A DNA stretch of 53,258 nt from Sporichthyaceae bacterium (GTDB lineage: Bacteria > Actinomycetota > Actinomycetes > Sporichthyales > Sporichthyaceae). The stretch covers positions 1 through 53,258 of the forward strand of contig DASXPS010000110.1 of the NCBI GenBank assembly GCA_036493475.1, in the 5' to 3' direction. Below are positions 1-53,258 of the stretch, in pieces; the stretch's first letter is position 1, and the number at the start of each line of letters is the position of its first letter. Both the position numbers and the translations under genes were made by a program. The notes beneath the pieces are model-generated. The model searched no databases. It was not told the origin of the DNA and worked only from the letters and a program-made list of their open reading frames with translations.

Positions 1-428
1 GCCTCCGGCACCGTGGTCAGCACGCTGAACCCCAACGACCGCCACAGCCCCACCGCCGCGGTATTGCTCTCCACCACCGCGTTGAACTGCATCGCCCGAT
101 AGCCATCCTCAACGGCCGCTGCCAGCACGAACTCCCCCAACGCCCGCCCCACGCCACGCCCCGCGGCCGCCGGATCCACGATGAAGCTCGCATTGGCCAC
201 GTGCGCCCCGCCCCCGTCCAGATTCGGCACCAACTTCGCCGACCCCAGCACCCGATCGCCATCCACGGCCACGAACGTCCGCCCCGGCGGTCGCCGCAGC
301 CACCAACCCCGCGCCTGCTCCTCGGGCAGGTCGCGGTCAACCGTGTACGTCTCCCCCGCCGCCAGGATCCCGCGCAAAAACGCCCAAACACCCGGCCAGT
401 CCGCCCCCGTCGCTTCCCGGATCTGCAC
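1..428 (-). CDS. GNAT family N-acetyltransferase (3' end outside window)
   Basis: Reading the minus strand from a GTG at 428 gives about 142 residues opening VQIREATGADWPGVW, the usual start of a GNAT domain. The acetyl-CoA pyrophosphate loop is seen as AAGRGVGRALGEF, followed by the late motif NTAAVGLWRSLGFSV. The substrate cannot be told from the sequence. The start lies only 3 bases after the stop of the upstream methyltransferase, so the two are probably co-transcribed and coupled. The stop codon is beyond position 1, so only the last part of the domain is missing. The family call is firm. Confidence 0.85.
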   Translation of the reverse strand, partial: MQIREATGADWPGVWAFLRGILAAGETYTVDRDLPEEQARGWWLRRPPGRTFVAVDGDRVLGSAKLVPNLDGGGAHVANASFIVDPAAAGRGVGRALGEFVLAAAVEDGYRAMQFNAVVESNTAAVGLWRSLGFSVLTTVPE

Positions 429-431
429 GCC

Positions 432-1328
432 TCAGCCCGGCACCCGAGCCAACGCGAACCGCGCCGTGGCCCGATGCACCAAGCCACCCTCATCGGCCTG
501 ACGCTGCGTCAGCATCGCGAAGACCTCCTCCTTCGCCGCCGGCAACCGATCCGGACCCACCGCGTCGATCAGAATCCGACCGCCGTGCGAACCCACCCAG
601 GCCCAGTACTGGTCGACGCCGGAGAACCGGATCTCCTGCGCCGTTTCGGCCACCTCCACCTCTATGAACCCGGCCTCGGTGAGCATTGCCGCAATGGTCT
701 CCGGGTGGTCGAACGGTTTGTCCGTGGCCTCCTCCCACGGCGGACCCTCGCGGTGTCGGTAGAGGATGCCCATCGCCTCGGCGAATTTCGGGTCCGAGGG
801 CCCGAAGGAGCTCATCGCGAACCGGCCGCCCGGCCGCAACACCCGGGCCACCGCCCGCATCGCGTCCCGCGGAGCCGGCACAAAAAACATCACCATCCCC
901 GCCATCACCACGTCAAAGCTGCCCGCCGGGAAGTCCGGCGCCGCCGCATCGCCCACCATCACGCTCACCTGGCTCAGGCCGGCCGCCGCGGCCTGCGCGG
1001 CGCACGCCTGGACCATGCGCGGTGACAGGTCGGTGCCCACCACCCGCCCGCCCGGCCCGACCGCTGCGGCGACCGGGAACAGCACGTGCCCCCGGCCACA
1101 ACCCAGGTCCAGTACGGCCGCCCCCGGCTGCAGCGCCGCCCGCCGCGCGAGTTCGGCACCCAGCGGGGCGAAATAGTCCACCCCGACCTGCTCATAGGTG
1201 GCCGCGGAGTTGTCGAAGGCGGCCGCGATCGCGGCCTTCTGCGCCGCCGCCTGCTCGGCCTCCGCCTGCGTCACTGCCGCCTCCCCCACCGAGGTGTCCT
1301 CGCGACCATAACTCTGCGGCGATGTCAA
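432..1328 (-). CDS. Class I SAM-dependent methyltransferase
   Basis: The 298-residue protein carries motif I (VLDLGCGRG, about residues 72-80), an acidic residue after beta-2 (GTDLSPRM) and a post-motif region DVVMAGMVMFF, which define a Rossmann-fold class I methyltransferase of the UbiE/Methyltransf_11/25 type. Residues 1-35 are Ala/Gln/Glu-rich and precede the domain. The substrate is unknown; such proteins methylate small molecules or lipids in the cytoplasm. It is divergent from the SDR gene at 1407 and is followed at once by the GNAT gene. The start could lie slightly further downstream, because several N-terminal residues are not part of the fold. Confidence 0.85.
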   Translation of the reverse strand: MTSPQSYGREDTSVGEAAVTQAEAEQAAAQKAAIAAAFDNSAATYEQVGVDYFAPLGAELARRAALQPGAAVLDLGCGRGHVLFPVAAAVGPGGRVVGTDLSPRMVQACAAQAAAAGLSQVSVMVGDAAAPDFPAGSFDVVMAGMVMFFVPAPRDAMRAVARVLRPGGRFAMSSFGPSDPKFAEAMGILYRHREGPPWEEATDKPFDHPETIAAMLTEAGFIEVEVAETAQEIRFSGVDQYWAWVGSHGGRILIDAVGPDRLPAAKEEVFAMLTQRQADEGGLVHRATARFALARVPG

Positions 1329-1406
1329 CGCTGACGAAGGGACAAACCCGACGTATCGTCATGTACAAGGACATTCCCCCGACGACGTCGCCACGGAGGT
1401 GCGCGA

Positions 1407-2180
1407 GTGCCGGATCGCGCCACCGCGACGCTCGGCGAGTTCGCCGACCGCACCGCTTTCGTCACCGGCGCCGCCTCCGGCATCGGTGCCGCGCTTGCCG
1501 TTGCGCTGGGCGAGGCGGGGGCCGCGGTGGCCCTGGCCGACCTCGACCCCGGCGGCCTGGACGCCACCGCCGGCCGCATCCGCGCCGCCGGTGGCCGCGC
1601 GCTGCCGTTGATCCTGGACGTCACCGAACCCAGCCGGGTCGACGACGCGATGGACGCCACGCTGGCCGAGTTCGGTGCGCTGCACCTGGCCGTGAACAGC
1701 GCCGGAATCGGCGGTCCGCCGGTGCTGATCGGCGACTACGAGATCAAGGACTGGCAGCGCATCCTGGACGTCAACCTGACCGGGGTTTTCCACTGCCTGC
1801 GGCGGGAGATCCCGGCGATGGTCGCGGCCGGCGGTGGGTCGATCGTCAACATCTCCTCCCTGGCGGGCACCCGCGGCTGCCCGATGATGAGCGCCTACGT
1901 GGCGGCCAAACACGGCGTCGCGGGGCTGACCAAGACCGCGGCGCTGGAGTACGCGGCCGCGGGCATACGGGTCAATGCGGTGGCCCCCGGCCCGGTGGAC
2001 ACCCCGCTGCTGGCCGACATGGACCCGTCCACCCGGCTGGCGTGGGAGAGCGGACACCCGTTGGGGCGGATGGCGACCACGGCGGACGTCACCGCGGCCT
2101 GCCTGTTCCTGCTCTCCGACCGGGCCTCGATGATCAGCGGCGTGCATCACGCCGTGGACGGCGGCCTGGGCATCGCCTGA
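1407..2180 (+). CDS. SDR family NAD(P)-dependent oxidoreductase
   Basis: The 257-residue protein is a classical short-chain dehydrogenase/reductase. The cofactor motif TGAASGIG is at residues 20-27, NSAG occurs in the NNAG position, and the catalytic YxxxK is Y164/K168 (SAYVAAKHG) with a preceding Ser (NISS). An Asp-Leu-Asp after beta-2 (ALADLD) suggests NAD+ preference. The C-terminus GVHHAVDGGLGIA is typical of FabG-like members. The GTG start at 1407 is chosen because GGAGG at 1395-1399 is seven bases upstream. The substrate is unknown. It is divergent from the methyltransferase. Confidence 0.88.
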   Translation: MPDRATATLGEFADRTAFVTGAASGIGAALAVALGEAGAAVALADLDPGGLDATAGRIRAAGGRALPLILDVTEPSRVDDAMDATLAEFGALHLAVNSAGIGGPPVLIGDYEIKDWQRILDVNLTGVFHCLRREIPAMVAAGGGSIVNISSLAGTRGCPMMSAYVAAKHGVAGLTKTAALEYAAAGIRVNAVAPGPVDTPLLADMDPSTRLAWESGHPLGRMATTADVTAACLFLLSDRASMISGVHHAVDGGLGIA

Positions 2181-2294
2181 CCTCCCGCCGTTCAACACAT
2201 TCCGTAATGTCTTGGTTACTCCACCCACACAGGGGTCGTCCTGTCATAACCCCATGCATAAGGTGAAATCCCTCGCCGCCTCAAGGGGTTTCGG

Positions 2295-3167
2295 ATGGGT
2301 TTGTTGGGCCGTCGTGTCGCCACCGGCCTGACCGCGCTCGCGGTCACCTGGGCGAGCGCCGGTGCTGCGCACGCGGCGGCGCCTGCGTTGCAGCAGAAAT
2401 ATGTCGCGCTCGGCGACTCGTTCACGTCCTCGCCGATGACCGGCATGCCGGTCGGCGAGCCGGTGGGCTGCTCGCGTACCCAGAACAACTACCCGCGGCA
2501 GGTCGCCGCGGCGCTGCGGGTGAGCGACTTCGTCGATGTCAGCTGCGGCTCGGCCACCACCCGCGACCTGTTCGCGGCACAGAATGTGCTCGGCGGCAGC
2601 AACGCACCGCAGCTGGACGCGGTGGATGCGACCACCACGCTGGTGACGCTGGGCATCGGGGGCAACGACCTGGGCCTGATGGGTTGGTTGCAGCGCTGCG
2701 CCGACCTGGCCAGCCCCAACTGCATGGACCAGTGGGCACCCGGCGGGCCGGACGTGCTCGTGCAGCGCATCGCGAAGATCGCGGTGAACGTGGACCGGGC
2801 GCTGCAGGTCATCCACCACCGCGCCCCGCAGGCGCGGGTGCTGCTGGTCGGCTACCCGGTGGTGGCCCCGGTGGCGGGCGTCGGCTGTCTGCCGCAGCTG
2901 CCCATCGACGAATCCGACCTGGCCTACCTGCGCGACCTGCAGCAGCGGTTGAACGCGATGCTGGCCCGGGTCGCGTACTTCGGTGGGGCGACCTACGTGG
3001 ACACCTACACCCCCTCCATCGGCCACGACCCGTGTCAGCTGGACGACGCGAAGTGGATCGAGGGCATGATCCCGGACCAGCCCGCCGCCGCCCTGCACCC
3101 GAACCTGTCGGGCCAGAACTCCTTTGCCCACGAGGTGCTCGCGCAGCTGGGAATCTCCCGCTCCTAA
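2295..3167 (+). CDS. Secreted SGNH/GDSL-type lipase or esterase
   Basis: The 290-residue protein has a signal peptide (residues 1-27, ending AHAA) and then the GDSL block YVALGDSFTS with the nucleophilic Ser. Block III is GIGGNDLG and the C-terminal catalytic His is in LHPNLSGQ, which matches the Streptomyces-type extracellular SGNH hydrolases. Six cysteines in the mature part fit the disulfides of that family. The expected product is an exported esterase or phospholipase; its substrate is not visible. The ATG is preceded by AAGGGG with six bases of spacing. The LLM oxidoreductase starts 11 bases after its stop, so the two may share a transcript. Confidence 0.85.
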   Translation: MGLLGRRVATGLTALAVTWASAGAAHAAAPALQQKYVALGDSFTSSPMTGMPVGEPVGCSRTQNNYPRQVAAALRVSDFVDVSCGSATTRDLFAAQNVLGGSNAPQLDAVDATTTLVTLGIGGNDLGLMGWLQRCADLASPNCMDQWAPGGPDVLVQRIAKIAVNVDRALQVIHHRAPQARVLLVGYPVVAPVAGVGCLPQLPIDESDLAYLRDLQQRLNAMLARVAYFGGATYVDTYTPSIGHDPCQLDDAKWIEGMIPDQPAAALHPNLSGQNSFAHEVLAQLGISRS

Positions 3168-3178
3168 GCTCGGCCGCT

Positions 3179-4114
3179 ATGGACCTGGGCTTCGCGCTTC
3201 CGTACACGGGCAGTTGGGCCACCCCGCAGAACCAGGCGACGGTCGCGCGGCGCGCGGACGAGTTGGGCTGGTCCTGCCTGTGGGCGGCACAGCGATTGCT
3301 GTACCCGGACACCCCGCTCAACGAGTACCCGGCCGCCCCCGGCCCGACCTGGCCGCCCATGTTCCGCAGCCTGCTCGACCCGGTCGTGTCGTTGACCTAC
3401 GCCGCGGCGTTGACCAGTCGGATCCGGCTGGGCACCGCCTCGTTGATGTTGCCGTTGTTCTCCCCGGTGCTGTTGGCCAAGCAGCTGGCCACGCTGGACA
3501 TACTCAGCGGCGGACGACTCAACGTCGGGGTGTCGCTGGGCTGGTCCAAGGACGAGTACGCCGCCACCGGGACGCCATTCCGGCAACGCGGCGCGCGGTT
3601 CGAGCAGTACATCCAGGCGCTGATCGCGGCGTGGACCTCGACCGCGATGGACACCGAGTTCGTCACCCTGCCGCCGCATGAGATGCGCCCAGCGCCGGTG
3701 CAGCAACCGCATCCGCCGCTGTTCATCGGTGGCTATGCCGACGCAGCGTTGCACCGCACCGTCAAATACGGCGCCGGCTACCTGGGCGGCAACATGCCGT
3801 TCGACACCATCGTCGACGTGCTCGGCCGGCTGACCCGCTATGCCGAGGCGGCCGGGCGCGATCCCAAGGACATGCGGTTGGTCTGCCGCGGCGTGACGAC
3901 GCTGACCGACACCCCGGCCGCACCCGGCGCGCGTCCGCTGACCGGCACCGTGGAGCAGGTCGTGGCCGATGTGCAGCGCTTCGCCGAGGTGGGCGTGACG
4001 GAGCTGTTCCTGGACCTCAACTTCGACCCCGCGGTGGGCAGTGTCGACTCCGACGCCGCCGCCTCCATGGATCGCGCGCACGCGCTCCTGGAGCGGCTGG
4101 CGCCGGGTGGCTGA
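3179..4114 (+). CDS. LLM class (F420-dependent type) oxidoreductase, TIGR03619-like
   Basis: The 311-residue protein starts MDLGFALPYTGSWATP and carries the luciferase-like monooxygenase hallmarks SRIRLGTASLMLPLFSPVLLAKQLATLD and GRLNVGVSLGWSKDEY. These position the flavin or deazaflavin in the TIM barrel. In actinomycetes this subfamily generally uses coenzyme F420. The reading frame is open far upstream, but that part overlaps the SGNH gene in another frame and has no domain, so the ATG at 3179 is chosen. The substrate is unknown. The stop at 4114 almost abuts the convergent LuxR gene. Confidence 0.85.
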   Translation: MDLGFALPYTGSWATPQNQATVARRADELGWSCLWAAQRLLYPDTPLNEYPAAPGPTWPPMFRSLLDPVVSLTYAAALTSRIRLGTASLMLPLFSPVLLAKQLATLDILSGGRLNVGVSLGWSKDEYAATGTPFRQRGARFEQYIQALIAAWTSTAMDTEFVTLPPHEMRPAPVQQPHPPLFIGGYADAALHRTVKYGAGYLGGNMPFDTIVDVLGRLTRYAEAAGRDPKDMRLVCRGVTTLTDTPAAPGARPLTGTVEQVVADVQRFAEVGVTELFLDLNFDPAVGSVDSDAAASMDRAHALLERLAPGG

Positions 4115-4115
4115 G

Positions 4116-4871
4116 CTACAACCAGCCGCTGTCGCGGACGATACGAATCGCGTCGATGCGGTTGCGAGCACCGAGCTTGCCGATGATCTTCGACAGGTAG
4201 TTGCGCACGGTGCCGTCGGACAGGCAGAGCTTGGACGCGATCTCGCGTACCGACTCACCCTGCGAGGCCCGGCGCAGCACCTCGAGCTCCCGCTCGGTCA
4301 GGCAATGCCCGTCGGACTCCAGCGCGGCGATGGCCAGCTTCGGGTCCACCACCCGCTCGCCCACGGCCACCCGGCGGATGCTCTCGGCCAGCCATGAGGC
4401 GGGCGCGTCCTTGTCCACCAGGCCCTGCGCGTGCGCCTCGAGTGCGCGACGCAGCGAACCCGGGGTGACCGCGGAGGTCAGGATCAGCACCTTGCACCGC
4501 GGCGCGCTCTCGTGCAGCCGACGGGACAGCGCGTAGCCGTCCCGGTTCGCCATGTCCACGTCGATGATGGCGACGTCCGCGCGGGTGCGGACCACCGCGG
4601 TGACCACGTCGGCATCCGAGCGCAGCGAGGCCGCGACCTGGATGTCCCGTTCGTAGGACAGCAGCGCGACCAGCGCGCCACCGTAGAGCGCGAGGCTCTC
4701 CGCGAGCACCACGCGGATCAGACCCACCGGCCGCTGTTCGGCCGGGCGCAGCCCGATCACCACGCCTTCGTCGTCGGTGCTGCGCGCCGCCAGGTTGCGC
4801 CCGGCGATCATCGGCACCCCGCCGCGTGCCGGCGGCACGCCCGGCATCGTCCGCTGGTTCGACCCGTCCAC
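4116..4871 (-). CDS. Orphan LuxR/NarL-family response regulator (DesR-like)
   Basis: From a GTG at 4871 the protein is 251 residues. The receiver domain runs from about residue 50 to 165 with the phosphoacceptor D104 (AIIDVDM) and Lys at LVDKDAP. The usual DD pair after beta-1 is reduced to LAES, so only one acidic residue is present and phosphorylation may be weak. The LuxR HTH (LTERELEVLRRASQGESVREIA) fills residues 190-250 and ends VRDSGWL as in DesR-like regulators. The GTG is chosen for the GGGGG at 4879-4883; the frame stays open upstream to 5129 but with no domain. No sensor kinase is adjacent. Confidence 0.82.
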   Translation of the reverse strand: MDGSNQRTMPGVPPARGGVPMIAGRNLAARSTDDEGVVIGLRPAEQRPVGLIRVVLAESLALYGGALVALLSYERDIQVAASLRSDADVVTAVVRTRADVAIIDVDMANRDGYALSRRLHESAPRCKVLILTSAVTPGSLRRALEAHAQGLVDKDAPASWLAESIRRVAVGERVVDPKLAIAALESDGHCLTERELEVLRRASQGESVREIASKLCLSDGTVRNYLSKIIGKLGARNRIDAIRIVRDSGWL

Positions 4872-5232
4872 CCCACTGCCCCCTTTGACGCCACGCCCCG
4901 ATGGCACCGTCTCGCTCGGATCACCCCGGTGACCAGGGAGATTGCGTGTCGTCAGTGTGGGAGGACGAATGCGGCACCGCCAGTGGGCAGCATCCGGGCG
5001 GTGGTCCGCGGGCCGCGCAGTGCACATCGGACAAACGGCGCGCCGGTGGATGGAACGGAAGTCCGAACGCCCGCAAAGCGGTGGGCAAAACGCCGCACAC
5101 CGCGCATCTGGCGCGTGGAAAAACAGCATGGTTCAGCACAGGAATCACCGCGTTGATCCCCCGGACGGACGCACCCGACGGGGTCGGCTGCCTAGAATCG
5201 GCTCAATCACGGCGAGGAGGGGACGCACGCCG
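4872..5232. other. Divergent intergenic region, luxR / AI-2E gene
   Basis: These 361 bases separate two divergent genes. Frames are open on both strands but encode no recognisable domain and look like GC-driven open frames. On the plus strand TAGAAT at 5193-5198 is a plausible -10 element, and GAGGAGGGG near 5214-5222 is the ribosome binding site for the ATG at 5233. I see no convincing hairpin, riboswitch or operator in the central part. Confidence 0.5.
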
Positions 5233-6450
5233 ATGACCGTCACGCCGCGCCCTCCGACCCCGCGGACGGGGGGTACCACCCAGTCGCGGACGAGCCAGGA
5301 CATCGCCGCGAACCTGCCGACAGTGATGCGGATCGGCGCGGCGATCGCCTGGCGGTTCGTGGCCATCGCGCTGGCCCTCTACGTGCTGGGCCGGGTGTTC
5401 AACGAACTGATCGACCTGTTCGTGCCGGTGGCCATCGCCCTGCTGCTGGCCGCGCTGCTCTCACCCGCCGTGGCCCGGCTGGTGCGCTGGGGCGTGCGCC
5501 GCGCGTGGGCCACCGCGATCGTGTTGATCGGCGGGCTGGCCGCGGTCGGCGGCCTGCTCACGTTCGTGATCACCCAGTTCGTAGACGGCCTGCCCGCGCT
5601 GCGCGACCAGGTCTCCGAGGCCATCGACAAGATCAACCATTGGCTGACCACCGGCCCGGCGCACATGTCCGACTCGCAGCTGCAGAAGTGGCTGACGCAG
5701 GCTCAGGACTCCATCAGGGGCAACCAGGGCGAGATCGCCTCGCACGCGCTGGACACCGCGGTGACCATCGGTCGGCTGGCCGGCGCGACGGCGTTGTGCA
5801 TCTTCACGCTGATCTTCTTCCTGCACGACGGCGACGGGATCTGGCGCTTCGTCACTCGCGTCGTGCCGGGCGAGCACCGCGACCGGGTGGACCTGGCGGG
5901 CCGCCGCGGCTTCGCCGCGCTGGGCCACTACGTGCGGGCCACCGTGGTGGTGGCGATGATCGACTCAGTCAGCATCGGCATCGGGCTGGCCATCATCGGT
6001 GTCCCGTTGGCGGTGCCGCTGGCCGCGCTGATCTTCCTGGGCGCGTTCGTGCCGATCCTGGGCGCATTCGTCACCGGCACGGTGGCCGTGCTGGTGGCGT
6101 TGGTGGCCAACGGGGTGGTCTCGGCGCTAGTGGTGCTCGGTCTGCTACTCGCCGTCATGCAGCTCGAGGGCCACGTGCTGCAGCCACTGCTGCTCGGCCG
6201 CGCGGTCCGGCTGCACCCGTTGGCCGTGGTGCTCGGCATCGGCGTCGGGCTGACGCTGGCGGGTATCCCCGGTGCGCTGCTCGCGGTGCCGTTGCTGGCG
6301 GTGTTGAACGCCGGCGTGCGTTCGCTGCTGTCCGACGCCGACGCCGACGTGGACCCGGTGGAGATCGACCCGAACGAACCGGCGGAGGCCGAACCGGCCG
6401 GCTCCGAGGAGAACCAGTCAGGACTGCTGAGCCGGCTGCTGCGCCACTGA
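5233..6450 (+). CDS. AI-2E family transporter (PF01594-type membrane protein)
   Basis: The 405-residue polytopic protein matches the AI-2E/PerM family: about eight hydrophobic segments, the early pair around residues 35-100, a soluble central stretch (about 120-190, VSEAIDKINHW), and the C-terminal signature VPLAVPLAALIFLGAFVPILGAF followed by QLEGHVLQPLLLGRAVRLHP. Members export signals or act in Na+/H+ and stress responses; the substrate here is unknown. The tail is acidic (DADADVDPVEIDPNEP). The ATG at 5233 is chosen for its GAGGAGGGG Shine-Dalgarno. The last 33 bases overlap the convergent kinase gene. Confidence 0.88.
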   Translation: MTVTPRPPTPRTGGTTQSRTSQDIAANLPTVMRIGAAIAWRFVAIALALYVLGRVFNELIDLFVPVAIALLLAALLSPAVARLVRWGVRRAWATAIVLIGGLAAVGGLLTFVITQFVDGLPALRDQVSEAIDKINHWLTTGPAHMSDSQLQKWLTQAQDSIRGNQGEIASHALDTAVTIGRLAGATALCIFTLIFFLHDGDGIWRFVTRVVPGEHRDRVDLAGRRGFAALGHYVRATVVVAMIDSVSIGIGLAIIGVPLAVPLAALIFLGAFVPILGAFVTGTVAVLVALVANGVVSALVVLGLLLAVMQLEGHVLQPLLLGRAVRLHPLAVVLGIGVGLTLAGIPGALLAVPLLAVLNAGVRSLLSDADADVDPVEIDPNEPAEAEPAGSEENQSGLLSRLLRH

Positions 6451-7980
6451 CGCGTGTTCCTCGGCGGCCACCAGCGGCAGCGTCACGGAAAACGCGGTGT
6501 GCCCCGGTCGGCTGTCCACGCCGACCGTGCCGGAGTGCGCGGCAACCACTGCGGCCACGATCGCCAGGCCCAACCCGGTGCTGCCCGCGGCGCGGGACCG
6601 CGAGGAGTCACCGCGCGCGAAGCGCTCAAAGACCTCCGGCAGCAGCGCGGGCGGGATGCCCGGGCCGTTGTCCAACACGGTCATCACCGCCCGGCCGTCG
6701 ACGGCGCTCAGCGACACGGTCACCTCGGTGCCGGGCGGCGTGTGCGTGCGCGCGTTCGCCAACAGGTTCACCGCCACCTGGGCCAACCGGGCCGGCTCAC
6801 CGAGCACCACCACCGGGTCGTCGGGCAGGTCCAGCGTCCAGATGTGCGACGGGCCCGAGGCGTGCGCGTCGCTGAGCGCCCCGACCAAGAGAATCGACAG
6901 GTCCACCGGCTCGGCGATCACCGGCCGCCCGGCGTCCAGACTGGCCAGCAGCAGCAGATCCTCGACCAGACCGGTCATCCGTACCGCCTGCGACTCGACC
7001 CGGGACATCGCGTGGGCCACGTCCTCGGGCACCGGTTCGGTGCTGCGTCGGGACAGTTCGGCGTAGCCACGGATCGCGGCCAGCGGCGTGCGCAACTCGT
7101 GGCTGGCGTCGGCCACGAACTGCCGGACGCGGGTCTCGCTGGCCTGACGGGCACTCAGCGCCCCGGCCACGTGACCCAACATCGCGTTCAGCGCGGCGCC
7201 CACCTGGCCGACCTCGGTGCGCGGATCGGTGTCGGCCTCCGGCACCCGCACGGCCAGTGCCACCTCACCGCGATCCAGCGGCATCGTGGAGACCTGCCGC
7301 GCGGTGGACGCGACGCGGTGCAACGGACGCAGGGTGAGTCGCATCACCGCGGTGCCCGCCGCGCCGGCCACCATCAAGCCGCCCAACGCCACCGCACTGA
7401 TCACCGCGAACAGCCGGAACGTGGCGTCCTCCACGCCCTTCTGCGGCAGGCCGGTGACCACCAGCGTGCCCGGAGCCACCCAGCTGGCGTGCAACCGGTA
7501 TCGGCCCAGGGTGCTGCCGAGATCGCGGGTGTGGTTGTGGGTGTCCGCGGGCACCGTGGTCAGCATGTTGGCCTTGCCGGTGATGCTGCCGGCGTCGCCG
7601 ACGGTGGTGAGGATCAACGGGCTGCCGGCCAATTGGCCGTTCTGCACCCGAGCGATGACCGTGCCCTCGTCCTGGGCCAGGCCGAAGCCCTGCGCCAGCG
7701 GCTGGTTGTGGGCGGTGCGTTCCGCCGCGGTGGCCACCTTCTCGTCCAGCTGGCCCATCAGGTAGCTGTGCAGCGCGAACACGCTGACCACGCCGATCAC
7801 CATGCTGACGATCGCCAACATGGTGACCAGCACACCGATCAGCCGGGCGCGCAGGCTCCACCGGCCCGGGCCCCAGCTGTTCCAGCTGTGCAGCAGCCGG
7901 CGCTGCACCGGCACCCGCACCCGGGCCGCCACCTGCGTCGCCCGACCGCGGGTGGCATGCAGAGTCCGGGAGAGCGTCAC
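6418..7980 (-). CDS. Sensor histidine kinase (HisKA, HAMP)
   Basis: From a GTG at 7980 the protein is 520 residues. TM1 is about residues 46-70, an extracytoplasmic sensor about 71-188, TM2 about 189-212, then HAMP. The phosphorylated His is H294 in DASHELRTPL; the N box is N405 (NLLANA), the G1 box DNGPGIP (D437) and the G2 box STGLGLAIV. The start overlaps the stop of the response regulator by GTGA, which gives translational coupling and fixes the pairing. The signal is unknown. The 3' end overlaps the AI-2E gene convergently by 33 bases. Confidence 0.92.
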   Translation of the reverse strand: MTLSRTLHATRGRATQVAARVRVPVQRRLLHSWNSWGPGRWSLRARLIGVLVTMLAIVSMVIGVVSVFALHSYLMGQLDEKVATAAERTAHNQPLAQGFGLAQDEGTVIARVQNGQLAGSPLILTTVGDAGSITGKANMLTTVPADTHNHTRDLGSTLGRYRLHASWVAPGTLVVTGLPQKGVEDATFRLFAVISAVALGGLMVAGAAGTAVMRLTLRPLHRVASTARQVSTMPLDRGEVALAVRVPEADTDPRTEVGQVGAALNAMLGHVAGALSARQASETRVRQFVADASHELRTPLAAIRGYAELSRRSTEPVPEDVAHAMSRVESQAVRMTGLVEDLLLLASLDAGRPVIAEPVDLSILLVGALSDAHASGPSHIWTLDLPDDPVVVLGEPARLAQVAVNLLANARTHTPPGTEVTVSLSAVDGRAVMTVLDNGPGIPPALLPEVFERFARGDSSRSRAAGSTGLGLAIVAAVVAAHSGTVGVDSRPGHTAFSVTLPLVAAEEHASVAQQPAQQS

Positions 7981-8738
7981 CGGTCGGCGGGCTTGATCAA
8001 ATAGCCCGCGCCGCGCAATGTGTGGATCATCGGCTCGCGACCCGCGTCGATCTTCTTGCGCAGGTAGGAGATGTAGAGCTCGACCACGTTCGCCTGACCA
8101 CCGAAGTCGTAGTTCCACACCCGGTCCAGGATCTGCGCCTTGGACAGCACCCGGCGCGGATTGCGCATCAGATAGCGCAGCAGTTCGTACTCGGTCGCGG
8201 TCAGATTGATCTCGGTGCCGGCCCGGCGCACCTCGTGGCTGTCCTCGTCCAGCGTGAGGTCACCGACCACCAGCAACGCGTCGGACGGTGCACTGGTCGC
8301 GCGGGTGCGCCGGATCAGGCCGCGCAGTCGGGCGACGACCTCCTCCAGGCTGAACGGCTTGGTCACGTAGTCGTCGCCGCCCGCGGTCAGCCCCGCGATG
8401 CGATCGGCCACGTCGTCCTTGGCGGTGAGGAACAGCACCGGGATGTCCGCGGTGTCCGCGCGCAGCCGACGCAGCAACTCCAACCCGTCGATATCGGGCA
8501 ACATGATGTCCAGTACCACCGCGTCCGGACGGAACTCGCGTGCGGTGCGCAGGGCCTCCGCGCCGTCGCCGGCGGTCTTGATCTGCCAGCCCTCGTACCG
8601 CAGCGCCATCGACAGCAGGTCGGTGAGGCTGGGTTCGTCGTCGACGACGAGCACACGGACGGGCGACCCGTCCGCGCGGCGCAGTTGCCCGCGCTCGGGC
8701 GAGGTTCGGTCGGCTCCCATCTGGCTCACCGTCGTCAT
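7977..8738 (-). CDS. OmpR/PhoB-family response regulator
   Basis: The 253-residue protein has a receiver domain (VRVLVVDDEPS, phosphoacceptor D77, conserved Lys in YVTKPF) and a winged-helix DNA-binding domain (residues about 150-250, NPRRVLSKAQILDRVW and LRKKID). It forms a GTGA-coupled operon with the kinase at 6418-7980. The ATG at 8738 is chosen by comparison with the paralogue at 32153-32899, which also begins MTT; the GGGAG is only one base from the ATG, so the mRNA may be leaderless or start elsewhere. The likely target is the divergent gene at 8936, which is an inference. Confidence 0.9.
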   Translation of the reverse strand: MTTVSQMGADRTSPERGQLRRADGSPVRVLVVDDEPSLTDLLSMALRYEGWQIKTAGDGAEALRTAREFRPDAVVLDIMLPDIDGLELLRRLRADTADIPVLFLTAKDDVADRIAGLTAGGDDYVTKPFSLEEVVARLRGLIRRTRATSAPSDALLVVGDLTLDEDSHEVRRAGTEINLTATEYELLRYLMRNPRRVLSKAQILDRVWNYDFGGQANVVELYISYLRKKIDAGREPMIHTLRGAGYLIKPADR

Positions 8739-8935
8739 GCTCCCATTCTGGGCTGGGCGCCCTGTAGCCCGGTTGTGCGTGTTCTGTGGGTTTCCTTTGG
8801 GTGGCGCGGCAATCTCACCACCAACCTCAATCCGTTCTACAGCGTCTCCACAGGCAGATATCGATCCTGGTAGCACGCGCGTGTCGCGCCGCCCGGAGGT
8901 ACCGGTAGCGGCACACGCAGCGCCCGAGGAGCGCC

Positions 8936-9784
8936 ATGGACGAGATCCCGCCCGCCGCCGCACCCACCGGCGACCCCGTTCCACTGTCGTGGCCGGTCGC
9001 CGAACCCGGCGCCAAAGGCCTGCGCAAGATCCCGCGCCGCGCGCTCACCATCTCGATCGCCACCACCGCACTGGTGGTGATCGGCGGCGCAGTGGTGGCC
9101 GGTGCGGTGGCCGCGGCCCCCAACGGCAACGGCACGCCGAGCCCGGTGGCACCCGGCCAGTCGGGCCCCGGCCCGATGATGCAGAACGGCAACCGTGCAC
9201 ACATGGCGGGCCCCATGCAGGCGGTGCACGGCGAGTACACCGTGCCCAACGGCAACGGCGGGTACCAGACCGAGGAGATGCAGCGCGGCTCGGTCACCGC
9301 GGTCAACGGCAGCACGTTCACCGTGAAGAGCGAGGACGGCTACACCCACGACTGGGTCACCGACGCCAACACCCGCATGGGCGGGGAGAAGCGGATGCGG
9401 ATGATGCCGAACAACAACAACGGCACCACGCAGGTGCCCGCGCCGACCAACGCCACCAACGCCGGTCTGACGACCGGTCAGAACGTCATGGTGATGGGCA
9501 CCAAGGACGGCGACACCTTCCACGCGGTACAGGTAAGGCCGATGCGGCAGGCCGATCAGAATCAGAACGCGCCCCTCGGAAACCAGGGCCGGCAGAAGAT
9601 GCCCTACCGGGGCGGGGGTGGTGGTCAGTTCGGCCCGCGCGGCGGCATGCAGAACGGCCCGATGCAGTCGGCCCCGATGCCGCAGAACGGCCCGATGCAG
9701 TCGGGCCCGATGCAGTCCGCCCCAGTTCCGGACCAGACGCCGTCCGCTCCGGACTCCTCGCCGACGCCGACGCAGGCAAGCTGA
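8936..9784 (+). CDS. Membrane-anchored protein with DUF5666-like domain and Met/Gln/Pro-rich tail
   Basis: The 282-residue protein has a short cytoplasmic N-terminus, one transmembrane segment (about residues 38-62, ISIATTALVVIGGAVVAG) and an exported body. Residues about 98-205 resemble a DUF5666 beta domain (RGSVTAVNGSTFTVKSEDGY and GQNVMVMGTKDGDTFHAVQV). The tail is low complexity, with repeats of the type QNGPMQSAPM. The ATG is preceded by GAGGA. It is divergent from the two-component operon, so it may be that system's target or share its signal. No catalytic motif is seen and the function is unknown. Confidence 0.7.
   Translation: MDEIPPAAAPTGDPVPLSWPVAEPGAKGLRKIPRRALTISIATTALVVIGGAVVAGAVAAAPNGNGTPSPVAPGQSGPGPMMQNGNRAHMAGPMQAVHGEYTVPNGNGGYQTEEMQRGSVTAVNGSTFTVKSEDGYTHDWVTDANTRMGGEKRMRMMPNNNNGTTQVPAPTNATNAGLTTGQNVMVMGTKDGDTFHAVQVRPMRQADQNQNAPLGNQGRQKMPYRGGGGGQFGPRGGMQNGPMQSAPMPQNGPMQSGPMQSAPVPDQTPSAPDSSPTPTQAS
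9640..9740 (+). repeat. Short in-gene repeats coding (Q)NGPMQS(A/G)PM
   Basis: Near-identical units coding NGPMQSAPM, NGPMQSGPM and QSAPV follow each other in the 3' part of the DUF5666-like gene. The nucleotide units are also alike (cggcccgatgcagtcggccc type), so they probably arose by slippage or unequal exchange. They add Met-rich, disordered sequence outside the membrane. Confidence 0.7.
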
Positions 9785-9811
9785 CCCGAGCCCCGTCGCG
9801 GTGGAGCGGGC

Positions 9812-10303
9812 TCACCACGACGGGGTCACCTTCAGCGTCGCCCGATCCTTGGTCACCTTGACGGCCCGCACGCTCATCCCGTCCGGGAACTTCTTCGACG
9901 CGCCCTGACGCAGCACCGCGGAATCCTGGCCCATCGCCACGGTGGCCGCACCCCGGGAGATCTTCACCAGACGCACCTCCATGCCACCGGCCGTCCCCGC
10001 GGTGCCCGGACGCAGCGTCACTGTGCCGGCGCCGGACCCGGTGCCCTCGTTCGGGACGGCAGCCACGGGTGGCATGCCCGGCGAGTTCATGTCCGTGCCC
10101 CCGGAAGCGCCCGACCCCATGGACATTCCCGGCATGGACATCCCGGGCATGGACACCGACAAGCTGGACAGGTCCTCGTCGGTGTCACCCTTGGCGTGTC
10201 CGCCCTGTCCGATCAGCGTGCCGAGCACCAGCACCCCACCAACCACCGCTGCGCACATGGGCAGCGGGTTGAGCCGCCGGCGGCCAGATCCTCGATACAC
10301 CAT
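9812..10303 (-). CDS. Membrane-anchored Met-rich protein of unknown function
   Basis: The 163-residue protein has an N-terminal anchor or uncleaved signal (about residues 14-36), then a Met-rich stretch MPGMSMPGMSMG and a C-terminal beta-like region (MEVRLVKISRGAATVAMGQ). Met-x-x-Met clusters outside the membrane can bind Cu(I) or Ag(I), but nothing else here proves a metal role. The ATG at 10303 follows GAGGG, which overlaps the TGA of the upstream LivM-type permease; only seven bases separate the genes, so they form one operon. Its stop faces the DUF5666-like gene convergently. No family was recognised. Confidence 0.7.
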   Translation of the reverse strand: MVYRGSGRRRLNPLPMCAAVVGGVLVLGTLIGQGGHAKGDTDEDLSSLSVSMPGMSMPGMSMGSGASGGTDMNSPGMPPVAAVPNEGTGSGAGTVTLRPGTAGTAGGMEVRLVKISRGAATVAMGQDSAVLRQGASKKFPDGMSVRAVKVTKDRATLKVTPSW

Positions 10304-10310
10304 TGGTCCC

Positions 10311-11528
10311 TCAGGAAACGATCGTGCGCAACCGGGAGTTTCCCGGTGCCTCCTGCCACGGCGTGCCCTCGTCGGATCCCCGCAGCTTGGTTAGCTCTCG
10401 GGTGCCGCGCCGGTCCCGGTGGGCCAGCAGGGCACGCGGCACCCGGGGTTGCACCACCAACCCGCGCACGCCCTCGCGAGCCACGGTGGCGCGCCATTTG
10501 CGACCCAGGTCCCCCAGCGAGCCGAAGACACCGCGCGGACCCATCAACACACCCGCGATCAGGCACACACCGCCGAGCAACTCGGGCTGGAAGTGATGCT
10601 GTTCCAACGCCATCGGCAGCGCCATGAAGAACATCCCGGTGAGCACCACCGCGATCACCGACTCGAACCCCGCGAACACCGGGATCGCCAGGTAGAACAG
10701 CGACTGCATCGCGTAGAACTGCTGGACCCCGGGCGGCGCGCCGAGTTGCGGTGCCCACAGCGCACCGCCGATACCCGCGAACAATCCACCCATGGCGAAC
10801 GCCGCGACCTTGTATCGCCAAGGGTTGATGCCCATCGCGGCGGCCGCAGCCTTGTCGTAGCCCACAACGAGCATCGCGCGGCCGAAGCGACAGTGCCGGA
10901 ATCGGTCCACGAGCAGCACACAGCAGACCGTCACGGCCAGCAGGAAGAAGTAGAAGTAACGCTCGTTACGCATGGAGATGCCGAAGAAGTTCGGTCGCGG
11001 CACGATCGGCGCCTGCAGGCCGCCGGTGAGCTTGCCCTGCGTGAACAACGAGTTCTCGAGGGTGAACTGCGCGGCCAGCGTGAGCACCATGATGTAGATC
11101 GGGTTGAGTCGCGCGGAAATCAGGGCGACCACCACCGATAACGCGACCACCGCGGCGATACCCATCAGTGCGGCCACCGGGAACGGCAAGGACAGCCCGT
11201 CGTAGTTGTCCCGGTAGGCCCACCCCGAGATGTAGATGGCCGAGCCGGTCAGGCCCGCCTGCATCAACGTCGTCTCGCGCGCGTAGCCCACCACGATCAT
11301 CGTGCCGAGCGCGACGATGCCCATGAGAAACGACATCTGGATGATGAAGATCCAGTAGGTGCTGCCGATGAACCCGTAGCCGACGGCGCCGACCAACACG
11401 GCCAGGCGCAACCACGGATTGCCCTGCTGGATGCGGGCCTGCGGGAAGGCCCGGTCCGCCATCTCCGGCGTGGCCGGGATTTCCAGCATCGGCGGACCGG
11501 GCCGACCCGCAGTGGTCGGTGCGGCCAT
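10311..11528 (-). CDS. Branched-chain amino acid-type ABC transporter permease (LivM family), orphan
   Basis: The 405-residue inner-membrane protein has the LivM plan: several TM helices, the signature GYARETTLMQAGLTGSAIYISGW near residues 80-105, and the late loop GINPWRYKVAAFAMGGLFAGIGGAL that contacts the ATPase. The ATG at 11528 follows GGAGGTGACGCTC; the frame is open further upstream but that part is antisense to the TetR gene. No LivH, ATPase or binding protein is adjacent, so it must borrow partners, perhaps from the operon at 17151-20874. It is divergent from the TetR gene and shares its operator. The Met-rich gene follows in the same operon. Confidence 0.85.
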   Translation of the reverse strand: MAAPTTAGRPGPPMLEIPATPEMADRAFPQARIQQGNPWLRLAVLVGAVGYGFIGSTYWIFIIQMSFLMGIVALGTMIVVGYARETTLMQAGLTGSAIYISGWAYRDNYDGLSLPFPVAALMGIAAVVALSVVVALISARLNPIYIMVLTLAAQFTLENSLFTQGKLTGGLQAPIVPRPNFFGISMRNERYFYFFLLAVTVCCVLLVDRFRHCRFGRAMLVVGYDKAAAAAMGINPWRYKVAAFAMGGLFAGIGGALWAPQLGAPPGVQQFYAMQSLFYLAIPVFAGFESVIAVVLTGMFFMALPMALEQHHFQPELLGGVCLIAGVLMGPRGVFGSLGDLGRKWRATVAREGVRGLVVQPRVPRALLAHRDRRGTRELTKLRGSDEGTPWQEAPGNSRLRTIVS

Positions 11529-11569
11529 GAGCGTCACCTCCGGGGCGGCGTTCGCCCAAGCCGTAAGAC

Positions 11570-11606
11570 AAACAAACTGACGCGTCGGTTTTTTAGGGAC
11601 GATAGC
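11570..11606. promoter_or_regulatory. TetR-type operator/promoter, copy 1
   Basis: The core at 11574-11591 is AAACTGACGCGTCGGTTT, an 18-bp inverted repeat with one mismatched pair. It lies between the divergent LivM-type permease (start 11528) and TetR gene (start 11643). The 37-bp segment recurs at 14297-14333 with only two differences. It is the probable binding site of the adjacent TetR protein, controlling both directions. Confidence 0.75.
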
Positions 11607-11642
11607 CTCGCTGTGCCCGCCCCGGCAAGGAGGGAAACGCCG

Positions 11643-12248
11643 TTGCCCAAGATCGGCCCGGAACGCCGAGCGGCCAGACGTGAGCAGTTCGTCTCGGCCG
11701 CCCGCGAAGCGGCGGCGCAACGCGGTTACCGCGCGTTGACCGTCGACGATGTGTGCGCCGCTGCCGGGTTGTCCAAGGGCGCCTTCTACGCCTACTTCGC
11801 CGCCAAGCAGGACCTGCTGTCCGCGATGCTGGAAGCGGAGATCGCCGAGGTGGACACGGTGCTCAGCGCGCTCGAGAGGAGCGATACCTCGCAGTTGGAC
11901 CGCGTGCGCAGTTACCTGCAGTCGATGGTGGTGCGCGGCCAGGACCCGGCTGAGGAACAACTGCGCGCCGAGGTGTGGTCGCGGGTGGCCGAGGATCCCC
12001 AGTTGGCCGCACGGTTGGCCGAGGAGGTGCGCTCTCGCCGGGTGCGGTTGGCCGCCTTCGCCGAAGCCGGCGCCCGGGACGGGGAGATGGTGCGGGTTCC
12101 GGCCAATGCGTTCGGCGCGATCCTGGTCGCGCTGGTCGACGGCCTGCTCTTGCACCACTCGGTGGACCCGGCGGGCTTCCGGTGGGAGAACGTACGCAAG
12201 GTCGTCGACATCCTGCTGGACCGACTCAGCCTCGCTCCGGAGTCCTAG
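11643..12248 (+). CDS. TetR/AcrR family transcriptional regulator
   Basis: The 201-residue protein has the N-terminal TetR HTH (ALTVDDVCAAAGLSKGAFYAYFAAKQDLL, residues about 28-56) and a helical ligand domain. A TTG at 11643 is chosen because AAGGAGGG at 11627-11634 is eight bases upstream; a GTG at 11613 in frame has no such site and sits in the promoter region. It is divergent from the LivM-type permease with the palindrome at 11574-11591 between them. A second copy of this palindrome lies upstream of the secreted protein gene at 12245-14212, so it may control three genes. The last four bases overlap that gene convergently. The ligand is unknown. Confidence 0.88.
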   Translation: MPKIGPERRAARREQFVSAAREAAAQRGYRALTVDDVCAAAGLSKGAFYAYFAAKQDLLSAMLEAEIAEVDTVLSALERSDTSQLDRVRSYLQSMVVRGQDPAEEQLRAEVWSRVAEDPQLAARLAEEVRSRRVRLAAFAEAGARDGEMVRVPANAFGAILVALVDGLLLHHSVDPAGFRWENVRKVVDILLDRLSLAPES

Positions 12249-14212
12249 CGGTTGGAGGTAGGTCGGCGACGTCGCCCGAGGACCCTTTGCCCCCGGCCCG
12301 GCGCCGCCGCGGGCGGGGCCATCGGCTGCTCGTGGGGTACCGCTCGCTGGTCGGATGCGGCGGCCACGTCACGGTCGGCAACGACGAACAACGCCTTGTG
12401 CGGCTTTGCGTTGCCGAACGGACCGTGTGGCCAGGACGCCCGGTTGAAGTCCCAGCCCGGCGAGGGGTCGACGAAGTCGTTGAAGTCCTTGTCGACCGAG
12501 AGCGCGCCGGTTTTGCCCACGGTGGCCACCCACAGCTTGTGGTCACTGAAGTAGGCGCTGCCGGCCCGGGAGACGAAGTAGTCCGTCCCCGCCAGCCGAC
12601 CGGGTTGGTCGGTTTCGTGGTACTTGCCGTCCGGGCCCAGTGCGAAGTTGTCCACGGTGCCGAAGTGCGGCCCCAAGCCCGGCTTGGTCGGGTTGAGCGC
12701 GGCAGCACCGGCCAGCGACGGGCAGTCCTTGCTGAGGTGTTTGTCCAGGTCGCACTTCGGATCGGCGCCGGCGTTCACCAGCTTGGCGATGTCTATCACC
12801 ATCATTCCGCCGGGCGTGCCCGGATCATTCGGACCCAGGATGCCCGCATGGCGACCCATCGTCGAGTGATAGAGGAATTTGTCGTTCGGGCTGGTCTGGA
12901 CCCAGCCGCCGTGGGTGCCGGCACCGCGGGTATCCGGCCAACTGGGGTTGTAGCCCTTGATCGCGGTGCCGTCGTCCCACACCTTCCGCCACTGCGGGTG
13001 CGGCACGGTGATGTCCGGGGCGTAGAAGATCTCGCCGCCCTGCATGGTCTGCGCGAACGCGCCCTTGTGACCCGGCTGCTGGGTGACCGTGACCTCCATG
13101 GTCGCGCTGTTCTCGCGGTACAGCGGGGCCTTCGGGTCGCTCGCCGGGTTATCGGGGAGGTAGGTCACATCGGTGACCGTCGGGTGGTTGCGGTCGGAGA
13201 TGTCCCAGGTCCGTACCGTCGGGCGGAACAGCTTCGCCGAGGCCGGGGGAAGGGGACTGAGGATGAGGTTTCTCGGCTCCACGTAATCGCCGGTGACCAT
13301 GCGGTTCAGGTCCGGGCGCGCCTGAATGCCGTGCGGGTTGGCGCAGCTCGGCTTTCCGGTTGGCGGCAGGTTGTCGCACACGCTCGCCTTGTCACCCTGC
13401 GGCGTGGCGGCCGGGCTGATCGAGAGGACCTTGGCGTTCTGGTCGAGGTGCACGACCGAGCCCGGGCTGCCGGCATAACCGTTCCCAGAGCGCACCGAAC
13501 CGTCGGAATAGCGGCACGGGCCGGGCAGCACCGGGCCGCCCATGTAGGTGGCATAGGCGGTGCGGTCGCTGAGGACGTAGTACGCATCCGGCACGGACCC
13601 GCACATCGTGTCGGTGGGCGCGCTCACGCCCCTGAGCGTGAGCATCGGCAGGGCAGACACGTCGATGGCGTAGGTCGTCGAGGTGTACAGGCCACCGACG
13701 AACAAGGTGTCACCCTTGTGCCAGGTGTACTGCGCGTGGTGCAACTCGTTGTACACCAGCGGGCTGAGCGTGACGGTGTTCACCAGACGGCCGTAGGACT
13801 GCGAGCCCTTCGTCGCGTCGATGACCGCAAGGAAGTCCGGCCCCACCAGTGCGTTCCTGGCCTTGTTCGCCGGGTCCTGCACCGAACCGGGCAGCGTCTT
13901 GGCGTCCCGCCCGACGGTGTCGGCGGCGTTCTCGTCGCTGGCCAACACCACCAGATACTCCTTGGGCGTGCCGCCGACATCCTGCTGGGCGTACTTGCGG
14001 ACCAGGTGGTTGGTGACAGCAAAGATCTTGCCGTTGTCCGCCTGAATGCGGTTGGTGGAGACCAGCACGTCCCCGTAAGCGGCGGTGTGCACAAGATGGA
14101 CGTCGGTGTAGGTCGCCGCCGAACTCGGCGCGGCAATTGCGACCAACGAAGCGACCATTGCCGACACGACGCCGAGCACGCCGGCCCGCCTGCGCGCTCG
14201 CCTTCTCAACAT
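12245..14212 (-). CDS. Large secreted protein, propeller-like, possibly SBP56/selenium-binding-protein related
   Basis: The 655-residue protein has an Arg-rich signal peptide (residues 1-33, ending SSAAT). The body holds repeated beta-strand blocks and motifs such as NPHGIQARPDLNRMVTGDY, TVRTWDISDRNHP, GGWVQTSPNDKFLYHST and GGMMVIDIAKL. These resemble the layout of SBP56/methanethiol-oxidase propellers, but I cannot confirm membership by eye. Cysteines occur in pairs, fitting export. The C-terminal 40 residues are basic and Pro-rich. The ATG follows GGGAGGTAACGG. The TetR operator copy at 14301-14318 lies about 90 bases upstream. No catalytic residue can be assigned. Confidence 0.6.
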   Translation of the reverse strand: MLRRRARRRAGVLGVVSAMVASLVAIAAPSSAATYTDVHLVHTAAYGDVLVSTNRIQADNGKIFAVTNHLVRKYAQQDVGGTPKEYLVVLASDENAADTVGRDAKTLPGSVQDPANKARNALVGPDFLAVIDATKGSQSYGRLVNTVTLSPLVYNELHHAQYTWHKGDTLFVGGLYTSTTYAIDVSALPMLTLRGVSAPTDTMCGSVPDAYYVLSDRTAYATYMGGPVLPGPCRYSDGSVRSGNGYAGSPGSVVHLDQNAKVLSISPAATPQGDKASVCDNLPPTGKPSCANPHGIQARPDLNRMVTGDYVEPRNLILSPLPPASAKLFRPTVRTWDISDRNHPTVTDVTYLPDNPASDPKAPLYRENSATMEVTVTQQPGHKGAFAQTMQGGEIFYAPDITVPHPQWRKVWDDGTAIKGYNPSWPDTRGAGTHGGWVQTSPNDKFLYHSTMGRHAGILGPNDPGTPGGMMVIDIAKLVNAGADPKCDLDKHLSKDCPSLAGAAALNPTKPGLGPHFGTVDNFALGPDGKYHETDQPGRLAGTDYFVSRAGSAYFSDHKLWVATVGKTGALSVDKDFNDFVDPSPGWDFNRASWPHGPFGNAKPHKALFVVADRDVAAASDQRAVPHEQPMAPPAAAPGRGQRVLGRRRRPTSNR

Positions 14213-14296
14213 CCGTTACCTCCCGTGCCGCACCTCCGCGAACGTCCGTCTGGGGACGCCGGGCCAGGTCCGCGCGGGATCATCACAACCAAGCCT

Positions 14297-14333
14297 AAAC
14301 AAACTGACGCGTCGGTTTTTTACCGACGATAGC
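14297..14333. promoter_or_regulatory. TetR-type operator/promoter, copy 2
   Basis: This 37-bp segment matches 11570-11606 except for two adjacent bases. The palindrome AAACTGACGCGTCGGTTT is at 14301-14318. It lies about 90 bases upstream of the secreted protein gene (start 14212, minus strand). The match continues loosely into CCCCGGCAAG, which in copy 1 leads into the ribosome binding site of the TetR gene. Confidence 0.72.
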
Positions 14334-14432
14334 TCGGGCTTTGTTCCCCGGCAAGAAGTCGACGACGTGGCCGCGATGCCGGCGGCAGAGATCGCCGAGG
14401 ATGTACGCGTTCGGGCTCGAGCGCGTGCGGTC
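14334..14432 (+). pseudogene. Probable remnant of a duplicated TetR gene
   Basis: Downstream of operator copy 2 and in the same orientation as the intact TetR gene, the plus strand reads RQEVDDVAAMPAAEIAEDVRV. The intact TetR (11643-12248) has KQDLLSAMLEAEIAEVDTV at the end of its HTH. The DNA is also alike (gcgatgc..g and gagatcgccgagg). The start codon region and most of the HTH are missing and the frame runs on into deformylase antisense. I infer a deleted gene copy, but the match is short and could be chance. Confidence 0.4.
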
Positions 14433-14435
14433 GGA

Positions 14436-14975
14436 TCAGCCCAGCCCCGCCTCGGCCAGCACCCGTTTGCGAGCACGGCGACCCAACCGGTCCACATACA
14501 CCGTGCCCGCAAGGTGGTCGTACTCATGTTGCAGGCAGCGGGCCAGCAACCCGGTGCCGACGATCTCAACCGGGGCCCCGGTCAGGTCCACACCGGTCAC
14601 CGTCGCGTCATTCGGGCGGGCCAGCACGCCCTGTGGTCCGGGCACCGACAGACACCCCTCGTTGCCCTCGACCAACTCGCGGGCCTCGGGCAGGTGCAGC
14701 ACCGGGTTGACGACAACCGCCAGCACGGGGCGCTCGTCCTCGTCCGGGCAGTCCACCACGAACACCCGCAGGCCCACACCGATTTGATTGGCCGCCAGGC
14801 CCACCCCGTCCGCGGCGTACATGCTGGCGAACATGTCCGCGACCAACTTGTCCAGGTCCGGGTGATCACTCGGCACCGGGACACACGGCTGGTGCAGCAC
14901 CTGCTCCCCGTACAGCGTGATCGGTCGAGCCTCGCCCCCGGCCGCCAAGCCGCCGCCGTCGCGCTCGTCCGCCAT
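14436..14975 (-). CDS. def: Peptide deformylase
   Basis: The 179-residue enzyme removes the formyl group from N-terminal Met of nascent proteins. All three family motifs are present: GVGLAANQIG, EGCLSVPG with the metal-binding Cys, and QHEYDHL with the two metal-binding His and the catalytic Glu. The ATG at 14975 (MADERDGGG) is chosen for the GGAG a few bases upstream; an in-frame start at 15023 would add residues without homology. It is divergent from the MshC-like gene with about 90 bases between. The EGCLS form is common in actinobacterial deformylases. Confidence 0.95.
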   Translation of the reverse strand: MADERDGGGLAAGGEARPITLYGEQVLHQPCVPVPSDHPDLDKLVADMFASMYAADGVGLAANQIGVGLRVFVVDCPDEDERPVLAVVVNPVLHLPEARELVEGNEGCLSVPGPQGVLARPNDATVTGVDLTGAPVEIVGTGLLARCLQHEYDHLAGTVYVDRLGRRARKRVLAEAGLG

Positions 14976-15067
14976 CCGCACTCCACTCGCCCGTTCACCA
15001 ACCGGCGCGATCGTAGCGAGCATGGTCCCCGCCCGGCCCGGTGCCGGCGCAGGCGCAATCGCGAGGC

Positions 15068-16264
15068 ATGATGGCGGCCATGGGCGGGCTTTCGAACCTG
15101 GGCTCCGGCGTGGTCGGCATGTCCGGTCGGCTGGGCGCCACGCCGTCGCTGGGTACCCGCCAACTGCGGCTGGGCGCGGTGCGACTCCCGCTGCTCTCCC
15201 CCGGCCGCATCTACACCTGCGGCATCACCCCGTATGACGTGACCCACCTGGGTCACGCGGCCACCTTCGTGTGGTCCGACGTGTGCGCCACCGCGATGCG
15301 GTTGACCGGGGTGGATGTCGTCACCTGCCGCAACGTGACCGATGTGGACGACGTGCTGACCAGCGCGGCCGCCGCGCGGGGACGGCACTACGACGAGTTC
15401 GCGCTGTCCCAGGAGTTCCTGTTCGAGCAGGACATGAATGCACTGCAGGTGCGTCGCCCGGACCACGAACCGCGGGCCCGCCACCACGTGTCTCACGTGG
15501 TCGCGTTGGCATCCGCACTGCTGGCGTACAAGAAGGCCTACGTGCGCGACGGCTACGTGTTCTTCCGTGGCTCGGCGGTGCCCGACGAGTTCGGCATCGA
15601 CCGGGCCGAGGCACTGCGGCTGTCCCGCGAGTTCGGGGACAATCCCGATGACCCCCGGCGCGACGATCCGTTCGATGTCGAGGTGTGGCGTCCCTCCGAC
15701 GAGACACAACCGGCCTGGCCCAGCCCGTGGGGTTGGGGTCGACCCGGTTGGCACGCGGAGTGTGCCGCGATGGCGCATGCGCACCTCGGCGCCGGCTTCG
15801 ATGTCCTGGCCGGCGGTGCGGACCTGGTGTTTCCGCACCACGCGTACCAGATCGCGCTGGGCGAGGCCGCGTCCCGAATCACCCACCTCGCGCGCGGCCG
15901 ACTGGCGGTCGGCCAGGTCGGCATCAACGGCGCCAAGATGGCCAAGTCCACCGGCAACCTGGTGTTGGTTTCTGAGCTGCTGCAGAAGCACCGCCCGGCG
16001 GCGATCCGACTGCTGGTGCTGGACCGCCGCTGGGCCGACCCGTGGGAGTACCGGCCCGAATTGTTGATCGACGCCGAGGACCGACTGGAGCGGCTCTACT
16101 CCGCCGCGGGTCGATCGGGTGACCACAGCACGGCGCCCGAGGCCGTGGTGGACGCCTTGTTGGCCGACCTGGACGTACCGACCGCGTTGAATGTGGCCGA
16201 GGAGGCGGGCGGCGACGCGGCCCGAGGTGTGTTGCGCACGCTGCGGTTGGACCCCGTCATTTGA
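15068..16264 (+). CDS. MshC-family cysteine ligase (CysS-like, no anticodon domain)
   Basis: The protein of about 398 residues is a class I cysteinyl-tRNA-synthetase-type catalytic domain without an anticodon-binding domain, as in MshC, which joins Cys to GlcN-Ins in mycothiol synthesis. The HIGH motif is THLGHA; zinc ligands are seen as YTCGITPYD, GWHAEC and PHHAY. The KMSKS loop is KMAKSTGN, with Ala for the first Ser. The WPSPWGWGRPGWH block matches MshC closely. It may be MshC itself or a paralogue. Several ATGs lie close together (15068, 15071, 15080, 15119), so the start is uncertain. It overlaps the convergent regulator by eight bases. Confidence 0.72.
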   Translation: MMAAMGGLSNLGSGVVGMSGRLGATPSLGTRQLRLGAVRLPLLSPGRIYTCGITPYDVTHLGHAATFVWSDVCATAMRLTGVDVVTCRNVTDVDDVLTSAAAARGRHYDEFALSQEFLFEQDMNALQVRRPDHEPRARHHVSHVVALASALLAYKKAYVRDGYVFFRGSAVPDEFGIDRAEALRLSREFGDNPDDPRRDDPFDVEVWRPSDETQPAWPSPWGWGRPGWHAECAAMAHAHLGAGFDVLAGGADLVFPHHAYQIALGEAASRITHLARGRLAVGQVGINGAKMAKSTGNLVLVSELLQKHRPAAIRLLVLDRRWADPWEYRPELLIDAEDRLERLYSAAGRSGDHSTAPEAVVDALLADLDVPTALNVAEEAGGDAARGVLRTLRLDPVI

Positions 16265-17012
16265 CGGCGTCGCCGTCCTCGCTGGATGTCGGGTTCGGCT
16301 CGATCCCCCGGCCGCGCGGCGCGACCGTCACGCAGCAGTGGTCGGGACGCGGCATCAAGTGCGCCTCGAGCACCTCGACGCCCAACCCGTCCAGGATCCC
16401 GGCGACCAGTTCACAGTTCAGCGAACAGACCAACGCCCGGTCGGTGTCCAGCAGGCCGTGGAAGGGACAGTTGCGCAGCCGCACCTCGACTGAACCCTCG
16501 CGGCTGATCTCGGGTTCATAGCCCTGCTCCTCCAGCACCGGACGCAGCAACCCGAGCGCACGTTCCACCCCGAGCCGGCCCCGTTTCGCGGGACCCAGCG
16601 CGGTGGCGCCGATACCCGTGCCGCGACTGTGTGCGGCCCGCAGCGCCGGGCCACGTACCGTCTCACCGCCGACGTGGACCGCTTCCACCAGCATCGCGGC
16701 CATCGTGTCGTACCGGCGCTGCGGCAGGCTGAACTCGATCTGAGTGTCCGTCAGGCTGTACAGCTTGGGCGCGCGGCCCGGTCGGCGCAGCCGCGGCGTG
16801 CGGCCCTGGGTGATGGTGAGCAACCCGGCAGCCACCAACTTCTCCAGGTGGAACGCGGCCAGGTTCCGGGAGACCCCGGCCAGTTCGGCGGCCTCGTCGC
16901 GGGATATCGGGTTCGCGGCGGACCGGACATGGAAGTAGAGGTCGCGGCGCACGTCGTCGGCCAGCACGGCCAACGTGCCCACCGCGGTCTCCGTGTGCTG
17001 GCGAAGTGTCAC
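16257..17012 (-). CDS. HTH regulator with C-terminal Cys cluster (SufR/ArsR-like)
   Basis: The 251-residue protein has an N-terminal winged HTH (residues about 15-70, SRDEAAELAGVSRNLAAFHLEKLVAAGLL) followed by a dimerisation domain. The C-terminal part has Cys182 (NCPFH), Cys196 and Cys200 (CSLNC) and Cys226/227 (CCV), the layout seen in Fe-S-sensing SufR-type regulators, though the spacing is not that of cyanobacterial SufR. No suf genes are nearby. The GTG start at 17012 has no clear Shine-Dalgarno. It is divergent from the livH-livF-livMG operon and may control it. Confidence 0.78.
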   Translation of the reverse strand: MTLRQHTETAVGTLAVLADDVRRDLYFHVRSAANPISRDEAAELAGVSRNLAAFHLEKLVAAGLLTITQGRTPRLRRPGRAPKLYSLTDTQIEFSLPQRRYDTMAAMLVEAVHVGGETVRGPALRAAHSRGTGIGATALGPAKRGRLGVERALGLLRPVLEEQGYEPEISREGSVEVRLRNCPFHGLLDTDRALVCSLNCELVAGILDGLGVEVLEAHLMPRPDHCCVTVAPRGRGIEPNPTSSEDGDAVK

Positions 17013-17073
17013 GTCCGGGACAATATCACCAACGGACGTTTGTGCAATAGGTGTCGATCTACGCCACTACAGA

Positions 17074-17102
17074 TTGACAATCGGCGCTCAATATCATTAA
17101 TT
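17074..17102 (+). promoter_or_regulatory. Candidate sigma-70-type promoter of the liv operon
   Basis: TTGACA at 17074-17079 matches the -35 consensus exactly. TTAATT at 17097-17102, 17 bases downstream, could be the -10. The stretch is clearly more AT-rich than its surroundings and lies upstream of the GTG start at 17151. Confidence 0.45.
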
Positions 17103-17150
17103 ACCGTTGTCCTACCCCGGACAGGCGTGCCGGTCGCCCCGGAGGTGTTG

Positions 17151-18149
17151 GTGCACTTCAACTTGTTCTTCACCGTATTGGTGGTGGGCGGGATCGCGGC
17201 CGGGCTCTACGGCTTCCTGCCGATCTCGCTGATTCTGACCTACCGGATCTCCCGCACCATCGCCTTCGTGCACGGCGGTATCGCGGCGCTGGGCGCGATC
17301 CTTTATTGGATCCTCTCGCTGCACAACGACTTCTTCCCGGACTTCATCATCACGTTCAGTCAGTCCCGGGATCCGAAGACATTCGGCCGCCGACCGAGGT
17401 GGGACGCGTTCCCCTCCATGCTGTTCGTCGTCGCGTTGGGCGCGGTTCTCGGCGGCGGCTACGGGTTCATCGTCATGTCCCGCCGGTTCGCCTCACTTAC
17501 CGTGCTGACGCTGACCATCGTGTCGCTCGGCGCGATGATGGGCCTGGTCGGCATCGCGAGCCTGACGAACGTCGAGCCCGATGTGATCGCGGGTAGCCCG
17601 TTCGGCTCGGGTAGACACAAGGTGTTGCCGGAGTCGATGACCGACCACCAACCGCTGCTGATCACCAACAACCAGATCTTCACGTTCTGCACGGTGGTCG
17701 GGTTGTCCGTCGTGCTCGCCGTGTTCCTCACCCGCACGCACACCGGCCTGGTCATTCGCGCCCTCGCCGATGACCAGGAGGCCGGCGTTTGGTGCGGGGT
17801 CAAGCTGCGCGCCGTGGGCACTTTCGTGTACGCCACCTCCGGCGCCATCGCGGCCCTGGCGGGTGTGCTGACCAGCGTCACCATCGGCGCCAACCCCGCG
17901 GACATGCTGGTGTTCCTGCTGGACGGCCTGGCCATCGCCATCGTCGGCGGTCTGCGGTCGCTGCCGCTTGCGTTTCTCGGCGCACTGTTCTACGGGCTGA
18001 CCGACACCGCGCTGAAGGTGGGCTTCTTCGGTGATGTCAGCCCGCCGCTGCAGGCGGTGGTCCTTTACGGCCTGCTGCTGTCGATCATCGTCGTGGCAGC
18101 CCGACTCCGGCGGGACAGCTTCTTCCTGCTGGAAAGGCAGTCGCTGTGA
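17151..18149 (+). CDS. Branched-chain amino acid-type ABC transporter permease (LivH family)
   Basis: The 332-residue membrane protein has the LivH plan: an early segment FLPISLILTYRISRTIAFVHGGIAALGAIL, repeated TM helices, the ATPase-contact loop TGLVIRALADDQEAGVWCGVKLRAVG and the late GGLRSLPLAFLGALFYGL. The GTG at 17151 is chosen because GGAGG at 17141-17145 lies five bases upstream; an open frame continues further upstream without homology. Its stop overlaps the livF start by GTGA. It partners the permease half of the livMG product. The transported compound could be a branched-chain amino acid, urea, amide or other small acid. Confidence 0.88.
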   Translation: MHFNLFFTVLVVGGIAAGLYGFLPISLILTYRISRTIAFVHGGIAALGAILYWILSLHNDFFPDFIITFSQSRDPKTFGRRPRWDAFPSMLFVVALGAVLGGGYGFIVMSRRFASLTVLTLTIVSLGAMMGLVGIASLTNVEPDVIAGSPFGSGRHKVLPESMTDHQPLLITNNQIFTFCTVVGLSVVLAVFLTRTHTGLVIRALADDQEAGVWCGVKLRAVGTFVYATSGAIAALAGVLTSVTIGANPADMLVFLLDGLAIAIVGGLRSLPLAFLGALFYGLTDTALKVGFFGDVSPPLQAVVLYGLLLSIIVVAARLRRDSFFLLERQSL

Positions 18150-18838
18150 CGGGCGAGCCCATCCTCGAGGTCCGCCGACTCGTCGCGGGGTATTCCGGCC
18201 AGGCCGTCCTGCACGACGTGGACATCGAGGTGCACGCCGGCGAGATCGTCTCCCTGCTCGGTGCGAACGGCGCCGGCAAGTCGACGTTGCTCAAGACGAT
18301 CTTGGGCACCGTCCCGACCATTCGCGGTGACATTCATCTGCTCGGCGCGAACATCTCGCACTGGGCGCCGCACAAGCGGATATCGACCGGCATCGGCTTC
18401 TCGCCGGAGGGTCGGCGGATCTTCGCGAACCTGACCGTGGAGGAGAACCTGCTCATCGGCGCCACCTCGCTGAGCCGAGCGCATCGTCGGGACCAGATCG
18501 GCGCGGCGAGTGACCTCTTCCCGGTGCTCGCGCAGCGGATGAACCAGCGGGCCGGCACGTTGTCCGGGGGCGAGCAGCAGATGCTCGCCGTGGCGCGGGC
18601 GATGATGGCCAAACCCCGGCTGCTGATGGTGGAAGAACCCTCGCAGGGTCTGGCGCCGGTGGTGGTGGAGCGCATCTATGCCACGTTGCGCGAGATCGTC
18701 TCGCAGGGCGAGGTCGCCGTGTTGGTGGCCGAGCAGTTCCAGCAGGTCAACGAAGAGGCCAGCGACCGGATCCTGGTCATCGACAAGGGCGTGGTCATCC
18801 CGGACGCCGAACTCGCCGCCGCGCAGGTGGCCCGGTGA
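18146..18838 (+). CDS. ABC transporter ATP-binding protein (LivF family)
   Basis: The 230-residue ATPase has Walker A GANGAGKST (39-47), the LivF-specific GIGFSPEGRRIFANLTVEENL, the signature LSGGEQQ and Walker B LLMVEEP. The Walker B Asp is replaced by Glu, while the catalytic Glu is kept. The H-loop is AEQFQQ, with Gln in place of His as usual in LivF. The gene is joined to livH and livMG by GTGA overlaps on both sides, so the three are one tightly coupled operon. It hydrolyses ATP at the inner membrane face as partner of the LivG-like domain in livMG. Confidence 0.9.
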   Translation: MTGEPILEVRRLVAGYSGQAVLHDVDIEVHAGEIVSLLGANGAGKSTLLKTILGTVPTIRGDIHLLGANISHWAPHKRISTGIGFSPEGRRIFANLTVEENLLIGATSLSRAHRRDQIGAASDLFPVLAQRMNQRAGTLSGGEQQMLAVARAMMAKPRLLMVEEPSQGLAPVVVERIYATLREIVSQGEVAVLVAEQFQQVNEEASDRILVIDKGVVIPDAELAAAQVAR

Positions 18839-20874
18839 GTGCGCTGCCCAAGGTCCCCTCACTGAATCGCGCGGAGGGCGCGCACACCTATTCCCGCCCG
18901 GTTGTGCGGGCCATGTCCTCACCGGGCGCGCTGGCGTTCCTGCTGATTGTGCTGACCTTCCCGATGTGGCGACCCACCTACATGGTGTTCACCGCCAACG
19001 CGGGGCTGCCGGTGGCGATCACCGCGCTCGGTTTACTGGTGCTGGTCGGGTGGACCCGGGAGATCTCCCTGGCCACCTCGGGCATGTTCGTCTCCGCGGC
19101 CTACTTCGGCGGGTGGTTGAACCGTCCGCAGCCGGGCGGTCATGACTGGCCGTGGGTCATCACCGCGCTCGTGGTGGTGCTCACCTCGGCGGGTGTCATG
19201 GCGCTGTTGGCGTTGTCCTCGGCGAAACTGCCCGGCATCTACCTGGTGGTGCTGACCTACGGCCTACAGGTGGTCATCGAGAAGACGGTGTTGACCTACG
19301 GCTATCTGTCCGGTGGTCTGGGTGGCGGTGACGAGCAGGGCAACATCGTGGTCAACCGGCGTCCGCAGTTCCTCGGTCTGGATCTGAGCACCCACGCCAA
19401 GCACACCTGGTTCGGCCACCACATCAGCCAGGAATCGATCTTCTACTTCTTCACGCTGGGCTGGTTGGCCGTCGTGCTGATCCTCATGGTCCGGCTGCGC
19501 CGCTCCCCGATGGGTCTGGGCTTCCTGCTGGTCGGCGCCGCCCGTCAGGCCGCGGCCGCGGTCGGCGTTAACCCGCTGCGCTTCCGGATCTACGCGTTCG
19601 CCACCTCCGGTCTGTTGGCGGGCGTGGGCGGCATACTGCTCAACTGGTTGTACGTGAACCCGCCCGCGTTCGAGAACTACTTCTCGCCGTACTCGCTGGT
19701 GTTGCTGTCCATCCCGGTGTTGGCCGGCCTGGACTCGATCGCGTTCGTCGTGTTGGTCGCGGCGTTGTTCGTCATCGTCCCGGTGCAGCTGGAGTCGTGG
19801 CGGATCAGCCCGTTCCTGTTGGCCGCAGTCGGCCTGCTGGGCGGCGCACTGGTCGGCTCCCGGGGCTTGGGCGGTCGCGGGCACGACCTCTGGCGCCACT
19901 TGGTCCACGGCGACCGGATCACCCGGACCCAGCGGGAGCGGGTGGACACCGCTGCCCTACGCCGGGCCGATCGCGACATCGAGGCGATTTCCACCCTCAC
20001 CCCACAACAGCGCTCGCACGCGCTGGCCGTCCTCGAGGCGTGGTTGCCGCCCCGGACCTCGAGTTACTACGCGGCCAAGGCGGACAACATCTCCGTGCAT
20101 TTCGGCAGCGTCAAGGCACTGGACGGGGCCTCGATCGAGGTACCCACCCAGCAGATGGTCGGTCTGCTCGGGCCGAACGGCGCCGGCAAGACCACGTTGT
20201 TCGACGTGATCTCCGGTGTGCGACCGCCCGACTCCGGCAGGGTCAGCCTGTTCGGCAAACACGTGACCCGGATGCCCGCCTGGGATCGGTCCAAGCTCGG
20301 CATGGCGCGCACCTTCCAGACCACCCGGGTGATGAAGGACCTGACGGTGGGCGACAACCTGGTGGCCGGTGCCTACCAGCGGATCACCGCGCACCCGATG
20401 ATGTTCCTGGCCGGTGCCCCCTCGGCGTGGCGTCAACTACGTGCCGCCGAGGAAGCGGCGTTCGCCGCGGCCCAACTGTTGGACATCGACCGCTACTGGA
20501 ACGAGCGCTGCGGCACGCTGGAGTTCTCCGCCCGGCGCCGCACCGAGATCGGTCGTTGCCTGTTGGCCGGTCCACGTCTGATGCTGCTCGACGAGCCCGC
20601 CGCCGGTCTGGACCCGGCCTCGTCGGCGGCGCTGTTCACGCTGATCAAGAAGCTGCACGAGGACCTCGGTCTGACCGTGCTGCTGGTCGAGCACTACGTG
20701 AAGGCCGTGCTCGATTCCTGCGATCTGGTCTACGTGCTGGCCGAGGGCAAGATCCTCGCCCGGGGCACCCCGGCCGAGGTCGCCGCCAACGCCGAGGTGC
20801 GGGAGCGTTACCTCGGCACCCGGATGAGGTACACCGCGCCGAGCCTCGTCGCGGAAGAGGCCGCGCTGTCCTGA
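18835..20874 (+). CDS. LivM-LivG fusion: ABC permease joined to ATP-binding domain
   Basis: The 679-residue protein joins a LivM-type permease (residues about 20-350; VGWTREISLATSGMFVSAAYFGG and GVNPLRFRIYAFATSGLLAGVGG) to a LivG-type ATPase (about 415-670). Walker A is GPNGAGKTT (446-454), Walker B LMLLDEP, and the LivG loop is MARTFQTTRVMKDLTVGDNL. The ABC signature is degenerate: LEFSARR (from residue 562) replaces LSYGQRR. The first GTG overlaps the livF stop. With livH and livF this makes a complete transporter core, but no periplasmic binding protein gene is in the window. Confidence 0.9.
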   Translation: MSALPKVPSLNRAEGAHTYSRPVVRAMSSPGALAFLLIVLTFPMWRPTYMVFTANAGLPVAITALGLLVLVGWTREISLATSGMFVSAAYFGGWLNRPQPGGHDWPWVITALVVVLTSAGVMALLALSSAKLPGIYLVVLTYGLQVVIEKTVLTYGYLSGGLGGGDEQGNIVVNRRPQFLGLDLSTHAKHTWFGHHISQESIFYFFTLGWLAVVLILMVRLRRSPMGLGFLLVGAARQAAAAVGVNPLRFRIYAFATSGLLAGVGGILLNWLYVNPPAFENYFSPYSLVLLSIPVLAGLDSIAFVVLVAALFVIVPVQLESWRISPFLLAAVGLLGGALVGSRGLGGRGHDLWRHLVHGDRITRTQRERVDTAALRRADRDIEAISTLTPQQRSHALAVLEAWLPPRTSSYYAAKADNISVHFGSVKALDGASIEVPTQQMVGLLGPNGAGKTTLFDVISGVRPPDSGRVSLFGKHVTRMPAWDRSKLGMARTFQTTRVMKDLTVGDNLVAGAYQRITAHPMMFLAGAPSAWRQLRAAEEAAFAAAQLLDIDRYWNERCGTLEFSARRRTEIGRCLLAGPRLMLLDEPAAGLDPASSAALFTLIKKLHEDLGLTVLLVEHYVKAVLDSCDLVYVLAEGKILARGTPAEVAANAEVRERYLGTRMRYTAPSLVAEEAALS

Positions 20875-20878
20875 GGAC

Positions 20879-21718
20879 TCAACCGCCGGCCGAGAAGGGC
20901 TCGGTGCCGTCGACCAAACGCAGGCCCTTGATCCCGGAGGTGGCCCGGGCGTAGGCCAGCATCCGTTGCATATCCGATACCCCGTTGGAACCCGGTGTCG
21001 GTGTCGTCACCAGGCTGGACAGCACCCCGAGCGCATGGCCCTGCGCGTCCAACACCGCGCTGCCCGAGTCGCCGGGGATGCCCGGGGTCAGGAAGTACGC
21101 CAGGTAGGACCAGTTGTCGTCCACCGCCATGGCCACCACGCCGGCCTTGGGCGAGAGCACCCCGATGCCGCCGCGCAGCGGGGTGTTCCCGTAGGCGTAG
21201 AGCTTGTCCCCGGCCGCCACCACCGCGGCGTTCACCCCGGTCGGGCCACCGAAGAAGGGCACGGTCGGACTCACCTGACCGCGCACCGCGTCCGGCAGCC
21301 GCACCAGCGCGAGGTCGTTGTCCAGGCACGCGGACGGGTTGGTCTCGTGCCGGGTCTGCATGGCGAGCCAGGAGTTGTACACCAGCTCGCCGATGATCTG
21401 CGACTCGATCACCGTCACCAGGGTGCCCAGCGGCAGCGTCTTGGAGCTGCAACCGTCGAGGTTGACCGAGTTGTTGTCGTTGGCCGAACAGTGGGCGGCC
21501 TGGCCGATGTAGACGTGGTTGGCCGCGTCGAGGAACACGAAGTTCGACGTGCAGTCCGAACCATGGGTGTCCAGCACCTGCCCCGGGTGCACGGTGGCCT
21601 TGTCCAGGGGAGCCCACGGCGGCAACGGGGACGTCGCGGCGCCGGCCGGCGGACCGGGCAGCAGCGCCGCCAGGACCAGCGTGGCAGCCGCCGTGGCGCG
21701 CCGTCGGGGTCGTTTCAC
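20879..21718 (-). CDS. Secreted trypsin-like (S1 family) serine protease
   Basis: From the GTG at 21718 the protein is 279 residues with an Arg-rich signal peptide (about 1-28). The catalytic triad is visible: His76 (GQAAHC), Asp135 (NDLALV) and Ser218 (GIPGDSGSAV). Paired cysteines fit disulfides of an exported enzyme. The sequence is nearer to actinobacterial chymotrypsin-fold proteases than to V8 types. AGGAG upstream of the GTG decides the start over the ATG at 21748. The stop lies four bases from the convergent livMG stop. The substrate is unknown. Confidence 0.87.
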   Translation of the reverse strand: MKRPRRRATAAATLVLAALLPGPPAGAATSPLPPWAPLDKATVHPGQVLDTHGSDCTSNFVFLDAANHVYIGQAAHCSANDNNSVNLDGCSSKTLPLGTLVTVIESQIIGELVYNSWLAMQTRHETNPSACLDNDLALVRLPDAVRGQVSPTVPFFGGPTGVNAAVVAAGDKLYAYGNTPLRGGIGVLSPKAGVVAMAVDDNWSYLAYFLTPGIPGDSGSAVLDAQGHALGVLSSLVTTPTPGSNGVSDMQRMLAYARATSGIKGLRLVDGTEPFSAGG

Positions 21719-21936
21719 GCACCTTCTCCTGATGCATCGGGGCCCCATGTGGACAACGCGCCCGGGCTCGTTTTCGTTACCCGGGGGGCTCGGACCGGGT
21801 CAAATAGGTAAAGAACACCACTGGTCACACCAAACCCACAAGACACGCCCAAGCGCTCAAATAACGAGTTTCGGCCCCTGAAGCTGACTCTTATGGCAAA
21901 TTCTGGGCATACGCTTTTGCGTTCCAAGGGGGATTC

Positions 21937-21969
21937 ATGGCACAAACCGGCCACCGGCGACAGCGTTGA
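21937..21969 (+). CDS. 10-residue leader ORF coupled to the small membrane protein
   Basis: ATG at 21937 is preceded by AAGGGGG with four bases of spacing and encodes MAQTGHRRQR before TGA at 21967-21969. The stop overlaps the TTG start of the next ORF as TTGA (21966-21969). The strong ribosome site belongs to this short ORF, and the following ORF has none of its own. This suggests translational coupling; the peptide itself may have no function. Confidence 0.45.
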   Translation: MAQTGHRRQR

Positions 21970-22166
21970 ACAACGTCCTGTCGCGTCGCCGGACGCCGGT
22001 GATCGTGCGCCGAGCCGACGCCGAACGGCCCAACCGACGGCGGCGTGGAGCACGCCGGTTGCCCTCCGCTCCGACCCGGCCCGCGGTCATCGCCTCCATC
22101 GTGCTGCTGCTCGCCACGCTCGCCTGGCTGCTCACCTTCGCCTACCTGGTCACCGTCGTCCACTGA
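21966..22166 (+). CDS. Small single-pass membrane protein (66 aa), unknown function
   Basis: The TTG at 21966 opens a 66-residue frame with a very basic N-terminus (RRRTPVIVRRADAERPNRRRRGARR) and one hydrophobic segment at residues about 40-62 (AVIASIVLLLATLAWLLTFAY). The topology would be cytoplasmic N-terminus with the helix near the C-terminus. No family was recognised. It has no Shine-Dalgarno except that of the overlapping leader ORF. It stands between the divergent protease and the polysaccharide deacetylase, so a cell-envelope role is possible but unproven. Confidence 0.5.
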   Translation: MNNVLSRRRTPVIVRRADAERPNRRRRGARRLPSAPTRPAVIASIVLLLATLAWLLTFAYLVTVVH

Positions 22167-22285
22167 CCCGATCGTTCGACCTCGCCCGATCGGCTGATCC
22201 GGAAGTACCCGGACGGACCATTCAGTTCTGTTGACCCCTCGCGCGCAGCTTGCCCCTGCTGCACTGCGCTCGGGGGTTGATCACT

Positions 22286-23335
22286 GTGGGCCGATGGGGC
22301 GGGCAAGTGCTCGTGGCGGGTGTACTCGCCGCGACGACGGTGTTGAGTTTCGGCACGCAGGCCAGAGCGGAGACCACGCCGCCCGCCGCCGGCCCGCCCG
22401 GCAGCACGCCCCCGGCCGCGGCCCCGATGGACCCGGCACCCGCGCCGGCCCCGCCGGCCGGTGCGCCGACCCAGCCGGTCGGACCCGTCGTCAAAACGCC
22501 GGCCGCACCGAAGCCGAAGCCGATCGACTGTCGCCGGGTCAAGTGCGTGGCGCTGACCTTCGACGACGGGCCCGGGCCGTACACCAAGCGGTTGCTGGCC
22601 ACGCTGCGCAAGGAGAAGGTGCATGCCACCTTCTTCTCCGTCGGCGAGATGGTCGCGGCGCGACCGCAGGTGGAGAAGCAGATCGCCAAGGCCGGGCACG
22701 AAATCGGCAACCACTCCTGGTCGCACCCGGACCTGGCGAAGCTCACCAATGCCGCGATCACCTCCCAGGTGAGCCGCACCGCGCACCAGATCGCGAAGGC
22801 CACCGGGCGGAAGCCGACGTTGATGCGCCCGCCGTACGGCGCCTACACCCCGCGGGTGCGCTCGTTGATCGGCGGCGCCCACGACGCCGTGGTGCTGTGG
22901 TCGGTGGACCCGCTGGACTGGAAATACCGCAACAGCAACAGCGTCTACAACCGGGTGACCAGCCAGACCAAGCCCGGCTCGATCGTGCTCATGCACGACA
23001 TCCACTCCACCACGGTGGCCGCGGTGCCCCGGATCATCGCCACATTGCGCGCGCGGCACTACCACTTCGTCACGGTGTCCGAGCTCTACGGCGGACACCT
23101 CAAGGCGGGCCACGTCTACAGCGGCCGGGAGGCGGCTTACCACCCCAAGGCGAAGTCGCCGACCAAGGCCAAGACGCCGACCCATTCCGGCGCTGCGGCC
23201 GAGGGCGGGGCGGTGTTCACCGACCCCGGCGACGAGGCCGGCGATCAGCGGGGCGGCGGCGTGGCCAACGGCAACACCGGCAACGGTGGCAGTGTCGGTC
23301 CCGGCGAGGATGAGGGCGCCGGCGTCGCCAGCTGA
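22286..23335 (+). CDS. Secreted polysaccharide deacetylase (CE4 / NodB fold)
   Basis: From the GTG at 22286 the protein is 349 residues with a signal peptide (about 1-28, ending QARA), a Pro/Ala-rich linker (about 30-85) and a NodB domain. The catalytic and metal motifs are TFDDGP (motif 1), HSWSHP (motif 2), RPPYG (motif 3), DPLDW (motif 4) and LMHDIH (motif 5). It should remove acetyl groups from peptidoglycan or another wall polymer outside the membrane. The C-terminal 60 residues are Gly/Lys-rich and disordered. A TTG at 22250 is a possible longer start. The 3' end overlaps the convergent SpoIID gene by 91 bases. Confidence 0.88.
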   Translation: MGRWGGQVLVAGVLAATTVLSFGTQARAETTPPAAGPPGSTPPAAAPMDPAPAPAPPAGAPTQPVGPVVKTPAAPKPKPIDCRRVKCVALTFDDGPGPYTKRLLATLRKEKVHATFFSVGEMVAARPQVEKQIAKAGHEIGNHSWSHPDLAKLTNAAITSQVSRTAHQIAKATGRKPTLMRPPYGAYTPRVRSLIGGAHDAVVLWSVDPLDWKYRNSNSVYNRVTSQTKPGSIVLMHDIHSTTVAAVPRIIATLRARHYHFVTVSELYGGHLKAGHVYSGREAAYHPKAKSPTKAKTPTHSGAAAEGGAVFTDPGDEAGDQRGGGVANGNTGNGGSVGPGEDEGAGVAS

Positions 23336-24561
23336 GTGTCCGGCGCCGAGTGCCACCAGGAGTCGCGCAGCCGCATGGCCGAGGCGAACGCCTCGCCGGA
23401 CACCCGCATCGAGGACTTCGTCCCGATCAGTTTCACCGAGAGCACGCGACCGCCCCAGTCCCCACGGCCGTCGCGGCGGTGCACGGCGATGCCCAGCACC
23501 TTGCCCAGGCGCGGCCAGTGCCGGGACACTCGGCCGGGCCGCACCGAGGCGTGCCACAGGTGGCCGCTGTTGTGCACCAAGCCGTCCCACGGATCCGGCT
23601 TGGCCACCAGGTACGGCTCATCCCCGGCCTGCGACCACCCACCGTTGGAGGCGGAGAACTCGGTGAACGCAACCGAGCCGCGATAGTCCAGGTACTGCCC
23701 GGCGGTGCCGGCCACGGCGCGGTCCGTGCTGGGCGCCTCCCAGTCGGTGACCCGGCCGGTGGAGGTCACCCGGCGCACCCCGTGATAGGCCTGGCAGGCG
23801 CTGGTGTCGCAGATGTCGGTGCCGCCGCCCCGGGCGTGGTCGGCCCGCCATCGGGCGTAGCTGCGCGCGGCCACCGCCTGTGCGGTCAGCGCCGCCGGGC
23901 GCCAGGTGCTCAATGACTCGCTGGGCACCACCGAGCGCAGATAGCCCTCCAGGTGCACCCCGTTCACCACGCGCAGGGCATCGGAGACCAGTTCGGCGCG
24001 CAGATCTCCGCGGTAGTCCCGGATCTCCTCGGGCAGCACCAGCCGCACGGTGTGGCCGGGGGCGACGAACCGGATCGGTGCATCGGACCTGTCCAACCTC
24101 ATGCCATGCCAGGCCCCGGCCGCTCGGCCGGCCAGCTGCAGCCCGCCGTCGCCGGGCCGGGCGCGCCACTCGGTGACCGTTCGCCCGGCCCAGGCGGTGG
24201 GCAGCCGCCGCTCCCGCCCCCCGCCCTGCTGCACGCTCAGTCCGCGGACCGGCAGGACCCGCAGTTCCCCGGTATCCGCGGCTGTGATCAGCACGCGGAG
24301 GCGGGGGTTGTCCCCGCCGGACGCCAACGTGGTTCCGGGGTAATAGGTGGTCAGAATCCGTCGATAGTCGACGCCGGCCACGGCGGCGCCCTGCGCGCCC
24401 CACTGCGACATCCCGCGGCCGTGTCCGTACCCGTGACCGTCCAACCGGAACGCGCCGCGCACCGGCGTCAGCATCGGCTCATCGACGGTGCCGGCCAGCG
24501 CGGCGCACAGCAACGCCGTTGGCGCGGCCACCACTGCGACCAGCGACAACGGCGCGATCAA
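23245..24561 (-). CDS. SpoIID/LytB domain-containing exported protein
   Basis: The 438-residue protein starts at a TTG (24561) with a hydrophobic signal or anchor (about residues 5-24). The SpoIID domain is marked by GHGYGHGRGMSQWGAQG, LEGYLRSVVPSES and LTAQAVAARSYA, with catalytic Glu in VPSE as in SpoIID lytic transglycosylases. The later part has FSASNGGWS and a Pro-rich tail. Actinomycetes do not sporulate by the Bacillus route, so a wall-remodelling role is more likely. The last 91 bases overlap the deacetylase gene antisense. The start has no good ribosome site. Confidence 0.85.
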   Translation of the reverse strand: MIAPLSLVAVVAAPTALLCAALAGTVDEPMLTPVRGAFRLDGHGYGHGRGMSQWGAQGAAVAGVDYRRILTTYYPGTTLASGGDNPRLRVLITAADTGELRVLPVRGLSVQQGGGRERRLPTAWAGRTVTEWRARPGDGGLQLAGRAAGAWHGMRLDRSDAPIRFVAPGHTVRLVLPEEIRDYRGDLRAELVSDALRVVNGVHLEGYLRSVVPSESLSTWRPAALTAQAVAARSYARWRADHARGGGTDICDTSACQAYHGVRRVTSTGRVTDWEAPSTDRAVAGTAGQYLDYRGSVAFTEFSASNGGWSQAGDEPYLVAKPDPWDGLVHNSGHLWHASVRPGRVSRHWPRLGKVLGIAVHRRDGRGDWGGRVLSVKLIGTKSSMRVSGEAFASAMRLRDSWWHSAPDTQLATPAPSSSPGPTLPPLPVLPLATPPPR

Positions 24562-24678
24562 ACGGGTCCAGCGGCGAACGGGAGGCTCCCGGGCTCGGCA
24601 ACAGGTCGGCCGAAGCTACCTGCCGAACACCGCCGCACACCGACGTCACACGCCCGCCTGTGGATAACCCGCGTGTCT

Positions 24679-24696
24679 TTCACCCGTACGGGTGAA
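24679..24696. promoter_or_regulatory. Perfect 18-bp palindrome, probable operator
   Basis: TTCACCCGTACGGGTGAA is a perfect inverted repeat with no spacer. It lies midway between the divergent SpoIID gene and the lipoprotein gene, about 120 bases from each start. The cognate factor is unknown. Confidence 0.6.
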
Positions 24697-24706
24697 CGCG
24701 TCGAAA

Positions 24707-24721
24707 TACCCCCACTGGGTA
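24707..24721. promoter_or_regulatory. CsoR-like operator TACCC-N5-GGGTA
   Basis: TACCC (24707-24711) and GGGTA (24717-24721) are separated by five bases, the pattern described for CsoR copper-sensing repressors in actinobacteria. It lies about 100 bases upstream of the Met-rich lipoprotein gene. A further short inverted repeat, TTTGTTACAAA, is at 24726-24736. Confidence 0.45.
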
Positions 24722-24819
24722 ATGGTTTGTTACAAAGGGGAACCGGGAACTGCACCGCAACGACATGTAATCCCGAGCGGTACTACCTGTCCGACCTCGA
24801 TCGTCCGGAGAACGCGCCC

Positions 24820-25710
24820 ATGCCCAGCCCTCGACATGTCGCAGCGTCCGCTGTCACGGTTGCCCTGACCCTCGCCCTGTCCGCCTGCGGCGGTGATACG
24901 AATGAGACGGCAGCCGCGCAGTCCTCAATGCCGGGCATGAGCGGCGGGGCCATGGGCAGCATGAACATGGCGGCGTTCGAGGGCGACGGGCTGAAGCAGA
25001 CCGTCGACGGCTACATGTTCACGAAGCTGACCAACACCGCCAAGGTCGGCAAGCCGGGGCAGCTGAGCTTCGTCATCGACAACCCGAAGCACAAGCCGCA
25101 GAAAGATTTCACGCTGCAGCAGACCAAGCTGCTGCACATGTACCTGGTGCGGGACGACCTCACCGAGTTCCAGCACATCCACCCCAGCCTGGACATGAAG
25201 ACCGGGACGTGGACCGTGCCGATCAAATTCGCCAAGCCCGGCCCGTACCGGGTGGTCATCGAGTTCGAGGCACTCAAGGACGACGGCAACTTCGACGACC
25301 GCATCCTCGGCGACAAGCTCACCGTGCCCGGTGCCTACTCCCCGGTGAAGTACTCCCCGATCACCGGCAGCAACAACGTCGACGGCTACACCGTCACGCT
25401 GGACCCGACCGCCACGGTGCACGGGCCGAACATGCACCTGAAGATCACCAAGGACGGCCAGGACGTCACCGACCTGCAGCAGTACCTGGAGTCCTACGCG
25501 CACATCACCGGGTTCCGGAAGGACACCTTGCAGGCCGTGCACGTGCACCCCAACGAGGTGCCCCCGTACAAGACCGACCCCAACGCGGTGGGCGGGCCCA
25601 ACCTGACGCTGATGTCGTTGTTCACCGACCCCGGTAAATATCGGTTGTGGATCCAGTTCCAGACCAACGGCGCGGTGCACGCCGTACCGTTGGACGTCAC
25701 GGTCAGCTGA
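24820..25710 (+). CDS. Met/His-rich lipoprotein, possible metal-related protein
   Basis: The 296-residue protein has a lipoprotein signal with lipobox LSAC (Cys at about residue 23). The mature N-terminus is Met-rich (MPGMSGGAMGSMNM). The body has two beta-sandwich-like halves with His/Met motifs LLHMYLVRDDLTEFQHIHP and VHVHPNEVP, which occur in exported proteins linked to heavy-metal handling. I infer copper or another soft metal, supported by the CsoR-like site upstream. The ATG at 24820 follows GGAG. It would act at the outer face of the membrane. No enzyme motif is seen. Confidence 0.72.
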   Translation: MPSPRHVAASAVTVALTLALSACGGDTNETAAAQSSMPGMSGGAMGSMNMAAFEGDGLKQTVDGYMFTKLTNTAKVGKPGQLSFVIDNPKHKPQKDFTLQQTKLLHMYLVRDDLTEFQHIHPSLDMKTGTWTVPIKFAKPGPYRVVIEFEALKDDGNFDDRILGDKLTVPGAYSPVKYSPITGSNNVDGYTVTLDPTATVHGPNMHLKITKDGQDVTDLQQYLESYAHITGFRKDTLQAVHVHPNEVPPYKTDPNAVGGPNLTLMSLFTDPGKYRLWIQFQTNGAVHAVPLDVTVS

Positions 25711-25725
25711 TTAACTGACGGGGCA

Positions 25726-26745
25726 TCAGGCGCTGTCGTCCATCTCCGCACCGGCCGCGGTGCGGCGCAGGCCACGATAGGCCTGGATCGCGCTGCGGCC
25801 CTGGTGCAGCACGCCGTAGACCTCTTCGCAGATCGGCACGGTCACCCCGGCCTTGGCGGCCAGCTCCACGACCACGGCCGAGGTCTTGATGCCCTCGGCC
25901 ACCATGTTCATCTCCTGCACGATCTGATCGGTCGTCATGCCGGCGGCCAGCTTCTCCCCCACCTGGCGGTTGCGGCTGTACGGGCTCATACAGGTGGCCA
26001 TCAGATCGCCCAGGCCGGTCAGTCCGGAGAACGTCTGCGGTTCCCCACCCAGCGCGGTGCCCAACCGGGTGAGCTCGGCCAATCCGCGGGTGATCACCAT
26101 CGACCGGGTGTTGTCGCCGACGCCGAGCCCGGTGCCCATCCCCGCGGCCACCGCGATCACGTTCTTCAGCGCACCACCCAGTTCGCAACCCACCACGTCG
26201 TGATTGGTGTAAACGCGGAAGCGCGGGCTGGAGAACACCGGCTGCAGGGAGCGGGCCACCCGCTCGTCGGTCATCGCGATCACCGCGGCGGCGGCGTAGC
26301 CGGCCATGATTTCCGGGGCCAGGTTGGGCCCGGCCAGGATGCCGGTGGGGTGACCCGGCAGCAGTTCCTCGATGACCTCGGTCATCCGCATCATGGAGCC
26401 CTGCTCCAGCCCCTTGGTGAGGCTGACGATCGGGATCCACGGCCGCACGAGCGGTGCGATGTCCAGCAGCACGGCGCGCAGCCCGTGCGAGGGGACCCCG
26501 GTGACCAGCACGTCGGCCACCTCGACCGCCTCGTCCAGGGACGCGGTGGCGCGCAGCCGCTCGGGCAAGGTGAAGTCGGTCAGGTAGCGCGGGTTGGCGT
26601 GCCGGGTGTTGATCGCCTCGGCCACCGCCGGGTCCCGGGCCCACAGCACCGTGTCCACGTTGCGGGCGGCGAGCGCGGCCACGGTGGTGCCCCAGGAGCC
26701 TGCACCCAGGACGGCGACCTTGACCTGACGGCGAGAGTTCGTCAC
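25726..26745 (-). CDS. gpsA: NAD(P)H-dependent glycerol-3-phosphate dehydrogenase
   Basis: The protein of about 339 residues reduces dihydroxyacetone phosphate to sn-glycerol-3-phosphate for phospholipid synthesis. It shows the N-terminal Rossmann motif VAVLGAGSWGTT, the conserved SLTKGLE, GPNLAPEI, GCELGGALKNVIAVAAGMG with the catalytic Lys, and TGLGDLMATC. GTG at 26745 is chosen because AAGGA lies eight bases upstream; the ATG at 26754 directly abuts the AAGG. The length is normal. It is divergent from the MFS gene with about 60 bases between. Confidence 0.95.
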   Translation of the reverse strand: MTNSRRQVKVAVLGAGSWGTTVAALAARNVDTVLWARDPAVAEAINTRHANPRYLTDFTLPERLRATASLDEAVEVADVLVTGVPSHGLRAVLLDIAPLVRPWIPIVSLTKGLEQGSMMRMTEVIEELLPGHPTGILAGPNLAPEIMAGYAAAAVIAMTDERVARSLQPVFSSPRFRVYTNHDVVGCELGGALKNVIAVAAGMGTGLGVGDNTRSMVITRGLAELTRLGTALGGEPQTFSGLTGLGDLMATCMSPYSRNRQVGEKLAAGMTTDQIVQEMNMVAEGIKTSAVVVELAAKAGVTVPICEEVYGVLHQGRSAIQAYRGLRRTAAGAEMDDSA

Positions 26746-26804
26746 GCGGGACATCCTTGCGCACCACGTCGGGTCGCCGCAGCGTCCACCGTAGGGTCTA
26801 TCGG

Positions 26805-28130
26805 ATGGGGGAACCGAACGCCGGGTCGCTGCCGGGTGCCGATCCCCGCGCCGACCCCGCCGGCGTACCGCCGCCGACCCCGCCCTCCGGTTGGCGCCGA
26901 GCCGCGATCGACATCTCCCCGCTGCGCCATCCGGACTATCGGCGACTGTGGGCGGGTAACGCGATCGCGTTCGTCGGGTTCCAGGTCACCGCGGTCGCGG
27001 TGGCCGTCCAGGTCTACAACGTCACCGGCTCCTCGTTCTGGGTCGGCATGCTCGGCGCGGTCGGACTGGTGCCGCTGGTCGTGTTCGGGCTGTGGGGCGG
27101 CGCGGTGGCCGATGCCATCGACCGGCGCCTGTTGCTGCTGATCGGCTCGGTGCTGCTGTGGTCGTCCACGCTGGGATTGTGGGCGCAATCGTTGGCGGGA
27201 CTGAACAACCTGGCGGTGCTCCTGGTGCTGGTCGCGTTGCAGTCCGCGGGCTTCGCGGTCGCCTCCTCCACCCGCGGGGCGGTGATCCCGCGGCTGATCC
27301 CCACCGAGCAGGTGGCCGCGGCCAACACGCTGGGCTTCACCACGTCCAACGTCGGCATGCTCAGCGGACCCCTGCTCGCCGCGGCGCTGATTGCCCGCTC
27401 CTCGATCTCGGCCGCGTACGGGGTGGACGCGGTGCTGTTCACCGCGGCGCTCTACGCCGCGTTCCGGCTGCCCGCGCTGCCGCCGACCGGACCCAGCACC
27501 GGTACTCCCGGCCTGCGCTCGGTCATCGACGGACTGGCGTTCATCGTCACCCGACCGGTGCTGCTGATGTCGTTCGGAGTGGACATCGCGGCGATGGTGC
27601 TGGCCATGCCGCGCGCGTTGTTCCCGGCCCGGGCGCAAAACATGGGTGGCGATTCGGCGGTCGGCTGGTTGTTCGCCTCGTTGGCCATCGGCGCAGTGGT
27701 CGCCGGGGCGACCTCCGGCTGGATCGGCCGGGTGCGCAAGCAGGGCGTCGCGCTGGTTGCGGCCATCGTCGTCTGGGGCCTGGCGGTGGCCGCCTCCGGA
27801 TTGGCCAACAAGCTGTGGCTGGCGGTCGCGCTGCTCGCCGTGGGCGGGGCGGCAGATCTGGTCTCCGCGGTGTACCGGCAGACGATCCTGCAGACCTACG
27901 CGCCGGACGAGATGCGCGGGCGCATGCAGGGCGTGTTCATCGTGGTGGTGGCCGGCGGTCCCCGCCTGGGCGATGTGCGGGCCGGGACCACCGCGGCGCT
28001 GGCCGGCACCCGAGCATCCTGGGTGGGCGGCGGGTTGGTGTGCGCGGTCGTCGTGCTGTTCGCGCTGCTCGTCCCCTCGTTCCGCAATTACGACGCGAGC
28101 CGCTCAGCGCAGGAACAGGTGGACCTGTAG
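26805..28130 (+). CDS. MFS transporter, EntS-like exporter
   Basis: The 441-residue protein has about 12 TM helices and matches the MFS_3/EntS subgroup: LRHPDYRRLWAGNAIAFVGFQVTAVAVAVQVYNVTGSS at the start, the A-like loop GGAVADAIDRR, and ASSTRGAVIPRLIPTEQVAAANTL in the middle. Members export siderophores or drugs. The ATG at 26805 is chosen because upstream residues lack homology. The C-terminus overlaps the convergent DUF445 gene by 27 bases. The substrate is unknown and no siderophore genes are nearby. Confidence 0.85.
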   Translation: MGEPNAGSLPGADPRADPAGVPPPTPPSGWRRAAIDISPLRHPDYRRLWAGNAIAFVGFQVTAVAVAVQVYNVTGSSFWVGMLGAVGLVPLVVFGLWGGAVADAIDRRLLLLIGSVLLWSSTLGLWAQSLAGLNNLAVLLVLVALQSAGFAVASSTRGAVIPRLIPTEQVAAANTLGFTTSNVGMLSGPLLAAALIARSSISAAYGVDAVLFTAALYAAFRLPALPPTGPSTGTPGLRSVIDGLAFIVTRPVLLMSFGVDIAAMVLAMPRALFPARAQNMGGDSAVGWLFASLAIGAVVAGATSGWIGRVRKQGVALVAAIVVWGLAVAASGLANKLWLAVALLAVGGAADLVSAVYRQTILQTYAPDEMRGRMQGVFIVVVAGGPRLGDVRAGTTAALAGTRASWVGGGLVCAVVVLFALLVPSFRNYDASRSAQEQVDL

Positions 28131-29318
28131 TTCACCGATGAGGAAACCGAGTACCGCACCGACTGAGATCAGCTTCCACTCGTCCTGCTTGAACGCCGGA
28201 CGCAGCAGGTTCTCGTACTCGTCGTCGGTCATCGCGCTCATCTTGGTCACGATGGTGCCGCGCACGTCGAGCTTCTGCATGGCGTAGTCACCAACCGCGT
28301 TCAGCTCGCCGCGCATCCGGTCCAGCGCGGACACCGCGATGGAGGTACGCATCTCCTGGTATTTCCGGCCACCCACGGCCAGCACCAACAACGGCTTGGC
28401 CGGTCCCACCCGGGACTGCAGCGCGACGTCCACCTCACGGGCGATCAGGCGCAGCAGCTTGTCCGACTGCGGACCGGTGAGAATCGCGTCGAACAGATTG
28501 GCCGGGGTGAGGATCTCCTCGGCCAACAGCGCGGCGTAGTCGTTGATGACGTAGGGCCGACGACGGTGGAACAGGCCCTGCCAGCTGAGCACGCGCAGGA
28601 AGCGGCGCGGTTTGATGGGCCGGAAGACCAGTTGCAGCGCGGCCCAGTCGGTGCAGAACCCGACCACACCGCCGAAGACCGGCACCACCCAGTCGTTGTG
28701 GGTCAGCGCCCACACGCCGGCCTGCACGCCGCCGAGAACGAGACCGAACGGTGCGCCGACCCGGATGATGAACTTGAACTCGTTGCGCCCGATGCGCCGG
28801 ATCAGCGAGACCAGTAATCGCTTGTCCCGGATCAGCGCGTCCACGGCCACCTCGCGCAGGTCGATGACCGAGTCCGGGTCGCGCTTGAGGTCCTCCACCA
28901 GCCGGGCGACCATCTTCGGTGCCTGCCGCTGTACCGACCAGATCACTGCCCTGCGGGCAACCTCCGGCATGGACTCCCAGAGCAAGGGCTGATACGTCGA
29001 CATCAGCTCGCGGGTCATCTCATCGATGGTGACCTTCATCGGTTCCTGCAGCTGCACCGCGAGTTCCCTGCCGTCGATGCGTTCGAACAGCTCGGTGGTG
29101 GTGAGCAGCCGGGAGAGCATCAGGTCGATGGCGATGCTGGCCATCCGCGGGGCGAAGCGTGGGATCACGCCCTGCCAACCGAGCACCGGGGGGATGCCGC
29201 GGAACTCCAGCGGACGGAACATCATCTCGACGGCGACGAGCTTGGTGACGTAACCGATGATGGCGGCGACCAGCGGCATGGACAGGTAGATCGCCCACGA
29301 CGGCAACTCGCCGAACAC
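28104..29318 (-). CDS. DUF445 family membrane protein
   Basis: The 404-residue protein matches DUF445: an N-terminal TM helix (IYLSMPLVAAIIGYVTKLVAVEMMFRPLEFRGIPPVLGWQGVIP) and a second inner pair with the repeated motif CTDWAALQLVFRPIKPRRFLRVLSWQGLFHRR, plus a C-terminal hydrophobic end. The two halves carry the same MMFRP/LVFRP-type motif, as usual in the family. The function is unknown. The GTG at 29318 follows AGGGAG. It overlaps the MFS stop by 27 bases. Confidence 0.85.
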   Translation of the reverse strand: MFGELPSWAIYLSMPLVAAIIGYVTKLVAVEMMFRPLEFRGIPPVLGWQGVIPRFAPRMASIAIDLMLSRLLTTTELFERIDGRELAVQLQEPMKVTIDEMTRELMSTYQPLLWESMPEVARRAVIWSVQRQAPKMVARLVEDLKRDPDSVIDLREVAVDALIRDKRLLVSLIRRIGRNEFKFIIRVGAPFGLVLGGVQAGVWALTHNDWVVPVFGGVVGFCTDWAALQLVFRPIKPRRFLRVLSWQGLFHRRRPYVINDYAALLAEEILTPANLFDAILTGPQSDKLLRLIAREVDVALQSRVGPAKPLLVLAVGGRKYQEMRTSIAVSALDRMRGELNAVGDYAMQKLDVRGTIVTKMSAMTDDEYENLLRPAFKQDEWKLISVGAVLGFLIGELQVHLFLR

Positions 29319-29375
29319 GTTCGCTCCCTGGACCTAACGCCGCGGTTCGGCGTGGGTGCAGCGTACGTTGCACCG

Positions 29376-29501
29376 GTGGGCGAGGAACGACGAAGCTTCG
29401 ACGACGTGACCCGGCTGCGGGCGACCGCGGAATTCTTCGGCGAGCGAGCGGCCGGTTGGGACGCCAAGTTCGGCGACGACATCCCGCATTTCGCGACGCG
29501 G
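29376..29501 (+). pseudogene. N-terminal fragment of a class I methyltransferase
   Basis: A GTG at 29376 opens a frame reading SFDDVTRLRATAEFF and ERAAGWDAKFGDDIP. This matches the very start of many SAM methyltransferases (FFGERAAxWDxRF..D.P). The rest of the domain, including the SAM-binding GxGxG, is absent; the frame runs on into the antisense end of the exporter gene. It is most likely the stump of a gene cut by deletion. The match is short, so the call is tentative. Confidence 0.45.
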
Positions 29502-29533
29502 CCGGACCCACCGGCGCCTCGCCCACCGCGCGG

Positions 29534-31480
29534 TCAGTGCATCGGGCTGAGCTCGGGGGTCGCCGCGGCGCCGTTCGCAGCCGAGCCGCGCTCGATCAGC
29601 ACCACGTCGAGCCCGCCGGACTGCGGCACGTGCACCTCGGTGGCGGCCGGCAGGAATTCCGGCGCGAGCACCGCCAGCGCGTAGCTGCCGTTGGGCAGGT
29701 CGGGTAGCGCAAAGGCGCCATCCGCCCCCACCTCGGTCCGGGCCAACACCCGGCCGTCCGTGCCGATCACCGAGACCACCGCGGCGGGCACCGCCAGACC
29801 ACCCGGCCGGCGCACCCATCCGGTCAGACCGGAGACCGGCTCGGCCGGCTCGACCGCGGGGACCGACGCCACGGCCCGGGTCAGCACCGGGGTCGGGGCG
29901 TCAGCGGGCACCGCGGGCATGCCCTCGACCTCGGCCGCCGGCTTGGAGCCGCGCAACGGTACCTGCTTGACGAACAGGCCGATCACGATGCCGGGCAGCG
30001 CGATCATGGCCCCCCAGAAGAACACCGCCGAGGCGCCGTGGCTGATGCCCGACTGCAGCGCGTCGATGACGTTCTGCGGCATCTTGCGGACCATCGCCGG
30101 GCTGAGTTCGGCACCGCTGCCCAGCGGGTTGGCCGCGCCGAGTTGATCGTGCAGGGTGTCCGCCAGCCGGTGCGCGTACACCGCGCCCAGCAGGCTCACC
30201 CCGACCGAGCCACCCATGCTGCGCACGAACGTGATGCCCGCGGTGGCCGCGCCGATGTCGCGCATCGGCACGCTGTTCTGCGCGATCAGCATGGTGATCT
30301 GGAACAGCTGACCCAGGCCCAGACCCATGACGAACATGAACAGGCCGGTCACCGTACGGGATGTGTGCACGCCCATGGTGGACAGCAACAGCAAGCCGGT
30401 GGTCATCAGGATCGGGCCGACGATCGGGAAGGTCTTGTAATGCCCGGTGCGACTGGAGATCTGACCAGCCGTCAGGCTGGTGGTGATGATGCCGAGCATC
30501 ATCGGCAACAGCAGCAGCCCGGAGTTGGTCGCCGAGGCACCCTGCACGTACTGCTGGTACTGCGGCAGGAAGGTCATACCGCCGAACATCGCGAAACCGA
30601 CCACGAAGCTCAGCGCGGTCACCAGGCTGAAGTTGAGGTTGCCGAACACGCCCAGCGGCAACACCGGTTCGAGCACCCGGGACTCGACGTACAGGAAGAT
30701 CAGGAAGGCGGTGAAGGTCACCCAGATCAGCGCCAGGATGGTCGTCGAGGTCCACGCGTACTGGGTGCCGCCCCAGCTGGTGACCAGCACCAATGACGTG
30801 GTCCAGACGACCATCAGCGCGCCGCCGATCCAGTCGATGTAGACCTTCTTGGCCGGCGGCTTGGTCAGGTGCATGGTCGCGGCGATCACGAACAGCGCCG
30901 CGCCACCGAGCGGCAGGTTCACGTAGAACGCCCAGCGCCACGAGGCGTGATCGGTGATCCAGCCACCGATCAGCGGGCCGGCGATCATCGACACCGGCAT
31001 GATCGCCATGAAGTAGCCCATGTACCGACCGCGCTGGCGCGGCGGGATGAGCACGGCGAGCACCGCCATCACCCCGACCAACAGGCCGCCGGCACCCAGG
31101 CCCTGCACCGCACGGAAGGCGATCAGCTCGTTCATCGACCGCGCCATGCCGCACAACGCGGAGCCCGCCAGGAACAGCACGATGGAGGCCATGAACATGG
31201 CCTTGCGGCTGTACAGGTCGCCGAGCTTGCCCCACAGCGGGGTGCCGATCGTGGTACCCAGGATGTAGGCGGTGATGACCCAGCCGAGATGCTGCAGGCC
31301 CCCGAGGTCCCCCACGATCGTCGGTAGCGCCGGTGCCACGATCATGTTGTCCAACATGGCCAGCAACATCGCGATCATCAGACCCGACATCACCAGCAGG
31401 ATCTCGCGGTGGCTGCGCTGCTCAAAGCCGTGCTCGTCCACCGGACGAGCCACGGCCGGTGCAGATGCCCGTCGTGCCAC
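29534..31480 (-). CDS. DHA2-type MFS exporter with C-terminal carboxypeptidase-regulatory-like domain
   Basis: The 648-residue protein has 14 TM helices of the EmrB/QacA type: motif GKLGDLYSRK (A), FRAVQGLGAGGLL and the motif C region MPVSMIAGPLIGGWI. Residues about 555-635 form a soluble beta domain (VSGLTGWVRRPGGLAVPAAVVSVI, DGAFALPDLPNGSYALAVLAP) like carboxypeptidase-regulatory domains. The GTG start at 31480 follows GAGGAG. It is divergent from a TetR gene with a palindrome between them, the common arrangement for drug-inducible efflux. The exported compound is unknown. Confidence 0.88.
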   Translation of the reverse strand: MARRASAPAVARPVDEHGFEQRSHREILLVMSGLMIAMLLAMLDNMIVAPALPTIVGDLGGLQHLGWVITAYILGTTIGTPLWGKLGDLYSRKAMFMASIVLFLAGSALCGMARSMNELIAFRAVQGLGAGGLLVGVMAVLAVLIPPRQRGRYMGYFMAIMPVSMIAGPLIGGWITDHASWRWAFYVNLPLGGAALFVIAATMHLTKPPAKKVYIDWIGGALMVVWTTSLVLVTSWGGTQYAWTSTTILALIWVTFTAFLIFLYVESRVLEPVLPLGVFGNLNFSLVTALSFVVGFAMFGGMTFLPQYQQYVQGASATNSGLLLLPMMLGIITTSLTAGQISSRTGHYKTFPIVGPILMTTGLLLLSTMGVHTSRTVTGLFMFVMGLGLGQLFQITMLIAQNSVPMRDIGAATAGITFVRSMGGSVGVSLLGAVYAHRLADTLHDQLGAANPLGSGAELSPAMVRKMPQNVIDALQSGISHGASAVFFWGAMIALPGIVIGLFVKQVPLRGSKPAAEVEGMPAVPADAPTPVLTRAVASVPAVEPAEPVSGLTGWVRRPGGLAVPAAVVSVIGTDGRVLARTEVGADGAFALPDLPNGSYALAVLAPEFLPAATEVHVPQSGGLDVVLIERGSAANGAAATPELSPMH

Positions 31481-31522
31481 GTACTACTCCTCGCTATGCA
31501 TCTCCCCGGTGCAGTAGTAACC

Positions 31523-31540
31523 TAACTGACCGGTCGGTAA
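31523..31540. promoter_or_regulatory. TetR-type operator
   Basis: TAACTGACCGGTCGGTAA is an inverted repeat with two mismatched pairs around the perfect core GACCGGTC. It lies between the exporter start (31480, minus) and the TetR start (31590, plus). It resembles the operator at 11574-11591 (CTGAC..GTCGG half-sites) but with a different centre. Confidence 0.65.
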
Positions 31541-31589
31541 GCTTTCAAGCGTATTACTGTCCGTTGTATTCCAAGGAGGCGGGCAACAC

Positions 31590-32156
31590 ATGTCCGTGCA
31601 GACCGTCGGCGGCACCCGAGAGCGGGCGCTGGCAGTGGCGCTGGACATGTTCAGCCGGGATGGTTACGACCACGTCTCGATGCGGGAGATCGCCGAGGAA
31701 CTCGGCGTCACCAAGGCCGCGCTGTACCACCACTTCGCCGGCAAGGAGGAGATCGCCCGCGAGCTCATCGGCGGCTACCTCGGCGAGGTGAACGTGCTGG
31801 TGGATTGGGCCCGGGCGACCGAGCCGGCGTTGCCGGACCTGCTGTCCCGCTGGGCGGACCTGGTGCGCACCCAAGGCTTGGCGGTGGGCAAGTTCATTCA
31901 CGCGAACCAACGCGTGGTACGAGATCTGGGCCTGCAACCCGGCGAGGGGCGCCGGGCGGTGGATCTGGTCGCGGACGCGGTGGTCGGTGTCGGCCAGGCG
32001 CCGGAGCTGCGCATGCAGGTGCGCATGGCGTTGATCTGCCTGCACACCGCGGCCATCGCCGCGGAAGGGCTGGGCATGCCCGACGACCAGGTGTTCGCGC
32101 TGGCCCAGCAAGTGGCCGCGGAAATCGTGCAGAAGGCCGCCGCCGCGCAGCTCTAA
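31590..32156 (+). CDS. TetR/AcrR family transcriptional regulator
   Basis: The 188-residue protein has a TetR HTH (DHVSMREIAEELGVTKAALYHHFAGKEEIA, residues about 28-57) and a helical C-terminal ligand domain without a recognisable subfamily. AAGGAGG lies ten bases before the ATG at 31590. It is divergent from the DHA2 exporter, with the operator at 31523-31540 in between, and is its probable repressor. The last four bases overlap the convergent response regulator gene. The ligand is unknown. Confidence 0.88.
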   Translation: MSVQTVGGTRERALAVALDMFSRDGYDHVSMREIAEELGVTKAALYHHFAGKEEIARELIGGYLGEVNVLVDWARATEPALPDLLSRWADLVRTQGLAVGKFIHANQRVVRDLGLQPGEGRRAVDLVADAVVGVGQAPELRMQVRMALICLHTAAIAAEGLGMPDDQVFALAQQVAAEIVQKAAAAQL

Positions 32157-32899
32157 GCCGCGGGCTTGAGCACGTAGCCGGCCCCGCGCAAAGTGTGAAT
32201 CATCGGCGGGCGACCCGCGTCGATCTTCTTGCGCAGGTAGCAGATGTAGATCTCCACGACGTTGGCCTGGCCACCGAAGTCGTAGCGCCACACCCGGTCC
32301 AAGATCTGTGCCTTGGACAGCACCCGGCGCGGGTTACGCATCAGGTAGCGCAGCAGTTCGAACTCGGTGGCGGTCAGGTTGACCAACTCACCGGCCCGAC
32401 GTACCTCGTGGCTCTCCTCGTCCATCACCAGGTCGCCGACCACCAGCAGGTTCTCCTCGTTGGCGTTGACGCTCAGCGTGCGTCGCACCAGGCTGCGCAG
32501 CCGGGCCACCACCTCCTCGAGGCTGAACGGTTTGGTCACGTAGTCGTCGCCACCCGCGGTCAGCCCGGCGATGCGGTCGGTCACGGCGTCCTTGGCGGTG
32601 AGGAACAGCGTGGGGACGTCCCCGACCTCGGCGCGCAGTCGGCGCAGCACGGTCAGCCCGTCCATGTCCGGCAACATCACGTCGAGCACCACGGCGTCCG
32701 GTCGGAACTCGTGCGCGGTGCGCAGCGCGTCGGTGCCGTTGGCCGCGGTGCGGATCTGCCAGCCCTCGTAGCGCAGCGCGAGCATCAACAACTCGGCCAG
32801 GCTCGGCTCGTCGTCCACCACCAGCACCCGGACGGGGCTGCCATCGGCGCGACGCAGCTGGGTGGGAGTGCTGGCAGTGGTGGAGCCCAAGGTGGTCAT
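32153..32899 (-). CDS. OmpR/PhoB-family response regulator, orphan paralogue
   Basis: The 248-residue protein closely resembles the regulator at 7977-8738: the same QLRRADGSPVRVLVVDDEPS opening, phosphoacceptor D73, YVTKPFSLEEVVARLR, and an almost identical DNA-binding domain (MRNPRRVLSKAQILDRVW.YDFGGQANVVE). No kinase is next to it, so it may be phosphorylated by the kinase at 6418-7980. The ATG at 32899 is chosen by analogy with that paralogue; another ATG is at 32914. Neither has a clear ribosome site. It is divergent from the exporter gene at 33064. Confidence 0.88.
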   Translation of the reverse strand: MTTLGSTTASTPTQLRRADGSPVRVLVVDDEPSLAELLMLALRYEGWQIRTAANGTDALRTAHEFRPDAVVLDVMLPDMDGLTVLRRLRAEVGDVPTLFLTAKDAVTDRIAGLTAGGDDYVTKPFSLEEVVARLRSLVRRTLSVNANEENLLVVGDLVMDEESHEVRRAGELVNLTATEFELLRYLMRNPRRVLSKAQILDRVWRYDFGGQANVVEIYICYLRKKIDAGRPPMIHTLRGAGYVLKPAA

Positions 32900-33031
32900 G
32901 ACAGCAAGAGTCATGGCCCGCGCTGTTTTCGCTCTGTGCCGGCGTTGTGGATCTCCTGTGTCTTCAGGTGACCCAGCTACTGCGTTGCGTCATGGTTTGT
33001 ACACATATGGTCATCGGCCGACGCGCGCGGT

Positions 33032-33045
33032 GTACGGTTCCGTAC
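33032..33045. promoter_or_regulatory. Inverted repeat upstream of the second DHA2 exporter
   Basis: GTACGGTTCCGTAC is two perfect 6-bp arms around TT. It ends 18 bases before the ATG at 33064, just upstream of the AGGAG ribosome site, and so is placed to block transcription start or early elongation. The cognate factor is unknown. Confidence 0.5.
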
Positions 33046-33063
33046 CGCGGACAGGAGACCTCG

Positions 33064-35403
33064 ATGATCGGCGAGACACCCGACCCGCGGCGCTGGTGGG
33101 CGCTCGCGGTAATCGGCGTCGGCCAGTTGATGATCGTCCTGGACGCGACCATCGTGACCGTCGCGCTGCCCTCGATGCAGACGGACCTGGGCTTGTCCGA
33201 CTCCGGGCGGCAGTGGGTGGTCACCGCCTACACATTGATGTTCGGCGGCCTACTGCTGCTCGGCGGCCGGATCGCGGACACCGTCGGCCGCAAGAAAATG
33301 GTGCTGATCGGCGCCGCCGGCTTCGCCATCGCCTCCGCGGTCGGCGGTGCGGCGGTCAACCCGGCGATGATGTTCGGCGCGCGCGGGGCGCAGGGCGTGT
33401 TCGGCGCCATGCTCGCGCCCGCACTGATCTCCACGTTGACCGTGACGTTTCACGAGCCGACTGAACGCGGCAAGGCCTTCGGCATCTTCAGCGCGCTGGC
33501 CGGTTCCGGTGCCGCGATCGGTCTGGTGCTCGGTGGCCTACTCACCAACTACTTGAATTGGCGCTGGACGCTGTACGTCAACATCCCCTTCGCGGCGGTG
33601 GTGGCCGTCGGTGGCGTGCGCTTCCTGCGGGAATCCACCGGCCGCCGGCGTCGTGGGTTCGACGTCACCGGGGCGGCGTTGGGCACCCTCGGCCTGTTGG
33701 CCCTGGTGTTCGGCTTCGCCGAGGCGCAGACCCACGGCTGGGGTGCGCCCAGCACACTGATCTCGCTGCTGGTCGCGGCCGCCTCGTTGACCTGCTTCGT
33801 GCTGGTGGAGCGGGTCAAGGCGAGTCCGCTGCTGCCCTTGCGGGTGGTCACCGACCGCAACCGCGCCGGGTCCTACCTGTCGGTGCTGGCCATCTACTTC
33901 TGCCTGTTCGGCCTGATGTTCTTCCTGACCTTCTACCTGCAGAACGTGCTGGCATTCTCCCCGGTACGGGCCGGGTGCGCGTTCCTGCCGATCAGCGCCG
34001 GGATCATGATCGCGGCCCAGTTGTCCGCGCGCCTGGTGGCGCGCGTAGCACCGCGGCTGTTGATGGTGCCCGGCCTGCTGCTGCTCGCGTGTGGCCTGCT
34101 GTACCTGACCCGCCTGCGGGTGGAATCCGGATACGGCTGGGGCGTCCTGCCCGCGATGCTGCTGGTCGGCCTCGGCATGGGTATGGCGTTCATGGCCGGC
34201 ATCAGCACCGCGACGCTGGGCGTGGACCCGGCCGACGCGGGGGTGGCCGGGGCCATGGTCAACACCTGCCAGCAGATCGGCGGCTCCATCGGCACCGCGC
34301 TGCTGAACACCGTCGCCGCTCGGGCCGCCGCGCGTTACGCGGGCGGCCACCCCGGCCGAGGTGACCTCAGAGTGGCCTCGGTGGTACACGGCGGGCACGC
34401 CGCAGTTGCGGTTGCCGCCGTTGTGGCCGTCGCGGCTGCGATGATGGTGGGCGGGGCGGTCAACGCACGACCGCGCCGTTCGGCGACCTTGATCGTTCCG
34501 GAGACCCCGGCACCGATCGCCCCCTTGACCCCGGGAGCAGCGAGCATGGAGTCCTCCACCACTGCCCACGGCCGCCCGGCGATCTTTGCGCAGGCGACCC
34601 CCTCCGCCAATGGCGCGGTCCCGCGCAGTCCGGTGCTCGCCGGTCGGGTGCACGACGTGGCCGAGCGGCCGCTGTCCGCACAGGTGAGCCTGCTGGACCC
34701 GGTCGGCACTGAGGTGGCCACCGTGGCCAGCGACGCCGAGGGCGCCTTCGCGGTGGACCTGACGCCGGGCCGCTATCTGGTCACGGTGAGCGCCCCCGCC
34801 CACGCGCCCAAGGCCGCGGTGATCGAGGTGCCCGCCTCCGGTGTGGAACTGGACGTGACGCTGGTCGACGGGCGTGAGCTGACCGGGACCGTGTACAGCA
34901 GTGGCAGGCCGGTCGCCGGTGCGCTGGTGACGTTGGTCGATCCCGCCGGCGGCGTGCTGTGCGCGTCGCGTACCGACGGGGCCGGGGAATATCAGCTGCC
35001 CGCGCCGGCCCCCGGCACCTGGACGCTGGCCGCGGCCGCACCCGGCGCGGGTCCGGTGGCCCGGACGCTGCACTGGCCGCAGGACCTGCCGGTGCAGGAC
35101 CTGACTCTGGGCTCGATCGCTCGGGTTCGCGGTTACGTCCGATCCACCTCCGGCCTTCCGCTGCCCGAGACCACAGTGCGGTTGGTGGACGGCACGGGCG
35201 CCGCGGTCGCGGTGCGCAGCACCGGCGAGGACGGCAGCTTCGACTTTTCCGGTCTCCCGGACGGGAATTACACGGTGGTGGCCGTCGGGTATCCGGCCGT
35301 CGCGCAAACACTGCAGGTCGGCCCCAGCGACGCGGGCGGGCAGGCCGAGATGAACGCGGACATCACGCTGCGTCCGCAGGAGCCTGCCGGCGCCCGACCT
35401 TGA
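33064..35403 (+). CDS. DHA2-type MFS exporter with three C-terminal carboxypeptidase-regulatory-like domains
   Basis: The 779-residue protein has 14 TM helices of the EmrB/QacA type (DATIVTVALPSMQTDLG, GRIADTVGRKK motif A, AGSGAAIGLVLGGLL motif C) to about residue 470. A linker follows, then three tandem beta domains at about 521-600, 604-680 and 685-770. Each has the form of DGxF/Y..L..GxYTVxA (EGAFAVDLTPGRYLVTVSAP, AGEYQLPAPAPGTWTLAA, DGSFDFSGLPDGNYTVVAVG). The ATG at 33064 follows CAGGAG. It is divergent from the orphan regulator. The polyprenyl synthase starts 30 bases downstream. Confidence 0.88.
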   Translation: MIGETPDPRRWWALAVIGVGQLMIVLDATIVTVALPSMQTDLGLSDSGRQWVVTAYTLMFGGLLLLGGRIADTVGRKKMVLIGAAGFAIASAVGGAAVNPAMMFGARGAQGVFGAMLAPALISTLTVTFHEPTERGKAFGIFSALAGSGAAIGLVLGGLLTNYLNWRWTLYVNIPFAAVVAVGGVRFLRESTGRRRRGFDVTGAALGTLGLLALVFGFAEAQTHGWGAPSTLISLLVAAASLTCFVLVERVKASPLLPLRVVTDRNRAGSYLSVLAIYFCLFGLMFFLTFYLQNVLAFSPVRAGCAFLPISAGIMIAAQLSARLVARVAPRLLMVPGLLLLACGLLYLTRLRVESGYGWGVLPAMLLVGLGMGMAFMAGISTATLGVDPADAGVAGAMVNTCQQIGGSIGTALLNTVAARAAARYAGGHPGRGDLRVASVVHGGHAAVAVAAVVAVAAAMMVGGAVNARPRRSATLIVPETPAPIAPLTPGAASMESSTTAHGRPAIFAQATPSANGAVPRSPVLAGRVHDVAERPLSAQVSLLDPVGTEVATVASDAEGAFAVDLTPGRYLVTVSAPAHAPKAAVIEVPASGVELDVTLVDGRELTGTVYSSGRPVAGALVTLVDPAGGVLCASRTDGAGEYQLPAPAPGTWTLAAAAPGAGPVARTLHWPQDLPVQDLTLGSIARVRGYVRSTSGLPLPETTVRLVDGTGAAVAVRSTGEDGSFDFSGLPDGNYTVVAVGYPAVAQTLQVGPSDAGGQAEMNADITLRPQEPAGARP

Positions 35404-35433
35404 CGGTCGCAAAGTAAACTGACAGCACGTCAC

Positions 35434-36450
35434 ATGATGCCCGCCACGCCGCAGGGACTGCAGGACGTACGCCGCCTGGTGCAGCCGGCACTGCGGGCGG
35501 CCGTCAGTCGGTTGGATCCGACCACCTGCGCCGTGACGGGCTATCACTTCGGTTGGCCGGCATCGGATGGCGCGCCGGCCGCGGCCGACGGCGGTAAAGC
35601 CGTGCGACCCTGGCTGGCCATGCTCTCCGCACGCGCGGTCGGCGCCGACCCGGAGATCGCCGTGCCCGGCGCGGTGGCCGTGGAACTGGTGCACAACTTC
35701 TCTTTACTGCACGACGACCTGATCGACAGCGACACCGAGCGCCGGCACCGCACCACGGTGTGGGCGCGGTGGGGCGCGCCGAGCGCAATCCTCACCGGGG
35801 ACGCGTTGCTCGCGCTGGCTCAGGAGGTGCTGCTGGACGTGCCCGGCCCCACCGGAGCGGCAGCCGCGCGGCTGCTCGCCGTGGCCACCCGCGAGCTGAT
35901 TCGGGGTCAGGTCGAGGACATGGCCTACGAGCGGCGCCCGGAGATCGACGTGACCGAGGTACTGGCCATGGCCGAGGCGAAGACCTCGGCACTGCTGTCC
36001 GCGTCCGCCGCGATCGGTGCGGTGTTGTCCGCTGCCCCGGCGGACGCGGTGGCCGGGCTGGCCGACTACGGCCGTCATCTCGGGTTGGCCTTCCAACTCG
36101 TCGATGATGTGTTGGGTATCTGGGGTGATCCCGCGTTTACCGGTAAGCCCGCGCGCTCCGACCTGCGATCACGCAAGACCTCGCTACCGGTGGCCCGGGT
36201 GATCGGGCTCGGTGGACCGGCGGCCACCGAGGTCAGCACCTGGCTGGCCGGAGCGGATGAGGCGGGCGAGGACCTGCTCGACGGCATCGCGGAGGTACTC
36301 GAGGAGGCGGGCGGGCGCGCATGGGCCCGGCAGCAGGCGGCCGGGCACGCCGCGGCGGCGTCGGCGGCGCTGGACCGCGTCGGCGCTCCCGCGGAGGTGC
36401 TCGCCGAACTGCGCGAACTAGCCGCGTTCGTGGTCGGGCGCGAGGCGTGA
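35434..36450 (+). CDS. Polyprenyl (probably geranylgeranyl) diphosphate synthase
   Basis: The 338-residue enzyme is an all-trans prenyl synthase, joining IPP to allylic diphosphates. The first Asp-rich motif is LLHDDLIDSD (D94, D95, D98) and the second is FQLVDDVLGIWGD, the DDxxG form seen in many actinobacterial GGPP synthases (followed by GKPARSDLRSRKTSLPV). The residue upstream of the first motif that sets chain length does not allow a firm choice between FPP and GGPP. The ATG has no obvious ribosome site. The 3' end overlaps the convergent FAD monooxygenase by 33 bases. Confidence 0.87.
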   Translation: MMPATPQGLQDVRRLVQPALRAAVSRLDPTTCAVTGYHFGWPASDGAPAAADGGKAVRPWLAMLSARAVGADPEIAVPGAVAVELVHNFSLLHDDLIDSDTERRHRTTVWARWGAPSAILTGDALLALAQEVLLDVPGPTGAAAARLLAVATRELIRGQVEDMAYERRPEIDVTEVLAMAEAKTSALLSASAAIGAVLSAAPADAVAGLADYGRHLGLAFQLVDDVLGIWGDPAFTGKPARSDLRSRKTSLPVARVIGLGGPAATEVSTWLAGADEAGEDLLDGIAEVLEEAGGRAWARQQAAGHAAAASAALDRVGAPAEVLAELRELAAFVVGREA

Positions 36451-37641
36451 GCCCCTCGGCGGCGCGGGCCGGGCCCGATCGCGGGTCGCCCAGCGGTGGT
36501 CCCGATCGTCCTGGCGCCGCCGCAGCGCGCGGATCGGGCCGGACTGACCGAGCCGCATCCGCCAGCGCGGCGGCAGCCCGATGCCGCGCCGGGTGATGCC
36601 GTAGCCGAACGTGCCACCGTCCATGCCCCGGGTGGAGGGCAGGTTCTCGAACCAACGCATGCTCTCCAACGCCCGCAGCTGCACGTTGACCAGCGCGGGT
36701 CGTCGTCTCCGGTCGTAGTCGACCAGCGCGTCGGACAGCTCACGGTGCTTGGACAGCGTGCGGGCCAGCACCAGGCCGTCGTGCAGCGCCAAGCGGGTAC
36801 CCGAGGCCAGCGAGAAGTGCGTGGTGTGCGCGGCGTCGCCGATCAGCACCACATTGTCGCGGTACCAGACGTTGTTGGTGACATGGTCGAAGCGCAGCCA
36901 GCCTGCCGCCTGGCCGCGGGCGCGGCCGATCAGCCGCCCGCCGCCCAGCGCGGCGGAAAAAACCTGCTCCAGGATCCTCAGGGCGTCCGGCTCCTCCGCG
37001 GTGTCCAGCCCGAGGCCGTGCCAGGTCTGCGACGAGCACTCGACGACGCAGGTGCTCACCTGCGGCGTGGACGGGTAGGCCTGGAACCAGATCGGGCCGG
37101 CCGCGGTCTCGACCAGGGCCAGCGTGAGCTTGGCGAATCTGACGTCGGTGCCCAACCAGATGTACTGGTTGGCGCCGGTGCTGAGGCTGGTGCCGAACTT
37201 CTCGGCCGCTGCCTGGCGCAGCCGACTGTGTACGCCGTCGGCGGCGACCACCAGGTCGGCGTCGACGTCGGTGTCTGTGTCCACCGGCTGCTGGTGGTGC
37301 ACCTGCACGCCCAGGTCAACGGCCCGGTCGGTGAGGATCTCCAGGAACCTCGAGCGCATCAGGCTGTACCCGTACCCGCGGAACCAGCCGGGCGGGCCCT
37401 GCGGTAGCCAGACCTCCCGACCCCGCCACAGCACGCAGCTCGCCTCCACGGCGCGGGCACTGACCGGGTCCTGGAAATGCATGAGATCCAGTAGGTCGTC
37501 GCCGAAAGTCACCCCCCAGCCGTAGGTGGACCCGGCCGGGTCACGTTCGAACACGGCGATCTCGTGGGAGGCGTCGGTCTGCTTCGCGGCGATCGCGAAG
37601 AACAACCCCGCCGGTCCCCCCCCGACACAGACAATGCGCAC
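36418..37641 (-). CDS. FAD-dependent monooxygenase, salicylyl/anthraniloyl-CoA hydroxylase-like
   Basis: The 407-residue protein has the FAD-binding GGGPAGLFFAI at residues about 7-17, the DG motif VVAADGVHSR and the second FAD motif LIGDAAHTTHF. The opening (ERDPAGSTYGWGVTFGDDLL) and the RYxL-type middle match the N-terminal hydroxylase part of salicylyl-CoA 5-hydroxylase and anthraniloyl-CoA monooxygenase. It may thus act on an aromatic acyl-CoA. The C-terminal 40 residues are basic and Arg-rich and look non-conserved. The GTG at 37641 has a weak ribosome site. It follows the glyoxalase-like gene after 21 bases. Confidence 0.82.
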   Translation of the reverse strand: MRIVCVGGGPAGLFFAIAAKQTDASHEIAVFERDPAGSTYGWGVTFGDDLLDLMHFQDPVSARAVEASCVLWRGREVWLPQGPPGWFRGYGYSLMRSRFLEILTDRAVDLGVQVHHQQPVDTDTDVDADLVVAADGVHSRLRQAAAEKFGTSLSTGANQYIWLGTDVRFAKLTLALVETAAGPIWFQAYPSTPQVSTCVVECSSQTWHGLGLDTAEEPDALRILEQVFSAALGGGRLIGRARGQAAGWLRFDHVTNNVWYRDNVVLIGDAAHTTHFSLASGTRLALHDGLVLARTLSKHRELSDALVDYDRRRRPALVNVQLRALESMRWFENLPSTRGMDGGTFGYGITRRGIGLPPRWRMRLGQSGPIRALRRRQDDRDHRWATRDRARPAPPRGSRLAPDHERG

Positions 37642-37662
37642 CGGGCAAGGATGCCGGATGGC

Positions 37663-38448
37663 TCAGCCGCCGGGCTGCATCAGCGCGAATACCCCGCCGA
37701 CCGGGTGTCCCACGGTGGCGATGATGCCCACGCCGGGCATCGATTGCGGCCCGAACAGTGCCTGCCCCCCGGTGCGCGCCGCGCGCTGCACGATGGCGTC
37801 AATGTCATCTACCAGGAAGTAGACGAACCACGAGTCCGGCGCCTCCGCGGGCATGGCGGGCGGTCGAGCCATTAGCCCGGCCAAGCCGCCGGATTCCCCG
37901 CCCTGGACCACCCAGTACTCGCCGCTGCCCATGTCCATGCCGTCGTAGCCCCAGCCGAACACATCGGAGTAGAACTTCTTCGCCCCGTCGATGTCGCGGG
38001 TGATCAGCTCGTTCCAGCCGTAGGTGTTTGCCTCGTTGACCAGCCCGGCTCCGACGTGGGCCAGTGGCTGCCAGATGCGGAAGTTCGCCCCGGTGGGATC
38101 GGCGGCGACCGCCATCACGCCCGCGTCGAACACCTGCATGGCGGGCATGAACACCTGGCCACCGGCCTGTTCGATCGCGGCCACGGTGGCCTCCGCGTCG
38201 GCGACGCTGATGTAGCTGTTCCACACCGTGGGCAGGTTCTCCATGCCCGGCGGCAGGCCGCCCAGGCCGGCCACCGTCTGGCCGCCGGAGGTGAACATCG
38301 TGTAGATGTGCCCGCTGTTCTCATCGCGCTGTTCCTCGACGTCCCAGCCGAACAGGTCGGTGTAGAACGCGGTGACCCCGGCCACGTCGCCGGTCATCAC
38401 GTCGACCCAGCACGGGGTACCGGGGGCGTAGCTGGTGCGCTTGGGCAT
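37663..38448 (-). CDS. VOC (glyoxalase-like) protein, Cfp30B/Rv0577-like
   Basis: The 261-residue protein has two VOC domains (about 8-125 and 135-258). The opening [21 protein letters not shown] and the second-half [23 protein letters not shown] match the mycobacterial 27-30 kDa antigen family (Cfp30B/TB27.3). A role in methylglyoxal detoxification or ligand binding has been discussed for that family; the metal ligands are not obvious here. The ATG at 38448 follows AGGAGG. It is divergent from ilvD and probably co-transcribed with the FAD monooxygenase. Confidence 0.85.
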
Positions 38449-38558
38449 GGCTCCTCCTGGGCGTACGGCTCCGTTCCGACCCTAGGCCTGCCCAGCCGAG
38501 GCGCGCCGTGAACCCTCGCCGCTCGTACCATGAACCTCAGACGTCGAGAGGACGGATC

Positions 38559-40397
38559 ATGGCCGAACTGCGATCACGCACCACCACCCACGGGCGCAAC
38601 ATGGCAGGTGCCCGCGCGCTGTGGCGTGCCACCGGCATGACCGACGCGGACTTCGACAAGCCGATTGTGGCCATCGCCAACAGCTTCACCCAGTTCGTGC
38701 CGGGCCACGTGCACCTGCGCAACATGGGCGCGCTGGTGGCCGAGGCGGTCGCCGAGGCCGGTGGCGTAGGTCGGGAGTTCAACACCATCGCCGTGGACGA
38801 CGGCATCGCCATGGGCCACGGGGGCATGCTCTACAGCCTGCCCAGCCGGGAGCTGATCGCGGACTCGGTGGAGTACATGGTGCAGGCGCACGTCGCCGAC
38901 GCCCTGGTGTGCATCTCCAACTGCGACAAGATCACGCCGGGCATGCTGATCGCCGCGATGCGGCTGAACATCCCCACCGTGTTCGTCTCCGGTGGCGCGA
39001 TGGAGGCCGGCAAGGCGATCGTCCGCGACGGCGTGGCCCGGCCGAAGCTGGACCTCATCTCGGCGATGACCGCCTCGGCCGACGAGTCGGTGTCCGACGA
39101 CGACCTGGCCGACATCGAGCGCTCCGCGTGCCCGACCTGCGGCTCCTGCTCGGGCATGTTCACCGCGAACTCGATGAACTGCCTGACCGAGGCGCTCGGG
39201 CTCTCGCTGCCCGGCAACGGCTCGACGCTGGCCACGTCCTTCGCCCGCAAGGGGTTGTTTCAGGCGGCGGGCGGGCTCGTGGTGGAGTTGGCGAACCGCT
39301 ACTACGGCTCGGACGACGAGTCGGTGCTGCCGCGTTCGATCGCGACCCGCGAAGCGTTCGCCAACGCCATGCGGATGGACATCGCGATGGGCGGGTCGAC
39401 CAACACGATCCTGCACCTGCTCGCGGCCGCGATCGAGGGCGGCGTGGAGTTCACCATGGCCGACATCGACGTGCTGTCCCGGCACACGCCGTGCATCTGC
39501 AAGGTGGCGCCGTCCACGCCGCTGTACCACATGGAGGACGTGCACCGGGCGGGCGGAATCCCGGCCATCCTGGCCGAACTCGACCGCGGCGGGCTGCTGG
39601 AGCGCACCGTGCACACGGTGCACTCCCCCGACCTGGATTCCTGGCTCGCCACCTGGGATGTCCGCCGCCCCGACCCGAACCCGGCGGCGCTAAAACTGTT
39701 CTCGGCCGCGCCCGGAGGGGTGCGCACCACCGAGGCGTTCAGCTCGACGGTGACCTGGTCCACGCTGGACACCGACGCTGAGCTCGGCTGCATCCGCGAC
39801 GTCGAGCACGCGTACAGCTCTGACGGCGGCCTGGCCGTGCTGTACGGCAACCTGGCGCCGGACGGCTGCGTGGTGAAGACCGCGGGCGTGGTGCTGGACC
39901 AGCTGTACTTCAAGGGCCCGGCGAAAGTGACGGAGAGTCAGGACGACGCGGTCACCGCAATCCTGGCGGGCACCATCGTGGCCGGCGACGTCGTGGTGGT
40001 GCGCTACGAAGGCCCCAAGGGCGGGCCGGGCATGCAGGAGATGCTCTACCCGACCTCGTTCCTCAAGGGCCGCGGCCTGGGCGCCAAGTGCGCGCTGGTC
40101 ACCGACGGCCGGTTCTCCGGCGGCACCTCCGGGCTGTCCATCGGGCACGTCTCGCCGGAGGCGGCGCAGGGCGGCGCTATCGGGTTGGTGGAGGACGGCG
40201 ACCTCATCGAGATCGACATCGCCGCCCGGACCATCCAGTTGCTGGTCGACGATGCCGAGCTGGCCACGCGCCGCGCGGAGCGCGACGAGTTGGGCTGGGC
40301 CCCGCTCAAGCGGGAGCGTCCGGTGTCCGCCGCGCTGCGCGCCTACGCCTCGATGGCCCTGTCCGCGGACCGCGGCGCCGCCCGCCACGTGCCGTGA
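38559..40397 (+). CDS. ilvD: Dihydroxy-acid dehydratase
   Basis: The 612-residue enzyme dehydrates 2,3-dihydroxy-isovalerate and -methylvalerate in valine, isoleucine and pantothenate synthesis. Fe-S ligands are Cys122 ([10 protein letters not shown]) and Cys191/194/197 region ([13 protein letters not shown]). The motif [20 protein letters not shown] near residue 520 is fully conserved. The ATG at 38559 is chosen for GAGAGGA upstream; the frame is open to 38508 without homology. The length is typical of the long IlvD form. It stands alone, away from other ilv genes. Confidence 0.96.
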
Positions 40398-40407
40398 TGG
40401 CCGAGCG

Positions 40408-41235
40408 CTAGCCCGTCGGCAGGGGTGCGTACACGACGTACGCGAGCAGCAGCTGGCCGGCCGCGTTGGGGTGGTCGCCGTCGGCGGCGAGCAGCGCGGT
40501 CGGGTCCTTGTGCCCGTCGGCGCCCTTGAACGCCGCGTAGGTCGACACCAACAGGGCACCACCCGCCCGGGCGGCGGCTTTGAGTGCTTGGTTGGCCCAG
40601 GCGGTTGCCGACTCGGCGGCCGCGACGCCGGCCGGGCCGTAGTCGCGACGCGCGACGCGACCGTCCTGCACCACGTTCCAGTAGTCCAACACCGCGATGG
40701 TGACCGGGCCGTCGTGCAGGGCACGAATCCGGCCGATCGCCTGCGCGAGATTGCGCTGCACGCGGCGCGCCACGGGCCGGTAGGCCGCGGCGGCGCTCGC
40801 ACCCCGCCGGACGGAACCGAACGGGCGGTAGAAGTCGTTGGCGCCGATCATCAACAGGACGGTGGTCGCGTTGCTCAACGTGCGGCGCATCTCCGGTCGT
40901 TGCACCTGCTCGAGCAGGTCCTTGGTCGCGGCGCCGGACCGGGCCAGGTTGGTCACCACGGCCGGTCGTCCCGTGTGCCGCGCCACCAGGTCGGCGTAGG
41001 TGGACACGAAGTTCCGGCAATCGCAGGCCGACCCAGCGGGCACGGAATCCCCGAGCGCGACGACCACGACCGGCTTCGCGACCGGCGCGGAGCGCGGGAG
41101 AGCGACAACGTCCGCCGTCGGGGCGGCGTCGTGCGGGTCGTTCGCGGCGGCCACGGCGCCGATGGCGCAACTCAGCGAGGTGAGGCACAGCGCGGTCACC
41201 AGGGCGCGGCGCACATAGTCCAATGGCACCCGCAT
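40408..41235 (-). CDS. Secreted SGNH-type esterase or lipase
   Basis: The 275-residue protein has a signal peptide (about 1-30) and the SGNH blocks VVALGDSVPAG (nucleophile Ser), ARSGA, LLMIGANDF and the terminal DGDHPNAAGQ with the Asp-His pair. A Cys-x-Cys (SACDCRNF) follows block I and may form a disulfide. It is not close in sequence to the SGNH protein at 2295-3167. The substrate is unknown. The ATG at 41235 has a G-rich ribosome site. Its stop lies ten bases from the convergent ilvD stop. Confidence 0.83.
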   Translation of the reverse strand: MRVPLDYVRRALVTALCLTSLSCAIGAVAAANDPHDAAPTADVVALPRSAPVAKPVVVVALGDSVPAGSACDCRNFVSTYADLVARHTGRPAVVTNLARSGAATKDLLEQVQRPEMRRTLSNATTVLLMIGANDFYRPFGSVRRGASAAAAYRPVARRVQRNLAQAIGRIRALHDGPVTIAVLDYWNVVQDGRVARRDYGPAGVAAAESATAWANQALKAAARAGGALLVSTYAAFKGADGHKDPTALLAADGDHPNAAGQLLLAYVVYAPLPTG

Positions 41236-41294
41236 GCGGACCCCCGGTGGGACGTCTACAACTCGCTGCGGTGCAACACTTCCGCGAGAGTGTC

Positions 41295-41373
41295 AAAAAA
41301 GCCCGAAGGCACGCCCGATACCGCGTTGCGTCCGAAGAAGTGAGGGCCCCCGGACACTCTTCTTCGGACGCAA
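41295..41373 (-). terminator. Two-hairpin terminator after the CYTH-CHAD gene
   Basis: Read on the minus strand, a perfect 15-bp stem (arms 41359-41373 and 41326-41340, TTGCGTCCGAAGAAG type) begins five bases after the CYTH-CHAD stop. It is followed by a small hairpin (GCC-TTCG-GGC) and a run of six T at 41300-41295. The second part is a classical intrinsic terminator. Confidence 0.75.
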
Positions 41374-41377
41374 GGGG

Positions 41378-42892
41378 TTAGTTGAGCTTGCGGACGGCCT
41401 TGCGCACGTCCGCGACGGCGTCGGCCAGCGCGGCGTCGTCGAGGCCGCGGCCGATGGCCAGGCCCGCGAGCAGGCCGAACGGGTAGCCGTTCTCGCCGGC
41501 GCCGTGGGCGGCGACCGCGAGGTCCCGCCAGATCGGGGCGGCGACCACGGCGTCCTGGTGCTCACCCAACAGGTTTTGCAGCACCTTGGTCCGCTTCACC
41601 AACGTTTTCGCGCCACCGACCGACGGTCTGGCGGCCTCGGCGGCGTAGCGCAGTCGTTTGGCGGCCTTGCGGGCCTCGTGCAGTTCCACGTCGCGGTTGG
41701 CGGCGGCCGGCTTGGCCGCCTTGAGGTGGCGGTCGACCCGGCGCTGAGCCGCCTTCACCTCGGCGAGCAGCACCGCAGCGGCCTTGCGGGATGCGGCCGG
41801 CTGCAGCGGCGGGTGGGCCACCAGGCCGTCGAGCGCTTCGAGCAGTTGGTGGTACCGATCGGCGCTCAGCGCCTCGAGCAGGGTGGCCCGGGCCCCCGCC
41901 TGACGGGGGGCGAACCAGTGCGTGACCCGGGCCTGCACCGGGCCGAGCGCGTCCTCGGCGGGCAGCGTCGCGAGCTCGCTGCGGAACCGCTCGCGCAGCA
42001 CCTCCAGGTCGCGGGCGTCGCCCGCCGCCTCGCCGAGCCACCGCAACTCCTCGATCAGGTGTTGGGTCCGCTCGCGGTCAAGCACCTTGCCGAAGGCCTG
42101 CAGCGCGCTGCGGGCGCGACGGCAGGCGACGCGCAGTTGGTGTACCGCGTCCTCGGTCTCCCGACGTACCTCGAGGTCGTTGCGCCGAATGGCGGCGACC
42201 TGCCCGCGCAGATACGCGATCACCACCTCCCCGGCGTTGGCGTTCTTGCCGAGCGGCGGCGGCGGGCTGGGCAGTCGGGAGCCCAGCGCCTGGGCCAACT
42301 TCGACGGCGAGTCCGACCGCCGGATGCCGGCCTTCGTCAGCACGGCCTCGGCGCGGTCGAGCAAATTCGGATCACCGTCGGTGCCGAGTTCGACCTCGAA
42401 CTCCCGCCAACTGCGGCTGCTGCCGTCCGGCAGGGCGCGGGCGGTCACCCGGTCGTCGGTCACCTGCAGCGCGGAACCACCGGAATCGGTGCGCCAGGCG
42501 GACAGCGTGCGGTGGTTGCGCACCTCCGCGACCGGGACGAGCCGCCGCCCGCCGAGGAAGGCGCTGACCAGCTCGACGAACTCCGTCGGCGGCGGGCCGG
42601 GATCGACCCCCTCACCGTTCGAGTCCGGCCGATCCGGCACCTGGATCTCGTCCCTGGAGACCGGGCCCGCCGGGACCTTGATGTGCCAGCCGGCCTCGTC
42701 GTCCCCGGTGCGGTGGCGCATGGTGATGGCCGAGCGGGCCAGGCGCAGGTCCGAGGTGTCGAAGTAGGTGGCGACCAGTAATTGGTCCTCGGTCTCGGGT
42801 CTGGACGCTCCGAACAGCGGCGCCAGGCTGGGCAGCTGCGTGCTGGGAGATGCCTCGTACTTGCGTTCGGTCTCGCGGTGGGTGACGGCCAT
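41378..42892 (-). CDS. CYTH and CHAD domain-containing protein
   Basis: The 504-residue protein joins a CYTH triphosphate-tunnel domain (residues about 1-200: ERKYE at 9-13, then alternating charged strands such as SRSWREFEVEL) to an alpha-helical CHAD domain (about 225-490: VHQLRVACRRARSALQAF, LHEARKAAKRLRYAAEA) with conserved His and Arg/Lys. CHAD binds inorganic polyphosphate, and CYTH members hydrolyse triphosphates, so a polyphosphate or triphosphate role is likely. EXEXK is kept as ERKYE/ETERKYE. It forms a single-gene unit with hairpins at its end. Confidence 0.92.
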   Translation of the reverse strand: MAVTHRETERKYEASPSTQLPSLAPLFGASRPETEDQLLVATYFDTSDLRLARSAITMRHRTGDDEAGWHIKVPAGPVSRDEIQVPDRPDSNGEGVDPGPPPTEFVELVSAFLGGRRLVPVAEVRNHRTLSAWRTDSGGSALQVTDDRVTARALPDGSSRSWREFEVELGTDGDPNLLDRAEAVLTKAGIRRSDSPSKLAQALGSRLPSPPPPLGKNANAGEVVIAYLRGQVAAIRRNDLEVRRETEDAVHQLRVACRRARSALQAFGKVLDRERTQHLIEELRWLGEAAGDARDLEVLRERFRSELATLPAEDALGPVQARVTHWFAPRQAGARATLLEALSADRYHQLLEALDGLVAHPPLQPAASRKAAAVLLAEVKAAQRRVDRHLKAAKPAAANRDVELHEARKAAKRLRYAAEAARPSVGGAKTLVKRTKVLQNLLGEHQDAVVAAPIWRDLAVAAHGAGENGYPFGLLAGLAIGRGLDDAALADAVADVRKAVRKLN

Positions 42893-42968
42893 GGCCGAAG
42901 CCTGCCCCGGGAAGGTGAACAGCGCGCAGCTGGCCCCGTCGACTCAGCGATGGCCTGCGACAAACCCG

Positions 42969-43016
42969 CAACGTCAGCGGAACCGAGCGCTATAGCACTC
43001 GGTTCCGCTGACGTTG
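42969..43016 (-). terminator. Perfect 19-bp stem hairpin after the SDR gene
   Basis: Arms at 42969-42987 and 42998-43016 are exactly complementary (CAACGTCAGCGGAACCGAG type). The 10-base loop itself contains the palindrome GCTATAGC. The hairpin starts nine bases after the stop of the minus-strand SDR gene at 43025. There is no T run, so it may terminate by another route or protect the 3' end of the mRNA. Confidence 0.7.
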
Positions 43017-43024
43017 TGATGTAT

Positions 43025-43774
43025 TCAGACGGCGAGCAAGCCGCCGTCCACCGGCACGATCGCGCCGTGGATCTGGCTTGCGCCGGGGCCGGCCAGGAAG
43101 CCGATCACCGAGGCGATCTCCTCCGGCTGGGACACTCGGCCGGACGGCGCGTTGGCCGCGAACCCGTCGAGCACCTCGCCGAACGGCTCGGTGCCCTCGG
43201 TGCGCACCGGGCCGGGGCTGACCGCGTTGACCCGCACGCCGGACTGGCCGAACTCGCTGGCCCAACCCTTGGTGAGCAGATCCAGAGCGGCCTTGCTCGC
43301 ACCGTAGGCACCGCCGATCGGGGTACCCCGCACGGCCACGTAGGTGCTGACGTTGATGATCGCGCCGTGGCCACGGGTGGCCATGCCCGGCGCGAGCGCC
43401 TGCACCAGCAGGTACGGCGCCTTGAGGTTGACTGCGTAGAGCAGGTCGAGGGCGGCCTCGTCGGTCTGCTCGGTGCTGCCGAACGGGAAGACACCGGCGT
43501 TGTTGATCAGCACGTCGACGTGGCCTCCGCCCAGCTCGGTGGCCCGCTCGGCGAGCTCGCGGACGCTGTCGGCATTGGTCAGGTCGGCGGCGGCGAAGTC
43601 GGCCTTGCCGCCGGCCGCACGGATCGCGGCGACGGTGGCCTCGCCGCGGCTGCTGTCCCGGCCGGACACGATCACATGCGCGCCGAGGTCGGCGAGGTGC
43701 AGAGCGGTGGCGCGACCGATGCCGCTGGTGGAGCCGGTTACGAGGGCGGTGCGGCCGGACAGAACTGCGGACAT
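43025..43774 (-). CDS. SDR family NAD(P)-dependent oxidoreductase
   Basis: The 249-residue protein shows TGSTSGIG (about 14-21), NNAG, the catalytic Ser in NVSTY and the YxxxK in GAYGASKAAL. Arg/Ser after beta-2 (SGRDSS) suggests NADP(H). It ends IVPVDGGLLAV as FabG-like SDRs do. The divergent neighbour is a TetR of the LmrA/YxaF type, a common genetic pair in which the TetR represses the SDR. TGGAAT half-sites lie between the two genes. The substrate is unknown, perhaps a reactive carbonyl. Confidence 0.9.
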   Translation of the reverse strand: MSAVLSGRTALVTGSTSGIGRATALHLADLGAHVIVSGRDSSRGEATVAAIRAAGGKADFAAADLTNADSVRELAERATELGGGHVDVLINNAGVFPFGSTEQTDEAALDLLYAVNLKAPYLLVQALAPGMATRGHGAIINVSTYVAVRGTPIGGAYGASKAALDLLTKGWASEFGQSGVRVNAVSPGPVRTEGTEPFGEVLDGFAANAPSGRVSQPEEIASVIGFLAGPGASQIHGAIVPVDGGLLAV

Positions 43775-43840
43775 TGTCTGCTCCCAAGAGTGGAATGAGC
43801 GTTACTGGAATGAATGATCCAGAGCCTGCAACAGGCGAAG

Positions 43841-43856
43841 TGGAATGTCAATTCCA
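43841..43856. promoter_or_regulatory. Inverted repeat TGGAAT-N4-ATTCCA, probable TetR operator
   Basis: The perfect 6-4-6 inverted repeat ends 20 bases before the GTG of the TetR gene. Two more TGGAATGA half-sites in direct orientation are at 43791 and 43806, close to the SDR start. Together they cover both divergent promoters. Confidence 0.6.
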
Positions 43857-43876
43857 ATTTGGGCTAGACTGAGGGC

Positions 43877-44494
43877 GTGGCCAGCGAGATCGACGCCTGC
43901 GGCCCGCGGCTCACCGAGCGCGGGCGGGCCACTCGTGCGCGGATCATTCAGGCCGCCGCAGACCTGATGTTCAGCCAGGGCGTGGCCGGCACCTCGATCC
44001 CGGACGTGCTGGCCGCGGCCGGGGTGAGCGCCTCGCAGCTCTACCACTACTTCGAGGACAAACACGCCCTGGTCCGTGCGGTGATCGCGCACCAAAGCGA
44101 CCTGGCGCTGGACATCCAGGCCCAGTTCCCGCTGGACAGCATCGCGGCGCTGGAGGCCTGGCGGGACGCGATCCTGGCCCTGCAGACCGCCCGAAAGTGC
44201 AAGGGGGGCTGCGTGATCGGGTCACTGGCCAGCGAGTTGGCCGACTCCGATCCGGAAGCGCGGGCCGATCTGGCGGCGGGCATGGCGCGCTGGGAACGGG
44301 CAATCCACGAGGGCCTCACCGCCATGCAGCAGCGCGGCGAGTTGCGCGCCGACGCCAACCCGGCTCAGCTGGCGCTGTTCGTGCTGGCCGCGCTGCAGGG
44401 AGGACTGCTGCTCACCCAGGTACACGAGGACCCGACGCCGGTGAGGGTTGCCCTGGACGGCGCCATCGCCCACGTGACCTCGTTCGCGGCCTGA
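43877..44494 (+). CDS. TetR family regulator, LmrA/YxaF-like
   Basis: The 205-residue protein has a TetR HTH (GTSIPDVLAAAGVSASQLYHYFEDKHALV, residues about 36-64) and a C-terminal domain with KCKGGCVIGSLASELADSDPEARADLA and MQQRGELRADANPAQLALFVLAALQGGLLL, typical of the LmrA/YxaF-like C-terminal domain. It probably represses itself and the divergent SDR through the TGGAAT repeats. The CxxGC pair (Cys at CKGGC) could sense thiol-reactive compounds, which is speculative. The GTG at 43877 has no strong ribosome site. Confidence 0.88.
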   Translation: MASEIDACGPRLTERGRATRARIIQAAADLMFSQGVAGTSIPDVLAAAGVSASQLYHYFEDKHALVRAVIAHQSDLALDIQAQFPLDSIAALEAWRDAILALQTARKCKGGCVIGSLASELADSDPEARADLAAGMARWERAIHEGLTAMQQRGELRADANPAQLALFVLAALQGGLLLTQVHEDPTPVRVALDGAIAHVTSFAA

Positions 44495-44499
44495 AACCC

Positions 44500-44515
44500 G
44501 TAACGTCCGGGAAAC
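44500..44515 (+). promoter_or_regulatory. GlnR-like box GTAAC-N6-GAAAC
   Basis: GTAAC at 44500-44504 and GAAAC at 44511-44515 with a six-base spacer fit the actinobacterial GlnR half-site pair. Another GAAAC lies just before at 44493-44497. It is upstream of the cyanase gene (start 44612). GlnR activates nitrogen-scavenging genes, which suits cyanase. Confidence 0.55.
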
Positions 44516-44611
44516 GCCGGGCGGATAGCGTCGAGCATGGCCGCCTGACGCGCGGAGAAGCCGCGGGTGGATCCCCGGGCGACCGTGGTCGAGGTTTCCA
44601 CAGGAGGCATC

Positions 44612-45061
44612 GTGACTCGGGACGAGGTGACCGGCGCGATCGTGGCGGCGCGATTGGCGCAGGGCGTGACGTGGCAGGAACTGGCCGAACTGATCGGCAG
44701 GCCGGCGGTCTGGACGACCTCGGCGCTACTGGGACAACACCCCTTGCCACCCGGCGACGCGAAGTTGATCGTCGACGCCTTGGGCCTGGACCCGGCGGTC
44801 ATCCCGGTGTTGGGATCGGTTCCGGTTAGGGGCAGTGGCCCCGAATTGGCGGCCGACCCAACGGTCTATCGGTTCCACGAAGCGCTGAGCGTGTACGGGG
44901 CGGCGTTGAAGGAGTTGATCCACGAGCAGTTCGGCGACGGCATCATGAGCGCCATCAACTTCAGCGTCAACCTGGAGAAGAAGGAACTCGACGGCGCGGC
45001 CCGGGTGGTCGTCACGTTCGACGGCAAGTTCCTGCCCTACGACTGGACCGCCGCGCCCTGA
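44612..45061 (+). CDS. cynS: Cyanate hydratase (cyanase)
   Basis: The 149-residue enzyme converts cyanate and bicarbonate to ammonia and CO2. The N-terminal part is the degenerate HTH-like domain (GVTWQELAELIGRPAVWTTSALLGQHPL) and the C-terminal part holds the catalytic set R87, E90 (YRFHEAL) and S113 (IMSAINFS). These match Arg96, Glu99 and Ser122 of the E. coli enzyme. The GTG at 44612 is chosen for AGGAGG five bases upstream; a longer open frame from 44567 has no homology. No cyanate transporter is adjacent. The GlnR-like box upstream suggests nitrogen control. Confidence 0.94.
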   Translation: MTRDEVTGAIVAARLAQGVTWQELAELIGRPAVWTTSALLGQHPLPPGDAKLIVDALGLDPAVIPVLGSVPVRGSGPELAADPTVYRFHEALSVYGAALKELIHEQFGDGIMSAINFSVNLEKKELDGAARVVVTFDGKFLPYDWTAAP

Positions 45062-45070
45062 TCGCCGATC

Positions 45071-45103
45071 CTGCCATGCCTGACGCTCCGTCAGGCGTGG
45101 CAG
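45071..45103. terminator. Bidirectional hairpin between cynS and the metallo-beta-lactamase gene
   Basis: Arms 45071-45085 and 45089-45103 pair over 15 bases with one G-U (CTGCCATGCCTGACG type) and a three-base loop. It lies ten bases after the cynS stop and overlaps the last bases of the convergent gene. No T run follows. Confidence 0.65.
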
Positions 45104-46023
45104 GTCAGCGGCCGGCCGTCGTTGAACGCGACCATGTCGCCCAGCGCGGCGCGCAGGTCGATGGCGCCGCCGCGCTCCACTCCGTCCAATTCGGCCATCG
45201 CGCGGTGCAGGTTGCCGACGAGGCGTTCGGGATCGGTGAGCCCGGGAAACTCGCCGAGGTCGGCCTCTCGGGCGGCCTCCAATGGACTCAACCGGGCCGA
45301 CCGCGCCTGGTTGGCCAGGGAGAGCACGAACCGCACGTAGCGGGCCACTCGGTCGATCACCTCCGGACCGCAGATGGGGCCGTGGCCGGGCACGATCGTC
45401 TCCGCGCCGAACCGGCGCAGGAAGTCCACCGCGTCCAGCATGCCGAACGCCGACCCCATCAGCCAGAACGGCGTCCCGCCGTTGAAGAGCAGGTCGCCGG
45501 CGAACAGCACCCGGCGCTCGGGGATCCACACCACCGCGTCGTTGGTGGTGTGCGCCGCGGTATTCGGGTGGATCACCTCACAGCGCAGGTCGTCCACCCA
45601 GTGGGTGACCTGCTCGGCGAAGGTGAGGAACGGCGGGGCGAGGTCGATGTGCCCCCAGTCCACCTCTGTCCAGAACGGCGCGGAGAACGGAGTGCCCGCC
45701 TCCAGCATCGCGTCGCGGGCGCGGTCCTGGGCGACGATGGTGGCGTCTTCGAACAAGTAGTTGCCGAACGTGTGATCGCCGTGGTGGTGGGTGTTGATCA
45801 GCGTGCGCACCGGCGCCGAGGAGACCCGGCCGATGGCCTCCTGCAGCGCGCGGGTGCGCCGTTCGGTGGCGCAGGCGTCGATCGCGGTGATCCGCCGGCG
45901 ACCGACCAGGAAACCGGTGTTGTTGATCCACCAGGTGCCGTCCGGCTGCACATAGGCGAACACGCCGTCGGCCACCTCGGTGACCGTGCCGAGCGCACCG
46001 CTGTCCTGCCCGTGGCCGGTCAC
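45091..46023 (-). CDS. Metallo-beta-lactamase fold hydrolase
   Basis: The 310-residue protein has the zinc motif THHHGDH (residues 78-84), a following His (HTTND region), GDLLFNGG with the bridging Asp and VPGHGP with the last His. This is the standard MBL-fold hydrolase set; the class resembles quinoprotein-relay or aryl hydrolases rather than true beta-lactamases. The GTG start overlaps the stop of the NTF2-like gene by GTGA, so translation is coupled. It is the last gene of the operon that includes the mini-ORF array. The substrate is unknown. Confidence 0.87.
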   Translation of the reverse strand: MTGHGQDSGALGTVTEVADGVFAYVQPDGTWWINNTGFLVGRRRITAIDACATERRTRALQEAIGRVSSAPVRTLINTHHHGDHTFGNYLFEDATIVAQDRARDAMLEAGTPFSAPFWTEVDWGHIDLAPPFLTFAEQVTHWVDDLRCEVIHPNTAAHTTNDAVVWIPERRVLFAGDLLFNGGTPFWLMGSAFGMLDAVDFLRRFGAETIVPGHGPICGPEVIDRVARYVRFVLSLANQARSARLSPLEAAREADLGEFPGLTDPERLVGNLHRAMAELDGVERGGAIDLRAALGDMVAFNDGRPLTCHA

Positions 46024-46454
46024 TGTGCCTTGCCCAGCAGGGCGAGGTCGACCGTGGCACCCATCCGTTCGGCCACCCGGGCCAGCGACTTCATCGGCCG
46101 GATCATCACCTCGAAGCGGGTGATCAAACCGGCGGTGTCGAAGGCGATCATGTCGATGCCCTTGAGCTCGAGTTCGTCCAGTCGCGCGGAGAACTCCAGC
46201 ACCACGCCGCAGCCGTCATCGGTGGCGAAGCTGCGATGGTAGGTGAAGTCGGTGGCCAAATTCCGCACCGCGGTCTGCAGCACGTGGGCCACCGCCACCG
46301 GGCCGGAATAGGGCTTCCAAAAGGCCGGTGAGGAGAACTCGACGTCCGCAGCCAACAACTCCGCGACGTCGGTCAGGTCGAGCGCGGCGACCATGGCGTG
46401 CCAGCGGGTCAGGGTCGCGGCGGCCGGGGCGGGCAGGGTGCTCAGGTCGCTCAC
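46020..46454 (-). CDS. NTF2/SnoaL-like protein
   Basis: The 144-residue protein fits the SnoaL/NTF2 cone fold: LTRWHAMVAALDLTDVAELLAADVEFSSPAFWKPYSGPVAVAHVL is the usual opening helix and strand. Such proteins bind or turn over small hydrophobic molecules, often polyketide- or steroid-like. No catalytic residue is certain. The GTG at 46454 has no Shine-Dalgarno of its own: its start codon overlaps the stop of the last mini-ORF (GTGA at 46454-46451). Its own stop overlaps the start of the metallo-beta-lactamase gene. Confidence 0.8.
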   Translation of the reverse strand: MSDLSTLPAPAAATLTRWHAMVAALDLTDVAELLAADVEFSSPAFWKPYSGPVAVAHVLQTAVRNLATDFTYHRSFATDDGCGVVLEFSARLDELELKGIDMIAFDTAGLITRFEVMIRPMKSLARVAERMGATVDLALLGKAQ

Positions 46455-46486
46455 TCTGTGCCTATGTTTCGCTCGCTACCGCTCAC
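46451..46486 (-). CDS. Mini-ORF 3 of the coupled array (MSGSERNIGTE)
   Basis: GTG at 46486 overlaps the stop of mini-ORF 2. The product is the same 11-residue peptide. Its TGA at 46453-46451 overlaps the GTG start of the NTF2-like gene at 46454, joining the array to that gene. Confidence 0.5.
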   Translation of the reverse strand: MSGSERNIGTE

Positions 46487-46518
46487 TCTGTGCCTATGTT
46501 TCGCTCGCTACCGCTCAC
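46483..46518 (-). CDS. Mini-ORF 2 of the coupled array (MSGSERNIGTE)
   Basis: GTG at 46518 overlaps the stop of mini-ORF 1. Eleven codons read MSGSERNIGTE before TGA at 46485-46483, which again overlaps the next GTG. No ribosome site lies before it, so it could only be translated by re-initiation. Confidence 0.5.
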   Translation of the reverse strand: MSGSERNIGTE

Positions 46519-46550
46519 ACTGTGCCTATGTTTCGCTCGCTACCGCTCAC
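46515..46550 (-). CDS. Mini-ORF 1 of the coupled array (MSGSERNIGTV)
   Basis: GTG at 46550 is preceded by AGGAGG (46555-46560) with four bases of spacing, a near-perfect ribosome site that overlaps the TAG of the DUF1501 gene. The 11 codons end in TGA at 46517-46515. The next unit's GTG overlaps this stop as GTGA. This is the only mini-ORF with its own ribosome site. Confidence 0.6.
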   Translation of the reverse strand: MSGSERNIGTV

Positions 46551-46558
46551 GAATCCTC

Positions 46559-47806
46559 CTAGCCGGCGCGGGCCACTCCCAGCGGTGCGTACGACAGACC
46601 GGGGAACACCGTGGACAACGAGCCCACGCCCAGGCGTTTGGTCACCACCTCGCCGAGGACATTGAACACGTCGTTGAGACCCTGCACGTCACCGCCGTCC
46701 AGGTCGGCGTCGGAGGCAAGCGGCACCCACGTGCCGTGCACCTTGTTCCCGATGAGGCCACCGCCGAGTAGCCAGACCAGCCCGCCGTGGCCGTGGTCGG
46801 TACCACCGGAGGCGTTCATCGCGACGCGGCGGCCGAACTCGGACTGCACGATCACGGTGACCCGGGATCGCCGCGCCGGGCCGAGGTCGGTGAAGAACGC
46901 GGCGAGCGCCTGCGCCGTGTTGGCCAGCAGCGCGTCCAGCCCGAGCGCCTCGCTGGTGTGGGTGTCCCAACTGCTCACGTCCAGGGTGGCCACCTGCAGG
47001 CCGACCTCGGCGCGCAGGATCGCGACCAGGTCCTTCAGCGCGGCGGCGGTGGGGCCGTCCGGGTACACCGCGGCGTTCTGCACCGTGGTGAGGGACCGAA
47101 TCACCTCCGCGGTGGCGACCGCGGACAACGCCTCGGGCACGTCGGAGCTCAACGGTCCGTCGAACCCGCGGTAGAGCGTGCCGAGCGCGGTCATGGCCGG
47201 GCCGCGGGACGCGCCGGCGCCCGGGAAGTCGAACGTCGCCAGCGAGGACATGGAGATCTTGGGCTGATTGCCCGCCATGGACATCGGGAGGGCGAAGCCG
47301 TCGGCGAGCCCACGGAATGTGGTGCCCGGACCGAGGCGGGCGAGAACCCGGTCCAGCCATCCGGTGCTCACCGAGCTCGACCCGCCCTGCTCGACGAACT
47401 GCTGTGCCTGGAAGTGACTGCGCGTCACTCCTTTGTTGCTCGACGCCGGGACGAAGGTCATCTCCCCGGTCGACCAGAGCACCTGGTGCAGCGGCGCCAT
47501 GGCCGGGTGCAACGCCCAACCGCCGGTACCGTCCAGGGCGATCGCGTTGTTCGGCACCAGCGCCGGGCGCGCGATACGCAGGTAGTTCACGCCGAGGTCG
47601 GCCGAGTGCGGGGACAAGATGCGCAGCCCATCGGCGCCACCCCGCAGGAAGATCACGATCACCGTGTTCGGGTTCGACGCCGGCGCGCCGTAGGCGACCC
47701 GGGTGGTGACCACCTGCGAACCGACGACCGAGACGCCGAGGGCACCGACGCCGGCCAGGAAACGGCGCCGGGTCAACCCGGCGGGGTTCTGCTCACCGCA
47801 TCGCAT
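46559..47806 (-). CDS. DUF1501 domain protein with Tat signal
   Basis: The 415-residue protein begins with a twin-arginine signal (LTRRRFLAGVGALG, residues about 11-24) and shows the DUF1501 features FLRGGADGL, the SHFQAQQF region, DTH in SSWDTHTSE, QSEFGRR and TDHGHGG. DUF1501 proteins are exported, sulfatase-like-fold proteins of unknown role that usually pair with DUF1800 proteins, as here: the two genes overlap by 14 bases. Its TAG stop overlaps the AGGAGG that serves the mini-ORF array. The substrate is unknown. Confidence 0.9.
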   Translation of the reverse strand: MRCGEQNPAGLTRRRFLAGVGALGVSVVGSQVVTTRVAYGAPASNPNTVIVIFLRGGADGLRILSPHSADLGVNYLRIARPALVPNNAIALDGTGGWALHPAMAPLHQVLWSTGEMTFVPASSNKGVTRSHFQAQQFVEQGGSSSVSTGWLDRVLARLGPGTTFRGLADGFALPMSMAGNQPKISMSSLATFDFPGAGASRGPAMTALGTLYRGFDGPLSSDVPEALSAVATAEVIRSLTTVQNAAVYPDGPTAAALKDLVAILRAEVGLQVATLDVSSWDTHTSEALGLDALLANTAQALAAFFTDLGPARRSRVTVIVQSEFGRRVAMNASGGTDHGHGGLVWLLGGGLIGNKVHGTWVPLASDADLDGGDVQGLNDVFNVLGEVVTKRLGVGSLSTVFPGLSYAPLGVARAG

Positions 47807-49268
47807 GTGAGGGTCCGTCCAGGATGAGGGCGATCAACGAGGGCAGCAGCCCGTGCAGGGTTGACTTGGCCACCGGGGTGGTGGCGGCCTCGCCGAGGAA
47901 GGTCTGCAGCGCCTGAACATGCGCCACGGGCAGCGGAGCACCGGTCAGCCGAACCCCGAGCCGGGCGATGGCGTCGCCACTGTTGGCCGGGGTCCCGCCG
48001 TAGAGCGTGGCCTTGTTGGACTTGGCGAACGCATTGGGCCACGAGTCCGCGGACAGCGCGAGGTGGTGCAGCCAGAGCGTGAGCAGCGTGCTGGCCGAAC
48101 GCCAGGCGGCGGCCACATCGGGATAGCCGTTGGGCGGGTCCCAGGCCAGCGGCACGTTGCCGACCTGCTGGGTCATGACCTGCAGGTACTTCAGCGCGGC
48201 GGTGATTGTGGCCGGCCTGGTGTCCAGGATGCGCAACGTGGCCACGATGTTCTCCGCGGGTCGGCGCACCTTCTGCCCCCGCGAGGCCCAGAACTCCGTC
48301 GAGCGCAGGATCGTGTCCAGCATCGGCAGGATCTGCGTGCCGGAGCCGGTGTAGGCCTTGGCCACCGCGCCCACCAGGGCGTCGGAGGGGTGGTCGGACA
48401 CGAGCCGGATGCACAGCTTGTGGGCCAGCCGAGTGGCCGTCGCGGGGTGTGCGGCCAGGTAGCGCAGCAGGGCGTCGCCGCCGGCCTCGCCGTCCGCCGT
48501 CGAGGAATTGGGATGGCGGAAGCCGAGCACCCGGACCGCGCCGGTGCCGTGGATCGCCGGGTTGTAGGTGTAATCCAGGGTCCGGGAATCCACGGTGCGC
48601 CCGGTGAGCAGCTTGGCCGTGTTCTTCACGTCGGACTCGGAATACACCAACCCGACGGTGTGCAGCTCGAGCAGTTCCCGGGCGTAGTTCTCGTTGACCG
48701 CGGCCTTGCTGGACTGCGCCAGGTTCAGGTACAGCAGCATCGCGGCGTTGCGCGCCGAGGCCACCAGCATGTCGGTGAATGAACCCAGGGCGTGCTTGCG
48801 GATGACGTCGCGGTCGAAGGTGTGCCGGGTGACCCACAGGTCCGCGCGCGGGCAAACGACGTTGAGGTGGTTGGCGAAGAAGTCGACCAGGACCTCATAG
48901 AGCTGGGCGCTGCTCCAGACCTGCAGCCCCAGCGTGACCTGGGTGAGCTGGGTCATCAGGTCCCAGCCGTAGGAGTTGCCACGCAGCTTGAGGAAGGTAT
49001 GCGCATCGGCGGGGCTGGTGCCCAACAGTGTGGCCTGCGTGGAGACCAGGGTGTCGCCGGCGTATCCGGCGTAGGTGTGGCCCGCGGCGATCTGCGCGGC
49101 GATCCAGGCCGGGATCCCGCGCTCGGCGATCTCCGCCCGCGCCGCCGCCGTCGGGCCGAAGGCGAGCCGGGACAGCACGTGGTCCGTGGGATTCGGAGTC
49201 AGCGGCGCCTTCGCCGTTGTGGCGCTCTTCGCGATCGCCTCGGCGATCGTCGGATAGATCGTGGTCAA
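47793..49268 (-). CDS. DUF1800 family protein
   Basis: The 491-residue protein has the DUF1800 features DHVLSRLAFGPTAAARAEI, LVDFFANHLNV, NYARELLELHTVG and LTGRTVD. DUF1800 proteins occur next to DUF1501 proteins and are thought to act with them; the activity is not known. A TTG at 49268 is chosen for AGGGAG upstream. No signal peptide is apparent, although the partner has a Tat signal, so co-export in complex with it is possible. The purU stop is 24 bases upstream, so it may be part of a longer operon. Confidence 0.9.
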   Translation of the reverse strand: MTTIYPTIAEAIAKSATTAKAPLTPNPTDHVLSRLAFGPTAAARAEIAERGIPAWIAAQIAAGHTYAGYAGDTLVSTQATLLGTSPADAHTFLKLRGNSYGWDLMTQLTQVTLGLQVWSSAQLYEVLVDFFANHLNVVCPRADLWVTRHTFDRDVIRKHALGSFTDMLVASARNAAMLLYLNLAQSSKAAVNENYARELLELHTVGLVYSESDVKNTAKLLTGRTVDSRTLDYTYNPAIHGTGAVRVLGFRHPNSSTADGEAGGDALLRYLAAHPATATRLAHKLCIRLVSDHPSDALVGAVAKAYTGSGTQILPMLDTILRSTEFWASRGQKVRRPAENIVATLRILDTRPATITAALKYLQVMTQQVGNVPLAWDPPNGYPDVAAAWRSASTLLTLWLHHLALSADSWPNAFAKSNKATLYGGTPANSGDAIARLGVRLTGAPLPVAHVQALQTFLGEAATTPVAKSTLHGLLPSLIALILDGPSHAMR

Positions 49269-49292
49269 AAGCGGCTCCCTGGACCTAGCGGC

Positions 49293-50156
49293 TCAGTGAA
49301 AGACCACCGTTCGGTTGCCGTGCACCAGCACCCGGTCCTCCAGGTGCGCGCGCAAGCCACGGGCCAGCACAATCTTCTCGATGTCCCGACCCTTTCGCAC
49401 CATGTCCGCCACGGTGTCCGAATGGTCGACCCGAATGACATCTTGTTCGACGATGGGGCCCGCGTCCAGGTTTTCGGTCACGTAATGGCACGTCGCACCG
49501 ACGAGCTTTACCCCGCGCGTATGTGCTTGGTGGTAAGGCTTTGCGCCGATAAAGCTCGGCAGAAAACTGTGGTGAATGTTGAGCATCCGCCCGGACCAGG
49601 CCTCGCACAGATCCGGTGGCACAATCTGCATAAATCGGGCCAAAACGATCGCGTCCGGCTCCTCGGCGTCGACCAGTTTGCGCACCTCGTCGAACGCCGC
49701 CCGCTTGCCCTGCGCGCCGGGCGCGAACGGCACGTGATGGAACGGGATGGAGTGCGCCCGGGTGATCGCCTCCAGACCGGTGTGGTTACCGATCACCGCA
49801 CGCACGTCCATGTCGAGTTCGCCACCCGCGTGCCTGCCGAGCAGGTCGTAGAGGCAGTGCACCTCCTTGGACACCAGCATGACCACCCGCGGCGGTCGAC
49901 CGGTGTCGGAGACCCGCCAGGTGGTGTCCGCACCGAACTCCGCAGCCACCGCGGCGAAGCGCTCGCGCAGTTCGTCCAACCCCCACGGCAACGTGTCGGC
50001 CTGCACCACCTGGCGGGTGAAGAACCAGTTGGACTGCGGGTCCAGGTGGTAGCCGGCCTCGGTGATCGATCCACCCGCCTCGGACAGGAACGTGGCGATG
50101 CGCGCCACGATGCCGGTGCGGTCGGGACAGCCGAGGGTAAGCACGTAATGCGACAT
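49293..50156 (-). CDS. purU: Formyltetrahydrofolate deformylase
   Basis: The 287-residue enzyme hydrolyses 10-formyl-THF to formate and THF, balancing one-carbon pools. An N-terminal ACT domain (about 4-85, VLTLGCPDRTGIVARIATFL) precedes the formyltransferase-type catalytic domain with NIHHSFLPSFIGAKPY and the Asp in LDAGPIVEQDV. The length is normal. The MaoC-like gene ends six bases upstream and DUF1800 follows after 24 bases, so the three probably share a transcript. The functional link is not obvious. Confidence 0.95.
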   Translation of the reverse strand: MSHYVLTLGCPDRTGIVARIATFLSEAGGSITEAGYHLDPQSNWFFTRQVVQADTLPWGLDELRERFAAVAAEFGADTTWRVSDTGRPPRVVMLVSKEVHCLYDLLGRHAGGELDMDVRAVIGNHTGLEAITRAHSIPFHHVPFAPGAQGKRAAFDEVRKLVDAEEPDAIVLARFMQIVPPDLCEAWSGRMLNIHHSFLPSFIGAKPYHQAHTRGVKLVGATCHYVTENLDAGPIVEQDVIRVDHSDTVADMVRKGRDIEKIVLARGLRAHLEDRVLVHGNRTVVFH

Positions 50157-50161
50157 GTGGC

Positions 50162-50623
50162 TCAGTCTTCCGAACCGGTGGGGCGCATCAACATCACGCC
50201 CTCCAGCGTCAGGATCAGCACTACCTCGCCGTTGTCGTCGGTGAGCTCGGAGCGGGTGGTGACGATGGCGTCGCCGCGTTCCGGACGCAGGTTCACCTCG
50301 GCCACCACGAGCTTGCCGGTCAAGGTGGTACCCGGCCGGACGGGGCGGCGCAGGTCGGCGTGGATGGTCTTGCCCGCCTTCACCGCGGTACGGCTCCAGA
50401 CCGCGTCGACCACCAGACGCTGGTAGATCCCGACGGTCTGCACGCCGCTGGCGATGATGCCACCCCAGGGGCTCGCCTCCGCCGCCGCCTTACTGACGTG
50501 CATCGGCTGCGGGTCGTACTCCCGGCCGAACCCGATGATGTCCGACTCGGTCAGCGTCAACGAGCCGAACTGGAACTCCATGCCCGGTTTGAAGTCCTCG
50601 CCGTAGAGCAGATCCCCGCTCAT
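50162..50623 (-). CDS. MaoC-like hotdog-fold dehydratase
   Basis: The 153-residue protein has the MaoC-type motif TLTESDIIGFGREYDPQPMHVSKAAAEASPWGGIIASG, in which the Asp and His of D.QPMH are the hydratase pair of R-hydratases. It likely acts on a 2-enoyl-CoA or related thioester in the cytoplasm. The ATG at 50623 follows AGGAG. It is the first gene of the minus-strand run that leads through purU to the metallo-beta-lactamase gene. Confidence 0.88.
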   Translation of the reverse strand: MSGDLLYGEDFKPGMEFQFGSLTLTESDIIGFGREYDPQPMHVSKAAAEASPWGGIIASGVQTVGIYQRLVVDAVWSRTAVKAGKTIHADLRRPVRPGTTLTGKLVVAEVNLRPERGDAIVTTRSELTDDNGEVVLILTLEGVMLMRPTGSED

Positions 50624-50722
50624 TCACCACACTCCTGACGGATCGTCAGCCCGCGTCGCCAATCCCGTGGAACGCGCCCACCCTATGCAGACGGTGGACG
50701 AGCGCCCCGGGGCGACCGGCGG

Positions 50723-51301
50723 TCAGCCGCTGATGGTGTCCAGGAACCGGGCCACCCGGTCCCGCACGCCCGCCGGTCGGACGGGGAACTCCCCGGCGGC
50801 CAGGCTGACCAGATGCTGCGCGGTGGAGAACGCCAGATCTGCCTCGGGCAGCACGTCCTGGGCCTGCACCTCGAAGCGTTCGTGGGCCAATAAGCCCAGC
50901 TCCTCCTCGCCCCGATCCAGGGCCAGCAGGGTGGCCCCGGCCTTGCGGGCGTCCGCCAACCGGGACAGCAGGCCCTCACCGGCGGACCGCGCGGCCACCA
51001 CGAACAGCGTGTCCCGCCGACCCGCGGCTGCCAGCCGGGACAGGTCCACGGCCAGGTGCGGGGGCGCCCCGTCGGGGACCTCGTGCCGGACCAGCGTGGG
51101 CACCAGGCCCGGCAGACCGACCGCGCGGGCCTCGTCGGTCAGATGCGCGGTGACGTGCCACGGCTCGTAGTCCGGCGTGCCCACCAACAACAACCCGCCG
51201 GGGGTGGCCCGACGCAGGCCGCGGGCCAGGGCGCGGCTGCGACTCATCCAGTCGGTGTGGGCGAGCAGATCGCGCAGCGCCCGGGTGCGTTCGACGTCCA
51301 C
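50723..51301 (-). CDS. Hypothetical protein, possible SIS-like fold
   Basis: The 192-residue soluble protein is not one I recognise. The middle has alternating strand/helix segments (DTLFVVAARSAGEGLLSRLADARKAGATLLALD, then LPEADLAFSTAQHLVSLAAGE) like a SIS or Rossmann-type sugar-isomerase fold, but no signature residue supports a function. The start GTG at 51301 has no good ribosome site. It lies 27 bases after, and in the same frame as, the alpha/beta hydrolase stop, with an intervening open frame (TPWWTAAV), so a readthrough product is conceivable. It ends the minus-strand run beginning at 52892. Confidence 0.6.
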   Translation of the reverse strand: MDVERTRALRDLLAHTDWMSRSRALARGLRRATPGGLLLVGTPDYEPWHVTAHLTDEARAVGLPGLVPTLVRHEVPDGAPPHLAVDLSRLAAAGRRDTLFVVAARSAGEGLLSRLADARKAGATLLALDRGEEELGLLAHERFEVQAQDVLPEADLAFSTAQHLVSLAAGEFPVRPAGVRDRVARFLDTISG

Positions 51302-51328
51302 CGCGGCAGTCCACCACGGGGTGTGCCC

Positions 51329-52117
51329 TCAGGCCGGGAGGCCACGCAAGAACTCGAGCAGCGGCGGGTTGACCTGATCCGGGTGGCTGAGGTTCGACGC
51401 GTGTGCGGCACCGGAGATGGGCACCACACCGGCGCACCCGGACAGTCCGGCGGCCAACGTCTGCGCCAGCTCCATGGAGATCGCACCGTCCTCGGTGCCG
51501 TGCACCACGAGTGCGGGACAGGTGATCTCGGCCAGGCGGTCGGTGACGTCCTCGCGACCGAGCAGACACCGGCCGGGCTCGGCCAGCAGCGTGCGGTCGC
51601 GGGCCTGCCACTTCGCGATCCAGATCTCGTCGAGCACCGGGTCGTCGAGAATGATCCCGGCGATGATCCGAGCCAGTTCCTCGCCGGGACCGACGTTGAC
51701 CCAGGCGTCGATCATGTCCCCGTAGAGCTCGACCTTGTCCGGTTCCTCGACGCCGGCCTGGGTGTCGATGAGCACCAGCGCGCGCACCCGCTCGGGCGCG
51801 AGCAGGGCCACCCGCAGCGAGCAGAAGCCGCCCTGGGACATGCCGCCGATCACCGCGCGGTCCAGGCCGAGCGAGTCGAGCAGGCCGAGGCAGTCCCGGG
51901 CGTTGTCCCAGTAGTCGAACGACTTGCCGTCGAAGTCGGTGTCGCCGAACCCGCGGGCGTCCCAGGCAATCACCCGGAACCCGCCGCTCAGCGCCTCGAT
52001 CTGCGGGGTGAACATCTCGTGGTCCATCAGGAAGCCGTGCGCGAACAGCACGGCCGGTCCGGCACCGCCGGAGTCGGTGTAGAAGATGCGTTGCCCGTTG
52101 ACCTCGGCGACCGGCAT
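51329..52117 (-). CDS. Alpha/beta hydrolase
   Basis: The 262-residue enzyme has the oxyanion HGFLMDH, the DARGFGDTD strand, nucleophile Ser in GGMSQGG, the acid in VHGTEDGA and the final His in GAAHASNL. This is a cytoplasmic hydrolase of the 3-oxoadipate enol-lactonase or meta-cleavage type, with unknown substrate. Its ATG is one base after the stop of the enoyl-CoA hydratase, so the genes are coupled and may act on the same catabolic intermediate. Confidence 0.9.
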   Translation of the reverse strand: MPVAEVNGQRIFYTDSGGAGPAVLFAHGFLMDHEMFTPQIEALSGGFRVIAWDARGFGDTDFDGKSFDYWDNARDCLGLLDSLGLDRAVIGGMSQGGFCSLRVALLAPERVRALVLIDTQAGVEEPDKVELYGDMIDAWVNVGPGEELARIIAGIILDDPVLDEIWIAKWQARDRTLLAEPGRCLLGREDVTDRLAEITCPALVVHGTEDGAISMELAQTLAAGLSGCAGVVPISGAAHASNLSHPDQVNPPLLEFLRGLPA

Positions 52118-52118
52118 G

Positions 52119-52892
52119 TCAGTTCGGCCAAACCGGCTTGCGCTTCTCCAGGAACGCGGCCATGCCCTCCCGCGCCGCGGGCGCGGCGGACATCGCGGTC
52201 ATCACCTCGGCGGCGATCTGGTAGGCGTCGTGCTCCGGGCGATCCAGCTGGGCGTAGATGGTCTGCTTGCCCACGCCCTTCGAGGTGCGACTGCCCCGGG
52301 TGGCCAAGGCCAACAGCTCATCCACCGCGCTGTCCAGCTCCTCGTCGGGCACCGCGTAGTTGATCAGGCCCCAGGCCGCCGCGGTGCGGGCGTCCACCGG
52401 CTCCCCGGTGAGGGCGAGCTCCATGAGGCGCTTGCGACCGATGTTGCGGGCCACCGCCACCGCCGGGGTGTGGCAGAACCAGCCGCCCTTGCCGCCGGGC
52501 AGACAGAAACCGGCGGAGAAGCCGGCGACCGCGAGGTCGCAGGAGGCCACCAGTTGGCAGCCCGCGGCAGTAGCCAGTGCGTGCACCCGGGCGATGACCA
52601 CCTGCGGCACCGACTGAATGGTGCTCATCAGCGCGGTGCACACCCGCAGCAGCTCACGCACCCCGAGCAGGTCGCGGCTGGCCACGTCGGCGAAGTCGTG
52701 CCCGGCGCAGAACACCGGGCCGTTGCCGGCCAGCACGATGCCGGTCGCATCGGTGTCCCCGACCTCGGTGAACGCGTGTCCGAGCTCGACGAGGTGCTCG
52801 AAGGACAACGAGTTGCGCCGGTCGGGCCGGTTCATCGTGATGCGCACGATGTCGGCGTCCCGCTTGATGGTCAGGTACCGGTAGGCATCCAT
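52119..52892 (-). CDS. Enoyl-CoA hydratase/isomerase family protein
   Basis: The 257-residue crotonase-fold protein starts MDAYRYLTIKRDADIVRITMNRPDRRNSLS, has the CoA oxyanion segment FCAGHDFADV and HALATAAGCQLVASCDLAVA, and LPGGKGGWFCHTP where hydratases have the second catalytic segment. The usual Glu pair of true hydratases is not clear, so an isomerase or other crotonase role is possible. It heads an operon with the alpha/beta hydrolase and the unknown protein, and is divergent from the kinase-fold gene at 52999. Confidence 0.87.
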   Translation of the reverse strand: MDAYRYLTIKRDADIVRITMNRPDRRNSLSFEHLVELGHAFTEVGDTDATGIVLAGNGPVFCAGHDFADVASRDLLGVRELLRVCTALMSTIQSVPQVVIARVHALATAAGCQLVASCDLAVAGFSAGFCLPGGKGGWFCHTPAVAVARNIGRKRLMELALTGEPVDARTAAAWGLINYAVPDEELDSAVDELLALATRGSRTSKGVGKQTIYAQLDRPEHDAYQIAAEVMTAMSAAPAAREGMAAFLEKRKPVWPN

Positions 52893-52998
52893 TGCCCAAG
52901 CTTACGGCCGGCCGCCCCCGAGGAAGATCCAAGAGCGCGGCAAATCCGGCATACCGGCATGATGGCCCCCAACGACTCGCAGAAAAGAGGCCAGCTCG

Positions 52999-53258
52999 AT
53001 GAGTGACCCGGGTACAACCCTGCTCGGCCGACCGCTGGACGACCCGGATCTGCTGGCCGCGACGGCCGGCGCCCCGGACTATCCGATCCTGCCGAACGCC
53101 ACCGTGCTGAAGATCGGCGGCCAATCCGTGCTGGACCGGGGTCGCTCGGCGGTCTACCCGCTGGTCGAGCAGATGGTGGAGATCAAGACCGAGAACCCGT
53201 TGTTGATCGGCACCGGCGGCGGCACCCGGGCCCGGCATGCCTACACGGTGGGTACCGG
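52999..53258 (+). CDS. Amino-acid-kinase-fold protein, molybdenum storage protein-like (5' part only)
   Basis: The ATG at 52999, after AAGAGG, opens 86 codons to the window end. The text PNATVLKIGGQSVLDRG is the N-terminal nucleotide-binding strand and loop of the amino-acid-kinase fold, and LLIGTGGGTRARHAYTVG is the second glycine motif. The latter and the IGGQSVLDRG wording resemble the subunits of molybdenum storage protein more than UMP kinase. The rest of the gene is outside the window, so the type is not secure. It is divergent from the enoyl-CoA hydratase gene. Confidence 0.65.
   Translation, partial: MSDPGTTLLGRPLDDPDLLAATAGAPDYPILPNATVLKIGGQSVLDRGRSAVYPLVEQMVEIKTENPLLIGTGGGTRARHAYTVGT

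Follow-up and report, generated by a model that had tools for sequence, protein, structure and literature searches.

Introduction

Among the small repeats known from bacterial gene starts, the closest described system is that of the mycobacterial interspersed repetitive units (MIRUs), which are apparently mobile, insert at start codons, carry an internal ORF coupled at -4 nt and are likely to have minimal impact on genes (PMC12548453, summarising Supply et al., 1997). In M. tuberculosis, the MIRU units at senX3-regX3 measure 77 bp, and MIRUs as a whole are found only in M. leprae and in the M. tuberculosis complex (PMC4213456). Small ORFs linked by RTGA to the following gene are also enriched in M. 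tuberculosis, and ribosome delivery has been proposed for them (PMC4633059). In addition, the enterobacterial RU-1/2/3 repeats are presented as small mobile intergenic repeats that contain ORFs and are MITE-like (PMC2759123).

Herein, an array of three 32-bp repeats at a gene start of a Sporichthyaceae bacterium is compared with these systems; the window is the whole stretch of 53,258 nucleotides analysed. The family to which the array is assigned below resembles MIRUs in consisting of many dispersed copies of roughly 50-100 bp (here mostly 77 or 80 bp, against the 77-bp type of MIRU), in having an internal mini-ORF that overlaps each neighbour by 4 nt, including all three units of the window, in its apparent insertion at start-codon DTGA sites with duplication, and in its tandem copies. 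Unlike MIRUs, which are confined to mycobacteria in the literature found, it occurs in a Sporichthyaceae host and in about a tenth of the sampled genomes of the class, and its copy in the window is a minimal unit of just 32 bp, placed at a start without a prior stop/start overlap. The RTGA-coupled small ORFs share the overlap of TGA with the next RTG, the possible delivery of ribosomes and a peptide that is free while the linkage is kept, but they are single, unrelated, studied on leaderless transcripts and form no repeat family (PMC4633059). The family also differs from RU-1/2/3 in lacking terminal inverted repeats and in targeting the NTGA start/stop overlap. Literature searches for MSERSER or similar actinobacterial repeats returned nothing relevant, and the family outside mycobacteria is not reported in the literature searched, the coverage of which was incomplete. 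We would call the family MIRU-like without filing it as MIRU, since the likeness drawn here is one of position rule and description.

The array at the start of the SnoaL-like gene

Read on the minus strand, AGGAGG is followed by ATTC, three 32-bp units GTGAGCGGTAGCGAGCGAAACATAGGCACAG(T/A/A) and the downstream gene; the sequence reads ...GCTAGGAGGATTC on the 5' side of the units and GTGAGCGACCTG, the start of the SnoaL_2/NTF2-like gene, on their 3' side. The Shine-Dalgarno motif AGGAGG (46555-46560) lies 4 nt before the first GTG and overlaps the TAG of the upstream DUF1501 gene (46559-47806, minus strand; Pfam PF07394, E 9e-30), a stop that is not part of a stop/start overlap. The three units together span 46455-46550 (minus strand), where TRF reports period 32, 3.2 copies, 98% matches and a score of 199, above that of every other array in the window. 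Each unit consists of GTG, 10 codons and TGA, giving the peptide (M)SGSERNIGT(V/E/E) and a stop. Unit 1 (46519-46550) corresponds to mini-ORF 1 (46515-46550, MSGSERNIGTV), which ends GTG TGA; unit 2 (46487-46518) and unit 3 (46455-46486) correspond to mini-ORFs 2 (46483-46518) and 3 (46451-46486), both MSGSERNIGTE and ending GAG TGA. The TGA of every unit overlaps the GTG of the next, and the last overlaps, in the GTGA at 46451-46454, the GTG of the SnoaL-like gene (46020-46454, minus strand; 144 aa; Pfam PF12680, E 1.2e-8), which itself starts with GTGAGCG. Ahead of each internal GTG, just a weak AGG is found. The best actinobacterial named match of the SnoaL-like protein comes from a Sporichthya MAG (64% identity). 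Sequence, TRF and translation confirm the chain of three mini-ORF units, coupled by GTGA overlaps into the NTF2-like gene, that the preliminary description had reported.

That description had also raised the possibility of a dispersed repeat and proposed a genome search for the 32-mer. No further copy of the exact 32-mer, with up to 3 mismatches, was found elsewhere in the 4.27-Mb genome; its sole site is a coupled start, and the unit itself, being unique to the array site, derives locally from a longer element and is no dispersed repeat. The picture is less simple in that the core GAGCGGTAGCGA is also present at six more intergenic places with no forward-sense coupled start and partly in reverse orientation (G000:C31:32003, G000:C31:32036, C48:203, C214:18187, C19:92896 and C17:45835), the two on C31 forming a close pair with 33 bp spacing. 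These places are possibly a related repeat of different behaviour, and with a 32-mer unique here and a core found at uncoupled sites, the short form could have a history separate from that of the family.

Membership of the array in an interspersed family

Looser searches of the same genome revealed relatives of the 32-mer at other gene junctions. The usual copy of this family has 77-80 bp and reads NTGAGCGAGCGCAGCGAGCGAATCAATAGGCACAG...CGAGG...NTGA, and the longer element of ~80 bp to which these relatives led reads NTGAGCGAGCGCAGCGAGC...CACAG...GAGG...CGNTGA. For instance, copy L009, ATGAACGAGCGCAGCGAGCGAATCATGGGCACGGCATGA, holds a mini-ORF, MNERSERIMGTA with its stop, that joins two genes via ATGA overlaps. 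The 32-mer aligns with the 5' part of the family with one 3-base and one 1-base gap (GTGAGCG---GTAGCGAGCGAAAC-ATAGGCACAG), a score that 0 of 20,000 dinucleotide shuffles reached. Among 4,996 36-mers starting with NTGA (~330 kb of the genome), the three units score 22-24 (unit 2 scores 22 against the 5' consensus, the top non-family site 15), and the sole other site above 15 is a true family copy. Furthermore, the independent model R2, made from 31 family copies with the window array left out, ranks the array first in the window, matching unit 1 from model position 2 (E 6e-4) and unit 3 with E 0.0085. By these comparisons, the 32-mer is a shortened, tandemly duplicated member of the interspersed family. 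Other short derivatives in the genome are still coupled, such as a double unit of 21 codons at C155:23966 and a 9-codon VSERSEVCR at C82:15124, the latter apparently the result of an internal deletion.

Model searches, together with stretches taken with their flanks, served to map the family. With R1, a sequence-only model built from 12 copies, 34 places were found at E about 1e-3 or better in the host genome; of the 394 genomes sampled from the class, 40 (about 10%) gave matches. A phylum-wide search with R2 gave matches in 12 of 396 genomes, those outside the class being weak (E 1e-7 to 1e-3). Plasmid and phage collections searched with three family sequences yielded no match, and the window stretch yielded one chance-level match (E 0.4) in the plasmid collection. 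Joint analysis was carried out on 168 places with flanks from 33 genomes, in which the two N positions are 17 to 107 bp apart, most commonly 77 and 80. An element form of 104-107 bp (35-36 codons) that keeps the relay frame is present at G086:C44:195930, G299:C1:372355 and G299:C23:52742. Whole elements also occur as exact or near-exact, mostly identical tandem copies at six other places, so tandem growth by NTGA-to-NTGA units seems to be a habit of the family.

Two further groups of places were observed. The junction before ilvN carries a family element, with different sequences, in six genomes of several genera (G175:C3:8996, G202:C1:1409615, G019:C29:26309, G215:C8:759228, G160:C1:1505013 and G334:C2:512283), and may be a hot spot or an old shared insertion. 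At G000:C19:94673 (L126), G000:C49:10533 (L132) and G004:C277:14051 (L183), the element is read in frame into the downstream protein as an MSERSE... N-terminal extension; these may be inserts turning into protein parts.

Position rule and coupling

The left TGA is present in 164 of the 168 places, and in 121 of these 164 copies an upstream ORF of 80 codons or more ends at it. Of the 157 mini-ORFs with no more than 60 codons, 154 stop at TGA. In 139 the stop lies in an [AGT]TGA that opens a downstream ORF of 80 codons or more, and in 6 others it opens the next tandem copy, compared with 11/118 and 21/125 in the other two frames. Because the model itself contains the right NTGA, the count was repeated on matches whose scored part stops short of it, and the rule still holds (87/93). 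An SD-like motif lies within -14 to -4 of the right start in 114 of 154 cases, against a background of about 10%, and the downstream gene may thus be started by re-initiation, by SD or by both. Transposition of MIRUs into DTGA sites of translationally coupled operons was reportedly proposed in the abstract of Supply et al. in 1997; that target rule is the same as the position rule found for the family here.

Probable site duplication and empty orthologous sites

The left and the right NTGA share the same N in 113 of 139 copies, whereas permuting the right ends within genomes gives 97.8 (p 5e-5, with the shared ancestry of copies ignored); in the host genome alone, the two agree in 27 of 30 copies versus 16.9 expected. 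With 17 downstream proteins of the host genome, orthologous junctions were located in the relatives G001 and G003. At about ten of them, one or both relatives have no element and just one NTGA. In the cleanest case (C165:26820), G001 has ...ctggagagggtcacgcgATGAgcgtc where the host has ...ctggagagggcgacccgATGA...cagcgATGAgcgtc, with the element between two ATGA; the empty junction in G001 reads ...acgcgATGAgcgtc. At three junctions (C116, C59 and C82), G001 bears a different element at the same junction. Regarding the window, the SnoaL-like ortholog in the same-genus G001 is 77% identical and has SD-GTGAGC without the repeats, reading ...GGAGGacgaGTGAGCGCACTG; the upstream gene there is purU, not DUF1501, and this empty site is not perfectly syntenic. 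In G002 and G003, the SnoaL-like gene has a direct GTGA overlap. The family data fit an element that enters NTGA sites at translation starts and duplicates them.

As for the local gene order, the DUF1501 and DUF1800 genes (window 46559-49268) lie between purU (49293-50156) and the SnoaL-like gene. Because the SnoaL-like gene of G001 comes immediately after a purU-like gene, the pair was either gained in the host or lost in G001.

Terminal inverted repeats are absent in the 80-bp elements, in which the inverse similarity of the terminal 20-mers is 3.66 versus 3.80 in shuffled sequences; in this respect the elements differ from MITEs. No transposase was identified. Both points count against a mobile element.

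Origin of the array and alternative explanations

The array probably goes back to a MIRU-like interspersed element, non-autonomous and inserting at the NTGA of translation starts, of which it is a truncated copy duplicated in tandem. This reading draws on family membership, the position rule, frame keeping, the matching N at both ends and the empty orthologous sites, all of them read from the sequences. An actively transposing element would land on a start-codon NTGA, usually one that already overlaps a stop, and would duplicate it; its mini-ORF, running from the left NTG to a TGA that overlaps the downstream NTG, would link both NTGA copies. A ribosome from the upstream gene could then stop and restart at each NTGA and be handed to the downstream gene, so that the element would settle inside operons with little polar effect and a near-neutral outcome. 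In the window, the element would have entered at the GTGA with which the SnoaL-like gene begins, been reduced to a 32-bp NTGA-to-NTGA unit and been duplicated in tandem to three copies by slippage or recombination; ribosomes would load at AGGAGG and then pass three restarts. The earlier proposal of insertion or expansion exactly at a start codon with coupling kept is supported, as family copies nearly always bridge a stop/start NTGA and the corresponding sites in relatives are empty, with just one NTGA. The suggestion of a repeat family spreading by GTGA coupling fares better than the relay or tuning device offered beside it, and the overall interpretation is partly supported.

A different origin would be a local minisatellite, with a unit taken from host sequence by replication slippage, unrelated to the interspersed element, and with coupling as a by-product of one GTGA per unit. 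Three near-identical copies, a 32-mer unique in the genome and the GTGAGCG at the downstream gene start would suit it, but it is quite unlikely, given that all units align with the family 5' part well above the other sampled non-family NTGA sites (at most 15) and the shuffles, that an independent model puts the array first in the window, and that G001 has no such unit though its gene also starts with GTGAGC. The repeat could also serve as an adaptive expression device, a VNTR whose copy number tunes translation of the SnoaL-like gene. The start-stop logic is preserved in the unit, the family has tandem units at other places too, and the array RNA is less structured than shuffles (z +1.9). We nevertheless regard tuning as unlikely: a 32-bp step keeps the coupling, so gain or loss of a unit changes the number of restarts and provides no off-switch, and the same-genus relative G001 lacks the array.

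Selection on the product itself, as in a conserved family of leader peptides or small proteins, would account for the MSERSER-type N-terminus that recurs in many genomes. However, the frame in which the same DNA is read differs between sub-families (MSERSELIN... versus MSELASSSM...) while both ends stay coupled, which is why coupling rather than the peptide appears to be preserved; with mini-ORFs of 7 to 36 codons and C-termini that differ between genera, a regulatory peptide is highly improbable. A structured RNA or attenuator in the operon is barely credible: long elements have, on average, a little more structure than shuffles (mean z -1.2), yet the window array tends the opposite way, no terminator or promoter-like site was found at it, and covariation across the family is almost nil.

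Implications

Compared with the MIRUs, the mechanism of the truncated MIRU-like element is a familiar one; what appears to be new is the occurrence beyond mycobacteria and the minimal relay unit of 32 bp. MIRUs might even be one branch of a class-wide set of tiny non-autonomous actinobacterial elements that target start/stop overlaps, bring along a relay ORF and in many cases a Shine-Dalgarno motif, owe their mobility to some enzyme and can shrink to 32-bp relay units multiplying as VNTRs, a tentative view that we would place somewhat short of probable.

Altogether, the family illustrates how a selfish repeat can spread in dense operons without breaking them, as the mini-gene of each copy would keep the ribosome hand-over, and what had been described for mycobacteria is now seen across a broad range of actinobacteria. 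The many natural insertions, including those before ilvN in six genomes, can be used for re-initiation tests. Furthermore, the findings suggest that many annotated actinobacterial small ORFs and N-terminal extensions beginning with MSERSER are parts of such inserts.
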